Part shown: piece after piece, positions 1 through 51,963 of the stretch
How the letters are laid out: every line of letters begins with the position of its first letter
Numbering within the stretch: the stretch's first letter is position 1
From: Candidatus Poribacteria bacterium
Lineage (GTDB): Bacteria; Poribacteria; WGA-4E; WGA-3G
Direction: 5' to 3'
Assembly (NCBI GenBank): GCA_022821725.1
Contig: JAJEDB010000047.1
Span: 1 to 51,963, forward strand
DNA length: 51,963 nt
Program-made: the position numbers and the translations under genes
Notes under the pieces: generated by a model
Seen by the model: the letters and a program-made list of their open reading frames with translations, nothing else
The model's database searches: none
What the model was told of the DNA's origin: nothing

Positions 1-1053
1 CAAACTTTTGCTACAACAGACACATCAGAACATCGGGGACCCTCCGTTACCTACCAAGGGCTCAAGCCCGGGAATTATACGTTCCTCGTAAAGACCTACC
101 GCAAAGGCTGGCCCTACACTTCCGCCCCTGCTGCTGTCAACTTTACGATTGATACACCCTTTTGGGCAAAGTGGAGGAACTATCTACCATACCTTATTTT
201 AATTGGGCTGCTCATCACAATCGTCCCATTCCTACTCGCTCGATTGGTTGTGACCCGGCGGCGTGTCGCACGCTTGCACGCAGAGAGGCAACAGAAGGAA
301 GAAGCCGAAATGCAACAGCTCCGCGCGGAACTCGATGAAGCCCGAGATATGCAAGCGGCTTTGCTGCCGACGGAAGTGCCGGAAGTCGAAGGACTTGATG
401 TCGCGGGCATGTCACTCCCTGCGACACAGGTGGGCGGCGATTTCTACGATTACTTCAATGCCGGCGAGAAACATCTTGCGATCGCCGTGGCAGATGCTGC
501 GGGGAAAGGACTGCGCGGTGCGCTGAACGCTGTGCTTACCAACGGCATGCTCAACGAAATCGTCCAGATCCAATACAGTGCAGATATCATCCTCACTCAT
601 CTCAACACCAGTCTTATCCCGCGGCTCTACGGTCGGACGTTCATCGCCCTGAATCTCGCTATTATTGATCCGGAGAGTAAACAGATGCTCTATGCGAATG
701 CGGGGCAGCCCTATCCTATTCTGAAACGCGGAGACACGCTTATTGAAATTGAGGCAAGTGAACTCCCGCTTGGTGGTATGAAAAGGATTGAATACAGTCA
801 GGAGCAGCTTGAACTTGCACCTGGTGATATTTATATTTTCTATACGGATGGTGTCATTGAAGCCCTCAATTCGGAGGAGGAGATGTATGGCACTGAACGG
901 CTGAAGTCGGTGCTTGCCGAAGCCCCGCAACATCTGAGTGCGGAAGAGCTCATTGTGTGTATCTTCAAGGACATTCAAGACTTTGTGCAAGCAGCCGAGC
1001 AATACGATGATATCACCATCGTTATTGTCAGACACCAGCCGATAACACAATAA
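1..1053 (+). CDS. Y_Y_Y domain / membrane-anchored SpoIIE-type PP2C phosphatase (5' truncated)
   Basis: The frame is open from base 1, so the N-terminus lies outside the window. Residues 1-56 resemble the end of a Y_Y_Y (triple-tyrosine) domain (VTYQGLKPGNYTFLVKTYRK). One membrane helix follows (about residues 61-82, LPYLILIGLLITIVPFLL), then a charged coiled-coil stretch, then a SpoIIE/RsbU-type PP2C domain with VGGDFYDYF, VADAAGKG, NAGQPYP, YTDGVIEA and YDDITIVIV motifs. In this architecture an upstream periplasmic beta-propeller usually senses a ligand and the cytoplasmic phosphatase dephosphorylates a STAS anti-anti-sigma factor. The propeller is not visible here. The gene ends at TAA 1053. 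It could act on the STAS proteins encoded near 29 and 34 kb, but that link is only inference. Confidence 0.9.
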   Translation, partial: QTFATTDTSEHRGPSVTYQGLKPGNYTFLVKTYRKGWPYTSAPAAVNFTIDTPFWAKWRNYLPYLILIGLLITIVPFLLARLVVTRRRVARLHAERQQKEEAEMQQLRAELDEARDMQAALLPTEVPEVEGLDVAGMSLPATQVGGDFYDYFNAGEKHLAIAVADAAGKGLRGALNAVLTNGMLNEIVQIQYSADIILTHLNTSLIPRLYGRTFIALNLAIIDPESKQMLYANAGQPYPILKRGDTLIEIEASELPLGGMKRIEYSQEQLELAPGDIYIFYTDGVIEALNSEEEMYGTERLKSVLAEAPQHLSAEELIVCIFKDIQDFVQAAEQYDDITIVIVRHQPITQ

Positions 1054-1414
1054 TCTCTAAATTGATAGGAGACAGGCACACCACGCCAGGGCATTCAATT
1101 TTTAGAAATTATTGGGTTTCACGTCTTTTTTTTCAAGGGGCCGGTTCGGTTAGGAAACCGCACCTACCGGGCCTGGGGTGAAAATCCGATCGAAAGATGG
1201 ACAATTATAGTAGAGTCACTAATTGGTTATACTGAGATCTATGGGATTATTTAGAAGTTATAGTCCGGATGTGTTCCTCGTGGATTCTTTTTTTTAGGGT
1301 AATCGCAGTGCCGATTTACCTTGGGGCACGAACCAGCCGGTACTGGGCGTGGATTCCTTCACCGATTTTGGACATGTCGGCGTTTCACCGGCCTTTCTCA
1401 TGCTAAAAAATAAG
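1054..1414. other. Repeat-bearing intergenic stretch
   Basis: No convincing gene. At 1137-1174 it carries a repeat of the GGTAGG-N-TTTCCTAACC family (minus orientation), matching 3547-3572. From about 1300 to 1452 one frame reads GNRSADLPWGTNQPVLG then VDSFTDFGHVGVSPAF and runs to a TGA at 1455; it looks protein-like and may be the tail of a lost gene, but I do not recognise it. Confidence 0.4.
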
Positions 1415-1443
1415 TTGACCCCCACAGAAAAATCAGGTAGAAT
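1415..1443 (+). promoter_or_regulatory. Sigma70-like promoter of the Rpn-type gene
   Basis: TTGACC (1415-1420), a 17-nt spacer, then TAGAAT (1438-1443). The start codon lies at 1453, only about 9 nt after the -10 box, so the mRNA would be leaderless or nearly so. Confidence 0.6.
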
Positions 1444-1452
1444 AAGAGACAT

Positions 1453-2520
1453 ATGAACGCTTTTGACGAGGTCCTCTCTTTCTTACAAGAACCCCTTGGC
1501 ACATTTCCAGACCGGAGCGCGAAATGGCTGTTATCCAACACGGATAACCTCCACGGATTGCTTGAAATCATTGGGAGCGACCTCGTAGACTCGCTTGACT
1601 TTCGCAAGGTCCAACGCGTCAATACAACTTTTATTGCTGACAACCTCCGCGAACAAGAATCAGACCTCGTGTTCCTCTTGCCGTTCCGGGAGGCAGATGA
1701 AACGGAAGTGATGATCTACATTCTCCTTGAACATCAATCCACGGTAGACCCTGCGATGGGGTTTCGGTTGCTGTTTTACATGGTTCAGATATGGGATCAG
1801 CAGCGTCAGAAGTGGATAGCAGAGAACGTTCCGAAGGGGCAGTGGCGGTTTCGTCCGATTATCCCTGTCGTTTTTTATACGGGTGAACAGGTCTGGCAAA
1901 CGTTGCCATCACTTGAGACGTTGATGGATGTTCCGGGCCCGTTAGTTCGGTTTGTCCCTCAGTTTGAGACGCTTTTTCTCGGTGTCAAGTCTGAATCGGA
2001 TGCGATCCTGTTGAAGACAGAACGTCCCTTCGGTTGGCTGATGACGCTCTTGAAACGCGAGGCTGCGGATGCTGGGGAGTTCAGTGCTGCGTTAGAGCGT
2101 TTGAGTGTTCATCTTGAGACGCTGCGTGTGGCGGAGAGTGCGTCTTGGAAACAGGCCCTCTATTATCTGTATCTGTTAGTTTTCTATCAACGCTCGGTCG
2201 AAGAGCGTGAGATTTTAGAACAGTTCATCTCTGAACATCAGCAAACTTTGAGTCTTTCAACAGAGGAGGCATCCCTGATGCAAAGTATGGCAGAACATTA
2301 CTTAGAGCAAGGCATAGAGCAAGGCATAGAGCAAGGTGCGCGTCAGACGAGTATTGAAAGCACGCTCGCGATCCTCAAAGAACGCTTCCCAAACGCTGAG
2401 GCCACCGCAGTGCGATCGGTTCTTGAAGCGATTCGCGACCTTGACCATTTGAAGCGTCTGAACCTCCAGGCTTCCACTGCTACGAGTTTTCGTGCCTTCC
2501 AAGAACACTTGGACGGATAA
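1453..2520 (+). CDS. Rpn/YhgA-like PD-(D/E)XK nuclease (Transposase_31 family)
   Basis: A 355-residue member of the Rpn (recombination-promoting nuclease, formerly putative transposase) family. The N-terminal nuclease core shows ESD71LVFLLPF and YILLE93HQS, which fit the family's D...E-x-Q active site, followed by the usual RLLFYMVQIWDQ and PIIPVVFYTGEQ blocks. The C-terminus has a run of identical 12-bp units encoding EQGI-EQGI-EQGA (about 2306-2341), then a helical tail. Known Rpn proteins are DNA endonucleases that stimulate RecA-independent recombination. The start at 1453 follows a promoter so closely that translation is probably leaderless. It stands alone, and such genes are often horizontally spread. 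Confidence 0.88.
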   Translation: MNAFDEVLSFLQEPLGTFPDRSAKWLLSNTDNLHGLLEIIGSDLVDSLDFRKVQRVNTTFIADNLREQESDLVFLLPFREADETEVMIYILLEHQSTVDPAMGFRLLFYMVQIWDQQRQKWIAENVPKGQWRFRPIIPVVFYTGEQVWQTLPSLETLMDVPGPLVRFVPQFETLFLGVKSESDAILLKTERPFGWLMTLLKREAADAGEFSAALERLSVHLETLRVAESASWKQALYYLYLLVFYQRSVEEREILEQFISEHQQTLSLSTEEASLMQSMAEHYLEQGIEQGIEQGARQTSIESTLAILKERFPNAEATAVRSVLEAIRDLDHLKRLNLQASTATSFRAFQEHLDG

Positions 2521-2556
2521 CTCGGAAATCCTATTATAGTATCATAAGACCTTACG

Positions 2557-3501
2557 ATGAAAACCGTCATCAATCTTTTCATAACTGTAGGTTTATGGAG
2601 TTTCCTCCTTTTCCTGAGCGGTATAGGGTGCGACAAAAAGTCAGAGGCACCTGCGAGAGAAGCATATCCGCCTCCCCCCGATGGCATGGTGCTGATTCCT
2701 GCGGGTGAGTTTGAGATGGGGAGTAACGATGGATCCGATGACGAACAGCCGATTCACACGGTGTATGTAGATGCGTTCTATATGGATACGCATGAGGTGA
2801 CGCATGCGGATTTCAAACGTTTCGTGTTAGCCAATCCGCAATGGCAGAAGAGCCGTATCCCAAAGTCCCTGCATACTGGTAAGTATCTCTTCGATTGGGA
2901 TGACAGCAATAATTATCCTGTGGGTATGGCGAACTATCCCGTCGAGTCGGTGTGTTGGTATGCTGCGATGGCATACGCAGAGTGGGCAGGGAAACGGCTG
3001 CCGACCGAAGCCGAGTGGGAGAAAGCCGCGCGCGGCGGGCTGAAGGGGAAGAAGTATCCGCCGGGAAGTAAGGTAGATCCGAACCTTGTGATCTTCAGCG
3101 ATCCGCTTATTTTTGAGCATAGCACGTCTGTCGGGAGCTATCCCGCAAATGGGTATGGTCTGTTCGATATGGAGGGGAATGCATGGGAGTGGTGTCTGGA
3201 TGAATATAACCCGTATTTTTATTCGATGTCTCCTGCGCGGAATCCGGTGGCGTATGTCTCACCCCAAAGGCCTTCTCGTCATCCGTTGCCGGATGTGAAC
3301 ACAATAGCGAATTTAGACGCGATTTTAAATAACTATACAGCAGTTGATGTTAAGTCCCGTCGCGTCTATCGTGGCGGGACCGGGGGGAGCCCGAAGACAC
3401 GGCACGTCCGACTCGCGAATCGCAACGGCAGCACGCCCGCATATACGCACTACTACCTCGGGTTTCGGTGTGCGAAGTCTGTATCCCCTGAAGACCTCTA
3501 A
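2557..3501 (+). CDS. SUMF1/FGE-fold lipoprotein, probably non-catalytic
   Basis: 314 residues. It has a lipoprotein signal with a lipobox ending at Cys25 (LSGIGC) and then a full formylglycine-generating-enzyme-like (SUMF1, PF03781) domain: MVLIPAGEFEMGS, HTVYVDAFYMDTHEVT, WYAAMAYAEWAGKRLPTEAEWEKAARGG, GYGLFDMEGNAWEW and a terminal LGFRCA. True FGE enzymes have two active-site cysteines in the segment between RGG and GFRC. Here that segment (RVYRGGTGGSPKTRHVRLANRN) has none, so sulfatase activation is unlikely and a binding or structural role is more plausible. It is followed by a TPR and an LRR gene; a half-length paralogue lies at 16722-17249. Confidence 0.88.
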   Translation: MKTVINLFITVGLWSFLLFLSGIGCDKKSEAPAREAYPPPPDGMVLIPAGEFEMGSNDGSDDEQPIHTVYVDAFYMDTHEVTHADFKRFVLANPQWQKSRIPKSLHTGKYLFDWDDSNNYPVGMANYPVESVCWYAAMAYAEWAGKRLPTEAEWEKAARGGLKGKKYPPGSKVDPNLVIFSDPLIFEHSTSVGSYPANGYGLFDMEGNAWEWCLDEYNPYFYSMSPARNPVAYVSPQRPSRHPLPDVNTIANLDAILNNYTAVDVKSRRVYRGGTGGSPKTRHVRLANRNGSTPAYTHYYLGFRCAKSVSPEDL

Positions 3502-3546
3502 GCCGTAGACGGCATTCAGCTGAAGAATTATACACTTCCACCCCCT

Positions 3547-3690
3547 GGTAGGCGAGATTTCCTAACCTCGCCATATCAGTCAGTGTAAACTTAATTGTAG
3601 GTTCTACTAAGACTTACGCAATAGTTTAGAAATGTTAGGACTTACGCAAGCGGCTCTTTTGTGGCATAACCTGTTAGGTTGTGCCATGCG
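3547..3690. repeat. Dispersed repeat fragments before the TPR gene
   Basis: Three pieces. GGTAGGCGAGATTTCCTAAC at 3547-3566 is the family also seen at 1137-1174. AAGACTTACGCAA (3609-3621) and AGGACTTACGCAA (3637-3649) form a direct pair resembling IS ends. The stretch 3658-3690 (GTGGCATAACCTGTTAGGTT core) has a diverged copy at 12097-12128. Confidence 0.55.
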
Positions 3691-3785
3691 CCAAACGGGA
3701 AATCTGGTTCGTAGGCGTGCGATTTCTCGCACATTCCTTAAAATTGCCCAAAACTTAGTTACACCTCGAGATGAGGAGGAATACC

Positions 3786-4844
3786 ATGCAATTACCGAAG
3801 ACTCAGATATATATCGTTTTTATGTTGGCGTTGCTGCCGTGTCTCACAGGACATAGCAGTCCGGTGATTGGAAGAGAACACATGCGTGCCTCAGTTTACA
3901 CCGAGCGAGGAACGGACAAACTCTTCAAGGAGAAGGACTATGAGGGGGCCATCGCTGACTTTGGGATATCCCTCCAGATAGCCCCTGATTACCCCTATGC
4001 ATACCACTTTCGAGGGCTTGCGAATGTCAATCTCGGGGTTTTAGCCCTTGACCAAGGCAAAGCAGAAAAGGCACAACATCACTTTCGTAACGCCCGTGAA
4101 GGCTATAACCAAGCCATTTCCTTATACCAAGCGATTGCCGTAGACGAAGCCGTTGCCTTAGACCCACAAACTGCCTATGCCTACGACAATCGTGGCGGTG
4201 CGAACGGATACCTCGGTATATTAGAAATGATCAGGGGCAATGTGAAACAGGCACAGCACCACTATCAGTCAGCGATTGCGGATTGTGATAAAGCCGTTGC
4301 CTTAGATCCAGAGAATCCCCAGTTCTACATCAATCGCAGTTGGGCGCGGGTCCATCTGGGTGAATCTGAGGTGACCAGTGGAAATATCCAGGAGGCCCAA
4401 CGCCTCTATCCGTTAGCGATTACGGATTGTGATAAAGCCGTTGCCCTTACGAAGCATCCCGAGGTCTACAGTTATTGTGCCGACGCGAAACTCAAGTTCG
4501 GTGAATTTAAGACCCTCACAGGAGATGTCAAACAAGCCGAGCAGCATTATCGCTCGGCGATTGAGGACTGTCGTCAAGCGATCTCTCTCAATCCAAAGCT
4601 TGCGACCGCTTTCTACACACAGGGACGTGCAAAAGCAGCACTTGGGAACCACACAGGTGCCATCGCTGACTTTGACACTGCTATCACAATCAAGGCTGAC
4701 TATGCCCTCGCTTACTATGCCCGGGGACATGCCAAGCGAGCTTTGGGACAAGACACCGCCGCAGAAACCGACTTTCAGAAGGCAAAGGCGCTCAATCCAG
4801 ATGTCGAAAAATTATACCGTTTCGGGAAAGGAGCAAAAAAATGA
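3786..4844 (+). CDS. Exported tetratricopeptide-repeat protein
   Basis: About 352 residues. I place the start at 3786 (MQLPKTQIYIVFMLALLPCL) because GAGGAGG lies just upstream and the same leader and signal-peptide start recur at 13245 and 14418; an in-frame ATG at 3771 would swallow the Shine-Dalgarno site. After the signal peptide come about seven TPR-like units with the recurring pattern AIADCDKAVALDP...YINRSWARVHLG, some spaced by a QAQHHYQSAI element. TPRs are protein-protein scaffolds; no partner is known. The stop overlaps the start of the LRR gene (ATGA at 4841-4844), so the two are probably translationally coupled. Confidence 0.85.
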   Translation: MQLPKTQIYIVFMLALLPCLTGHSSPVIGREHMRASVYTERGTDKLFKEKDYEGAIADFGISLQIAPDYPYAYHFRGLANVNLGVLALDQGKAEKAQHHFRNAREGYNQAISLYQAIAVDEAVALDPQTAYAYDNRGGANGYLGILEMIRGNVKQAQHHYQSAIADCDKAVALDPENPQFYINRSWARVHLGESEVTSGNIQEAQRLYPLAITDCDKAVALTKHPEVYSYCADAKLKFGEFKTLTGDVKQAEQHYRSAIEDCRQAISLNPKLATAFYTQGRAKAALGNHTGAIADFDTAITIKADYALAYYARGHAKRALGQDTAAETDFQKAKALNPDVEKLYRFGKGAKK

Positions 4845-6145
4845 GGTGGAAAACGCTTGTAATGTCCATAATCACCGCACGCTGCATCGTATTTTTGATG
4901 ATTCCAGCAACTGCTGAAGTGGTCATCGACGTTGTGAACATTCCTGATGCGAACCTCCGGGCGGCGATTAACAAAGAGTTCGATGAACCCATCGAAGACC
5001 TCATCACAGTGGCAGAACTGCTAAACCTAACCGAGTTGCGAGCCGACGCAGCAGGCATCTCCGATCTCACCGGACTGGAGCACGCCACAAATCTTACGGC
5101 ACTTATACTTTCAAACAATGCCGTGTCGGATGTATCCCCCCTTGCCAACCTGACGAACCTAACAGTCCTCTACCTTGAGGACAACCGTATCTCTGATGTG
5201 GCACCGCTCGCAAAACTCACACAACTGATAGAACTGGGACTTAACGGCAATAAGATCACAAATGTATCGGCACTTGCGGACATGAAAGACCTCACACAAC
5301 TGAATCTTAACGGCAATTCCGTTGTTGATATTTCGCCACTCACCGGACTCACACAACTGATAGGACTCGGACTCCACGCCAATGACATCACAGATATATC
5401 GGCACTTGTGGACATGAAAGACCTCACACAACTGAATCTTAACGGCAATAATGAGAAGTTCGTTGATGTGTCTCCGCTCGCAAACTTGACGCGTCTGTCA
5501 GAACTGAATCTCGGCGAAAACGGTATCTTTGATGTGTCTCCACTCGCAAACCTGACCCAACTGACGGCACTGGATCTTAACAACAACAACGATATTTCAG
5601 ATGTTTCACCCCTTGCTCACTTGACACACCTCACAACACTCGGGCTTCGCCGCAGCGATATCTCCGATATATCGCCCCTTGCAGTCCTCATCCATCTGAA
5701 AGACTTGAATCTTGCAAGAAACCGTATCTACGATATCTCACCGCTTGCTGACCTCAAGAACCTGGAGATCCTGGATATTTTCGGTAACTTCATCTCAGAT
5801 TATACACCCGTCGCAGCATTAACCCAACTCAAGGAGTTACATATCGGTAGTATTTTCCTCGACATAGACGATAGGCTTTTTGATGTGTCGATCCTTTCGG
5901 GACTCATCCAGCTGGAAGTGCTGGATCTTCAAAATAACGATATCGTGGATGTCTCACCCCTCGCCACACTTACCCGACTCTCTTTCTTGGGGCTTCCTGG
6001 CAATTTCGTTTCCGATATTTCATCGCTCACTGTGCTAACAGACCTAAAAGTGTTGGATCTTCGGGATAACCGACTCAACGCCGACGCTATTAACAAGCAT
6101 ATTCCTGCAATGGAGGCAAACGGCACAGAAGTTCATCAGGATTGA
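4841..6145 (+). CDS. Internalin-type leucine-rich-repeat exported protein
   Basis: 434 residues. Signal peptide (MRWKTLVMSIITARCIVFLMIPATA), a short cap (VVNIPDANLRAAINKEF), then about sixteen 22-residue repeats of the form L-x-x-L-x-L-x-x-N-x-I-x-D-(I/V)-S-P-L-A, the bacterial (internalin-like) LRR class, ending in LNADAINKHIPAMEANGTEV. Such domains bind proteins or glycans outside the cell. The cap and tail are shared with the LRR protein at 15021-16625, so the two are paralogues. Its start overlaps the TPR stop by 4 bp. Confidence 0.9.
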   Translation: MRWKTLVMSIITARCIVFLMIPATAEVVIDVVNIPDANLRAAINKEFDEPIEDLITVAELLNLTELRADAAGISDLTGLEHATNLTALILSNNAVSDVSPLANLTNLTVLYLEDNRISDVAPLAKLTQLIELGLNGNKITNVSALADMKDLTQLNLNGNSVVDISPLTGLTQLIGLGLHANDITDISALVDMKDLTQLNLNGNNEKFVDVSPLANLTRLSELNLGENGIFDVSPLANLTQLTALDLNNNNDISDVSPLAHLTHLTTLGLRRSDISDISPLAVLIHLKDLNLARNRIYDISPLADLKNLEILDIFGNFISDYTPVAALTQLKELHIGSIFLDIDDRLFDVSILSGLIQLEVLDLQNNDIVDVSPLATLTRLSFLGLPGNFVSDISSLTVLTDLKVLDLRDNRLNADAINKHIPAMEANGTEVHQD

Positions 6146-6434
6146 ACATTACCCAGCAGGCACCTTTTTGTCCTCTCGGAACTGTTCCATTGTGTGCAGC
6201 GCCTGAAAATGAAGTGTCGGCTCGACACGTTTGGAGACTCTGAGAAAGAAAGATGTTGGGTTTCACTGCGGGTGTGGATGTATATATGAGTGTGTCCGAT
6301 GTGATGTATTTTGGCACACAGGCGTTTGCTGCCAATACCGTTCAACCCAGCCTACATAATGAACTATATGCTCACAGCCGGGGATGTCTTTGCGACGCGG
6401 AAGATGTTGATAAAAAAATAGAGTTGTTTGGTAT
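6146..6434. other. Intergenic stretch with inverted repeat remnants
   Basis: No supported gene. GATGTTGGGTTTCAC (from about 6250) and the near-complementary GTTCAACCCAGCCTACAT (about 6343-6360) form an imperfect, widely spaced inverted pair, like the arms of a split palindromic repeat. Confidence 0.4.
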
Positions 6435-6456
6435 GGGCAGATATCTGTATCTGCCC
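6435..6456 (-). terminator. Hairpin after the AAA/PD-(D/E)XK gene
   Basis: Perfect 9-bp stem GGGCAGATA/TATCTGCCC (6435-6443 and 6448-6456) with a TCTG loop, 19 bases beyond the minus-strand stop at 6476. There is no long U-tract, so termination is only probable. Confidence 0.45.
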
Positions 6457-6475
6457 TTATAAAGCAATAGGAATA

Positions 6476-7834
6476 CTAAACCGAGGAGGGACGTTCTTGC
6501 ATCACAGGGATAATATAGCTCCGAATCTTGACACCGTCTATTCTCTCTGTCTCTGTGAGCGGTTTTGGCTGCTGGCGGTGATCGAAGACGACATAATACC
6601 CTTCTTGGGTATCCTCTAATTTCAGGTATGCCGCAAGTTGTGTTTTGCCCGATTGATAATATCGGTCGCCTTCCCATATCTTCGTTTCAACGATGTATTT
6701 TCGACGGTTGTGGAGAATGAGAAGGTCTATCCGTCCGCGTCCGGTTTGAACTTCAAGAAACATATCCGCACCGACGCTGCGGACAAAGTGATCCAGATAC
6801 GCGTAAAGCAGGTATTGCCCGACGTATTCTTGAGGTGTATTGGGTACCTGCAAAATACGGAAGCCAGCGCGGGCGATTTCCAAACTAAAGGGTAAGCCTC
6901 TCTCGTAAGAAGCGATTCGCATCAGGAGACTTTCAAACCGGCGATGCCTGCGGATATTGGTAAGCAGATGCTCGATGTTAGTATTCCGTTCACGCAGGAG
7001 CTGCCGATATGCTTTAGAAAAGTGCAGCATCGTAAGCGTTTCGGTTTTCGGGATGTCCAATTCTTCCGTAAGAATTTGGGCGCATCGATTCACAAGGAAA
7101 GGTTGTCCAGCGGTTTGTCTGTGAATGGCGGTGATAACTTCGGGAACAAAGGCTTGCCCGACTTCATCGGTATACTGCGCCAGCAGTTCGTCAACTTCGG
7201 CACGTGTGAAGTTCGGTAAGCGAAACTCATCTTGGATATTGAAAGGGGAAACAGACCGATCATAATCCAGTTGGGTGATGCTCTTGACACCTACGATGCT
7301 GACGCTGTAGGGACATAGCAGTTCATCTGAGAGATAGATATGTCGAAGCGAATGTAGAAAACCTTTCACAGCTGCCTGGGGGATACCGTCAAATTCGTCA
7401 ATGATAACAATAACCCGCTGATTTCTCAGGAAACGCGCGAAACGCGTAAAGAATCTTCTCATGGAAACGTGGTCGGTGAGTTCTGTGTTCTCTAAAAATT
7501 GGGTCAAAGCCGCAGCAGGTGCCTCTCCGCGTTTTTGAAAAACGTTTTCTATGGCTTCATGGATATCTTCGTAGAGGTTGCCGTAGAATTCAGGAGGGGT
7601 GTAATCGTGATATTCCTCGAAATTCAACTGAATCGGAAAGAAGTTCGGTGCTTCTGTGAGGAGCGCGTTGAGTGCCAAACGAAAAAAAGTCGTCTTACCG
7701 GTCTGCCGGGGCGCGAAGAGGACGATGTATTTTCCCGCTCTGATGCGGGCGATGAAATCGGCGACGTGCGCTGTTCGGGGGACGATATAGTGTTGTTCTG
7801 GACGCACGCGACCTTGGGTCCCAAAACTTCTCAT
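6476..7834 (-). CDS. AAA-like ATPase fused to PD-(D/E)XK nuclease-like domain
   Basis: 452 residues. The N-terminal AAA-like ATPase (AAA_35 / archaeal-type ATPase group) has Walker A APRQTGKTTF (41-50) and Walker B VIVIIDEFDGI. A winged-helix-like middle follows, and the C-terminus has a PD-(D/E)XK core: GRIDLLIL, then YIVETKIW, then QLAAYL, giving D...ExK...Q. The start codon at 7834 has AAGGAA 7 nt upstream. Proteins of this layout are common in repeat-rich and host-associated genomes and often co-occur with mobile DNA; their true function is mostly unknown. It diverges from the VIT-VWA gene across a 205-bp spacer. Confidence 0.82.
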   Translation of the reverse strand: MRSFGTQGRVRPEQHYIVPRTAHVADFIARIRAGKYIVLFAPRQTGKTTFFRLALNALLTEAPNFFPIQLNFEEYHDYTPPEFYGNLYEDIHEAIENVFQKRGEAPAAALTQFLENTELTDHVSMRRFFTRFARFLRNQRVIVIIDEFDGIPQAAVKGFLHSLRHIYLSDELLCPYSVSIVGVKSITQLDYDRSVSPFNIQDEFRLPNFTRAEVDELLAQYTDEVGQAFVPEVITAIHRQTAGQPFLVNRCAQILTEELDIPKTETLTMLHFSKAYRQLLRERNTNIEHLLTNIRRHRRFESLLMRIASYERGLPFSLEIARAGFRILQVPNTPQEYVGQYLLYAYLDHFVRSVGADMFLEVQTGRGRIDLLILHNRRKYIVETKIWEGDRYYQSGKTQLAAYLKLEDTQEGYYVVFDHRQQPKPLTETERIDGVKIRSYIIPVMQERPSSV

Positions 7835-8039
7835 TTTTTGTTCCTTGAACGGAGAATACTACCCACCGAGGCTATAAGGTTTTCAGGTGCCTCGCCAAGG
7901 CAGGTATCTATGTCTAAATGAAGTATACCATTTTCCATGAGGGATGTCAAAGCAATTCAGAGAAGCCCACGTGTAAACACAGTTGACAACTCCAACGTTT
8001 TAGTAGCAATTATCAACAGAACCGAATGCGGAGAAACTT

Positions 8040-11000
8040 ATGAAACGACTGAACTTCTTAACGCTACTGAATTTCCTGTTAATGATAGGTCTATTGGGCG
8101 GGTCCGCTTTCGCGGAAGAAACACCGCAGCCCACACCCCCTCTGCAAGAGGAGGTCACACAAGGGGCATTACGCGTCAAAGTTGACGACCAAGTCGTCGA
8201 ATGTCCGTTGAAACATACCGATGTAGAGGCGGACATCACTGGCTTCATCGCCCGTGTCACCGTAACGCAAACCTTCTCTAACCCATACAACGAAAACATT
8301 GAGGCGGTGTATGTCTTTCCATTGCCGCACACTGCTGCGGTGGACGCGATGACGATGCACATCGGAGACCGCAAGATTGTTGGATTGATGAAACGTCGAG
8401 CGGAAGCACGCGCCGTCTATGAACAGGCACTCCAACAGGGGCAGACGGCAAGCTTACTCGAACAGGAACGCCCGAACATCTTCACACAATCGGTCGGCAA
8501 CATCAAACCACGCCAAGAGATTCAGATTGAAATCTCCTACGTGGATGTCCTCAATTATGACATGGGCATTTACGAATTCCATTTCCCAATGGTCGCCGGA
8601 CCCCGCTATATTCCCGGTGCCCCGATCTCCGAGAAACCTCAGCTACCGAAAGAATTGAAGGGGAAGGTTGGCGAAGTAAAGGAACCCTTGATAGAAGAAA
8701 CCACGCTCGATCCTGTCCCTTCAGGCACAGGCTGGTCCCCGGATACAAACCGGGTGCCGGATGCTTCGCGTATCACCCCACCCGTTCTCAAACCCGGCTA
8801 CCGCACAGGACACGACATCCGCCTCTCAGTATCACTGGATGCAGGGGTGCCAGTGCAGGACATTGAGGTCGTTAATCACGCCGCAGCACTCGAACGGATT
8901 GACCCATCAAAGGCAACGGTAGAGATTTTACCCACCGATTCGATGCCAAACAAAGACTTTGTCATGAAATACGCTGTCGCCGGTGAAAAGCCGGAGATGG
9001 CAATTTTCGCGCATGCCGCCGGTCCCCAGCAACGCTATTTTATGCTCATGCTTCAGCCGAAATTGGATGCGGAACTCCCCAAAACGCCACCGCGTGAACT
9101 GGTTTTTCTCATTGATGTCTCCGGTTCGATGTCCGGTGAACCGATGGCGAAGGTGAAGGCGGCGATGCGCCACTTTTTCGCGCGCAGCAAACCTGACGAC
9201 ACGCTCCAGGTGATTACCTTCGCAGGGCGAGCGGCGAAACTCTTTGAAAACTCGGTGCCGGCGACGGAAGCAAATGTGGCGCGCGCCCTTACCTTCACAC
9301 AAGGGATTCAAGGCGGGGCCGGCACGAGGATGCTTGCGGGTGTGAAGGTGGTGCTCAACGCACCCGTAGACCCGGATCGGATTCGGATCGTCGTCATGCT
9401 CACCGATGGCTTCATTGGCAACGAGTCAGAGATTATCGCCGAAGTCGGCAGACGCACCAATGACCAAATCCGTTTCTGGGTCATTGGTATTGGTTCCTCA
9501 GTGAACCGCTTCCTGATTGACGGTGTCGCGAAAGCGGGCGGCGGGATGAGCGATGTGCTGGATTTGAACACCAACCCAAAGCCGCTTGTCACGCAGATTG
9601 TCGAGCGTATCCATCGGGCGCAACTCGCTAACATCCAGATGGATTGGAACGACCTCCCTATCTATGAAACCTATCCCCGGCGAATCCCAGAGTTGTGGGC
9701 AGGCCGCCCCGTTATTGTGTTTGGACGCTACGCAGCAGGCGATAGGACAAAGGTCACGTTATCCGGTACAGCGGAAGGCAAACCGATCACTTATAAGGTG
9801 GATGTGACGCTACCGGATGAAGAATCGGGGCACGACGTTTTGCCGAAGGTGTGGGCCCGCAAGAAAATAGAAGACCTTTCGTCACAGATATATTATACAG
9901 ATACCCCTGAAGTCGTTGAGGAAATCACGCGCGTCGCACTCGATTATCGACTCATGAGCCAATGGACGAGTTTCGTCGCCGTAGATGAAAGCGAAATACC
10001 ACTTGCAGATCAGCAAGCACAACCCCCGCGGCAGATTATTGTTCCTGTCCCGCTTCCAGAGGGCGTTAATTTTCATGGCATCTTTGGAAAGGACGTATTG
10101 CAAGAAGAACCCCAGTTTTTCTATGACCTCTTTGGTAAAGAACTGTTTAACCAGAACGGTGAATTCATGGGTGGGACGGAAGAGCTTGCTGATGCTGGCA
10201 CCTCTCTTGCTCCGAGCAGAGGTAGACGCAACGCCTTAACGGAAGACAGTTTCCGTGGTAGATATACTGAATTTGCTATAGGGGATTCCAAGCGATTCCT
10301 ACCAACGTCTCCTCAACTGAGAGCGGGTGGACCGAAGCGAGGTTTTCCGTTTGGGTCTGATTATGGGGGCGGCTATGGATACTCAAGTGCGCTGCCTTCT
10401 ATAGATCCTGCCCGTCTTATCGGATTTCGTGCCCAAGCTTCCTCACCCGGGCTTGGCTTTCAATACGTTCCATCAACTGAGAAAGAAGTGGTGGATGCCC
10501 AAAACGAAGTTAACTTCACGTATAGAGATGATTCGGTCGCCCCTACAACACAGGGCACAGTAACGAATGCACAGAACGCATTGACGGAGGCCCAAGCTGT
10601 TGAGAAACAGGGACACCTTGAGGAAGCACGCCTTCGGTATCAACATGCCTTAGCACTCGCAGGGGAGGACACTCGCACAGAAATGACCGCGATGCAGGCA
10701 ATTTGGACGTTGAATGCTGAGATTGCGAAAAAACAGACGACAATCTACCCGGATCTCAATCGAACACTCGATGTGATCCTGCGGAACCAGCCACTTGTTG
10801 ATGCCATTCGCACTGTCGCTAACGCCGGGGGTTTCCAACTTAATGTGGTGCCGGGAAGCCTCGGGGATGTCGCTGCGTTGTTGAATGTGCCAGAGCTCCG
10901 TGTAGCCTATCTTGACTTACGGCACGCAACAGTGACGCAAGGATTAGAATGGCTCCTCGCACCCTATCACCTGACATGGCACATGAAAGCCCCAGATACC

Positions 11001-12083
11001 ATCGTAGTTGGGACTGCCCGGAGGCTGCCAGGCGTTTCTGTGTGGGGCTATGATGTCCTGGACCTCGCTATGCCCTTGGCTGACGAACTTGACGAAGATG
11101 CCCCACAGAAAAGTGTTGAAAACGCCCTCACAGATTTCCACAAGGCTATCAGAATCGTTATCAACCAGAAAGCGGAAGGGATCCGGCCCGGCTCCGCGGT
11201 GTTGCTCGATGCCAAACGCTTACTCGTCTACGGAGATCCAGAAACCCACCAAAAAGTGGAGCGATTTCTCGAGGCACTGCCAGAAGGTGAAAGCGATGTG
11301 ACGCGCGTCGCCCACCGTAAGGTGTCAGAGGACGAAGCAGCAGCCTTGAAAGCACTGCAAAAGTTGACAGCAGTTCGATGGAAAACGGTAGCCGAGGCGC
11401 GTGAGAAACGCAGCGCATCGGAGGCACAGCAACGTATTATTACGGATTTGCAGACGATGTCTTGGCAGCTGCTCGCCGAAGCCTTAAATGGAACGGTTGA
11501 CCTTGAGGCACTCACGAGACTTCAAATCGCTTGGCAGGATCCCCAGATGACAGCCGTTATTGAAGATGCCCACCTCCTGCCTCTTGCGATGCGTTCGGCA
11601 TGGTGTATTCGCACCGCAGCGCGGTTAGTCTCTACCGATGGTGAACTGGCAACGTTTTCCGAAAACCTTCTCGCAAAGGTCAAGCGGATGCGAATCCTGA
11701 AGTTTCTGCGAGCGGATTCTTTCGCTGCTTACCTCGGTACCCTGTATGCCCTGCTTACCTTCACGGATGAAAATCTCTTGGCTGCAAGGCGGGCACTGAT
11801 AGAGGAACCTACGGATGCCGGTATAAACACGGCATGCCTTATCGCGCAAAGTCTGCTTTCCCCCTCGGAAGAGAGCGATAAAGCGTTAGCAATCACCGTC
11901 TCTTCCCATCAGATTTCCGATGAGAATCTCATACTGCTCACCTGTTTGGCTGCCAAACGGCGCGGGGGGCACCTGTGGCAAACTTGCCGTGAGGAACTGC
12001 CCGATATGGTTAGCGAGGGCCGGGTAAGCGGACCAATTTTGGTGATTATCAGTCGTCTCCAGGCTTTGAATACAGAGATCTAA
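8040..12083 (+). CDS. VIT and von Willebrand factor A domain giant exported protein
   Basis: 1347 residues with signal peptide (MKRLNFLTLLNFLLMIGLLGGSAFA). A VIT (vault / inter-alpha-trypsin) domain spans about 40-180 (TQTFSNPYNENIEAVYVFPLP, GLMKRRAEARAVYEQA). A VWA domain spans about 355-530 with a complete MIDAS start D359-V-S-G-S and LTDGF. A low-complexity linker at about 730-840, a TPR-like helix pair (840-890) and an STN/secretin-like segment (about 900-1000, DVILRNQPLVDAIRTVANAGGF, QGLEWLLAPYHLTWHMKAPDTIVVG) follow, then a helical C-terminal region. The VIT-VWA pair is known from inter-alpha-trypsin-inhibitor-like proteins and usually binds metal-dependent partners. The STN-like piece is unusual here. 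GGAG lies about 7 nt before the start. Confidence 0.88.
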   Translation: MKRLNFLTLLNFLLMIGLLGGSAFAEETPQPTPPLQEEVTQGALRVKVDDQVVECPLKHTDVEADITGFIARVTVTQTFSNPYNENIEAVYVFPLPHTAAVDAMTMHIGDRKIVGLMKRRAEARAVYEQALQQGQTASLLEQERPNIFTQSVGNIKPRQEIQIEISYVDVLNYDMGIYEFHFPMVAGPRYIPGAPISEKPQLPKELKGKVGEVKEPLIEETTLDPVPSGTGWSPDTNRVPDASRITPPVLKPGYRTGHDIRLSVSLDAGVPVQDIEVVNHAAALERIDPSKATVEILPTDSMPNKDFVMKYAVAGEKPEMAIFAHAAGPQQRYFMLMLQPKLDAELPKTPPRELVFLIDVSGSMSGEPMAKVKAAMRHFFARSKPDDTLQVITFAGRAAKLFENSVPATEANVARALTFTQGIQGGAGTRMLAGVKVVLNAPVDPDRIRIVVMLTDGFIGNESEIIAEVGRRTNDQIRFWVIGIGSSVNRFLIDGVAKAGGGMSDVLDLNTNPKPLVTQIVERIHRAQLANIQMDWNDLPIYETYPRRIPELWAGRPVIVFGRYAAGDRTKVTLSGTAEGKPITYKVDVTLPDEESGHDVLPKVWARKKIEDLSSQIYYTDTPEVVEEITRVALDYRLMSQWTSFVAVDESEIPLADQQAQPPRQIIVPVPLPEGVNFHGIFGKDVLQEEPQFFYDLFGKELFNQNGEFMGGTEELADAGTSLAPSRGRRNALTEDSFRGRYTEFAIGDSKRFLPTSPQLRAGGPKRGFPFGSDYGGGYGYSSALPSIDPARLIGFRAQASSPGLGFQYVPSTEKEVVDAQNEVNFTYRDDSVAPTTQGTVTNAQNALTEAQAVEKQGHLEEARLRYQHALALAGEDTRTEMTAMQAIWTLNAEIAKKQTTIYPDLNRTLDVILRNQPLVDAIRTVANAGGFQLNVVPGSLGDVAALLNVPELRVAYLDLRHATVTQGLEWLLAPYHLTWHMKAPDTIVVGTARRLPGVSVWGYDVLDLAMPLADELDEDAPQKSVENALTDFHKAIRIVINQKAEGIRPGSAVLLDAKRLLVYGDPETHQKVERFLEALPEGESDVTRVAHRKVSEDEAAALKALQKLTAVRWKTVAEAREKRSASEAQQRIITDLQTMSWQLLAEALNGTVDLEALTRLQIAWQDPQMTAVIEDAHLLPLAMRSAWCIRTAARLVSTDGELATFSENLLAKVKRMRILKFLRADSFAAYLGTLYALLTFTDENLLAARRALIEEPTDAGINTACLIAQSLLSPSEESDKALAITVSSHQISDENLILLTCLAAKRRGGHLWQTCREELPDMVSEGRVSGPILVIISRLQALNTEI

Positions 12084-12096
12084 CACAGGTTGCTCC

Positions 12097-12128
12097 CTTG
12101 TAGCATAGTCTGTTAGATTGTGCCTGCG
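12097..12128. repeat. Copy of the GTAGCATAG...TTAGATTGTGCC repeat
   Basis: Matches 3658-3690 with a few substitutions. Both copies lie just before a surface-protein module. Confidence 0.4.
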
Positions 12129-12204
12129 GGGAGTAATATTCATTTTTTCCAAGCCCGGTAGATGCGGAATGTAATACGAGAAATGGAAATGTAATACAAG
12201 GAAC

Positions 12205-12232
12205 GGATTTAGTCTATCCCCAGACTAAATCC
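12205..12232. terminator. Perfect 11-bp hairpin downstream of the VIT-VWA gene
   Basis: GGATTTAGTCT (12205-12215), 6-nt loop, AGACTAAATCC (12222-12232). No U-tract follows, so it may be a terminator or a repeat palindrome. Confidence 0.4.
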
Positions 12233-12309
12233 CCTAACCGCACCGCCTGTATGGTAATAGTATAATTCCGTGATTTTGCGTGAGTCCTGCAGAAGAAAGG
12301 GGCCCTCTT

Positions 12310-13077
12310 ATGAAAATCACAGTGATGTTGAGTCTAATGCTCTTGATCGTTTCAGAATTTTTGCTTATACCGGACACCACCGCCGACTATACAGCCGAGA
12401 CGCAATGGCGTTTACCCGAAGGTGCGAAAGCCCGTCTCGGTAAAGGGAGTATACAAGAAATAAAGCTTTCTCCTGATAGGACTCGGCTAGCGGTCGCGAG
12501 TAGTATCGGTATTTGGCTCTATGATGCGCCGACCGGCGAAGTACTTGACCTGCTCACAGGGCATACGGGGAAGGTTTGGAGCGTCAGTTTTAGTCCCGAC
12601 GGACAGACGCTTGCGAGTGGAAGTTCTGACCGCACGGTTCGTCTCTGGGATGTAAACACAGGCGAACACCTTCACACCCTCACAGCGAATATCGGGAACA
12701 ACTATAGTATCAGTTTTAGTCCTGAGAGTCAGACGCTTGCCAGCGGTAATCTGGGGGATGCCGACGTGGTTCGTCTCTGGGATGTGAACACAGGCAAACA
12801 CATCCGCACACTCAAAGCGCGCATGCCGAGTGTTGATACGCTCTTCATGGGACCCCAGGTTGTCTATGGTGTCAGTTTTAGTCCGGATGGCCGGACGCTC
12901 GTCGGTGGGCATTCAGAAGGAACCATTGGGTTCTGGAATGTGAAGACGGGCAAACACCTTCACACCCTCACAGGACATACGGGGGATGTTAAGAGTGTCA
13001 GTTTTAGTCCGGATGGAGGGACGCTCGCGAGTGGGAGTGAAGATGGCACAGTGCTTCTGTGGGAACTGGGGCCTTAG
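12310..13077 (+). CDS. Exported WD40-repeat protein, truncated by a frameshift
   Basis: 255 residues from ATG 12310, chosen because GAAGAAAGG precedes it by about 9 nt and a signal peptide follows (MKITVMLSLMLLIVSEFLLI). WD40 blades recur as HTLTGHTGDVKSVSFSPDG then TLASGSEDGTVLLWEL. The frame stops at 13077 in the middle of the propeller, but the next blade continues in the +1 frame up to 13243. A normal WD40 propeller needs 6-8 blades; only about five are in this frame. The gene is probably broken by a small deletion near 13065-13085, unless the assembly is wrong there. Confidence 0.75.
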   Translation: MKITVMLSLMLLIVSEFLLIPDTTADYTAETQWRLPEGAKARLGKGSIQEIKLSPDRTRLAVASSIGIWLYDAPTGEVLDLLTGHTGKVWSVSFSPDGQTLASGSSDRTVRLWDVNTGEHLHTLTANIGNNYSISFSPESQTLASGNLGDADVVRLWDVNTGKHIRTLKARMPSVDTLFMGPQVVYGVSFSPDGRTLVGGHSEGTIGFWNVKTGKHLHTLTGHTGDVKSVSFSPDGGTLASGSEDGTVLLWELGP

Positions 13078-13243
13078 TATAGCGTTCAGTCTGGATGGCA
13101 AAACAATCACCACTGGGAGCCGGGACGGGACCGTGCTCCTGTGGGATGTTCCAGTTACAGACGATAGACAGTATAGCGGATGGAGCGAAACCCTGCGACA
13201 GGTTGCTAAATTTTTCTTTCAACGCCTTAATGGAGGTAAATAG
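13078..13243 (+). pseudogene. Out-of-frame last WD40 blade of the preceding gene
   Basis: In the +1 frame the sequence reads GLSIAFSLDGKTITTGSRDG then TVLLWDVPVTDD and ends at TAG 13243, a clear WD40 blade with no start of its own. The linker expected between blades (about 20 residues) is missing, so a deletion of roughly 60 bp plus a frame change is likely. The tail ends 1 bp before the TPR start. Confidence 0.65.
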
Positions 13244-13244
13244 T

Positions 13245-14318
13245 ATGCAATTAAGGAAATTCCTATTTTATATCGCTTTTACCTTCTCGGTTTTTCCCGC
13301 TTTTGATGCCCGCCCTTTCTTTGAAGCAACTTCCGATTGTCACCCGCGTATCAGAGACACCTACTTTTCGACGCTCTTACAAACCGAAAAAGGATGGGTG
13401 TGTGACATTTGTGAAATAGGTGTCGGGTCCACCGGTTTCATCAGATCTACATCTACGAATACAATTCTTTCAGGGGGGAACCCGATACTCTCTGTTTTCG
13501 GGGCGAAATCCGTGATACCTTTTGTGACACCCCCTTGGGATGCCGCCACTTTTAGATCTTCAAGATTTTATCTTTTTCCGAGAATCCAGTCCATCAAAAG
13601 ACTTCCAAACCCCTTGTTTACGGCACTGTTCGTCCCTTTCGCAAAATGGCGAGAGCGGCAGCCGAAAGAAATCGATACCGCAGATGACACGCGTCGGGAG
13701 ATGGATCTATTACACCAGCAGGCTGACTATAAAGACGCCGTCACTGGCTTTTATTATACCCTTTACTTAGCCCCAGAGAAAGCAGGGTCCTATTACTATC
13801 GCGCAACGGCGAAACTAGCGCTCGGTGATACCGAATTGACTCTCGGGAATGTCGAAGAAGCCCAACACCTGTATCGGTCCGCCATTCAAGACTATACCCA
13901 CGCCATTTCCCGAACTCCACAGAATACCAATGCCTACGTCTTCCGGAGTTATGCAAAGTTCAGACTCGGGCTATTAACGGCCGCCGCTGGAGGCACTTCG
14001 GCGCACGCCCAACACCTCTATCACGCCGCGATTGCCGATTGTAGCCAAGCGATGGCTCTCTATCAGATGGAGGAAGAGGTTCTCAAGGCAGCACTTGCCG
14101 TCTACACCGAACTCAGCGAGGTCCTGCGTAACTATCCGGGTGCAATACGGCTCAGAGAAAGGTATGCGTTTACCTATCACCTTCGGGGTATTGAAAAGCA
14201 GGCACTCGGTCAACACGCCGCGGGGTCCGCCGATCTTCAAAAGGCGAAGGTCCTCCAACTGATGCCAGAAGAGGGAGGTCCTTTGGCACCGACTCTGGGA
14301 CGGAGATCGGGGTGGTAA
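13245..14318 (+). CDS. Exported TPR protein (paralogue of 3786-4844)
   Basis: About 357 residues from ATG 13245, which has TGGAGGT 8 nt upstream and begins MQLRKFLFYIAFTFSVFPAF, the signal-peptide start shared with 3786 and 14418. A longer in-frame reading back to 13095 crosses the broken WD40 gene and is not credible. The N-terminal 120 residues after the signal are not recognised and contain a CxxC (VCDIC). The C-terminal half has TPR units with the same wording as the 3786 protein (NVEEAQHLYRSAIQDYTHAI, HLRGIEKQALGQHAAGSADL). Probably an extracytoplasmic scaffold. Confidence 0.75.
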   Translation: MQLRKFLFYIAFTFSVFPAFDARPFFEATSDCHPRIRDTYFSTLLQTEKGWVCDICEIGVGSTGFIRSTSTNTILSGGNPILSVFGAKSVIPFVTPPWDAATFRSSRFYLFPRIQSIKRLPNPLFTALFVPFAKWRERQPKEIDTADDTRREMDLLHQQADYKDAVTGFYYTLYLAPEKAGSYYYRATAKLALGDTELTLGNVEEAQHLYRSAIQDYTHAISRTPQNTNAYVFRSYAKFRLGLLTAAAGGTSAHAQHLYHAAIADCSQAMALYQMEEEVLKAALAVYTELSEVLRNYPGAIRLRERYAFTYHLRGIEKQALGQHAAGSADLQKAKVLQLMPEEGGPLAPTLGRRSGW

Positions 14319-14417
14319 GGTTTCAACCTGTGGATGTCTGATTTGGTTTGTAGTCGCGCAATTCATTGCGCTTCGAAAAACTTCACAACGGATATAACCG
14401 TAAGTAGGAGGATACCT

Positions 14418-14987
14418 ATGCAATTACGGAAGATTCAACTTTATATCGCTTTGATGGTCGCAGTGTTACCTAATACTGTCTTCGCCTCAATCTACCCAAG
14501 CGCAACAACGTATACTTTACGAGAAGCAGAAAAGCACATAAAGTGGTTGTTTGACCACCGTGTTTTTAAACTTGACAGCGGGGAGAACACCTACTATCTC
14601 TACGGCAGACCTTGGAAGAAGACGTCTTATACGTTCCGGGGTCGATATAGTGATTGTGAAAGAGATCATTCTCACAATTTTCGCGGTAGATATTTAGTGT
14701 GTCCGGTAAATCACTTCAAGTATTCCTTCAGCTATACGCAGTGTTTTGTCTGCAATTATAGCTTTAGGGGACATTTTCATTGGGTTCAGAAGAAATTTTT
14801 TGTAGAGGGGATCGGTGAATTTAACGGCAGCAAAAATGCCACGAGCACGTATGTCTCAAAAAGTCTTGGCGAAGGTTTAGAACGGATGACCCGATGGAAG
14901 ACATCGACAGTGTGTTTGCATAAGGATTTTAACCCTGAACTCATTCTCCAATGTTATGGATCCGGGTGTACAATACATTTTCCATAA
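14418..14987 (+). CDS. Small exported protein with cysteine-rich middle, unknown
   Basis: About 189 residues from ATG 14418, preceded by AGGAGG, with signal peptide MQLRKIQLYIALMVAVLPN ending near VFA. I do not recognise the mature part. It has six cysteines in three clusters (SDC...YLVC; YTQCFVC; TVC...LQCYGSGC) and repeated FRGR / FRGH motifs around them, suggesting a disulfide- or metal-stabilised fold. It sits between the TPR and LRR genes of the second surface module. The longer frame from 14334 starts in intergenic repeat sequence and lacks a ribosome site. Confidence 0.65.
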   Translation: MQLRKIQLYIALMVAVLPNTVFASIYPSATTYTLREAEKHIKWLFDHRVFKLDSGENTYYLYGRPWKKTSYTFRGRYSDCERDHSHNFRGRYLVCPVNHFKYSFSYTQCFVCNYSFRGHFHWVQKKFFVEGIGEFNGSKNATSTYVSKSLGEGLERMTRWKTSTVCLHKDFNPELILQCYGSGCTIHFP

Positions 14988-15020
14988 CAGGAGTTGTCCA
15001 AACGTGTGGAGGTAAATAGA

Positions 15021-16625
15021 ATGCAATCAATGAAAACGCTTGGAATCCCCCTAATCACCGCGCTGTGCTCCCTATTTTTCATGAGAGCCGCCCCCGCCGA
15101 AATCGTCAATATCCCGGATACGAACCTCCGCGCAGCGATTCTCAAGAAACTCAACAAACCCAACCCCAAAGCCGCCATCACCAAATCGGACATGCTGCGC
15201 CTGACGGAGTTGCGTCTTGAGGATGTCAGCACTTCCACACTCACGGGACTCGAACACGCCACAAATCTGAAAACACTTTATTTAACCTGGGATGCCGCAG
15301 TGCATCCCACCGAAAGGTACAACTACACCTCGGATGTCTCACCGCTCACAAACTTGACACAACTGAAAGTCCTGGTTCTGAATCACAGTAACATCAGAGA
15401 TGTATTGCCGCTCGCAAACTTGAAAAACTTGACAGTGCTGGAACTTAACAATAACAACATCGTAGATGTATCGCCGCTCGCAAACTTAATACAACTCATC
15501 GAACTGCGTCTTTCCTCCAATCGCATCGTGGATGTGTCCGCGCTCGCCGGTTTGGTAAACCTGACAAGACTGGAACTTAACATGAACGACATCGCAGATG
15601 TGTCCGCGCTCACCGGTTTGGCAAACCTGACAAGACTGGAACTTTCTAACAACTCTATAGTAGATGTATCGCCGCTCGCAAACTTGACACAACTCATGGC
15701 GATGAACCTTAGTACTACCCGCATAATAGATGTATCGCCGCTCGCAAACTTAACACAACTTATCGAACTGGATCTTTCCAGCAATGGCAATCGCATCGTA
15801 GATGTGTCCGCGCTCACCGGATTGACGAATTTAACAAGACTGGCCTTTAGATACAGCTTTCCGTTCTCAGATTGTATATCTCTCACGCACTTGACGAATT
15901 TAACAGAACTGGACCTTGGATACAATGACATAGTAGATGCATCCGCTGTCGCCGACTTGACAAATCTGGCACGTCTGCGTCTTAACAACTGCCGCATTTC
16001 AGATGTATCTTGGCTCGCCAGTTTAACATACCTCACAGTGCTGGACCTTTCCGGTAACGAGATATCAGATCTTTCACAACTTACCCATTGCAAAAACCTG
16101 ACGGAGTTGTCTCTTGACAAAAATCCACTCTCGGATCTGACACCGCTCGCTGAACTCACACAACTGAAACGGCTATGGATTAACAACCCCGTCAACCTAA
16201 ACAATACGATTGTAGACGTGTCACCCCTTGGCAGCCTAATACACTTAAAAGAGTTATCTCTTGACCGCAATACGATCGTGGATGTGTCGCCACTCGGGAA
16301 CCTAATACACCTAAAAGAGTTATCTTTTTTCGGCAATGTGATCGTGGATGTGTCACCCCTTGGGAACCTAACACATTTAACCGACTTGGATCTTGACCAC
16401 AATGCGATCGTGGACGTGTCGCCACTCGGGAACCTAACACACCTAATACGCTTGGAGGCTGGGTCCAACAACATTTCTGATATTTCACCGCTCACCGTGC
16501 TAACACAATTGAGAAGTCTGGAACTTCGGGACAATCCGCTAAATGCTGAGGCTTTCAACGTACATATCCCCGCAATGACTGCGAATGGGACAGAGGTCAA
16601 CACTGTCATTCCTGTTCCACGATAG
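15021..16625 (+). CDS. Internalin-type LRR exported protein (paralogue of 4841-6145)
   Basis: 534 residues from ATG 15021, with GGAGG at 15008-15012 and signal peptide MQSMKTLGIPLITALCSLFF. The cap is EIVNIPDTNLRAAILKKLN, then about twenty 22-residue repeats (DVSPLANLTQL...LSSNRI) and the same tail as its paralogue (LNAEAFNVHIPAMTANGTEV). Several adjacent repeats are nearly identical at DNA level (for example 16207-16450, GATCGTGGATGTGTC units), showing recent internal repeat expansion. Likely a surface adhesion or binding protein. Confidence 0.9.
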   Translation: MQSMKTLGIPLITALCSLFFMRAAPAEIVNIPDTNLRAAILKKLNKPNPKAAITKSDMLRLTELRLEDVSTSTLTGLEHATNLKTLYLTWDAAVHPTERYNYTSDVSPLTNLTQLKVLVLNHSNIRDVLPLANLKNLTVLELNNNNIVDVSPLANLIQLIELRLSSNRIVDVSALAGLVNLTRLELNMNDIADVSALTGLANLTRLELSNNSIVDVSPLANLTQLMAMNLSTTRIIDVSPLANLTQLIELDLSSNGNRIVDVSALTGLTNLTRLAFRYSFPFSDCISLTHLTNLTELDLGYNDIVDASAVADLTNLARLRLNNCRISDVSWLASLTYLTVLDLSGNEISDLSQLTHCKNLTELSLDKNPLSDLTPLAELTQLKRLWINNPVNLNNTIVDVSPLGSLIHLKELSLDRNTIVDVSPLGNLIHLKELSFFGNVIVDVSPLGNLTHLTDLDLDHNAIVDVSPLGNLTHLIRLEAGSNNISDISPLTVLTQLRSLELRDNPLNAEAFNVHIPAMTANGTEVNTVIPVPR

Positions 16626-16721
16626 AAAGTTTAGACAATGTGAATGCCCATTAGCGGCATTTACACTGTTTGAGATGGAAAGCCAATCCCTTAAAAAAGA
16701 GAACACATCAGGAGCGTTTGT

Positions 16722-17249
16722 ATGAAAAGATGTTTCGCGATCTGCTTAATAGGGCTGATGAGCTTGCCCCTCTTTTCTCTCAGCGGCTGCCACAAGTTCG
16801 GGACACGCCAAGAAGCAACAGGGGACGATTTACGGACATCCCCTAAAGGTATGGTACGCATCCCCGCAGGTATGTTTCAAATGGAAAGTCATGAGGATGA
16901 CGATATGTTTATCCAGAAAAAAATTTTGCCTCCCGTTTATGTGAATGCCTTTTATATGGATAAACGTGAGGTGACGAATGTGCAGTATAAACGTTTTATT
17001 GATGCCAACCCGACGTGGCGAAAAGACCGCATCGCCCCGAAATTTCACGATGGAGATTACCTGAACTCCTGGCGCGACAATACCTATCCACACGGGAGAG
17101 GCGACCGTTCTGTCGTGAATGTGAGTTGGTATGCGGCGATGGCTTATACGGCGTGGGTAGGAAAGCGTCTGCCGACGGAGGCGGAGTGGGAGAAGGCTGC
17201 TGATGAAGGTGGCTGGAAAAAGAAAACGCAGGGGTTACCGTTTACATAG
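16722..17249 (+). CDS. Half-length SUMF1-like lipoprotein
   Basis: 175 residues. Lipoprotein signal (LSLSGC, Cys23), then only the first half of a SUMF1 domain: MVRIPAGMFQMES, VYVNAFYMDKREVTNVQYKRFI, WYAAMAYTAWVGKRLPTEAEWEKAADEGG, then a short unrelated end and a stop. The paralogue at 2557 is 314 residues and continues through GNAWEW and GFRCA. All of that is absent here, so this is a decayed or deletion-truncated gene and probably cannot fold as a full domain. Confidence 0.75.
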   Translation: MKRCFAICLIGLMSLPLFSLSGCHKFGTRQEATGDDLRTSPKGMVRIPAGMFQMESHEDDDMFIQKKILPPVYVNAFYMDKREVTNVQYKRFIDANPTWRKDRIAPKFHDGDYLNSWRDNTYPHGRGDRSVVNVSWYAAMAYTAWVGKRLPTEAEWEKAADEGGWKKKTQGLPFT

Positions 17250-17298
17250 TTCGCTGATAGGCTAAACGCTTCGGGATAAACTGATACCAGAAAATCTT

Positions 17299-18705
17299 TT
17301 ACACAGAAGCATCCACCGGCAACCGTAGCAACACTTCCGTCCCCTCATCGGGAATGCTGTCAATCTCTACCGTGCCGCCATGCTCTTCAAGGATCCGTTT
17401 GACATTCGCTAACCCAAGTCCTGTGCCTCTCGGCTTCCGGGTGAAAAACGGTTCAAAGAGATGTTCTAAATCCGCCGCGGGTATCCCGATGCCTGTGTCC
17501 TTAACCTTGATACAGACGCTATCGTTTTCCGTAAAGGTGGACACCCGCAGCACCCCACCTTGCGGCATCGCCTCCATAGCATTCAGGACCACATTCATAG
17601 ACGCCTGCTTCAGTTTATCTGAATCAAATTGGATTTCTGGGGTTTCAGGTAACACATCTAAGACAAGGTGGATGTTGTGGTGCGCTAAGTTGGCTTCCAT
17701 CAAAGATAGAACCGTTTGTAGGATAGGGGTAATCCGCTGTTGTTTCAGGTCAAGCGACGCCGGACGTGCGAAGTCCATTAAACCTTTCACAATGGTATCA
17801 ATTCGCTCAATTTCCTCAAGAATATAACGAACGGATTGCTGATGTTTCCCTGCCGACATTTCGGGCGACATTTCCGGCTTCTGCAGCAACATCTGTGCCA
17901 ACATCCGCATAGACGACAGCGGGTTTCGGATCTCGTGCGCGAAGGAGGCGGACATTTTTCCCGCTGTTGCCAACCGTTCCGCTTGAATTAACTGATCTCT
18001 CGATGCTTTGAGATCCCTGGTCATCTGATTGAATGCAGCCGCGAGATCGCCAATTTCATCGTGCGTCTTAATCTCACACTGTTCGTCCAGGTCGCCCGTC
18101 GCGACACGAGCCGTAGAATCGACCAAAACCTTAATCGGGTTCGTCAAATTCTTACCGATTCGGTAACTGATAAAAGCAATCAGTGCCATAACGAGAACCC
18201 CAATACCTAACATATACCATGTCAGCGTCCGTTTCGCTTCGGCTATCTTTTCCATCGGACGCAATAAGCAGTAGAACCTTTCAGGAGGGAGTGAGAGATA
18301 AAAAACCTTGTAAGGCTTTCCAGCAAGCACCACATCGTGTGTAATAGGGATGTTGCTGGCTTCTCGGAGGTGATCTTTGACTTCACGCAGCCGCATTTTT
18401 TCCGCCAAGTTTGCCCAATCCTGCTCAGTATCAGAAAGCCCAACTAACGTGCTGTCGTTAAGCGTGTAATCGGAACCGAAAACCATAATTTCTACACTAT
18501 ACGCTTTCTTGATTTTTTCACTCGGTTCCCGAATAAACCCAGTCTCTACGATGGTGTCGAGCCAACCTTGAGTTTCACGTGTAAACTGTTCACTGTATTT
18601 CCACGCAAACAATTCAACTGTTAGCAATGGCACAAAGATAGTGACACACGCAAATAGGATCAGAAAAGGAAGAACGATTTTGGTTTGAATGCTATACCGA
18701 CGCAT
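17299..18705 (-). CDS. Sensor histidine kinase (NtrB/ZraS-like)
   Basis: 468 residues. Two membrane helices (about 9-30 and 162-181) flank a periplasmic sensor of about 130 residues. HAMP (about 182-235) is followed by HisKA with the phospho-acceptor His257 in SFAHEIRNPLSS and a HATPase_c domain with N box NVVLNAMEAMPQ, G1 DTGIGIP, F box LFEPFFTRK and G2 GTGLGLANVKRI. The HEIRNPL form and lack of a PAS domain fit the ZraS/NtrB-type group that pairs with sigma54 or DNA-binding regulators. No response regulator is adjacent, so it is an orphan in this window. Confidence 0.9.
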   Translation of the reverse strand: MRRYSIQTKIVLPFLILFACVTIFVPLLTVELFAWKYSEQFTRETQGWLDTIVETGFIREPSEKIKKAYSVEIMVFGSDYTLNDSTLVGLSDTEQDWANLAEKMRLREVKDHLREASNIPITHDVVLAGKPYKVFYLSLPPERFYCLLRPMEKIAEAKRTLTWYMLGIGVLVMALIAFISYRIGKNLTNPIKVLVDSTARVATGDLDEQCEIKTHDEIGDLAAAFNQMTRDLKASRDQLIQAERLATAGKMSASFAHEIRNPLSSMRMLAQMLLQKPEMSPEMSAGKHQQSVRYILEEIERIDTIVKGLMDFARPASLDLKQQRITPILQTVLSLMEANLAHHNIHLVLDVLPETPEIQFDSDKLKQASMNVVLNAMEAMPQGGVLRVSTFTENDSVCIKVKDTGIGIPAADLEHLFEPFFTRKPRGTGLGLANVKRILEEHGGTVEIDSIPDEGTEVLLRLPVDASV

Positions 18706-18829
18706 CAGAATCTCTCTTTTGGGGCGCGACCCTCGGCCTTTTTCATTAAACCTGAAGTTGTATCAGTATACCGCAAAGCGGTCGGCATGTCAACACGCCG
18801 CAAACTTATGGCAGAGCCATTCAATTGTC

Positions 18830-18945
18830 ACAAATCTCTCTTGTGGGAGGACAAATCTCTCTTGTGGGAGGGGTTTGTAACCCCGATTTGTGCCGAAAGT
18901 CACAAAATCTCTCTTGTGGGAGGGGTTTGTAACCCCGATTTGTGC
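18830..18945. repeat. Short direct repeats in the 18.7-19.1 kb spacer
   Basis: AATCTCTCTTGTGGGAGG occurs three times; the last two copies of the longer unit include GGTTTGTAACCCCGATTTGT. The rest of the 418-bp spacer 18706-19123 holds no gene that I can support. Confidence 0.7.
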
Positions 18946-19018
18946 GAAAAAAAACGAACAAAAACCTTCTTTAATCTGTCTAAAGCACGGGGAAAACAGA
19001 CTTAACATTAAAAAAATT

Positions 19019-19048
19019 GGAACTTTCTGACACCTGCGGTGTGTAAAT
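19019..19048 (+). promoter_or_regulatory. Candidate ECF-type promoter before the sigma factor gene
   Basis: GGAACTT (19019-19025), 17-nt spacer, GTAAAT (19043-19048), about 75 nt before the start. GGAACTT is the classic ECF -35 element, so autoregulation is possible. Sequence match only. Confidence 0.35.
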
Positions 19049-19123
19049 TTTAAGCCAACTCGCGTTCGCTTGAGGCATCGTGAACCCAAGTCCCTTAAAC
19101 TTAACTCGATACGGAGAAAAAAC

Positions 19124-19768
19124 ATGATGAACACTCGAAAATCCACCAGCGCATACACAGCCTCGGAACTTGAGCACATTGACGAGGATGAACTCGTCAA
19201 TCGGTTTCAGAATGGTGACATAGAGGCTTTTAATCCGCTCGTTCTTAAATATCAGAAGAAAATATATAACCTTATTTATCAGCGAATTCGTGATCGAGAA
19301 ATAGCAAAAGATATTAGCCAAGAGGTATTTTTGAAAGCGTTTAAAGCATTGCCTGACTTCAAGGGCGGCTCTGCGTTTTACAGTTGGATTTACCGAATCG
19401 CTATCAATAGTAGCATCGACTTTCAGCGGCGGCGTAACCGTAACAGAGTCCTGACGTTTGAAGAATTACCACCTGATGCTGACGAGGTTCTGAGGATGTC
19501 GGATGCGCACCCGTCCCCCGAGAAACTTCTTGAAGAAAAGGAACTTGGTAAGATCATTCGAGAGGCGGTGCGGAAACTCCCACCCGGTCAGCGGCGTGTT
19601 TTCAATCTGCGGCACCGAAGGGAATTGGCAATTAAAGAGATCGCAGTTTTGTTAAACAGATCAGAAGGCACAATTAAAACACATTTACATCACGCCCATC
19701 GGCGTCTCCAAGGTATGCTGCTCCCTTACCTACGCAATGAGCCGTTGGAATGGCATTCAGAAACTTAG
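19124..19768 (+). CDS. ECF-family RNA polymerase sigma factor
   Basis: 214 residues from ATG 19124 (CGGAG upstream). Sigma70 region 2 is clear (FNPLVLKYQKKIYNLIYQRI, DISQEVFLKAFKAL, SAFYSWIYRIAINSSIDFQR), as is region 4 with its helix-turn-helix (KLPPGQRRVFNLRH, AIKEIAVLLNRSEGTIKTHL). Regions 1 and 3 are absent, as expected for ECF. No anti-sigma gene follows; the next element is the tRNA cluster. It is therefore controlled in trans or by its own promoter. Confidence 0.92.
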   Translation: MMNTRKSTSAYTASELEHIDEDELVNRFQNGDIEAFNPLVLKYQKKIYNLIYQRIRDREIAKDISQEVFLKAFKALPDFKGGSAFYSWIYRIAINSSIDFQRRRNRNRVLTFEELPPDADEVLRMSDAHPSPEKLLEEKELGKIIREAVRKLPPGQRRVFNLRHRRELAIKEIAVLLNRSEGTIKTHLHHAHRRLQGMLLPYLRNEPLEWHSET

Positions 19769-19786
19769 GATGGCGTAACAATTTCC

Positions 19787-19815
19787 TTGACACCATATTT
19801 TTTATGTGGTATAAT
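19787..19815 (+). promoter_or_regulatory. Perfect sigma70-type promoter of the tRNA cluster
   Basis: TTGACA (19787-19792), 17-nt spacer, TATAAT (19810-19815), 24 nt before the mature 5' end of tRNA-Ser. Consensus in all 12 positions. Confidence 0.85.
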
Positions 19816-19839
19816 TAAAAAATAGAGATTTTGAAATTA

Positions 19840-19927
19840 GGTGGGATGGCTGAGTGGACGAAGGCGGCGGTCTTGAAAACCGTTGTGGCGTAAGCCACCG
19901 TGGGTTCGAATCCTACTCCCACCGCCA
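19840..19927 (+). tRNA. tRNA-Ser (UGA)
   Basis: Acceptor GGTGGGA/TCCCACC with encoded CCA, anticodon stem GCGGT/ACCGT around the loop CTTGAAA (anticodon TGA), long variable arm GTGGCGTAAGCCAC, T-loop TTCGAAT. Canonical class II tRNA. Confidence 0.95.
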
Positions 19928-19951
19928 TTATGGATAAAGATAAAAGGGTTG

Positions 19952-20037
19952 GAGTGGACGAAGGCGGCGGTCTTGTCTTTTGATAAAGGGCGTTGTGGCG
20001 TAAGCCACCGTGGGTTCGAATCCTACTCCCACCGCCA
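19952..20037 (+). pseudogene. Broken tRNA-Ser copy
   Basis: From GAGTGGACGAAGGCGGCGGT onward it is identical to the preceding tRNA-Ser(UGA) up to CTTG. The anticodon region is replaced by a longer segment containing TCTTTTGATAAAGGG, and identity then resumes through the variable arm, T arm and CCA. The 5' acceptor strand and half of the D arm are missing, so it cannot form an acceptor stem. Confidence 0.8.
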
Positions 20038-20040
20038 GAG

Positions 20041-20125
20041 GGAGAGGTGCAGGAGTGGTTGAACTGGACTGCCTGCTAAGCAGTTATGGCGTAAGCCATC
20101 GTGGGTTCGAATCCCACCCTCTCCG
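20041..20125 (+). tRNA. tRNA-Ser (GCU)
   Basis: Acceptor GGAGAGG/CCTCTCC, anticodon arm ACTGC-CTGCTAA-GCAGT (anticodon GCT), long variable arm, T-loop TTCGAAT. CCA not encoded. Confidence 0.93.
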
Positions 20126-20133
20126 TTCACTAC

Positions 20134-20207
20134 GCGCCTGTAGCTCAGTGGATTAGAGCATCTGACTACGGATCAGAAGGCCGGGGGTTCGAATCCTCTC
20201 AGGCGCT
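20134..20207 (+). tRNA. tRNA-Arg (ACG)
   Basis: Acceptor GCGCCTG/CAGGCGC, anticodon arm TCTGA-CTACGGA-TCAGA (anticodon ACG). A34 here is the usual substrate of TadA, whose gene starts about 10 nt downstream. Confidence 0.93.
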
Positions 20208-20217
20208 TCAAAGGTAT

Positions 20218-20691
20218 TTGCTGACAAATTTGGATAACGATTCCTACTGGATGGGACACGCTCTCAAATTAGCCCAACAGGCAGGCGAAAAAGGAGAAGT
20301 ACCCGTTGGGGCACTCCTTGTAAGCGGCGATCGCCTCATCGCTGAGGCATTTAACTTACGCGAAACACGCGGCAGCCCGATCGCACACGCCGAAATGCTG
20401 GTCCTACAAGCCGCATCCGAAAAAATTGGCAACTGGCGATTTGTGGATACGACGCTCTATGTGACGTTGGAACCCTGTCCAATGTGTGCCGGCGCAATTG
20501 TGTTGGCGCGTATCCCAAGAGTTGTTTACGCAGCAACAGACCCGAAATCAGGGGCAGCCGGAACGCTCTATAATATCCTTCAAGATGAACGACTGAACCA
20601 TCGGGTTGAATTGGTCAGTGGAGTATGCGCAGAAGAAAGCAGTGCCCTTCTGAAGTCCTTTTTTCAGAAACGCCGCCAGAAATCCGAATAA
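20218..20691 (+). CDS. tadA: tRNA-specific adenosine deaminase TadA
   Basis: About 157 residues. It deaminates A34 of tRNA-Arg(ACG) to inosine. The zinc/catalytic core is complete: AH57AE59 (zinc ligand and proton shuttle) and EPC87PMC90. The N-terminus YWMGHALKLAQQAGEKGEVP aligns with known TadA starts, which need a few residues before YWM. No ATG fits, so I choose TTG 20218 (AAAGG just upstream) or TTG 20230. An in-frame reading back to 20101 would run through tRNA-Arg and is rejected. The gene lies directly behind its own substrate tRNA gene and is probably co-transcribed with it from the promoter at 19787. Confidence 0.9.
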   Translation: MLTNLDNDSYWMGHALKLAQQAGEKGEVPVGALLVSGDRLIAEAFNLRETRGSPIAHAEMLVLQAASEKIGNWRFVDTTLYVTLEPCPMCAGAIVLARIPRVVYAATDPKSGAAGTLYNILQDERLNHRVELVSGVCAEESSALLKSFFQKRRQKSE

Positions 20692-20737
20692 ATAGCAGGC
20701 GGTGCTTCAGTGTATCGTGAAGACTGATAACCAATAA

Positions 20738-20822
20738 GGAGAGATGCAGGAGTGGTTGAACTGGACAGTCTCGAAAACTGTTGTGGCGCAAGTCACCGTG
20801 GGTTCGAATCCCACTCTCTCCG
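20738..20822 (+). tRNA. tRNA-Ser (CGA)
   Basis: Acceptor GGAGAGA/TCTCTCC, anticodon arm ACAGT-CTCGAAA-ACTGT (anticodon CGA), long variable arm, T-loop TTCGAAT. CCA not encoded. Confidence 0.93.
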
Positions 20823-20912
20823 TTTTTCATCTTTTTTGGAGTCGAGTTGTAAAGCGTAAGCGGTTCAAGCATCGTAACAGTTGCGTGAATGCCGCAAGTC
20901 GCTCTTTACTTT

Positions 20913-20944
20913 AACTGACAACCGATGACTGATAACCGATAACC
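20913..20944. repeat. AACTGACAACCGAT-type heptamer run before tRNA-Ala
   Basis: Imperfect 7-bp units (ACTGACA, ACCGATG, ACTGATA, ACCGATA), the family seen again at 25903-26066, 27973-28105, 33297-33434 and 34146-34236. Confidence 0.7.
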
Positions 20945-20949
20945 ATTAC

Positions 20950-21022
20950 GGGGCAGTAGCTCAGTTGGGAGAGTGCATCCCTCGCACGGATGAGGTCACG
21001 GGCTCAAATCCCGTCTGCTCCA
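20950..21022 (+). tRNA. tRNA-Ala (CGC)
   Basis: Acceptor GGGGCAG/CTGCTCC (one G-U), anticodon arm CATCC-CTCGCAC-GGATG (anticodon CGC), discriminator A. CCA not encoded. Confidence 0.93.
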
Positions 21023-21082
21023 TTTTTACTGTTACCTTGCGGTTAAACTTCGGGCGTTGGCACTATCGAATGCGTTGCTCAA

Positions 21083-21295
21083 ATCCGCCTGTGTGTTTTT
21101 GCTTGGGTATTTCTGCGTGTTGTTGCAGGCTGCTGTCTTAAGCTAATTTTACAAAACGCATAGTCCGTAATGAAATGGAGGGGTGTTTTTGCTTGGGTAT
21201 TTTTGCGTATTGCTTGGGTGTTTCCCATGGGTATACGCAAAGGCGCGTCAAACATGAAGCCCACCTGACCGAACCGCAAGGTAAAATTAAAATAT
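21083..21295. repeat. TTTTTGCTTGGGTATTTCTGCG repeat family, copy 1
   Basis: Composite repeat: TTTTTGCTTGGGTATT (twice), GTTGCAGGCTGCTGTC, a CCGTAATGAAAT core, and at the 3' end CCGCAAGGTAAAATTAAAA (21274-21292) running into the tRNA-Ser 5' end. Related copies lie at 24795-24940, 29425-29545 and 34665-34909. Confidence 0.75.
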
Positions 21296-21387
21296 GGAGA
21301 GATGCAGGAGCTGGCTGAACTGGCATGACTGGAAATCATGTGTGCTGTTTTGCAGTACCGTGGGTTCGAATCCCACTCTCTCCGCCA
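21296..21387 (+). tRNA. tRNA-Ser (GGA)
   Basis: Acceptor GGAGAGA/TCTCTCC with encoded CCA, anticodon arm CATGA-CTGGAAA-TCATG (anticodon GGA), long variable arm, T-loop TTCGAAT. Its first two bases are the last two of a repeat motif also found at protein gene starts. Confidence 0.93.
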
Positions 21388-21546
21388 CACTTTTTAATGA
21401 TTGCTTCTGGGCTGCTGCGGACGGTGTCCTTGCAGTGTTTCAATTGTTAACGAACCATTCATAAACGCAAACACGTTTTTTAACAATTTTAAATCGGGGT
21501 CGACAACGGACACCCCACTCAGACAGAATCGTTAAAAAAACGCCTT

Positions 21547-21815
21547 GGCTATGCTAGGTGGGGAGGTAGCGGTGCCCTGTATCTGCAATCCGCTAAAGCA
21601 GAACTGAATCCCCAGGATGCGGCCTGTTTCTGTGGGGACTGTCCCACGCACGTGGTGTTGAGGGTTGGGTCTTGAGCAACGGACGCTTGTTGAACCCCGT
21701 CAGGTCCGGAAGGAAGCAGCGGTAAATGAGTCGCTCGTGTGACGCAAGGGTGCCTGACCTGAGCTAACGACGCGGGCAACGCCTGGAGACGCTTGTCAAC
21801 CCTGGGTGCATAGTC
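21547..21815 (+). ncRNA. ffs: Signal recognition particle RNA, long (Alu-domain) bacterial type
   Basis: The S-domain signature CAGGTCCGGAAGGAAGCAGC (about 21700-21719) is unmistakable. The 5' part TGCTAGGTGGGGAGGTAGCG then GTGCCCTGTA is the Alu-domain motif of the large Bacillus/Clostridium-type SRP RNA. The ends GGCTATGC (21547-21554) and GCATAGTC (21808-21815) pair. Length is about 269 nt, far longer than the 4.5S form. It directly precedes dnaX, as in many bacteria. Confidence 0.92.
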
Positions 21816-21888
21816 ATCTTTTCGGCGGATTCATTGGAGTAGACACACCTTATTCCGATGTACATGTTATGCAAGGAAGGATTGCCTG

Positions 21889-23661
21889 ATGTCTTACGAG
21901 GTTCTCGCTCAAAAATGGCGTCCCCAAAACTTCAGCGACGTTGTCGGACAGGAACACATTACCACGACGCTCAAAAATCAGATCCTTTCCGAACGCATCG
22001 GGCATGCTTACCTTTTTTGGGGACCGCGCGGCACCGGGAAAACCACAATCGCGCGTATCCTTGCCAAAGCCGTCAATTGTCCCAACCGCATTCAAGAAAC
22101 CCAATTTGACGCTATTAAAACAGCAGAACCTTGCAATCAATGCGAATTTTGCCACGAAATTTCGCACGATAGATCCTTTGACGTAATTGAGATGGATGCC
22201 GCCTCCAATCGCGGTATTGATACAATCCGAGACCTCCGTGAAAACGTTAAACTCTCGCCAGCGACCTGCCCTTACAAAATTTATATCATAGATGAAGCGC
22301 ACATGCTCTCCACGGAGGCATTCAACGCCTTACTGAAAACGCTTGAAGAGCCGCCGCCCCATGTCATATTTATCTTGGCAACAACCGAGCATGCTAAGAT
22401 CCCGAAGACAATCAGTTCTCGTTGTCAGGATTTCGATTTTCGATACCTCGAAGATGAAAAGATAATCGAACGTTTGCAGTTAATTGCCCAAGAGGAAGGT
22501 ATTTCAGCGGATCTGGATGTACTCACCCTCATCACGCGTCAATCCGAGGGATGTCTGCGCGATGCAGAAAACCTATTGGAACTCGTTTCCGCCACTGGAA
22601 AAGATTTAACAATCGAAGCCGTTGAACAGACCATCGGACTCGGTTCCAGCTCCCTCCTTCAGGAACTTGCCGAAGCAATTACGGAAAGAGGTCTCGCAAA
22701 GGGGCTGAAAACTCTCAGTAACCTGACGAAGCAAGGCACAGACTTGTCGCAATGCTTGGATCAACTGATCGGTTATTTCCGGGATTTACGGCTTTTAGCA
22801 ATCGACAGCAGCCTCAGTGAACAGGTTCAGAGTCCCAAGTCAGATATCCCCAGACTCAAGCAGAAAGCAGAACAGATGTCGGTAAACAGGTTGTCCCGGA
22901 TTATCAAAATTTTGATGCACACCAATCAAGACATCAAACAGTATGGTTATCCACAACTTCAATTAGAGACAGCGCTCATCCAACTTAACTCGCTTGAAGA
23001 AGGCATGCCCCTTGAGGAAGTCATCGGTAAATTATCGGCATTAGAGCAAAAATTCGATGCAGCCGGGCTTTCAGCCCTCAGTACGCAACCGTCAGTAATC
23101 GGCAGTCACCAATCGGCAGCCGATTCTCGGAAACCAGAGAACCGGGGAACAGTTCCGGAATTCGGGGATATAAACCCCTCCTATGATAACAACCGACACA
23201 AGGGCCTACCGAGAACCGAGAACCGAGAACCGAGAACCATTCCCGCTGACAGCCAGCCTAATGTTTCACACGGGCTCAGAGACTTGAAAGATCTCCCTTC
23301 ATTTTGGGATGAGATAAAATCAAAACTCCCTGTGATGTTCAAGCACGCATTACCAGAGGGATCCGTCCCCACTGTGAATGGCACAAACACGGTCGAAATT
23401 CCGTGTTCACCCTCCAACTTTTTTATGATAACGGATGAAGACCAAAAACTTGTAGCCGATATCCTAAAACAGGAGGTCGGCAAACCCGTAAAAATCGAAT
23501 TGGTTGCTTCAAATACAGTGTCAGAATCGGTGGTGTCCGAGGATGAACCAAAAGAAACAGAACAGAAAACACGAATGATGCGCACGGTTGAAGCCCAAGA
23601 TGATCCACAACTTAAAGCCGCTCTTGACCTTTTCGAGGCAAAGGTTGTAGACACTCAGTAA
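21889..23661 (+). CDS. dnaX: DNA polymerase III subunits gamma/tau
   Basis: 590 residues. The clamp-loader ATPase has Walker A GPRGTGKT (45-52), a zinc site with C64, C82, C85 and C88, the IIDEAHML Walker B region, and the sensor/SRC segment TTEHAKIPKTISSRCQDFDF. The N-terminus YEVLAQKWRPQNFSDVVGQE is typical. A collar domain follows to about residue 385. Residues about 400-454 are a low-complexity linker made from intergenic repeat DNA, including four copies of GAGAACC/GAACCGA-type units at 23213-23240. A C-terminal tau-like domain follows. The order SRP RNA - dnaX - ybaB - recR is classic. Confidence 0.96.
   Translation: MSYEVLAQKWRPQNFSDVVGQEHITTTLKNQILSERIGHAYLFWGPRGTGKTTIARILAKAVNCPNRIQETQFDAIKTAEPCNQCEFCHEISHDRSFDVIEMDAASNRGIDTIRDLRENVKLSPATCPYKIYIIDEAHMLSTEAFNALLKTLEEPPPHVIFILATTEHAKIPKTISSRCQDFDFRYLEDEKIIERLQLIAQEEGISADLDVLTLITRQSEGCLRDAENLLELVSATGKDLTIEAVEQTIGLGSSSLLQELAEAITERGLAKGLKTLSNLTKQGTDLSQCLDQLIGYFRDLRLLAIDSSLSEQVQSPKSDIPRLKQKAEQMSVNRLSRIIKILMHTNQDIKQYGYPQLQLETALIQLNSLEEGMPLEEVIGKLSALEQKFDAAGLSALSTQPSVIGSHQSAADSRKPENRGTVPEFGDINPSYDNNRHKGLPRTENREPRTIPADSQPNVSHGLRDLKDLPSFWDEIKSKLPVMFKHALPEGSVPTVNGTNTVEIPCSPSNFFMITDEDQKLVADILKQEVGKPVKIELVASNTVSESVVSEDEPKETEQKTRMMRTVEAQDDPQLKAALDLFEAKVVDTQ
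23088..23250. repeat. Intergenic repeats inside the dnaX linker
   Basis: In-frame stretch with a CAGTAATCGGCAGTCACC heptamer-like run, GGAATTCGGGGATATAAACC (start of 23157-23184, with a near-identical intergenic copy at 38279-38306), and tandem GAGAACCGAGAACC units. Confidence 0.7.
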
Positions 23662-23827
23662 CCATAGTTAGAAAAATGACTATGCTCGATTGTATTCCGC
23701 ATAGGTCTCGCCAAGAACGAGCGGATCGTTTCATCCGATCAAGTCTTGGAAAAAACCATTGCGGAACGCGTAGGGGCGAGGGACCTCGCTCCTACAGAGC
23801 CATAACGGAAGGACCATAGTTAAAAAA
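23662..23827. repeat. Spacer with GTAGGGGCGAGG...CCTCGCTCCTAC palindrome
   Basis: Imperfect palindrome TAGGGGCGAGG/CCTCGCTCCTA at 23771-23794; a related copy sits inside a coding region at 43431-43454. No gene otherwise. Confidence 0.55.
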
Positions 23828-24136
23828 ATGAAAATGAACGACTTGATGAAACAAGCACAGCAAATGCAGAAGCGAATGCTTGAAATTCGAGAGGAACTCG
23901 CAAACCGCACCGTTGAAGCAACTGTCGGGGGGGGTATGGTAACCGCTGTTGTCAATGGACAGCAGGAAATCGTATCGCTCCGAATTACACCAGAGGTGGT
24001 CGACCCGGAAGATACAGAAATGCTTGAAGACCTCATCGTCGCGGCAGTCAATGAAGCATTGCAACAGTCGCAAGAAATGATGTCGGCAGAAATGAGCAAA
24101 TTGACCGGTGGCATTAAAATACCGGGGCTCCCATAG
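23828..24136 (+). CDS. YbaB/EbfC nucleoid-associated protein
   Basis: 102 residues, full length for the family. It starts MKMNDLMKQAQQMQKRMLEI, has the central TVEATVGGGMVTAVVNGQQE strand region and ends with GGIKIPGLP. These homodimers bind DNA with little specificity and are nearly always encoded between dnaX and recR. No Shine-Dalgarno site is visible; the start follows CCATAGTTAAAAAAATG, a leader also seen before recR. Confidence 0.93.
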   Translation: MKMNDLMKQAQQMQKRMLEIREELANRTVEATVGGGMVTAVVNGQQEIVSLRITPEVVDPEDTEMLEDLIVAAVNEALQQSQEMMSAEMSKLTGGIKIPGLP

Positions 24137-24172
24137 TTTTTGACGATTGAATAGAGACCCATAATTAGAAAA

Positions 24173-24787
24173 ATGCAAGAATACCCGAAACCGCTGGCGA
24201 AGCTCATAACCGAGCTCCAAAAGCTGCCAACGATCGGTCAGAAGACAGCGCAACGCTTGGCATTTTTTATGCTAAAGTTACCTGACCCTGAGACTGCCCA
24301 AATTGCTGAAGCCATCGCACAGGTAAAACAACACCTATCTTATTGCGATGTATGTGGTGCTATTACAGACACAAATCCCTGCTATATCTGTACAAATCCG
24401 CGCCGCGATCGGCAGGTAATTTGCGTCGTTGAAGAATCTGATGATCTTTGGGCAATTGAGAGAACCAACGGTTATAAGGGGCTCTACCATGTACTCGGTG
24501 GTGTGCTTTCACCCTTGGACGGGACAGGACCCGACGAACTCGGAATCAATACCCTCTTTCAACGAATTCGGGATGCCACTGTAAATGGAGAACCCGTGCG
24601 CGAAGTAATTCTTGCTACAAACTGGACAACAGAAGGACAAGCGACCGCACTTTACCTTACACAACACTTGGAAACCTTTGAAGTCGCTGTCACTCGAATT
24701 GCTTACGGGATTCCCGTCGGAGGCGATTTGGAGTACATTGATGAGGTAACGCTTGCAAAAGCACTTGAAGGTAGACGAAAAGCCTAA
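24173..24787 (+). CDS. recR: Recombination mediator RecR
   Basis: 204 residues. N-terminal HhH (LQKLPTIGQKTAQRLAFFML), C4 zinc finger C58-x2-C61...C70-x2-C73, Toprim domain from ICVVEESDDLWAIE to GVLSPLDGTGPDEL, and C-terminal RIAYGIPVGGDLEYIDEVTL. It loads RecA at gaps together with RecO and RecF. The start context CCATAATTAGAAAAATG lacks a Shine-Dalgarno site, as for ybaB. Confidence 0.96.
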   Translation: MQEYPKPLAKLITELQKLPTIGQKTAQRLAFFMLKLPDPETAQIAEAIAQVKQHLSYCDVCGAITDTNPCYICTNPRRDRQVICVVEESDDLWAIERTNGYKGLYHVLGGVLSPLDGTGPDELGINTLFQRIRDATVNGEPVREVILATNWTTEGQATALYLTQHLETFEVAVTRIAYGIPVGGDLEYIDEVTLAKALEGRRKA

Positions 24788-24794
24788 GCCTGCA

Positions 24795-24940
24795 ACACCG
24801 GCGCAGGGTGTTTCTGCGTATTTCTGCGTATTGCAGGGTGTTTTTGCTTGGGTATTTCTGTAGATTTCTTCAACTCGAACACGAAAATTGTTAATTTCAC
24901 AGAGACTATGACTTATCCGCAAGGTATACTTAAAATATGG
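24795..24940. repeat. TTTTTGCTTGGGTATTTCTG repeat family, copy 2
   Basis: TTTCTGCGTATTTCTGCGTA and TTTTTGCTTGGGTATTTCTG, then the motif CCGCAAGGTATACTTAAAAT at 24917-24936, which lies inside the first codons of the peptidase gene. Confidence 0.7.
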
Positions 24941-25900
24941 TTCGTCGCACTTTTAATCAGTTTGCAGTGCGGCATATTTAGTATTGCGTGTGCAGAGCCG
25001 GATTCAGAGGGTTTCCGAAATGGTGGACTCAGAAACTCGACTCGCGATAGCGTCAAGACCGCGCGCGAAGCGAACGCTGCTTTTAACGCACAACGCGCCT
25101 TTGACATGTTAGAAAAACAGTGTAATTTCGGACCGCGTCCCCCCGGTTCGGTGGCACATCGCGAAACGCAGAATTTTCTATTCGCAGAACTTCAGAAATA
25201 TGCAAACAGCGTAGCCCTTCAACCCCATCAGTATAAAACAAAAACGGGAACCACGCTCCATCTAAACAATATCTTGGCAGAATTTGGACCATCAACGGGT
25301 GGTGAGACACTTTTACTCGCAGCACATTGGGATACCCGTCCTTTCGCCGACCGGGACCCAAAGAGAGAAAATCAGGATAAACCGATCCTTGGTGCCAATG
25401 ATGGTGCCTCCGGTGTTGCTGTCCTCCTTGAAATGGCGAGAGTCCTTAAGGAACACCCACCCCCACGTAGAGTTGTTATCGTTCTTTTCGATGGCGAGGA
25501 TTACGGTAGGTCAGTCGAGGATATGTTTATCGGCTCTCGATTTTTCGCTCGAAATTTGGGGAAGTGGAGACCGGATTATGGAATCTTGTTAGACATGATC
25601 GGAGACAAGGATTTGGCACTCCCGATTGAACGCTATTCTTGGAATGCCAATCGAGGTTTCGCGGAGGCAATCTGGCAGCGCGCAGCAACGCTCGGTTTAG
25701 CACCGTTTCAACGCCGTTTAGGGGATGCCATTTTGGACGATCACATCCCGCTAATCGAGGTGGGGATTCCGATGGTAAATATTATCGACTTTACTTATCC
25801 CTATTGGCATACAGTGGAAGATACAGTCGATAAATGCAGTCCAAAAAGCCTGGAAATTGTCGCGACACTTGTTATTAGCATCATTTACGATGGACTCTAA
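24908..25900 (+). CDS. M28-family / glutaminyl-peptide cyclotransferase-like zinc hydrolase
   Basis: About 330 residues from ATG 24908. The signal region (MTYPQGILKIWFVALLISLQ) ends near Cys28, so it may be a lipoprotein. The M28/QPCT zinc ligands are all present: AAH140WDTRPF, GAND165GASGV, FDGE197DYG, LLD229MIGDKD and YWH301TVEDT. The DTRP(F/Y)AD, GANDGASG and DGEDYG wording is closest to glutaminyl cyclase-like members, which cyclise N-terminal Gln. An aminopeptidase role cannot be excluded. The first codons derive from a dispersed repeat (PQGILKI). An in-frame start at 24848 lies in repeat DNA. Confidence 0.87.
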   Translation: MTYPQGILKIWFVALLISLQCGIFSIACAEPDSEGFRNGGLRNSTRDSVKTAREANAAFNAQRAFDMLEKQCNFGPRPPGSVAHRETQNFLFAELQKYANSVALQPHQYKTKTGTTLHLNNILAEFGPSTGGETLLLAAHWDTRPFADRDPKRENQDKPILGANDGASGVAVLLEMARVLKEHPPPRRVVIVLFDGEDYGRSVEDMFIGSRFFARNLGKWRPDYGILLDMIGDKDLALPIERYSWNANRGFAEAIWQRAATLGLAPFQRRLGDAILDDHIPLIEVGIPMVNIIDFTYPYWHTVEDTVDKCSPKSLEIVATLVISIIYDGL

Positions 25901-25902
25901 TG

Positions 25903-26066
25903 AACTATCAGCTATCGGTTTTCAGTTAAGAGGTAAGAGGTTTTCGTTTTTAGGGTTATAAGTGGTAGGTTAAGAGTGGAATTTTACCAATAGCCTCTTA
26001 ACTTATAACTTACCACTCAAACTCCTCTCTTGTAACTGACAACTGACAACTGACAACTGACAACCA
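25903..26066. repeat. MITE-like element with heptamer ends before mnmG
   Basis: Left end CTATCAGCTATCGGTTTTCA, an inner imperfect inverted repeat (GTTATAAGTGGTAGG against CTTATAACTTACCAC), and a right end with four tandem ACTGACA units (26035-26063). Confidence 0.7.
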
Positions 26067-26073
26067 TTAAAAA

Positions 26074-27966
26074 ATGAATACGTATCAAAAACATTACGAC
26101 GTTATCGTAGTCGGAGCCGGGCATGCAGGGTGTGAAGCCGCACTTGCCGCCGCACGAATGGGCTGCGAAACGCTCATCGTTACTATCAATCTCGATACGA
26201 TCGCGAAGATGTCTTGCAACCCCGCTATTGGTGGACTTGCCAAGGGACATCTCGTTAAAGAAATAGACGCCCTCGGCGGGGAGATGGCGAAAAATATTGA
26301 CAAGACCGGAATCCAATTCCGGCGTTTAAATACCAAAAAAGGACCCGCAGTTCGATCAAGCCGCGCGCAAGCCGATAAAAAGGCGTACCAAGATGAGATG
26401 AAACGCGTCCTTGAGGCACAGAAACGGCTCGACATCAAACAAGTATTAGTTGAGGAACTACTCGTCGAAAAAGGGCGATGCATCGGAATCCTGAGCCAGA
26501 CAAAAACCGCTTATTTCGGAGAGACTGTGATTCTAACGACAGGCACTTTCCTGAAAGGCATAATCCATATCGGCGATGTGTCGTATAGTGCCGGGAGAGC
26601 AGGCGAGTCTTCCGCAGAGAAACTTTCTGAAAGTTTTTTAAATCTTGGGTTTGAAATTGGTCGGCTCAAAACTGGCACTCCGCCACGCGTCAACGCCCAA
26701 ACCGTTGATTTCAGCGAAATGGAAATTCAACCGGGCGATGAAAATCCGCGTCCCTTCTCGTTTTTAACCCAACGGATTACACAGCCCCAACTCCCCTGTT
26801 ACCTGACATACACGAATCAACAAACGCACAAAGTAATCCGTGAAAACCTCCACCGATCCGCGATGTACAGTGGTCGTATCGTCGGCATCGGGCCCCGTTA
26901 CTGCCCCTCAATTGAGGATAAGGTTGTCCGCTTCGCAGAGAAGACGGAACATCAAGTCTTCGTGGAACCTGAGGGACGAGATACCGACGAAATCTATCTC
27001 AACGGTATATCTGCGAGTCTACCTGAAGATGTACAGGTGGAGATGGTCCATAGCATCAAGGGGTTAGAGAATGCTGAGATTATGCGCTTCGGGTACGCCG
27101 TCGAGTATGATTTCGCACCCGCGACGCAACTGCAACCGACACTTGAGACAAAGCAGGTGCCAGGGCTCTATTTCGCAGGACAACTCAATGGAACCACAGG
27201 CTACGAGGAGGCCGCTGCGCAAGGGCTGATGGCAGGGATCAACGCTGCTTTAAAGGTGAAAGGTCAGAATCCTCTGGTCCTCGACAGATCGCAAGCTTAC
27301 ATAGCAGTCCTTATTGATGATTTGGTTACCTTGGACATCCGGGAACCTTACCGTATGTTCACATCGCGTGCCGAATACAGGTTAGCGCTGCGAGAGGACA
27401 ATGCAGATTTGCGACTCACCGAAATTGGTAGGCAGATCGGACTCGTTGATGATGACAGATATCACCAGTTCCAAAAGAAGGCTGCCGCTGTCGAAACGGA
27501 ATTGGGACGTTTACAGGAAACCCTTCTCAAACCGACACCTGCGACGCTGGAGCGTTTGGCGAGTATTCTGGAGACGGGTGAATTGAAGCAACCCACATCC
27601 TTGGCAGAACTTTTGAAACGCCCCGAACTGCATTACGAGCAGATAACCGAAATCGTGCCGCCCGTTGAATCCTTGGCTCCTGCTGTGACTGAGCAGGTGG
27701 AAATCCAGATAAAATATGACGGATATATTCAACGACAACAGCGGCAGATTCATCAATTTAAAAAATTGGAAAATTTCCGAATCCCTGATGCCTTCGACTA
27801 TGCCAACGTTCACGGGTTAAAAACGGAAGCGCGTGAGAAACTCGCAAGGATCCGGCCCGCCTCCATCGGGCAAGCATCACGCTTGCCTGGTGTTTCGCCA
27901 GCGGATATTTCGATCTTGACGGTCATCCTTCATCAATACAACGCAAAACAGCAGTCGGCAGGATAG
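26074..27966 (+). CDS. mnmG: tRNA uridine-5-carboxymethylaminomethyl modification enzyme MnmG (GidA)
   Basis: 630 residues, normal length. FAD-binding start VIVVGAGHAGCEAALAAARM, SCNPAIGGLAKGHLVKEIDA, GTFLKGIIHIG, GRLKTGTPPRV, GIGPRYCPSIEDKVVRF, LYFAGQLNGTTGYEEAAAQG and the C-terminal SIGQASRLPGVSPADISIL are all family signatures. With MnmE it installs cmnm5U34. No ribosome site is visible; a run of ACTGACA heptamers ends just before the start. rsmG follows after a repeat-filled spacer. Confidence 0.97.
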   Translation: MNTYQKHYDVIVVGAGHAGCEAALAAARMGCETLIVTINLDTIAKMSCNPAIGGLAKGHLVKEIDALGGEMAKNIDKTGIQFRRLNTKKGPAVRSSRAQADKKAYQDEMKRVLEAQKRLDIKQVLVEELLVEKGRCIGILSQTKTAYFGETVILTTGTFLKGIIHIGDVSYSAGRAGESSAEKLSESFLNLGFEIGRLKTGTPPRVNAQTVDFSEMEIQPGDENPRPFSFLTQRITQPQLPCYLTYTNQQTHKVIRENLHRSAMYSGRIVGIGPRYCPSIEDKVVRFAEKTEHQVFVEPEGRDTDEIYLNGISASLPEDVQVEMVHSIKGLENAEIMRFGYAVEYDFAPATQLQPTLETKQVPGLYFAGQLNGTTGYEEAAAQGLMAGINAALKVKGQNPLVLDRSQAYIAVLIDDLVTLDIREPYRMFTSRAEYRLALREDNADLRLTEIGRQIGLVDDDRYHQFQKKAAAVETELGRLQETLLKPTPATLERLASILETGELKQPTSLAELLKRPELHYEQITEIVPPVESLAPAVTEQVEIQIKYDGYIQRQQRQIHQFKKLENFRIPDAFDYANVHGLKTEAREKLARIRPASIGQASRLPGVSPADISILTVILHQYNAKQQSAG

Positions 27967-27972
27967 GGGTCA

Positions 27973-28172
27973 GAGTTAATAGTTGTCAGTCTTCGGTTTT
28001 CGGTTAAGAGGGTTTCTTGTAACGATCTTCGCAAGTCTTGGAATATGCCAAACTGGGGTAAATTGTTACCGAACATTTCTTGTAACTGACAACCGATAAC
28101 TGAAAGGATTTTCGTAGACGGGGAAGCCCATAAGGGCTTCATACCCGGGGAAGCCCACACGGGCTTCATACC
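27973..28172. repeat. Heptamer element and GAAGCCC hairpins before rsmG
   Basis: GTTGTCAGTCTTCGG (left, about 27983) and CTTGTAACTGACAACCGATA (right, about 28078) are imperfectly inverted ends. Two tandem hairpins GGGAAGCCCATAAGGGCTTC (28121-28140) and GGAAGCCCACACGGGCTTC (28148-28166) follow and may terminate transcription. Confidence 0.65.
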
Positions 28173-28219
28173 GTTGATTCTGATTCATCCGAACCGAAAA
28201 CCACTAAGAGGCATGGCAA

Positions 28220-28909
28220 TTGGCGAGGTACGAGCAGGACTTAAAAGAGACGTTCAATCATTACGGATTTCCGTTAACTGAACATCAGGTGTCACAATTC
28301 AATCTGTATCGCACGCAATTACTGCAGTGGAATCAACACATGAATCTAACTGCAATCACGGATAATGATGAGATCGTTCATAAACATTTTCTGGATTCGC
28401 TAAGTGTCTTGGAATATATCTCGTTGCGGAGTGGTGATGCTGTGATTGATATTGGGACGGGTGCCGGATTCCCGGGAATCGCATTAAAAATCTGCATGCC
28501 TGATATACGGTTAACACTTGTTGAATCATCAAAAAAAAAGGTGAGTTTCCTAAAATTTATAGTCGCCCAATTGCATCGGCATCAGGCGGTAAACGCACAG
28601 CAAAGGGTAGACGTTGAAATATTCGCGGAACGTGCGGAAATTTGTGCACAACAGCAGAAACATATTGGCGCATACGATTGGGTTTTCACCCGTTACGTCG
28701 CAGCAATTCGAGACTCGGCACCGTATTGCCTATCGCTGCTGAAGCCGACGGGAAAGTGGGTGGCTTATAAGTCCGGCGATGCAACTATCGAGAACGAAAT
28801 TAACAATAGTTCGGCATGCCTCAAGGCACTCGGAGGAACCGTCGAAACTGTCTTAAAGAATCCAAGGTTCAATCGAAGTTATGTTGTGATACACCGCGGC
28901 ACCCCATAA
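28220..28909 (+). CDS. rsmG: 16S rRNA (guanine527-N7)-methyltransferase RsmG (GidB)
   Basis: 229 residues, TTG start at 28220 with AAGAGG 8 nt upstream. RsmG motifs: LLQWNQHMNLTAITD, HKHFLDSLSVL, the SAM-binding IDIGTGAGFPGIALKI, LVESSKKKVSFLK, and VFTRYVAAI. It follows mnmG, as in many genomes. Slightly longer than Escherichia coli RsmG (207), within the normal range. Confidence 0.95.
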   Translation: MARYEQDLKETFNHYGFPLTEHQVSQFNLYRTQLLQWNQHMNLTAITDNDEIVHKHFLDSLSVLEYISLRSGDAVIDIGTGAGFPGIALKICMPDIRLTLVESSKKKVSFLKFIVAQLHRHQAVNAQQRVDVEIFAERAEICAQQQKHIGAYDWVFTRYVAAIRDSAPYCLSLLKPTGKWVAYKSGDATIENEINNSSACLKALGGTVETVLKNPRFNRSYVVIHRGTP

Positions 28910-29071
28910 TCTGCGTTCTAAACGACTTCAAATGAATCTCTCCAGTGGAGAGTTCCCATGGCTTCGCAGTGTCCTGCAAGTCTCTATAAACGTGCGAAGC
29001 ATAAAATAGGAATTCCTTTTAAGCACTCCAGCGGGGTGCCATGTCTATAGCCAGGAGCAATAGTTTAAAAA

Positions 29072-29410
29072 ATGAATGTTGAGATAACGATTGCGAAGAA
29101 AAATATCTCTATCCTTCATATAGAAGGAAAGATTCTGGGAAATGCATCTGACGCGTTCCGTAAAGAAATGAGCGAACAACTTCAAACTGGACGCGATAAG
29201 TTAGTGGTTGATTTAATGAACGTGCCGTTAATTGATAGCAGCGCGTTAGGGGCAATTGTAATCACTTTGAAGTCCTGTCAGCAATCGGGTGGAAAGTTAG
29301 TGTTACTCAATCCTCAGAAAGCCGTTAGAGAAGTTTTGGAGGTAACGAAACTCAGCACTGTCATTGAGATTTATGATAGGGAAGAAGACGCATGCAATGC
29401 CTTTTTCTAA
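29072..29410 (+). CDS. STAS-domain anti-sigma factor antagonist
   Basis: 112 residues, a single STAS domain of SpoIIAA/RsbV type. The phosphorylation site is in LIDSSALGAIV (the conserved DSS-x-LG). The unphosphorylated form would bind the anti-sigma kinase encoded at 33455 and free its sigma factor. It is the first gene of the partner-switching cluster that runs to 34641. The start follows AGGAGCAATAGTTTAAAAAATG, so GGAG is 13-15 nt away, a long spacing. Confidence 0.9.
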   Translation: MNVEITIAKKNISILHIEGKILGNASDAFRKEMSEQLQTGRDKLVVDLMNVPLIDSSALGAIVITLKSCQQSGGKLVLLNPQKAVREVLEVTKLSTVIEIYDREEDACNAFF

Positions 29411-29424
29411 TATTCCTTCAAGTA

Positions 29425-29545
29425 TGGAGCCCTGGGCTGAACGAACCGCGAGGTAAAATTAAAAGTTAAGCCAAAGCGTGTAGCACGTAATGAAATTAGG
29501 TTCTCCTTAAATGGCATAATTTGTCTTAGCTTTACATTTGGAGTG
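29425..29545. repeat. Repeat family copy 3 before the histidine kinase
   Basis: CCGCGAGGTAAAATTAAAAG (29446-29465), then about 65 bp beginning GTGTAGCACGTAATGAAATT and containing CTTAAATGGCATAATTTGTC that reappears with few changes at 34720-34787. Confidence 0.7.
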
Positions 29546-29564
29546 CGGATATACGGAGAGGCAC

Positions 29565-32063
29565 ATGAACCCTGAAACGCAGCTGGCCGAACCGCAAGGA
29601 ATAATTAAAAAACCGCAAGGTAAATTAAAAAAATTTAACGTGGGGCTACGCGGTCAGCAGGTAGTTCTGTTTCTCTTAGTTTCTCTGATGCCGTTGTTCG
29701 CCGTTGCCTTGACCATCAAATTTTTAGGCGAAAACGCGCTGAAGGAGTCTATTGGCGAAAATCTTGTGCTATTGGCGCAAGAGAAACTTGCCCGGGCAGA
29801 CACTGCTATCTCCGAAAAGATCGAAAAAATTCAAGCCGAGCTGCCAAATATCCAACGAGCGGTTGTGTATTCAAACACGGCAAACGAGGAACAGAGCGTA
29901 TTTTTCAGTGCTTGGGCGCAATTGGAGGACAGTCTTCGTCTCCTTGAGACTTACGCAGGCTATAAAACTGAAGTAACCATTACGAATGCCTTCGGGTATG
30001 TTCTACGTTCAAACAACCAACAGTTGGATTATGACACCACGAAAATGTTCCCACATCGAGTGCAGGACAAGGACTGGTGGCAAAAAGCCTATAACAACGG
30101 CATAGGTTATCCATTTGTGGAAGATATCGTCTATGATGAAGGACGAGGTGTACATTTTCTTCCAATCGCACTCCCAATACGTGCAGCGACCCAAGGCTCC
30201 GTTACACAGAAAAAAAATAACGCAGTCGGTGTGCTAAGAACATTTCTGTTTTTACCGGAGCTTACCGGTTTAGTTCAATCGCTACCGGAATTGGCGGAAA
30301 CGTATACGATTCTAACGAGTTCATCTGGCAAAATTATTGCAGCTTCACCCCAAAGCGAGTATCGAATAGAGAGTTACATTGAGATGAGCAATGCCGCAGA
30401 GGAGGCAATTATTGAAGCAAAAAAAGGCAGTCATGGAAAGTCTTACGCCTATGAATCCGAAGGTGAGACAGATACTTTCGGTGAACCTCGTATCTATGGG
30501 TGGGCGCGAACGCAACTCTCAAGTATGGAGCCTTGGAAGGTTCAACAAAACTTTAGCAACTGGATACTCTTTACGTCGCGTCCGATCTCATCGGCTTACG
30601 CTGGCGTTGGCAGACTGAACAGATATATTTTTTATGTTACCATCGGGTCAAGTTGTATCGTTATATTAATTGCGTGGTGGGCTGCACAGCGCATAGCCAC
30701 ACCTATATTGAAAGTCGCACAAGCAGCACGGAGCATCGGACAAGGTGAATTTGATAGCGAAATCACGGTTGATACCGATAATGAAGTGGGTGTACTTGCT
30801 GAAGAATTCAATGAGATGCGTCGGAATCTGAAAAATGCCGTTGATCGATTAACACAGGAAGAGAAAAAACTTACAGCTATTGTAGACAATCTCGGTGAAG
30901 GTTTAATTGTTGTTGATCCGACTGGGCGTGTGCTCTATGTCAATCCTGTAGCTGAACGGCTGCTGAATTTAGAGGATACTGCTGCCTACGAAAATTTTAT
31001 TGCTGTTGATGCGGCAAACGGTACAATCTGCTGGACAAAAACAGTGGAGAGGGAAGGGAATACAGAAATCGATAGAAGAACTGTTGATATGGAAATATTG
31101 TCCTTCTCTCGGCGCGAAGGCACACAACACCAGACAATGGTCGTCGAAGTGAATATTGATGGTAATGGACAGAACGGCTTAACGCTCAACGCCTCTTCGA
31201 CGCTATCTAACAAGGCACGAGTTGAGAGTCAAAATTCTCGAGTACTCCGTATCATCGCAAGCCATTTTTCCGATGAACATAATAACATCGTCGGCACCGT
31301 TTATGTCTTTGATGATATTACCGATGAACACGAAATAGAAAAAATGAAGTCGGAGTTCGTTTCGCTTGTATCACATGAACTGCGAACCCCACTAACATCC
31401 ATCATCGGATTTATTTCGCTAATACTTGAGGGAAAAACTGGTAAAATTAATCGGAAACAGCACGAAAGTTTGAGCCGAGCGCATCGTCAATCGAAGCGGC
31501 TCGCCGCTCTTATTAATGACCTGCTCGACATCTCCCGAATTGAAGCCGGACGTATCGAGATGAAGCAGGAGCGGGTACAGATAGACAGAATCGCCAAACG
31601 GCGAATTGAGGAACTCCGTCCACAAGCAGACCAGAAAGCTATCTCTCTACTTTTTGAAAGGCAGTCTGATCTGTCACCTATGATTGGGGATGCAGATCGG
31701 ATTGGGCAAGTTTTTATTAACCTCATCGGAAATGCCATCAAATTCACACCAGAGAGCGGGAAGGTAACAGTAAGGATATCGAAATCTCAGCAGAATCGAA
31801 GTGTAACCGATGGATTCCATGTGGAAGTCATTGATACAGGTCCAGGAATTCCGCCTGAAGATAGAGAGAAGGTGTTTGACAAATTCCGACAACTCGGAAG
31901 TGTCCACACACGGAAACCACAAGGCGGCACTGGTTTGGGACTTTCAATTGCCGCTGGGATAGTTGAAGCACACGGCGGACAATTATGGGTGGATAGCGGC
32001 GATAACGGCTGCGGATGCAACTTCCAGTTTTTTATGCCGTTGGAAAAAAGGGAAAATGACTGA
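29565..32063 (+). CDS. Membrane sensor histidine kinase (Cache-HAMP-PAS-HisKA-HATPase)
   Basis: About 832 residues from ATG 29565, which has GGAG 6 nt upstream; a TTG nine codons earlier is less likely. The cytoplasmic N-tail contains two copies of repeat-derived PQG(I/K)xKK. Membrane helix 1 is at about 33-53, a periplasmic dCache-like sensor at about 54-350, helix 2 at about 354-375, then HAMP, a PAS domain (IVDNLGEGLIVVDPTGRVLY), HisKA with His604 in SLVSHELRTPLTSI, and HATPase_c with NLIGNAIKFTPESG, DTGPGIPPED and GGTGLGLSIAAGI. The 3' end overlaps the response regulator by 8 bp, so they form a pair. Confidence 0.92.
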   Translation: MNPETQLAEPQGIIKKPQGKLKKFNVGLRGQQVVLFLLVSLMPLFAVALTIKFLGENALKESIGENLVLLAQEKLARADTAISEKIEKIQAELPNIQRAVVYSNTANEEQSVFFSAWAQLEDSLRLLETYAGYKTEVTITNAFGYVLRSNNQQLDYDTTKMFPHRVQDKDWWQKAYNNGIGYPFVEDIVYDEGRGVHFLPIALPIRAATQGSVTQKKNNAVGVLRTFLFLPELTGLVQSLPELAETYTILTSSSGKIIAASPQSEYRIESYIEMSNAAEEAIIEAKKGSHGKSYAYESEGETDTFGEPRIYGWARTQLSSMEPWKVQQNFSNWILFTSRPISSAYAGVGRLNRYIFYVTIGSSCIVILIAWWAAQRIATPILKVAQAARSIGQGEFDSEITVDTDNEVGVLAEEFNEMRRNLKNAVDRLTQEEKKLTAIVDNLGEGLIVVDPTGRVLYVNPVAERLLNLEDTAAYENFIAVDAANGTICWTKTVEREGNTEIDRRTVDMEILSFSRREGTQHQTMVVEVNIDGNGQNGLTLNASSTLSNKARVESQNSRVLRIIASHFSDEHNNIVGTVYVFDDITDEHEIEKMKSEFVSLVSHELRTPLTSIIGFISLILEGKTGKINRKQHESLSRAHRQSKRLAALINDLLDISRIEAGRIEMKQERVQIDRIAKRRIEELRPQADQKAISLLFERQSDLSPMIGDADRIGQVFINLIGNAIKFTPESGKVTVRISKSQQNRSVTDGFHVEVIDTGPGIPPEDREKVFDKFRQLGSVHTRKPQGGTGLGLSIAAGIVEAHGGQLWVDSGDNGCGCNFQFFMPLEKREND

Positions 32064-33294
32064 AACGATTTTAATTGTCGATGACGATCTTGACATCCTT
32101 GAATTGCTAAAAATGAACCTTGAACCGGAAGGCTATAACGTCCGAACCGCGAACAATGGTGAGAGCGCGGTCCAAAGCGCATGCGCGAACCCTCCGGATC
32201 TCATTCTTCTTGATGTCATGATGCCACAGAAAAGCGGCTTTGAGGTCATTGAAGAGCTAAAAAATATCGAACATACAAAAAATGTGCCAATCATTTTAGT
32301 AACCGCTCGTGGACAGACAGAAGATAAAGTCCTCGGTTTAGATACAGGCGCAGACGATTATATTACGAAACCTTTTGATCTCCGTGAGGTAACCGCACGG
32401 GTCGAAGCCGTCTTAGGTAGAACTCGACCCATTAAATACATTAATCCGTTAATGCGCGCAATGGGAGATAAGTTCAGCGAGGAAGGATTGCAGCAACTCG
32501 CTGGACATCTTCAAGCCGCTGCCGCTATTCAAAATAAATTGTTACCAGAACAGGCACCAAGTCTTGAAGAATTTGATATCGAGACCCTGCTCCAAAGTTC
32601 AACATCCGTTTCTGGTGATTTCTATGACTTCATCCCCTTGAATGAGACACAGATCGGACTCGTTCTCGGGGATGTAAAAGGCAACGGTATACCTGCAGCA
32701 CTATTGATGGTCATGATTCGGACGGCACTCCGCTTGCTCTGCCATGAGGAAGACACCCCCGCGTCAATCCTCAAACGGGTGAATGACTTGGTGGTCCGAG
32801 ACACTGAGGCAGATCTGTTCGCAACAATGGTTTACGGTATATTGGATATAGCAAATTCAACCTTTACATATTCAAATGGCGGGCACTGTTACCCATTCCA
32901 CTGGAAGCATACCGGCGAGATGGGGGTCTTAAAGACAGAAGGCATGTTGATAGGCGCATTTGAGGAAGCGACATTTTCAAGCGACATCTGTGAGCTATCT
33001 CCCGGTGATATCCTCGTTTTCTATACCGATGGTATTACCGAAACGGAAACGCGAAAAAGTGAGGTTACAGCGGGGAACACCAGTCAGAAAGAGGAAGAAG
33101 ATTCATCAGAAAACGGCTTGCCGATTACTGAGAGCCACTATGGAACAGATAGGCTTGCCACCTGTATTGCCAAAAACGTCGGATTGTCAGCATCGGCATT
33201 ATGTGATGCGATTGTTAACGATCTAACGCTGTTTAGTGGAAGTACAAATCCGCATGATGACAGGGCATTAATTATTATTAAGCGCGATATTTAA
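32056..33294 (+). CDS. Response regulator with SpoIIE-type PP2C phosphatase output
   Basis: About 412 residues from ATG 32056 (AAGGG upstream, overlapping the kinase stop). Receiver domain with acidic pair DD10-11, phospho-acceptor D53 in LILLDVMMP, T in VTARG and the K in ITKPFDL. After a helical linker (LQAAAAIQNKLLPEQAP) comes a PP2C/SpoIIE domain with VSGDFYDFIPL, LVLGDVKGNGIPAALL, SNGGHCYP, FYTDGITE and DDRALIII. Phosphorylation by the preceding kinase should activate the phosphatase on the STAS proteins. The region ETRKSEVTAGNTSQKEEEDS is a disordered insertion in the phosphatase domain. Confidence 0.94.
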   Translation: MTETILIVDDDLDILELLKMNLEPEGYNVRTANNGESAVQSACANPPDLILLDVMMPQKSGFEVIEELKNIEHTKNVPIILVTARGQTEDKVLGLDTGADDYITKPFDLREVTARVEAVLGRTRPIKYINPLMRAMGDKFSEEGLQQLAGHLQAAAAIQNKLLPEQAPSLEEFDIETLLQSSTSVSGDFYDFIPLNETQIGLVLGDVKGNGIPAALLMVMIRTALRLLCHEEDTPASILKRVNDLVVRDTEADLFATMVYGILDIANSTFTYSNGGHCYPFHWKHTGEMGVLKTEGMLIGAFEEATFSSDICELSPGDILVFYTDGITETETRKSEVTAGNTSQKEEEDSSENGLPITESHYGTDRLATCIAKNVGLSASALCDAIVNDLTLFSGSTNPHDDRALIIIKRDI

Positions 33295-33296
33295 AA

Positions 33297-33434
33297 TAGT
33301 TGTCAGTTATCAGTCGCCGGCTAAAACGGGTTTGGGGACAATCTACCCAGACTTGACGTATTCCAGAGAGGCGAATTGTTAAAAAGAGACCTCTTAACTG
33401 AAACGGGGAACTAATAACCGACAACTGATAACTA
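33297..33434. repeat. MITE-like heptamer element between phosphatase and anti-sigma genes
   Basis: Left end ATAGTTGTCAGTTATCAGTC, right end CCGACAACTGATAACTAT, imperfect inverted repeats around about 100 bp. Confidence 0.7.
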
Positions 33435-33454
33435 TAAAAGAAGGAGCTTCAAAC

Positions 33455-34144
33455 GTGGGCGAGAGAACTGAACAGGTTATTACGCTTTCTCTCCCAAGTT
33501 CAATGCGGCATGTTGATCTACTCAAAGTTATTGTCACTGAGATTTTGAAAGAAACAGATTTCACAGAGGACATCCAAGAGCAGGCTAACCGTGCTGTCAT
33601 TGAAGCGGGTATAAACGCGACCAAACACAGCAACAAAGAGGGACCGGAAAAACAAACGACTTTTCAGCTGATTTTTGCTGAAGACCAATTCAATGTTGCC
33701 ATTGGGGATGACAGTGAGGAAGCTACGCCCGAGGAGACTGAAACTGAACGGGTGGTTAGACTTTCACTCCCAAGTTCGATGCGACATGTTTACCTACTCG
33801 ACGTTGTTGTCACTGAGATTTTGAAAGAAACAGATTTCACAGAGGACATCCAAGAACAGATTAACCTTGCTGTCATTGAAGCGGGTACAAACGCTATCAA
33901 ACACGGTAATAAAGAGAATCCAATTAAAAAAGCGACCATTGAATTCACGCTCGCCGAGGATAAACTTGAAATCCGCATCGAAGATGAAGGCGATGGATTT
34001 ACACGGAAGGAAGTCGCTGATCCCCTCGACCCAGAAAACTTGCTCAAAAGCAGTGGGAGAGGTTTATTTTTGATGGAAGCTTGCATGGACTCTGTAACTT
34101 ACGAAAATAACGGAACCATCATCAAAATGGTCAAATATAATTGA
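33455..34144 (+). CDS. Anti-sigma kinase (RsbW/SpoIIAB-like) with duplicated N-terminal half
   Basis: 229 residues, GTG start with AAGGAG upstream. Two direct repeats: residues about 10-75 and 102-168 share SLPSSMRHVxLL, VTEILKETDFTEDIQEQ and AVIEAGxNAxKHxNKE almost word for word. Only the second copy continues into the ATP-binding G1 (EDEGDGFT) and G2 (GRGLFLMEACMD) boxes. The first copy ends in an acidic linker (DDSEEATPEETETE). A normal family member is about 140 residues with one domain. The first copy keeps the N-box residues but cannot bind ATP alone; it may dimerise with the second copy or modulate it. Confidence 0.9.
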   Translation: MGERTEQVITLSLPSSMRHVDLLKVIVTEILKETDFTEDIQEQANRAVIEAGINATKHSNKEGPEKQTTFQLIFAEDQFNVAIGDDSEEATPEETETERVVRLSLPSSMRHVYLLDVVVTEILKETDFTEDIQEQINLAVIEAGTNAIKHGNKENPIKKATIEFTLAEDKLEIRIEDEGDGFTRKEVADPLDPENLLKSSGRGLFLMEACMDSVTYENNGTIIKMVKYN

Positions 34145-34145
34145 A

Positions 34146-34236
34146 GCCATCAGCGATCAGTAAAGAGTCGTTTGTCGCACGGAAGAACGCTCGCAACTGC
34201 CAGATGTTCTACTGATGGGTTCCGACGGCTGACGAC
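34146..34236. repeat. Heptamer-ended element between anti-sigma and STAS genes
   Basis: CCATCAGCGATCAGTAAAG on the left and CTACTGATGGGTTCCGACGG then CTGACGAC on the right form imperfect inverted ends. Confidence 0.55.
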
Positions 34237-34254
34237 TATTTCTAAGGAATTTCT

Positions 34255-34641
34255 ATGCAAGTCAACCTTCGACACAAAGGTAGTATTACAATTTTAGATA
34301 TTGAGGGAAAAGTTATTGGAGCAGATGCCTTAGCGCTCAAGGATATCATTAATGAGCAGATTCAGATGGTTGAGAGCCAAGGGGAACTTGGAGCAAAAAT
34401 CAACATAATTTTAAACATGGAACGGGTCCAGATGATGGATAGTTCCGGTTTAGGGGTACTTGTTGCTTCTCATACCGCCATCCAACGTAACGAAGGGAAC
34501 ATAGTCCTCTTAAGTCTCGGCGGCAACGTCAGAAGTCTTATTGTCATGGCAAAATTAATGACAATTTTTGACTGCTATGATACAGAAGCAGAAGCAATAG
34601 CCGGAATCATATTTTCTAATAGTTCGCAAGACGTTAAATGA
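34255..34641 (+). CDS. Second STAS-domain anti-sigma factor antagonist
   Basis: 128 residues with the phospho-site region QMMDSSGLGVLVASHTAIQR. It differs clearly from the STAS protein at 29072, so the module has two antagonists that may integrate separate signals onto the single kinase encoded just upstream. AAGGAA lies 7 nt before the start. Confidence 0.9.
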   Translation: MQVNLRHKGSITILDIEGKVIGADALALKDIINEQIQMVESQGELGAKINIILNMERVQMMDSSGLGVLVASHTAIQRNEGNIVLLSLGGNVRSLIVMAKLMTIFDCYDTEAEAIAGIIFSNSSQDVK

Positions 34642-34664
34642 AAGGGTTAGTTTCATAACGGTTT

Positions 34665-34905
34665 TTGGGTGCCTCCGCCTGCGTATTGTTGCAGGCTGCT
34701 GTCTCGGGTAAAATTAAAAACCGTAGCCCGTAATGAAATTATGTTCTCCTTAAATGGCATAATTTGTCTTTGCTTTACATTTGGAGGGGTTTTTGCTTGG
34801 GTGTTTTTGCGTATTGCTTGGTTGTTTCTGCGTATTTCTTCAGATTTAAGAAACACACACTAAAGTTCTAACGCACGGCGTTCCTCCGCAAGGTAAAATT
34901 AAAAG
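34665..34905. repeat. Repeat family copy 4 before the AccD-like gene
   Basis: Fullest copy: TGCGTATTGTTGCAGGCTGC, a TAAAATTAAAAACCGTAG stretch, CGTAATGAAATTATGTTCTC, CTTAAATGGCATAATTTGTC, TTTTTGCTTGGGTGTTTTTG, and at the end CCGCAAGGTAAAATTAAAA (34886-34904), abutting the next start codon. Confidence 0.75.
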
Positions 34906-35646
34906 ATGGAAACACGTATCTCCAAAGACCTTGAAGAAAACACCAGTCTATGGCACAAATGCACCGGGTGCCAAGAGTTCGCTTTCAAAAACGAACTTGA
35001 ACGGAACCGTTATATTTGTTCATATTGTGGCGCACTGTTCCCGCTCCTCGCTGAAAAACGGCTCGAGTATTTACTTGATAACTTACCAACAACAGAAACC
35101 ATATCCGCTAAGGAATCCGGGCTTATCGCTGAAGGAATGATTTCAGGATACCCAACCTGTCTATTCATCGCAGACATGGATGTGATCCCCGCCGAGCTCA
35201 ATGCATCCTTTTTTCTCACAGCGATTGAAACTGCCTTACAAAAACAGATTCCATTGATTACGATTATCGCCTGCCAACCGACCGGACCGCGAGCAGCTTT
35301 GGCGGAAACCACCTATTTAACACTGCAGATGGAGCGATTAGCAGATATACCGCTTCCCCATATCACTGTTCTAACGGAAACGGAAGTGTATCCACTGGCG
35401 ACGTATCTCCCGGTCGGCGAACTCGTTATCGCAGAAGGCACGGTCCCTACGAAAAAATCGGCATCCCCACATCTACAACCCGCACTGCATGCCCCAGAAG
35501 AGCAACTTCTGACACAGCCATCACTATCCGAAAAAGACGTTGAACCTGACATAAGTGTTGATTGTTATGTCCCTCGTGAGGAACTGCCAAGGACATTGGG
35601 GTTATTTCTGAGATTCTTTCTTGGCAATCAATCGTCGGGAAAGTAG
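34906..35646 (+). CDS. Degenerate AccD-like (acetyl-CoA carboxyltransferase beta) protein
   Basis: 246 residues. The N-terminal zinc ribbon is AccD-like: LWHKC19TGC22, then YIC38SYC41GALF...EKRLEYLLD. The following AEGMISGYPTCLFIADMDVI, AIETALQKQIPLITIIACQP and LPHITVLTETEVYPLATYLP then VGELVIAEG keep the order of AccD blocks. The SGGARMQEG oxyanion-hole motif is replaced by ACQPTGPRAALAE, and the G-rich turn and GS(M)GS motif are lost. It is shorter than real AccD (about 280-300 residues), and no accA lies nearby. Its start codon lies at the end of a dispersed repeat. Probably a non-catalytic paralogue or a decaying copy. Confidence 0.7.
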   Translation: METRISKDLEENTSLWHKCTGCQEFAFKNELERNRYICSYCGALFPLLAEKRLEYLLDNLPTTETISAKESGLIAEGMISGYPTCLFIADMDVIPAELNASFFLTAIETALQKQIPLITIIACQPTGPRAALAETTYLTLQMERLADIPLPHITVLTETEVYPLATYLPVGELVIAEGTVPTKKSASPHLQPALHAPEEQLLTQPSLSEKDVEPDISVDCYVPREELPRTLGLFLRFFLGNQSSGK

Positions 35647-35681
35647 GGGCGGTTTCTAAGCTCGCCGGTGCGGAATGCCCA

Positions 35682-35703
35682 ATTAATTCTAAACTTTACT
35701 ATA
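35682..35703. repeat. 22-bp copy of an IS630-type element end
   Basis: Identical, in inverse orientation, to 51827-51848, which lies at the 3' end of the IS630-type transposase gene at the window edge. Here it sits a few bases before the galactokinase start. Confidence 0.6.
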
Positions 35704-35706
35704 ATT

Positions 35707-37014
35707 ATGAAAAGAAACATTTTGCACGAAGATTCGAATAATATAGGTATCTCTCGGAACACGACTGAACGCGTGTCCTTCACCAACCAGAAATTTAAAG
35801 AAATCTTCGGTAGGGCCTCCACATTTGTTGCATCCGCGCCCGGCAGGGTGAACCTCATCGGCGAACATACGGATTACAACGACGGTTATGTCTTTCCAGT
35901 GGCGATTGATAAGTATCTCAACATTGCCGCTCGGAAGCGATCTGATAGATGGGTCAGGTTACATGCTTTAGATGTCAACGATTCCTACGAATTCTGTTTG
36001 GATACACTCGCTGCTGTTCAGCAGGATGCACCAGCATGGTGCCATTATCTCGTTGGGGTTGCGTCTCTCCTACAAGCATCGGGTAAAAAAGTCTCTGGGA
36101 TAGATGCCATTATCACAGGCGACGTGCCGATTGGTGCCGGTTTGAGTTCTTCAGCGGCACTTTCAGTTTCAACCGCACTGGCTTTCTTAACCGCCAGTTC
36201 TCCATCTGAGACTGGTAGGAGCGAGCTGCGCTCGCGACAATCAGAGATTGAAAATAAAGAACTCGCGGCGTTGTGCCAGCGAGTAGAACACGAATTTGTC
36301 GGTGTGAATTGTGGTATCATGGATCAGACCATCTCGCTACTCGGACAGGAAAATCAGGCGCTGTTTCTGGACTGCCGTTCGCTTGAGCACGAACATGTCC
36401 CACTCAACTTGACAACGCACTGTATTGCTATTTGTAACACGAAGGTGAAACGCGAACTTGCCGCTTCTGAATACAATAAACGCCGCGCGGAGTGTGAAAG
36501 AGGCGTTGCAATCCTTAAAAAATGGTTCCCCGACCTCTCTTCACTCCGGGACATTACGCTAACAGATTTCAAAAAACATGAAGAAGAACTTCCCGCGCTA
36601 ACACAAAAGAGGTGTCGGTATGTGATTGAAGAGAACACCCGTGTATTGGATGCGGTTGCTGTGCTGAAGACGCGACACCCCCAAACGGAAACCCAAGAAA
36701 CAGACGAATCGCTCATACAATTCGGTAGACTCATGAACGCTTCACACAACGGACTCCGAGATGATTACGAAGTCAGTTGTAGTGAGTTAGATGTGCTTAC
36801 CGACATTGCCCGCAGCATCCCAGGGGTCATCGGAAGCCGAATGACAGGTGCGGGATTCGGTGGATGCACAGTTAACATCGTTCATAGAGACGTTTTAGAA
36901 ACATTTCAAACGCTCGTGATGACGGAATACCACAAACACACCGGTATTGAACCTGAAATTTATCTCTGCAATGTCAGTGACGGCGCACGCGTCTTCTGGA
37001 ACTCGGATTTATAA
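35707..37014 (+). CDS. galK: Galactokinase
   Basis: About 435 residues from ATG 35707; a GTG at 35668 would translate the IS-end sequence and is less likely. It phosphorylates galactose at C1 (Leloir pathway). The galactokinase signature PGRVNLIGEHTDYNDGYVFP, the GHMP ATP loop PIGAGLSSSAALSVS, EFVGVNCGIMDQ with the catalytic Asp, and GAGFGGCTVNIV are all present. Residues about 163-181 (SETGRSELRSRQSE) are an in-frame insertion derived from a GAGCGAGCTGCGCTCGC palindrome, in a variable loop. A ROK sugar kinase follows. Confidence 0.93.
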   Translation: MKRNILHEDSNNIGISRNTTERVSFTNQKFKEIFGRASTFVASAPGRVNLIGEHTDYNDGYVFPVAIDKYLNIAARKRSDRWVRLHALDVNDSYEFCLDTLAAVQQDAPAWCHYLVGVASLLQASGKKVSGIDAIITGDVPIGAGLSSSAALSVSTALAFLTASSPSETGRSELRSRQSEIENKELAALCQRVEHEFVGVNCGIMDQTISLLGQENQALFLDCRSLEHEHVPLNLTTHCIAICNTKVKRELAASEYNKRRAECERGVAILKKWFPDLSSLRDITLTDFKKHEEELPALTQKRCRYVIEENTRVLDAVAVLKTRHPQTETQETDESLIQFGRLMNASHNGLRDDYEVSCSELDVLTDIARSIPGVIGSRMTGAGFGGCTVNIVHRDVLETFQTLVMTEYHKHTGIEPEIYLCNVSDGARVFWNSDL

Positions 37015-37020
37015 CACACT

Positions 37021-37148
37021 TGGCGCAAAATTAAGAATAAGGTTAGCCAAGGCATGTAGCACTGCAACAACGGCGCAGTGCGGGGCTAATAAAATACCGG
37101 TATGCTAACAAAGGATTCTGATGATACGCTTGGCGCAGAATTAAAAAT
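37021..37148. repeat. CTTGGCGCA-AATTAA spacer repeat before the ROK kinase
   Basis: Two related units, CTTGGCGCAAAATTAAGAAT (37019-37038) and CTTGGCGCAGAATTAAAAAT (37129-37148), flank about 90 bp. The second abuts the ATG at 37149. Confidence 0.55.
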
Positions 37149-38273
37149 ATGGAATATAGCATCGGGGTCGATCTTGGCGGAACGGACATTAAGGCTGGAT
37201 TAGTCTCATCAATGGGTGATATTTCTTGCCGTGTCGTGCTCCCTACAGATGTTGACGTAGGAGGTCCCAAAGTAGTGGCGGCTCGAATTGCGGAAGCCGT
37301 TCGTCAAGTTCTTGTAAAAGCCATCAGTCATCAGAAAGAGAGGGATCAGCAGTCAGGGCTAACCGCCGACCGCCGACCGCCGACCGCCATTAAAAACGAG
37401 ATTTGGATTGGGCTGGGAGCACCCGGACTTATCATCGCTGAAACAGGCGTTGTCCACTTCTCACCTAATTTTCCCGGTTGGACCGACATCCCGCTTGTGG
37501 ATTATGTGAACGCCGAACTGGCGAAGTTACACCTCCCAAAGTCAACCGCAAATGATAACTCACAAACCCATAATATTGACCCGCAGGTTTCCTCTGTAGG
37601 CTTGCACACGGATTACAAACTTATATTAAAAGGTATGGACAACGATGTGAACGCGATGACACTGGGTGAATTGCGCCACGGCGCTGGCGTTGGATATAAA
37701 AACGTCGTCGCATTCACACTCGGCACAGGTGTGGGTGGAGGCGTTGTGATTGATGGACGGGTTTACCATGGCAGTCAGAATACTGCAGGCGAACTTGGAC
37801 ATACCGTCGTCGAACCCGACGGGCGTTACTGTGGGTGTGGGAATCAAGGGTGTCTTGAGGCGTATGCTGGCGCGAAGAACATCGTTGAACGGACGCAGGA
37901 AAAAGTACAGACAGGACGGTCTACGGTTTTGGCGAAAGCCATAAAGAGTGGACAGACACTAACCCCACGGCAAATAGCAGAGGCGGCACATGCAGGGGAC
38001 AAAGTCGCAAGGGAGATTTTTGCTGAAACAGGACGCTATATAGGCATTGCCCTCACTTCAATAGCGCACATTCTCAACCCACAACTTGCAATTATCGGAG
38101 GCGGTATAGCGGAGGCTGGTGAAACGCTTCTCTTTGAGCCTATCCGCACTGAACTTGCCAAGCGTGCTATGGATATTCCAGCGCGGATGAAGATCGTAAA
38201 GGCGTACCTCGGAAACGACGCCGGCATTGTGGGGGCTGCGATGCTTGCTCTTGAAAGTGAACCGACATTGTGA
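37149..38273 (+). CDS. ROK-family sugar kinase (glucokinase-like)
   Basis: 374 residues. N-terminal ATP site IGVDLGGTDIKAGLV, sugar-binding KGMDNDVNAMTLGELRHGAG with the catalytic Asp, TLGTGVGGGVVIDG, and the ROK signature GELGHTVVEPDGRYCGCGNQ then GCLEAYAG, whose CGCGxxGC binds zinc. Most likely a glucokinase; another hexose is possible. Residues about 57-81 (ISHQKERDQQSGLTADRRPP) are an in-frame repeat insertion that includes four CCGCCGA units. Its position behind galK suggests hexose use. The start lies at the end of a repeat and has no clear ribosome site. Confidence 0.92.
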   Translation: MEYSIGVDLGGTDIKAGLVSSMGDISCRVVLPTDVDVGGPKVVAARIAEAVRQVLVKAISHQKERDQQSGLTADRRPPTAIKNEIWIGLGAPGLIIAETGVVHFSPNFPGWTDIPLVDYVNAELAKLHLPKSTANDNSQTHNIDPQVSSVGLHTDYKLILKGMDNDVNAMTLGELRHGAGVGYKNVVAFTLGTGVGGGVVIDGRVYHGSQNTAGELGHTVVEPDGRYCGCGNQGCLEAYAGAKNIVERTQEKVQTGRSTVLAKAIKSGQTLTPRQIAEAAHAGDKVAREIFAETGRYIGIALTSIAHILNPQLAIIGGGIAEAGETLLFEPIRTELAKRAMDIPARMKIVKAYLGNDAGIVGAAMLALESEPTL

Positions 38274-38278
38274 GGCAC

Positions 38279-38306
38279 GGAATTCGGGGGTATAAACCCT
38301 TCCTAT
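38279..38306. repeat. GGAATTCGGGG-TATAAACCC repeat, intergenic copy
   Basis: Nearly identical to 23157-23184 inside dnaX; it carries a short GGGG/CCC hairpin. Confidence 0.65.
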
Positions 38307-38339
38307 ACCATACCACGAAAAATTTGTTGGAGACAAAAA

Positions 38340-39119
38340 ATGAATAATAAGATAAATCTGCCACAAATAACATTGTCCTGCAAGCCCACACGCGGCTTGC
38401 GTCGCAGTCAGCAGAAAACCGCTGCTCTGACGGTTGCCGATGGTTTCCTGAACCATCGACGCAGACAGCAAAGCACGAGTCGATGGTTCAAGCTGGGGGC
38501 TATTTTAGTAATCCTCTGTTTGTCATTAATCCCGCTGAGCTGCACGAAGATCCCAGAGGTCCCAGATTTCGTCAAAGATACCTTCCAGCCAGAGATGATT
38601 GTCCCTGTGTTCGACCCAGATGCGCATATCATGCCCCAGACAGGCACTGTTGGTTATGTCAAAAACGGCGTGAAAGCAATGGCGGTCCCACTAAATGATG
38701 TGAAAGCGGTTGATGCCTTTGGCATCTTTATCTTCAATGGAACCGACCACTGGATCTCCTTCAAAAAAAAGGACTGCCAGATGCTTGATGGCACAGGAAA
38801 CGTTACGAAACCGATCGATAAATCGCAGGAATCCTTTTACCTAAAAAAGAACTTTAGACCGAAACTGCCCCCTGAATTCGGCGCAGAAGTGTTCCGATGG
38901 GATAAGGCTATTAGAATACAAGGCGATCCAGCAATACTCCCCAGAGAAGACATTGAGAAAACAACCGTGATGCCCGGACAACACGCGAGATTCTTCCTCT
39001 ATTTCCGTAAGCGAAGTATTAAATATAGCAGCTTACGAATCATTGTGCCAAGAGTCACGAGTGATTTCAATGAACAACAGACGACGTTCGTTTTCAAATT
39101 TAAAGTGCAACGCGGCTAA
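38340..39119 (+). CDS. Lipoprotein of unknown function with repeat-derived N-terminal extension
   Basis: 259 residues. GGAG lies 9 nt before ATG 38340. The first 49 residues look like translated repeat DNA (AAGCCCACACGCGGCTTGC, GATGGTTTCCTGAACCATC palindromes). A classic signal peptide then begins at about residue 50 (FKLGAILVILCLSLIPLSC) with lipobox Cys68. The mature protein is beta-rich (GTVGYVKNGVKAMAVPLNDV, FGIFIFNGTDHWISFKKKDC, RFFLYFRKRSIKYSSLRIIV) and unknown to me. The extension may impair export, or a start closer to the signal peptide is used. Confidence 0.7.
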   Translation: MNNKINLPQITLSCKPTRGLRRSQQKTAALTVADGFLNHRRRQQSTSRWFKLGAILVILCLSLIPLSCTKIPEVPDFVKDTFQPEMIVPVFDPDAHIMPQTGTVGYVKNGVKAMAVPLNDVKAVDAFGIFIFNGTDHWISFKKKDCQMLDGTGNVTKPIDKSQESFYLKKNFRPKLPPEFGAEVFRWDKAIRIQGDPAILPREDIEKTTVMPGQHARFFLYFRKRSIKYSSLRIIVPRVTSDFNEQQTTFVFKFKVQRG

Positions 39120-40329
39120 ACGCGCATACGAGAAGCGGAAATTCCGAGAAAAAGTTGCGAAGTGGGCTAAAGTTAAGAAAGTTTCAAAGTGGGCTAAAGT
39201 TGCGAAGTGTTCTAAAGTTGCAAGGGACGCTTGGGATGTCCAAATACCTCTTTCAACTTTACAGACTTTACGGACTTTAGATACACTTTACCCGACTTTC
39301 TTTCCTTTACGGACTTTAGAACATTTTACAGAGTGCCTTTGCCTGCTCCTCCTCGTGCTTTATTTGGGCTGCACCCTACCCGAAGGCGAAATTGCGCGGG
39401 GAAATACCCAAGCAAAAATACCAATCGAAATCCTCCCCTCGAACCGTGAACGGCACGCACCCCCTATAGTAGGTATTCGTTACATCGAAACGATCGGTAG
39501 AACCGGGCAGGGAGCGGGCGAATTTCGGACCCCTTTAGGGATCGCAATAGATGAGGAGGGCAGAATCTACATCGCCGATGCCGGTAATAATCGGGTGCAA
39601 GTGGTGGACGATGCTGGAAATTATATCATAGAATTCGGAAGTCGCGGATGGCAGACAGGGGAGTTCGATCACCCCACCGATATAGCGTTAAGTTTTCAAA
39701 GAAGGTACCGCCTCTATGTAGCAGACACCGGGAACAATCGGGTGCAATACTGCAATTTCGTTGATCGTATCTTTTATCCACTCAGTGAGAGCGCAGATGA
39801 TGTCCTGCTCGACCGTCCCGAAGGTATCGGTATCGGACGGAATGGCGAAGTTTATGTCGTTGACACAGGCAATCACCGCTGGATTGAATTCAATGTGGCA
39901 GGGGTGCCAGTTGTCGCACGAGGAAGTTTCGGGAGCGGCAGCGAACAACTCTGGAACCCAACAGATCTGGATGTTGATGCCCACGGAAATGTTTACATCG
40001 TTGATACTGGTAATCATCTCATAAAAAAATACGACTTCAGTGGTAACCCTATTGATGTGTGGGGTGGCGAAGGCGACGCACTTGGACAACTCCAGGAACC
40101 GAAGTGTATCACTTTAGACGAATGGAATTATCTCTATGTAACCGACAGCGGCAACCGGCGTATTCAAGTGTTTGCATCTGATGGCAGAAGTATCACAGAA
40201 TTCAGTGCCCCCGCGCTTCAGGAACCAGCAGGTATCGCCGTCTCGAAAACCGGACGCGTCTTTGTTACCGATGCCGAAGCGAATGACATAAAGGTGTTCC
40301 AAGTTTTTCGGAAAAAGTCTGAACTATGA
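39070..40329 (+). CDS. NHL-repeat lipoprotein with MITE-derived N-terminus
   Basis: 419 residues if ATG 39070 is used; this start overlaps the previous gene by 50 bp. Residues about 20-90 come from an inverted-repeat element (KVAKWAKVKKVSKWAKVAK, then TLQTLRTLDTLYPTFFPLRT). A lipoprotein signal (CLCLLLLVLYLGC) follows only at about residue 90. The mature part is a six-bladed NHL propeller (GEFRTPLGIAIDEEGRIYIA, DAGNNRVQVVDD and similar blades). Such proteins bind ligands outside the cell. The true start was probably destroyed by the element, or an upstream fused start is used. Confidence 0.82.
   Translation: MNNRRRSFSNLKCNAAKRAYEKRKFREKVAKWAKVKKVSKWAKVAKCSKVARDAWDVQIPLSTLQTLRTLDTLYPTFFPLRTLEHFTECLCLLLLVLYLGCTLPEGEIARGNTQAKIPIEILPSNRERHAPPIVGIRYIETIGRTGQGAGEFRTPLGIAIDEEGRIYIADAGNNRVQVVDDAGNYIIEFGSRGWQTGEFDHPTDIALSFQRRYRLYVADTGNNRVQYCNFVDRIFYPLSESADDVLLDRPEGIGIGRNGEVYVVDTGNHRWIEFNVAGVPVVARGSFGSGSEQLWNPTDLDVDAHGNVYIVDTGNHLIKKYDFSGNPIDVWGGEGDALGQLQEPKCITLDEWNYLYVTDSGNRRIQVFASDGRSITEFSAPALQEPAGIAVSKTGRVFVTDAEANDIKVFQVFRKKSEL
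39145..39345. repeat. Inverted-repeat (MITE-like) element at the NHL gene 5' end
   Basis: Left arm with three units like GAAGTGGGCTAAAGTT (39157 to about 39215), right arm with units like TTTACGGACTTTAGA (39266 to about 39330). GTGTTCTAAAGTTG on the left pairs with ACTTTAGAACAT on the right. Confidence 0.7.
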
Positions 40330-40438
40330 TTTATATGATGGATCTGATGGGCTGCTTTCGTAATCACGGTTTGTCACATAAATCAGGGAAATCTTGGGCA
40401 TGATTGATGAGCCAGCGATATAAGAGGGCAGATGTGTC

Positions 40439-43400
40439 ATGATTATCGGAGGTCTCGTCATCAGGGTAATCAAACAAATCATAAAAATCCTGATTCTGAC
40501 TGCTTGTTTGTGTCTACTACCACATCCGAGTGGTACAGCCCAAAACCTCCCTAACCACGACGCCAAATCTCTTGAACTTCCTACCTTTTCCGTCCTCCAG
40601 AAAACAGAGTCCATTGAACTGGACGCAACCGGGCAAGACTTTACGGTGAGATACCCACCGATCCTTCCAAACAGCGAACGGATAACAGATGCAGATGGAA
40701 AAATGCTCGTGCGCGGTATCGACTATCAAATTGATTTCTATTTGGGTAAAATTACTTTCGGAAAAACGGAAGAATGGAAGGATGACACAATAGAAGGAGA
40801 GGGTGCCCCCCAGTCTTTCACCCTTCCACGCTTACAACCAAACGCTTCTCAGCTTAAGATAACCTATCAGACGCTGCCCTTCGCGATTAAACAGGTCTAT
40901 AAACGCGACCTTTACGGAACAGAAGTCAGAAGTCAGCAATCAACAGTCGGTAATCAGCAAGACGCTGCCCCTTCATCGGAAAACCTCTTTGATGAAAACC
41001 GGGTGTCCCCCGCTGACAACCAATTAGAAGTATCTGGGAGTCAAACATTCGGTATTTCGGTTGGGAGTGGGCGTGGCGTGTCGCCGAATCAAGAACTCCG
41101 CGTCAATGTAGAAGGTAAAGCCTCTGAAAGTATCACCGTCTTGGCACTCCTATCCGATCAGGATCTGCCTATCCAACCTGAAGGCACAACTGAAAATATT
41201 CAGGACATCGATCAGAAATTGATTCGTATTACGCATCCGAACATGAGGGGAACCTTGGGAGACTTTGAGGGGTCACTCGGTGCATCGGAATTTATTTTCT
41301 TTCCACGGGCATTAGAAGGGGTGCAGGTTGAAGGTGATTTCAAGTGGGTGGACTTTCATTTCATTCCGACTGCTATTCCGAAGGGGCAGTCTACAAGTTT
41401 GGTGCTTCGCGGTGAGGAAGGACGCAGCGAATATCGGCTCACAGTCGATGGGCAATACGTCATTGTGAAAGCAGGCAGTGAAATCGTCTGGTTGAATGGC
41501 GAGAGAATGCGGCGCGGCGAAAACAACGATTATATTATCCGTGAATATGGGGATCCAATCGTCGAGTTTAACAGCAAACATCTCATAACGAGCAACGATG
41601 TGATTCGGATCGATTTTGAATACATCCCAGAAGATCGAGCGTATCAACAGAATCTTTACGGACTCAGTAGCGTCTTCACACTGCCCGGTGAGCGTTTAAC
41701 CCTCGGAGCGTCCTATGCTGTTGAAGCAGATCTGAATCAACCCGAACAGACGCTGATCAACTTTGAAGATGTGGAACTGGAGGCGCTTCGCCAAAATATC
41801 CTTAATCCAAAGGAAGACGAGTCACCCCTCATACCACCACAAAAGCATACGGTATGGGGGATGGAGGGTCGTCTGAATATTACAGAGCAGGCATGGATTC
41901 AAGGCGAACTCGCCTATAGTAATCTTGATAAAAATACCTACTCTACTGTTGATCGGAAAGAGGTCAGCCGGGCATGGAAATTGATCGGTTATGCCGACTG
42001 GGACTTCGCGACATGGACCGACCAACTACGCCCTCAACTGACCACAAACCTCGACATACGGTCAATGGATGCCGACTTTGTGCCTGTCGGTGCTTCAAGT
42101 AGCAACCGGACCCGTTCGCGTTACGAAACACAATACGCCAAAGAGAGTTTTGATGATGCGTTTCTCCTCGACACCGCAGGCAGCCCACGCGGTTCCCAAG
42201 ACGAGAGAACCATGAACTTCGACATCCGAATGATGCCAATAGATTGGTTAGAGGTCGACGCAGGGGTTGGTAGAAGCGAAGAGAGAGCCCCAGAGAGTCG
42301 TCAGCTATCAGTTGTAGAGACCGGGTTACCCCGCCCTTACGGAGGAGATCTCGCGCAATCAGACAACCGACAACTGATAACTGATAACTATTCAACCATC
42401 CGCAATAATTTCAACTGGGGAGTCAACTTCAATCGACGTTCAGGCAGTGGTCGGATAAGCCCAACCCTCATGCCTATAGTTGGACAAGAGAAGAATCCGA
42501 CAGGAGGGGAAGAAACACCCAAGCAAAAACACTCCGATTCCCAACAAAGCACATCTGCCGGAGCACAACTACTGAAGAAATTGCCGAATCTCCGCTGGGA
42601 CGACTACCGTAGCAGTTCCCGAACAGAGGGTGAAGATTCAACAAGGGCACAATCATTACAGAAATCTCGTCAAGAAGGAAATCTGTCGTATCCGCTCGGT
42701 CCGTTCAGAATTTTGGGAACACTCGGGAGGGTGGAATCGAACGAGGCGCGTAATGCTGCGCTCAACCGAAAGCGGAACCGCGCAACCGGACGTATCGACC
42801 TCGCTGATTTCAAGTGGGCATCTTTGAACACGAGTTATGAGCTTGAGGAGGCTTTTGCGAAAGAACCGTTGCTTACTGTCGATGACGAGCCTATCGGGGT
42901 GTCGGATTGGCAGCGGAACACCACAGCACGCACTTGGAAAGTCGGTATCCTTTCACAGCAACAATCCTTTCTCAACGGAGGCGTGGATCTGACAGCAAGC
43001 ATTGCGCGACGGATGCTAAAAGCACACACCGATCTCGGTGCAGATACAACGACACAACTCGCCGATGTCAATCTCCAACTCACACCCCTCAGTCGGGCGA
43101 TTGATATAGAAATCGCTTATGAATTGGATAAAAAACTGACGAGTCAACGCCGCGAGGTCTATACCGACATCCATCCACACACCGGTATTCTGCTGCAACC
43201 GGGCGAGGGATACTACGTGAAATTAGATGATCTGCACTATGTAGAGGATCCCGAGGAAGGCACCTATGTCAAAATCTATCAAAATGTGGGGGATAAACCG
43301 ACAACCGCAGTAGATGCAGAATTCCGAATCCGTTTTCAACCTCGTCAGTTTTTCGCACGGCGTGCCAGAGCAAGACAACAACAGCAACGCGAATTAATGT

Positions 43401-44356
43401 CGCAACGCGATAGTTTACGCCCAAATAATCGTAGGGGCGAGGGTGCCTCGCCCATGCCAGACAAGACATCTGCAACTGCCACACAATCTATCGGCAACCG
43501 ACAGTTAACAACCGATAACCGGTTAGAATGGTTCCTAAAGGCTCTGAGAGGTCAAACACGGTTGTGGTTAACCGAAGAACAGGAGGTCGAGGACGTCGTA
43601 TCGCTCTATCTGCTCCAAAGTCTACAAGGTTCAGAAACGCTTTTCGGACGAGTGAACCAGCACCATCGCTTTGAATTCTCGCCATCTCCAGCGTTTAGTT
43701 TCGAGGTCAATCTTCGTGCCGGCGAAACACTCAACCGGCGGATTAATAACCAAGAACGCCACAGACGACACCGGACGTATGATGTGAGTCTCTCCGTGAA
43801 CCCAACGCAACGTATGTCCGTTGGTGTGAATTGGGAACAACGCCGAGAAACCGAAAAATACAGTCAATTTCAATTGGAAGAACTTGCACAGGAAACCGAG
43901 ACGATACCGAACAGGGGAGACCTTCCCTCAACACCTATCTCAGACTTGCGCCAATTTGAGCAGACGACTGAATTCAGTCTCCGATATGAACTCAGCAATT
44001 CTGTGCGATGGAGCGGTATCGGAGGGTATAAATGGACAACTGACGAGGAGCAACTCGATGAGGAGCCGGAAGCCAGAACGCGGACGTTCTCTTATGAAAA
44101 TCGGATCACGTATAGTCTCATCGGCAGAGGACGTCTTGATGTCAACTATAAGCTGGGTTATGGTGAGAGTACCGGTGGCATCCCCTTTGCGCAATACACA
44201 TTCTACGAAGGCATCAGCCATGAAGTCCGCACAACCGCAGACTACAGATTGCGGAAATTTACCGATCTCCTGTTTCGACTCAATTACCGCTTACTCTCCA
44301 CGAAGCAACGGAAACCCGAACACCGCTTGGAGATGACGGTCAGTGCGGAACTCTAA
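40439..44356 (+). CDS. Giant beta-rich outer-membrane/surface protein
   Basis: 1305 residues. Signal peptide (IIKILILTACLCLLPHPSGT). The N-terminal half has SIELDATGQDFTVRYPPILP, GIDYQIDFYLGKITFG and GSQTFGISVGSGRGVSPNQE then LRVNVEGKASE, followed by LSDQDLPIQPEGTTENIQDI. The rest is a long series of alternating, barrel-like strands to the end (RLEMTVSAEL). I know similar architectures only as unnamed proteins of Gram-negative candidate phyla. Four in-frame insertions of intergenic repeat DNA are visible: about 40920-40975, 42293-42395, 42480-42560 and 43428-43530. The last contains a TAGGGGCGAGGGTGCCTCGC palindrome and an AACCGACAGTTAACAACCGA heptamer run. AAGAGGG precedes the start. Confidence 0.75.
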   Translation: MIIGGLVIRVIKQIIKILILTACLCLLPHPSGTAQNLPNHDAKSLELPTFSVLQKTESIELDATGQDFTVRYPPILPNSERITDADGKMLVRGIDYQIDFYLGKITFGKTEEWKDDTIEGEGAPQSFTLPRLQPNASQLKITYQTLPFAIKQVYKRDLYGTEVRSQQSTVGNQQDAAPSSENLFDENRVSPADNQLEVSGSQTFGISVGSGRGVSPNQELRVNVEGKASESITVLALLSDQDLPIQPEGTTENIQDIDQKLIRITHPNMRGTLGDFEGSLGASEFIFFPRALEGVQVEGDFKWVDFHFIPTAIPKGQSTSLVLRGEEGRSEYRLTVDGQYVIVKAGSEIVWLNGERMRRGENNDYIIREYGDPIVEFNSKHLITSNDVIRIDFEYIPEDRAYQQNLYGLSSVFTLPGERLTLGASYAVEADLNQPEQTLINFEDVELEALRQNILNPKEDESPLIPPQKHTVWGMEGRLNITEQAWIQGELAYSNLDKNTYSTVDRKEVSRAWKLIGYADWDFATWTDQLRPQLTTNLDIRSMDADFVPVGASSSNRTRSRYETQYAKESFDDAFLLDTAGSPRGSQDERTMNFDIRMMPIDWLEVDAGVGRSEERAPESRQLSVVETGLPRPYGGDLAQSDNRQLITDNYSTIRNNFNWGVNFNRRSGSGRISPTLMPIVGQEKNPTGGEETPKQKHSDSQQSTSAGAQLLKKLPNLRWDDYRSSSRTEGEDSTRAQSLQKSRQEGNLSYPLGPFRILGTLGRVESNEARNAALNRKRNRATGRIDLADFKWASLNTSYELEEAFAKEPLLTVDDEPIGVSDWQRNTTARTWKVGILSQQQSFLNGGVDLTASIARRMLKAHTDLGADTTTQLADVNLQLTPLSRAIDIEIAYELDKKLTSQRREVYTDIHPHTGILLQPGEGYYVKLDDLHYVEDPEEGTYVKIYQNVGDKPTTAVDAEFRIRFQPRQFFARRARARQQQQRELMSQRDSLRPNNRRGEGASPMPDKTSATATQSIGNRQLTTDNRLEWFLKALRGQTRLWLTEEQEVEDVVSLYLLQSLQGSETLFGRVNQHHRFEFSPSPAFSFEVNLRAGETLNRRINNQERHRRHRTYDVSLSVNPTQRMSVGVNWEQRRETEKYSQFQLEELAQETETIPNRGDLPSTPISDLRQFEQTTEFSLRYELSNSVRWSGIGGYKWTTDEEQLDEEPEARTRTFSYENRITYSLIGRGRLDVNYKLGYGESTGGIPFAQYTFYEGISHEVRTTADYRLRKFTDLLFRLNYRLLSTKQRKPEHRLEMTVSAEL

Positions 44357-44384
44357 TAGCGTCCATGAACCGGAAACGATTTTA

Positions 44385-45713
44385 TTACAGCGCAGCGTCT
44401 ATAGAGATTGTTGCAAGAAAAGAATTGACTTTCCCTTCCCCACTGAACGAATTCCCGGTAGCTCCCAACTTAAAGCGTGTGCCTTCGTCAAAACGGTGCG
44501 TGATTCTCCCACCCTTACCCGGTATAATCCCTGATGCTGCGGTAAGAACGATTTTAGGCATACCGTCTGTTGAGAGTTCATTATCGTTCGTGAACAGAAT
44601 GAAAGCACCTGCCCCCTCGGCACCCCCAATCCAGAGATCGATCGTGAGCGTCCCACCCTCTTTAAAGGCTGTCGTATCAATTTCAACAACGCTGTAGTCT
44701 TGATAACCGGCTGTCGGTGTTCGGAAAATACCCAAAACCTGTTGTGAAGGTTCTGTCTCGCTGAGGACAACTTTCTTTGCTTGTGTGGGAAGAAACCTGG
44801 GTGTGTATTCCGATGGATCCGCATTCGGCGCAAATCCATCACCTGTACTCGGTGTCGCAGATTTACCAACCTGTGTCCGCACATCCGGTTTTGATGCAAA
44901 ATCCAGAGCAATAGGTGTGTCGATGAGTTCCACCGTCATCTCCGACGGGGCATCGAAATTGTAAGGTTGTTGGAAACGTGTTAAGTACTGACTGCTTGCG
45001 CCAAACGCCATTAAAACAAGGACAAGGGTTGAGGCAGCAATTGCCCACGGCACGAACGGTTTACCACTGGACGGTGGCGTAGGTTGGATACGGGAAATCT
45101 CTTGCATGATTTTCTCGGTGAGATTTGCCCTAATTTGGAAACCTTCCAGTGCCTCTCGGATCATGGGTTCCGCCTTCTTCAAGCGGTTCCGCGCACGACG
45201 GAGCCGACTCTTTACCGTACTCGCTGACACCCCTAAAAATCGGCTAATCTCTTCGCATGTCATCTCTCCAAAGTAATGGAGTGTGACGACAGTGCGTTCG
45301 CTCTCCTGGAGTCGGGCAAGCAATCTTTGGACGATACCGCGCTGTGCCTCAGTCGCGGCTTTCGCCTGCTCTTCGGCAACATATTGAGAATACGTCACAC
45401 CTTCTATGAGTTCGAGGTCTGTATCTTCTAACGATTGCGTCTGCATCCGTTTTTTTCTAAGCCACGCGTGGCATTGACGTGCTGCGATTCTATAAAGCCA
45501 TCCCGTAAAACGATTCGGATCCTTGAGCGTCGATAGGTTTTTATAGACCCTCAGAAAGGTATCCTGCGTAATCTCTTCAGCAGTGTGAAAGTCGCCTACC
45601 TTCCGCCACGCGAGTGCATGAACCTGCTTCTGATATTTTTTTACCAATTGCGCAAAGGCGTTTTCATCGCCTGTGAGACTGCGTTGAATGAGTTGGACAT
45701 CGTCGTTCTTCAT
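44385..45713 (-). CDS. Membrane-anchored ECF sigma factor with extracytoplasmic domain
   Basis: 442 residues, GGAGG 7 nt before the start. Sigma region 2 is at about 15-90 (FAQLVKKYQKQVHALAWRKV, EEITQDTFLRVYKNL, RFTGWLYRIAARQCHAWL) and region 4 at about 125-182 (SERTVVTLHYFGEMTCEEIS, STVKSRLRRARNRL). A linker, one membrane helix at 220-240 (PFVPWAIAASTLVLVLMAFG) and about 200 extracytoplasmic residues follow. Residues about 325-442 are a domain that is also the C-terminal domain of both selenoproteins upstream (QQVLGIFRTPTAGYQDYSVV, EIDTTAFKEGGTLTIDLWIG). A membrane-tethered sigma factor needs no separate anti-sigma factor. It is the last gene of the minus-strand unit. Confidence 0.9.
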   Translation of the reverse strand: MKNDDVQLIQRSLTGDENAFAQLVKKYQKQVHALAWRKVGDFHTAEEITQDTFLRVYKNLSTLKDPNRFTGWLYRIAARQCHAWLRKKRMQTQSLEDTDLELIEGVTYSQYVAEEQAKAATEAQRGIVQRLLARLQESERTVVTLHYFGEMTCEEISRFLGVSASTVKSRLRRARNRLKKAEPMIREALEGFQIRANLTEKIMQEISRIQPTPPSSGKPFVPWAIAASTLVLVLMAFGASSQYLTRFQQPYNFDAPSEMTVELIDTPIALDFASKPDVRTQVGKSATPSTGDGFAPNADPSEYTPRFLPTQAKKVVLSETEPSQQVLGIFRTPTAGYQDYSVVEIDTTAFKEGGTLTIDLWIGGAEGAGAFILFTNDNELSTDGMPKIVLTAASGIIPGKGGRITHRFDEGTRFKLGATGNSFSGEGKVNSFLATISIDAAL

Positions 45714-45769
45714 CCGTTACCTCCAAAGAACTAAACTTGGAGAACCTTTAAGAATGATGGCGAGGCTGA

Positions 45770-45807
45770 CAGGTCGGACGTAAATCCGTAGACCTCCATC
45801 CGACCTG
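45770..45807 (-). promoter_or_regulatory. Hairpin between selenoprotein 1 and the sigma gene
   Basis: CAGGTCGGA (45770-45778) pairs with TCCGACCTG (45799-45807), a 9-bp stem with a 20-nt loop in the 108-bp gap. Possibly an attenuator or mRNA-processing site. Confidence 0.4.
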
Positions 45808-45821
45808 CTTATATCTTTGAA

Positions 45822-47819
45822 TCACTCGACTTCATAAATGAGCCAGCTACCTTCCACTTTTCGCATCTTAGCAGATACCTCTGGTGGATTCGCCATCGGT
45901 ATTCTCAATCGGAAGTGGAATTCATCACCCACATACTCGCTGCTCAAAATCTGTATCTGGCTCAACACTTGACTGATCTGAGTCCGTACATCCTCCGGCA
46001 TGCCCTCAAAATCGCTTTCAAATGCCCCTTTGGCACTCTCTGTAACCATCGAGAGCACTCCTTCTGAGTCAAGATTCTTAAACGCCTCTACGAAAGCGTT
46101 CATTACATCTTCCGCAGATTGTTCTGAACGCGTTGGTGACACTTTTCTGGATTCTACTGCCTGATTCGGTTCGACAGAGATTTTTGCCCAAAAAGCGTTG
46201 GTACTCCCTTTTTGGCTGAACCAACTGCCAGTAGCTCCCAACTTAAAAACTTTGCCCTCGTCGAAACGGTATTTGATTGTTCCTCTTTTACCGGGCGGAA
46301 CATCCCACGCAGAAGTCAGTGCTTCGTGGGGCATACCGTGTGTTGGGAGTTCGGTGTCGCCATCGTAAAGATCGAACGATCCCTTGGGTTCAGCATTCCC
46401 TACCAGAATATCAATAGTAAGCAGACCACCGCTTTTAAACGCTGTCGTATCAATTTCAATGACAGTATAGTCTTGAGAACCTTGTCCTGGTGCTCGAAAA
46501 ATGTTGAGAACCTCCCGTTTCGGTCTTTCGCTGTTCAGTTTAACTTTCAGATCCTTTGACACAGCATCTAATTCAGGAGAAGACCCTGAATCCGATTCTA
46601 ATGAAGGGGTCGAGGTCTCTTCCCGAAATCCAGGAAGTTTTCCATCTAAGGCTTCTGTGAGAAATAAAAGGTACCCGTTAGCCCCGTTGTAAGGTGATAT
46701 ACGTTCATTAACGGGGAGTCTACCCATGAGTTCAAATTCTGTTGATAGCACCAAAGAATCTGCGGGTGAGCGTTTCTTCCAGCCTTTCATGATTGCCTGT
46801 GCCAAGGCGTGGGTTGTATCAAAGGTCTTGGATTCACGTTCGCGTCTTGTCGCAATAGGTTCCTGCAAACTGCGGACACGCCCTAATTCGGAATTGGGGA
46901 CCCATGTATTGATGAAATTTTCATTCAAGAACGCAATAATTTGATCGTCGGAGAGGACACCTGCCCTCAAGGATTTACCGCTCCCTCAGCACGCCTCATC
47001 AGCAAGCGGTCCATCTATTGAGATGACGTGAATCGGTTTTTGCTGCGCAGGTCCCATTTCCAAGGCGTCCTCCAATGAAACCCATTTGATTTGCTGCGAT
47101 TTGTAGAAACGCAATATCAGCTGACGTTCAGCCGCTGCTTGTGTCATTGATTCCACAAACTTGATGTCCGAAGCAATCTCTCCGATCTCAGCACGGAGTT
47201 CTATTTGCGGACAGAAACCGACATCTATAGTTCTGGTACTGTTTCGCCCAACATCAAAATTCAGTACACCTTCAGGGACGGCCATCTTGAAAGAGGCGAC
47301 CTTTTCCTTAATTCGATCAATGACAAGATGTCCTGCGAATTGAGACGGCGTAAATCGACCATCTTCTAAGATGAATTCTGCATGGATACGAAACACGATT
47401 TCAGCATATTTATCATTATAGGCGCGCAGGCATGCCCACAAGCCGTAGGAATCCCCTGCATTCATAATAATATCCAGATTCGGATTAGGGTGGAGTTGAC
47501 GTAATAATTCCAGCACACCCTCTTCTTTGATCTTCCAGAGATCGCCAACAGAAACCGCTGTAGGCGGGAGGAACGCATGGAAAACCGAGGTCGGATACCG
47601 CTTCTCTGGCTCAGCGACTTGCAGATTTGCCAGTTCATCCCACGCTACATGAAAGCCATATTGCGTATACTCAATCGGTGCGATGAAACCTTTTACTAAC
47701 ACTTCCGATGTGTCATTAAGATTAAGTGTAATTTTGCTGTCAGTTGATGCGTGATTATCCGCATTCAGGTGTCCGCTCATCGCAATCAGAATAAGAAGTC
47801 CAATCGTTAGGGTTTTCAT
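45822..47819 (-). CDS. Putative exported thioredoxin-like selenoprotein 1 (in-frame UGA read as Sec278)
   Basis: 665 residues if the single UGA (46986-46988) is decoded. ATG 47819 has AAGGAG upstream and a signal peptide (MKTLTIGLLILIAMSGHLNA). Residues 22-230 are an unknown domain; about 247-400 is thioredoxin-like: IKWVSLEDALEMGPAQQKPI, HVISIDGPLADEAC277, Sec278, GSGKSLRAGVLSDDQIIAFL, NENFINTWV. The C-Sec pair replaces the CxxC of the Trx_7-like fold. Residues about 435-552 are the domain shared with the sigma factor and selenoprotein 2. A SnoaL/DUF4878-like tail (VMNAFVEAFKNLDSEGVLSM) ends the protein. With UGA as a stop it would be two genes: 46986-47819 and an upstream-less fragment to 45822. 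The fragment has neither a ribosome site nor a plausible start. Confidence 0.8.
46953..46985 (-). promoter_or_regulatory. Candidate bacterial SECIS element of selenoprotein 1
   Basis: Starts right after the UGA. After 17 nt comes GAGGGC-AGGU-GUCCUC (6 bp, one G-U). The loop holds GGU, as in the Escherichia coli fdhF SECIS loop bound by SelB. Confidence 0.7.
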
Positions 47820-47887
47820 TTTTAATCTCCTTGTCATAAGTAACAATAACATTCTACACCAACAACGCTTACACAACAAGTTGTTCG

Positions 47888-47949
47888 CGTAGATTCTCCT
47901 TTTGATATATAGTGACGCGAGGAACCGACAAAACGGTTGCCTAATTCTG
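47888..47949 (-). promoter_or_regulatory. Promoter-like 62-bp repeat, copy upstream of selenoprotein 1
   Basis: Differs at about five positions from 50812-50873. On the minus strand it contains TTGTCG (47931-47926), 16 nt, TATATC (47909-47904). It overlaps the last codons of selenoprotein 2 and lies about 85 nt before the start of selenoprotein 1. Confidence 0.6.
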
Positions 47950-49602
47950 TTCCGACGCAGGTTCCACAGAAATTATAGCGAAAAAAGCATTGGTGCTTCC
48001 TTTTTTGCTAAACCAATCGCCAGTGGCTCCGAACCGAAAAAATTGCCCCCTATCAAAGGAATATGTGATTCTCTCTGTTCCACTGGGTGGAATACCCCAC
48101 GCTGAAGCAAGGGCATTCTCAGGTACCCCTTCTGTTGGCAATTTACTATCGCCAGCAAATAGATCAAACGAACCGGCAGCTTCAGCATGCCCAACAGAAA
48201 TATCAATCGTGAGCGTTCCACCGTTTTCAAACACCGTAGCGTCAATTTCAACGACAGTATAGTCTTGAAATCCGTGTCCGGGTGCCCGAAAAATATTCAG
48301 TATCTCCTGTGAAGTCCGAACATCGTTGAGTACAACTTTCAAGTTACTCAAGACAGTATCCGAATTGAACGGTTCCGGTTCTGAAGTATCTTCACCGAAT
48401 CCGGGGAGTTTTCCGTCTAAAGCTTCCTTGAGGAACGTTAGGTAACGTTGCCCCATATTTGTTCCGAGAAGGTCATTGACAGGTTGTCTGCCCATCAATT
48501 CACGGTCCGGCGAGAGAATCAAAGAATCTGACGGTGAGTGTTTCTTCCATCCTTCCATGATTGCCTCTGCTAAAGGGTGCGTTTTGTCGAACGGTTTGTA
48601 TCCTCGCTCGCGGCGCACTGCCATGTATGTTTTCTTATTGGGAGTGCGTTCCAATTCAAAATTCGACACCCAAGTGTTGATGAAATTTTCGTTCAAGAAC
48701 GCAATGACTCGGTTGTTAGAGAGGGCAACTGCCCTCAGGGTTTTGCCACTCGCTCAGCACGATTCATCCATCAACGGTCCGTCTATAGAGATAGCGTGGA
48801 TAGGCTTCTGCTGTGTCTCTACCATTTCCAATACCTGCTCTGGTGGCACCCAATTAATCTGTTGTGATTTGTAGAAACGCTGTATCAGGGCATGTTCCGC
48901 AGTTTCTTGGAGAATAGATGCTGTGAATTCAACGTTTTCCAGAAGATCTTGTGTCCCGGCACGAAGCTCCATTTGGCAAAAACCGCCTGCGACAATACTA
49001 TGGTTTGCGTATTTGTTCCGTTTCCAGTTAACATCAAAATTAATTGGACCATCAGGGACGGACATCTCAAAGAAAGCAACCTTCTCCTCGATCCGATCAA
49101 TCACAAGATGTCCAGCAAACTGGGATGGAGTAAACCAACCGTCTTCTAACTTGAATTCTGCATGAATCCGAAACACGATGTCGGCGAATGTATCGTTGTA
49201 AGCGCGTAAGCATGCCCACAACCCGCGGGAATCCCCTACATTTATATGCATATCCAGGCTTGGATTGGGGTGTAATTGCCGAAGCAAGGTCAGTGCCCCT
49301 TCCCCCTCAACCTTCCAAGATTCACCAATTGAAACCGGTGTGTCTGGAAGAAAAGCGTGGAAAACCGAGGCAGGATACCGTTTCTCAGGTTCAGCAACGC
49401 GCAAATTCATTAAGGTGTCCCACTCCTTAAAAGAGGATTCGGACAAATTCTCCTCAATAGGCGCGATGAAGCCTGTCACTAATATTTCTGCTGTCTCATC
49501 AAGGTTAAGCGTGATTTTGGTATGAGTTGCCAATTGATCATCGGCATGCAGTTGTCCGCTCATTATTACCAGTATCAGGAAACCAAGGGTTAGAATTTTC
49601 AT
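47941..49602 (-). CDS. Putative exported thioredoxin-like selenoprotein 2 (in-frame UGA read as Sec283)
   Basis: 553 residues if the UGA at 48754-48756 is decoded. Paralogue of the 45822 gene over its full length: signal peptide MKILTLGFLILVIMSGQLHA, the same unknown N-terminal domain (VAEPEKRYPASVFHAFLPDT, FTPSQFAGHLVIDRIEEKVA), thioredoxin-like INWVPPEQVLEMVETQQKPI, HAISIDGPLMDESC282, Sec283, ASGKTLRAVALSNNRVIAFL, NENFINTWV, and the shared C-terminal domain (EILNIFRAPGHGFQDYTVVE). It lacks the SnoaL-like tail. It starts 20 bp after the TolB-like stop, so the two are one transcript. AAGGAG precedes ATG 49602. Confidence 0.8.
48721..48753 (-). promoter_or_regulatory. Candidate bacterial SECIS element of selenoprotein 2
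   Basis: After the UGA and the same 17-nt spacing comes GAGGGC-AGUU-GCCCUC, a perfect 6-bp stem. Compared with copy 1 one pair changes from G-U to G-C, so pairing is kept. Confidence 0.7.
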
Positions 49603-49622
49603 TTTTGAATCTCCTTATTAGA

Positions 49623-50669
49623 TTAGTCCGTTTTGATTTTTCCCCATATCGTTGTTAAAGAATGAACTGAAGGCGAAACTTTTAAGGTATTCGGGTTAAG
49701 CCAATCCGGACTCGAATTACTTCCGTCGTGTGTGAGCTGTGTTGAGGTGCCAACATCCAGTTTCATCTTGTAGAGTTGCAGAGTTCCGCTCCTAGCATTG
49801 TAAATGATTTCTTTGCTTTGTGGGGACCAGGTTGGATTATAGGAGGAAAGCTCATCGGTTATTTGCTCAAGACCCATGTCATCAAGATTCACCGTATGGA
49901 GAGTCCCCTTCTGAAACGTAAGGAAGCCTTGTGCATTGAACCCAGCCCCATTGAGTTTTGTAAAAATGATTTTATCTCCTTGTGGGGACCAGGTTGGATC
50001 CAGTATCCAAGGTATATCTCTTGGGAGGAGGATATCTCGGGTACGTGTCTGCAGGTCGAAAATGCCCAGTGGTGTCTGTTTGCGACCACCTATTACATAG
50101 ACTATCTCTCGCCCATTGGGGGACCAGCTGGGATCAAACCCATCTGTCAATTTCTCAGCTGTGTGCCCAGTAGGTGTTGCGATATAAAGCGTGAGTTCAG
50201 TTGACGGGACAAATCGAGCTCCGAAAAGTAGAATTGCTTTTTGTGGGTTTGCTTGTGCATAGGCAATCCGTTTGCCATCAGGGGACCAAGTTGGACCCCT
50301 TCTATATTTGCTGCTTTTGAATACCTTCTGGAGATTTTTTCCATCTGCATCCATAAGGTATAAATCGAAGGGGCCATCCCGGTTAGAACTAAAGAGTATC
50401 TGCTTTCCACCCGGTGCCCAGGCCGGGTCATAATCCTCAGCAGGATGCTGGGTTAAATTGATCTGTTCACTCCCATCGGGATTCATGATATAGATTTCGG
50501 CATTACCATCCCGCTTTGACACAAAAGCGATCTTCTCAGTCTCTGGATCCTCTGCCCACACAGCAATGCTGCTACTAAAGACAAATAATGTGCTGATAGC
50601 GTAACTTAATATGGTAAATTTGATGTAATCCCGAGCCCCTGAACAGGGAGAAATAGGCTTGCGTTTCAT
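49623..50669 (-). CDS. Exported TolB/PD40-type beta-propeller protein
   Basis: 348 residues from ATG 50669 (GGAG upstream); a TTG ten codons earlier is less likely. Signal-like segment [20 protein letters not shown], then about six PD40 blades ([66 protein letters not shown] and so on), as in the C-terminal domain of TolB. It lacks the TolB N-terminal domain, so it is not tolB itself. It probably binds a periplasmic partner. It heads the unit with selenoprotein 2. Confidence 0.85.
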
Positions 50670-50699
50670 ACGGGGTTCTCCATCATGGATGAATTGCAA

Positions 50700-50811
50700 T
50701 CTTTGATTTTACACGATACGAAAATAACGTGAGTTCTATAAAGAGATTTGTAACATAAACTTAACGGAAATATTCTATATCAGCAATGCCTATACAAAAA
50801 GTTATTGCTCA
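50700..50811. other. Leader region upstream of the TolB-like gene
   Basis: No gene. The part after about 50772 (CAGCAATGCC..AAAAGTTATTG) shows weaker similarity to 47850-47887, extending the promoter repeat to about 100 bp. Confidence 0.4.
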
Positions 50812-50873
50812 CGTAGATTTTCATTTTGATATATAGTGACGCGGGTAACGGACAAAACGGTTGCCTAATTCTG
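50812..50873 (-). promoter_or_regulatory. Promoter-like 62-bp repeat, copy upstream of the TolB-like gene
   Basis: About 92% identical to 47888-47949. Minus-strand TTGTCC (50855-50850), 16 nt, TATATC (50833-50828). The leader to the TolB-like start is about 155 nt. Confidence 0.6.
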
Positions 50874-50981
50874 CAATAGGGGCACATGCCTTTGATAACA
50901 ATACTTGAATATCGCCATTCCTCATCACTCACAGGGTTCTGAACACAGTAAGATAAAAGCATTCTAATTGCTAAACCTGCT

Positions 50982-51800
50982 CTAAGGAGCAAAAGATCGC
51001 TTTTTCATATCCGCCCAAGTCGTCGCCACTTTATCACTCGGCGAAACAGCGAGAAAGTTCCCTGTCATGGCTTGTTTAATTTCATCATCACTCAATGCTC
51101 GTTGCCAAATTGCCGCTTCGTCAATAGAACCATTCGTGAATGTAAGATGGGGAACATCTTTTGCACATCCGATCCGAACATCCGCTTCGTTGTCGCCAAA
51201 GAAATCGAATTTCCTCTTTTCTGCCGCGATGACTTTACCATCCACATAGATTTTCATGGTTTCGCCATCGTAACTTCCAACGACATGATGCCATTTTTTT
51301 TCGTCCATTTTATGCGGAGTTCTGAACTCCTGTCGATCCCACTTCCCTCCTACCTGTGATCCCAAAAACAAAAAGATTTCTGGTCCATTACCAGCATCAG
51401 CACCCGCGATACCGTAACAGTGTGCCCAACCAACTGGAACAACAAAATGGCAGTCTTTTTCCAGCCAATGCATCCGCTTGTTGTTCCATGTTTCTGGAGA
51501 ATAAATCCATGCCATCATTGTTATCTCACCTATAACTTTCAATTTCTCTTGAGCAGGGATATTGACGCAATCCCCGCTTTGACCTTTAAGACGGATTGCA
51601 TCTCCATATTTACCCTTGACAATATCAACACGCTCAAGTATTTCTGCGTCAAGACCATTGCCAGATTCATCAATAATCGTCTGACCTTTAACGTTGTCAA
51701 ACGTTAGATAAAAAACGAGGTCTTCCTCCAAACTCGCGTTTGCAGAAGCCGCTAACAACATAACAACACTCGAAAAAGCAGCAATAAATGCCCGTAACAT
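50982..51800 (-). CDS. Exported LamG / concanavalin A-like lectin domain protein
   Basis: 272 residues. AGGAGG precedes the start and the signal peptide is MLRAFIAAFSSVVMLLAASANA. A complete LamG (Laminin_G_3) domain follows: LVFYLTFDN, DESGNGLDAEI, GKYGDAIRLKG, EITMMAWIYSPETW, KKWHHVVGSYDGETMKIYVD, GSIDEAAIWQRALSDDEI. A short tail (VSPSDKVATTWADMKKR) follows. Glycan or protein binding outside the cell is likely. It is separated from the TolB-like unit by about 310 bp and is probably transcribed on its own. Confidence 0.9.
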   Translation of the reverse strand: MLRAFIAAFSSVVMLLAASANASLEEDLVFYLTFDNVKGQTIIDESGNGLDAEILERVDIVKGKYGDAIRLKGQSGDCVNIPAQEKLKVIGEITMMAWIYSPETWNNKRMHWLEKDCHFVVPVGWAHCYGIAGADAGNGPEIFLFLGSQVGGKWDRQEFRTPHKMDEKKWHHVVGSYDGETMKIYVDGKVIAAEKRKFDFFGDNEADVRIGCAKDVPHLTFTNGSIDEAAIWQRALSDDEIKQAMTGNFLAVSPSDKVATTWADMKKRSFAP

Positions 51801-51843
51801 GTTCCTTTTCCTCCTATAGAGTCATTTATAGTAAAGTTTAGAA

Positions 51844-51963
51844 TTAATGATACATGTTTATGACATCGTCTATGGATATATCGGTGTTGTATTCACGGAG
51901 ACGTTTGATATTTGCAAAGTCGTGTTCAATCGGATTGTAGTCGGGTGAATAAGGCGGTAAAAA
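51844..51963 (-). mobile_element. IS630-type transposase, C-terminal end (cut by window edge)
   Basis: The minus strand reads FLPPYSPDYNPIEHDFANIK then RLREYNTDISIDDVINMYH and stops. LPPYSPxxNPIE is the signature around the last catalytic acid of IS630/Tc1-type DDE transposases. The element end at 51827-51848 recurs at 35682-35703. Confidence 0.88.

What the first reader, a model, noticed from the sequence alone, without database searches (positions are those of the whole stretch)
45822..49602. Two paralogous genes each split by one UGA at the same codon: probable thioredoxin-like selenoproteins
In both genes the frame runs ...GPL(A/M)DE(A/S)C, UGA, (G/A)SGK(S/T)LRA...LS...IAFLNENFINTWV. The sequence after the UGA is conserved between the copies, including the 17 or so codons before any later start codon, and this only makes sense if it is translated from the upstream frame. 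The downstream parts have no ribosome site and are still intact. UGA is a normal stop elsewhere in the window and Trp is coded by UGG, so general code reassignment is unlikely. The Cys-Sec pair falls where CxxC sits in the Trx_7-like fold (W...A...KPI...C). A gene finder would split each gene into two wrong ORFs.
Basis: partly seen in the sequence, partly recalled or inferred. Interest (0 to 1): 0.95.

Follow-up and report, generated by a model that had tools for sequence, protein, structure and literature searches.

The report
New Poribacterial selenium protein family
Two neighbouring bacterial genes that software cuts in half at a UGA "stop" are likely whole genes in which that UGA is read as selenocysteine; some two hundred relatives carry the same UGA, nearly all with a matching RNA hairpin behind it, which points to a large, apparently undescribed family of proteins predicted to be exported redox enzymes, often beside a sigma-factor gene that is likely a partner.

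Summary
Both genes (minus strand, 49602-47941 and 47819-45822) carry one in-frame UGA straight after a Cys. The genome has tRNA-Sec(UCA), selA, selB and selD, and its SelD itself carries an in-frame UGA. Of 227 distinct family sites read, 222 have UGA at this codon, none UAA or UAG. Seven full-length homologues have Cys there, DESC-C-G(S/T)GK; the nearest full-length ones have Gly, Thr or Trp. All six pairs of a hairpin form after the UGA in 181 of 188 distinct copies, against 3.0% of synonymous recodings; it fits the published bacterial SECIS model. The downstream half is under purifying selection, and UGA is the true stop of gene B. AlphaFold gives a DsbH/thioredoxin-like fold with the Cys-Sec pair at the head of the active-site helix. 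The family was found in 64 of 84 genomes of the phylum, with up to 15 UGA copies in 11 genomes counted, and in some Planctomycetota. It often sits beside an ECF sigma factor that shares its C-terminal domain. No Pfam or NCBIfam model matched, and a 2026 catalogue of 119 families does not name it. Redox function and sigma link are inferred.

The parts
47941..49602 (-). Gene A: predicted 553-aa selenoprotein, likely exported (N-terminal domain, thioredoxin-like domain with Cys282-Sec283, C-terminal beta domain)
   Evidence: AlphaFold2 model mean pLDDT 89.3; signal peptide read by eye
48754..48756 (-). In-frame UGA of gene A, predicted Sec codon (after TGC Cys)
   Evidence: UGA in 222 of 227 distinct family sites
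48721..48736 (-). SECIS-like hairpin of gene A: GAGGGC-AGTT-GCCCTC, 6 bp, loop starts 23 nt after the UGA
   Evidence: family statistics
48403..48930 (-). Thioredoxin-like (DsbH/Thioredoxin_7-like fold) domain of gene A, aa 225-400
47956..48339 (-). C-terminal beta domain of gene A (aa 422-549), shared with the ECF sigma protein
   Evidence: BLASTP 52% identity to ECF aa 314-441, E 3e-40
45822..47819 (-). Gene B: predicted 665-aa paralogous selenoprotein with an extra C-terminal tail
46986..46988 (-). In-frame UGA of gene B, predicted Sec codon (after TGC Cys)
46953..46968 (-). SECIS-like hairpin of gene B: GAGGGC-AGGT-GTCCTC, 6 bp
   Evidence: family statistics
45822..45824 (-). UGA used as the real stop codon of gene B
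   Evidence: 22 of 87 complete family genes, as called by a script, end in TGA
46170..46547 (-). C-terminal beta domain of gene B (aa 425-550)
   Evidence: BLASTP 56% identity to ECF aa 314-439, E 1e-40
44385..45713 (-). ECF-type sigma factor with a likely transmembrane stretch and a C-terminal domain homologous to that of the selenoproteins (aa 314-441 = 44391-44774)
   Evidence: Pfam Sigma70_r2 and r4_2 over cut-off; neighbour conservation; shared domain; transmembrane stretch read by eye

Best explanation
Genes A and B are likely intact selenoprotein genes: the UGA after the Cys in each is predicted to be read as selenocysteine by SelB and tRNA-Sec, guided by the hairpin that starts 17 nt after the UGA. 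The products are predicted to be exported, with a DsbH/thioredoxin-like domain whose adjacent Cys-Sec pair sits at the start of the active-site helix, where it would cycle between a selenol/thiol and a selenenylsulfide (inferred). A C-terminal beta domain is shared with the neighbouring ECF sigma protein, which has a likely membrane span, so the selenoprotein and the sigma factor likely work in one extracytoplasmic redox or envelope-stress circuit (inferred from neighbourhood, the shared domain and one fusion protein; untested). Shown here: UGA and hairpin conservation, the machinery genes, the Cys homologues, selection on the downstream half, the sigma neighbour and shared domain. Predicted: the fold. 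Inferred: Sec insertion itself, export, redox chemistry, signalling. The confidence given is for Sec insertion; I would put a thiol/selenol redox role at about 0.75 and the sigma circuit at about 0.45.
For: Machinery in the same genome: tRNA-Sec with UCA anticodon, selB beside it, selA, selD, itself with an in-frame UGA in CAGUASK. Cys in the column in 7 proteins. Hairpin: all 6 pairs in 181 of 188 distinct copies versus 3.0% of synonymous recodings; on 40 chosen copies the covariation score was 0.256 versus 0.173 in shuffles, 0 of 500 as high; Arg AGR 161/161 and Leu CTC 155/161 against about 24% and 16% usage. Downstream dN/dS 0.16-0.32 in 11 comparisons, with dS lower in the 17 codons after the UGA than in the whole downstream part in 10 of 11. 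UGA is still a stop. Fold. Sigma neighbour and shared domain; fusion P0142.
Against: No Sec peptide or selenium measurement. The closest full-length homologues have Gly at the site (13 of 16 spanning proteins), Trp (2) or Thr (1), none Cys. The Cys is also lost in two of these (P0011, P0015). Five copies with Gly or Ser codons keep the hairpin, so the hairpin does not strictly follow Sec. The 7 Cys homologues may be one clade of unnamed metagenome origin. 3 of 64 genomes with the family show neither tRNA-Sec nor SelB (G060, G029, G032; completeness 83, 81, 73%). In the minimum-energy fold of the longer stretch the SECIS model is met in 121 of 154 copies, against 59 of 154 recoded controls. In one search, two pairs with changes on both sides is also reached by 50 of 500 shuffles and by three slid versions. 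dN/dS in the 17 codons alone runs from 0 to 1.2, as dS is small there. Redox activity and the sigma link have no direct test.
Confidence: 0.93

Rival explanations
1. The UGA is suppressed as an ordinary amino acid (Trp by near-cognate reading, or Gly), giving a read-through protein without selenium.
For: Nearest full-length homologues have Gly (13 of 16) or Trp (2 of 16) at the site; GGA and UGG are one change from UGA.
Against: Complete Sec machinery and a UGA-containing SelD in the genome. A SECIS-like hairpin under synonymous constraint. Cys in 7 homologues. UGA remains a stop.
Confidence: 0.03
2. Pseudogenes or real stops: translation ends at the Cys and the downstream frame is a relic or a separate gene.
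For: Gene finders model it so: 42 of 164 listed database proteins end at the Cys and 99 others start after the UGA or lack the motif; gene B has a TTG start six codons after the UGA.
Against: UGA at 222 of 227 sites and never UAA/UAG; purifying selection downstream; 23 database proteins run through with a sense codon there.
Confidence: 0.01
3. Programmed leaky stop: both the truncated protein (N-terminal domain plus the start of the Trx domain) and the full Sec form are made, and their ratio reports selenium or redox state to the ECF sigma system.
For: Sec insertion generally competes with termination (established knowledge); the family often lies beside ECF sigma genes.
Against: The UGA falls inside the Trx fold, so the short form would hold a half domain; nothing here measures the ratio.
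Confidence: 0.03

Closest known systems
DsbH / Thioredoxin_7-type disulfide oxidoreductases (DsbH 2ju5, ER protein O95881 1sen, AGR2/3, DsbD-gamma)
   Different: C-U-x-S-G instead of CxxC; about 14% identity to DsbH; no Pfam hit over cut-off; extra N-terminal and C-terminal domains.
Known bacterial selenoproteins with adjacent Cys-Sec (SaoL, SaoC, SaoB, HgcA, MbdU, KCU-star, CopZ-type; Table 1 of PMC13188914, table read in full)
   Same: Vicinal C-U motif, UGA-SECIS-SelB route.
   Different: Different families by their listed domains; the selenoproteins gave no NCBIfam match at E <= 1.
Mammalian thioredoxin reductase C-terminal Gly-Cys-Sec-Gly (recalled, no call)
   Same: Vicinal Cys-Sec dyad that forms a selenenylsulfide.
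   Different: There the dyad is on a flexible C-terminal tail; here it heads the active-site helix of a Trx-like domain.
ECF sigma factors with membrane-anchored C-terminal extensions (as in Planctomycetes; recalled)
   Same: The window's sigma protein has sigma regions 2 and 4, a hydrophobic stretch and a C-terminal extension.
   Different: The extension is homologous to the C-terminal domain of adjacent selenoproteins; no paper in the library holds both 'ECF sigma' and 'Poribacteria'.

Membership tests
Bacterial selenoprotein (UGA = Sec) | Sec machinery in the genome: tRNA-Sec, SelA, SelB, SelD | tested here: met
   each best match over its family's cut-off
Bacterial selenoprotein (UGA = Sec) | In-frame UGA conserved at one codon and aligned with Cys in some homologues | tested here: met
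   222 of 227 sites UGA; Cys in 7 of 23 spanning database proteins
Bacterial selenoprotein (UGA = Sec) | bSECIS: upper stem 4-16 bp, apical loop 3-9 nt with G in its first two positions, 16-37 nt after the UGA, MFE <= -7.5 | tested here: met
   Six-pair stem in 181 of 188; all 140 first-register loops are AGGU or AGUU, and 39 of 41 second-register loops have G in the first two places; loop 23 nt after the UGA; MFE <= -7.5 in 154 of 154. In the full minimum-energy fold only 121 of 154 show it. Model from PMC13188914 section 5
Bacterial selenoprotein (UGA = Sec) | Selenium or Sec residue detected in the protein | not testable with these tools
   Needs mass spectrometry or 75Se
Thioredoxin-fold oxidoreductase (DsbH / Thioredoxin_7 type) | Thioredoxin fold | tested here: met
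Thioredoxin-fold oxidoreductase (DsbH / Thioredoxin_7 type) | CxxC active site | tested here: not met
   C-U-G/A-S-G-K; the second Cys position of CxxC is Gly
Thioredoxin-fold oxidoreductase (DsbH / Thioredoxin_7 type) | Pfam Thioredoxin_7 / Thioredox_DsbH profile over cut-off | tested here: not met
   0 families for the full proteins; of 15 domain sequences one matched Thioredox_DsbH (E 0.0087) and one Thioredoxin_7 (E 0.046)
One of the 119 catalogued prokaryotic selenoprotein families (PMC13188914 Table 1) | Match to a catalogued family's Pfam or NCBIfam model | tested here: not met
   Genes A and B: no Pfam or NCBIfam match at E <= 1; four further family members: no NCBIfam match. Families listed under other databases' models were not tested, nor was it checked that every listed model is in the libraries

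The most novel reading that the evidence does not exclude
Poribacteria run an array of exported Cys-Sec receptor proteins, up to 15 per genome, that report redox or metal signals outside the membrane to membrane-anchored ECF sigma factors through a shared C-terminal domain: a selenium-based signalling system rather than a set of housekeeping reductases.
Probability: 0.25. Interest if true: 0.87.

Novelty: new variant of a known kind. Interest (0 to 1): 0.74.

Why it matters
If right, this is a large selenoprotein family that public gene calls mostly split at the UGA (42 of 164 listed database homologues end exactly at the Cys), in a phylum for which my searches found no paper that also names selenoproteins (two name selenocysteine). 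It puts a Cys-Sec dyad on a DsbH-like fold, in up to 15 copies per genome among the 11 counted. It also gives a natural series to study Sec gain and loss (Sec, Cys, Gly, Ser, Thr, Trp at one site) and shows a SECIS-like hairpin whose pairing register shifts by two nucleotides between subfamilies. The linked ECF sigma genes make a selenium-to-transcription hypothesis testable.

Tried and rejected
Rejected: general UGA reassignment (22 of 87 complete family genes end in UGA; gene B stops at UGA); assembly error (222 of 227 sites); pseudogene (dN/dS).

Led little: Pfam and NCBIfam on the selenoproteins; PDB by sequence with the domain profile (5 matches, best E 0.64); Foldseek on the whole model gave mainly beta-sandwich domains (collagen-binding domain, GOLD) and, of the Trx type, 7tkv. 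Paper searches on selenoproteins with Planctomycetes, metagenomes, ECF sigma factors or sponge symbionts were seen as listings; from them I opened PMC13188914 and PMC4807772. PMC13188914: outline, term passages, section 5 whole, and parts 1-2 of 3 of section 7. PMC12013277 (deep-Sep): term search and passages; no Poribacteria or Planctomycetes. PMC5029168: term search only; neither word. PMC4807772: passages; its candidate selenoprotein table S9 is in a supplement that I could not read, so a planctomycete relative could be listed there. PMC5649159: passages; SelA and SelB are reported in the majority of its sponge symbiont bins. PMC9999580: listing only.

Printing slips: one search printed 3 and 4 pairs for the two window genes because of a 3-base offset; the folds printed there and one search show the full stem. 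One search printed one site as 'GTGA' because the locus end shifted the index; its context shows Cys.

Selection and dropped rows: searches count identical 90-105-base contexts once; one search also left out hits with a gap at the Sec column, without counting them. The 5 non-UGA sites are outside the hairpin statistics. Incomplete genes (23 of 110) are outside. Loci were chosen by me from high-scoring hits; one search lists only its top matches, another the best 120 of 318, another the best 80 of 141 relatives. The 40 rows were picked by me from the 90 diverse ones, nearly all of the first pairing register, which favours that structure. One search was a first regex count (134 of 145 hits TGA, some of the rest chance matches on other frames) and is replaced.
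Full report
Observation. On the minus strand, gene A (49602-47941) and gene B (47819-45822) each start at an ATG with a good ribosome site and hold one in-frame UGA (48756-48754; 46988-46986), preceded by TGC and followed by a (G/A)SGK(S/T)LRA block. The read-through products align end to end at 61% identity over 558 columns. A third copy with one TGA lies elsewhere in the genome, C68:21079-22599.

The genome has what it takes to make selenoproteins. It holds a tRNA-Sec with UCA anticodon, 78 bits; SelB next to it, 349 bits; SelA, 597 bits; and SelD, 360 bits, which itself carries an in-frame UGA in CAG-U-ASK. In the 84 genomes of the phylum held, tRNA-Sec was found in 71 and SelB in 75. The family was found in 64 of 84; of these, 57 show tRNA-Sec, 59 SelB, 61 at least one, and 3 (completeness 73-83%) neither. 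Some genomes have the machinery but no family member, such as G023. Named hits and an equal contig length (G082's contig, OX639992.1) place the phylum as Poribacteria.

The UGA is conserved as UGA. None is TAA or TAG. Among 164 listed database homologues, 42 end at the Cys, 99 start after the UGA or lack the motif, and 23 span the site: 13 with Gly, 7 with Cys, 2 with Trp, 1 with Thr. The Gly copies for which I have DNA next to a mapped sigma gene (L022, L025, L026, L029) lie beside an ECF gene, as do UGA copies of the same kind (for example L023, L024, L027); I made no tree. The Cys proteins (P0133, P0135, P0138, P0142, P0143, P0144, P0147) came from a Pirellulaceae query and bear no organism names.

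A SECIS-like hairpin follows. Counting the U of UGA as 0, bases 20-25 pair with 30-35 (loop AGGU or AGUU, 140 copies) or, in 41 copies, with 32-37 (31 of them with loop GGGUCC). So 181 of 188 distinct copies have all six pairs in one register, against 3.0% of synonymous recodings with the genes' own codon usage; at least five pairs 188 of 188 against 21.9%. On 40 copies that I picked, nearly all of the first register, 98.8% of cells pair, and the covariation score was reached in 0 of 500 shuffles and by none of six slid versions; the weaker measure, two pairs changed on both sides, was reached by 50 of 500 shuffles and by three slid versions. Arg after the UGA is AGR in 161 of 161 and Leu CTC in 155 of 161, against about 24% and 16% in the same genes. 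Related sequences are not independent, so these are not probabilities. The geometry fits the bacterial SECIS model quoted in PMC13188914, though in the minimum-energy fold of a longer stretch the model is met in 121 of 154 copies against 59 of 154 controls. The 5 Gly/Ser copies keep the hairpin: recent loss of Sec is the simplest reading, but it shows that the hairpin can outlast Sec.

The part after the UGA is coding. dN/dS is 0.08-0.25 upstream (10 comparisons; an eleventh had saturated dS) and 0.16-0.32 downstream (11 comparisons). In 10 of 11, dS in the 17 codons after the UGA is lower than in the whole downstream part, as expected if an RNA element lies on top; dN/dS within those 17 codons is therefore noisy, 0 to 1.2. 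UGA is also the true stop of gene B and of 22 of 87 complete family genes, so recoding depends on context.

Neighbourhood. The next gene, 45713-44385, is an ECF sigma factor (Pfam Sigma70_r2 and r4_2) with a hydrophobic stretch near aa 221-238 and a C-terminal domain 52-56% identical to those of genes A and B. The sigma domain was found in 50 of 204 loci scanned (L018-L221; many overlap, have short flanks, or are not of the family), always on the strand of the mapped Sec site where there is one; a weak hit (E 6e-6) lies beside the Planctomycetota copy L186. One of 44 database proteins, P0142, is a sigma factor fused to the Cys form. This makes a shared circuit likely, not shown.

Copy number. 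In the 11 genomes searched with the Trx profile, UGA copies number 3 (own), 6 (G079), 15 (G080, one of them split between frames), 12 (G081), 8 (G082), 9 (G083), 15 (G070), 3 (G061, besides a Gly copy), 3 (G046), 1 (G028) and 0 (G023).

Prior work and novelty. No paper in the library holds Poribacteria with selenoprotein or with 'in-frame UGA'; two hold it with selenocysteine, of which I read passages of one. The 119-family table of PMC13188914 was read in full and lists no such family by name; its Cys-Sec entries are other proteins. Subscription papers and supplements were not searched, so 'apparently undescribed' is the limit of the claim. I rate it a new variant of a known kind: Sec insertion and Trx-fold selenoproteins are known, while this family, its Cys-Sec dyad on a DsbH-like fold, its expansion and its sigma partner look new.

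Noticed in passing
G000:C59:72492-73415 (L139): The genome's SelD itself carries an in-frame UGA (CAGUASK), so it is likely a selenoprotein too.
   Followed up: partly
P0014, P0020 (database proteins): Proteins that start after one family UGA and run into the N-terminal part of a second family copy; P0014 ends at that copy's Cys. This suggests head-to-tail fusions with two Sec sites.
   Followed up: no
L066:2188-2229, L183:2729-2770: Here the hairpin uses a second pairing register, its 3' arm two bases further on, with loop GGGUCC, where the protein reads (L/F)RAGPLS.
   Followed up: yes
window 19840-21387: Cluster of tRNA genes with four tRNA-Ser isoacceptors (TGA, GCT, CGA, GGA); the ARAGORN tRNA-Ile at 19947-20037 is not among the Rfam matches.
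   Followed up: no
window 45825-46169: Gene B has a tail of about 115 aa after the shared C-terminal domain; similar ends occur in several database paralogues; no Pfam hit.
   Followed up: no
L095 around 7167 (+): One copy has Ser (TCA) in place of Sec but keeps the Cys and the hairpin: likely a recent loss.
   Followed up: partly
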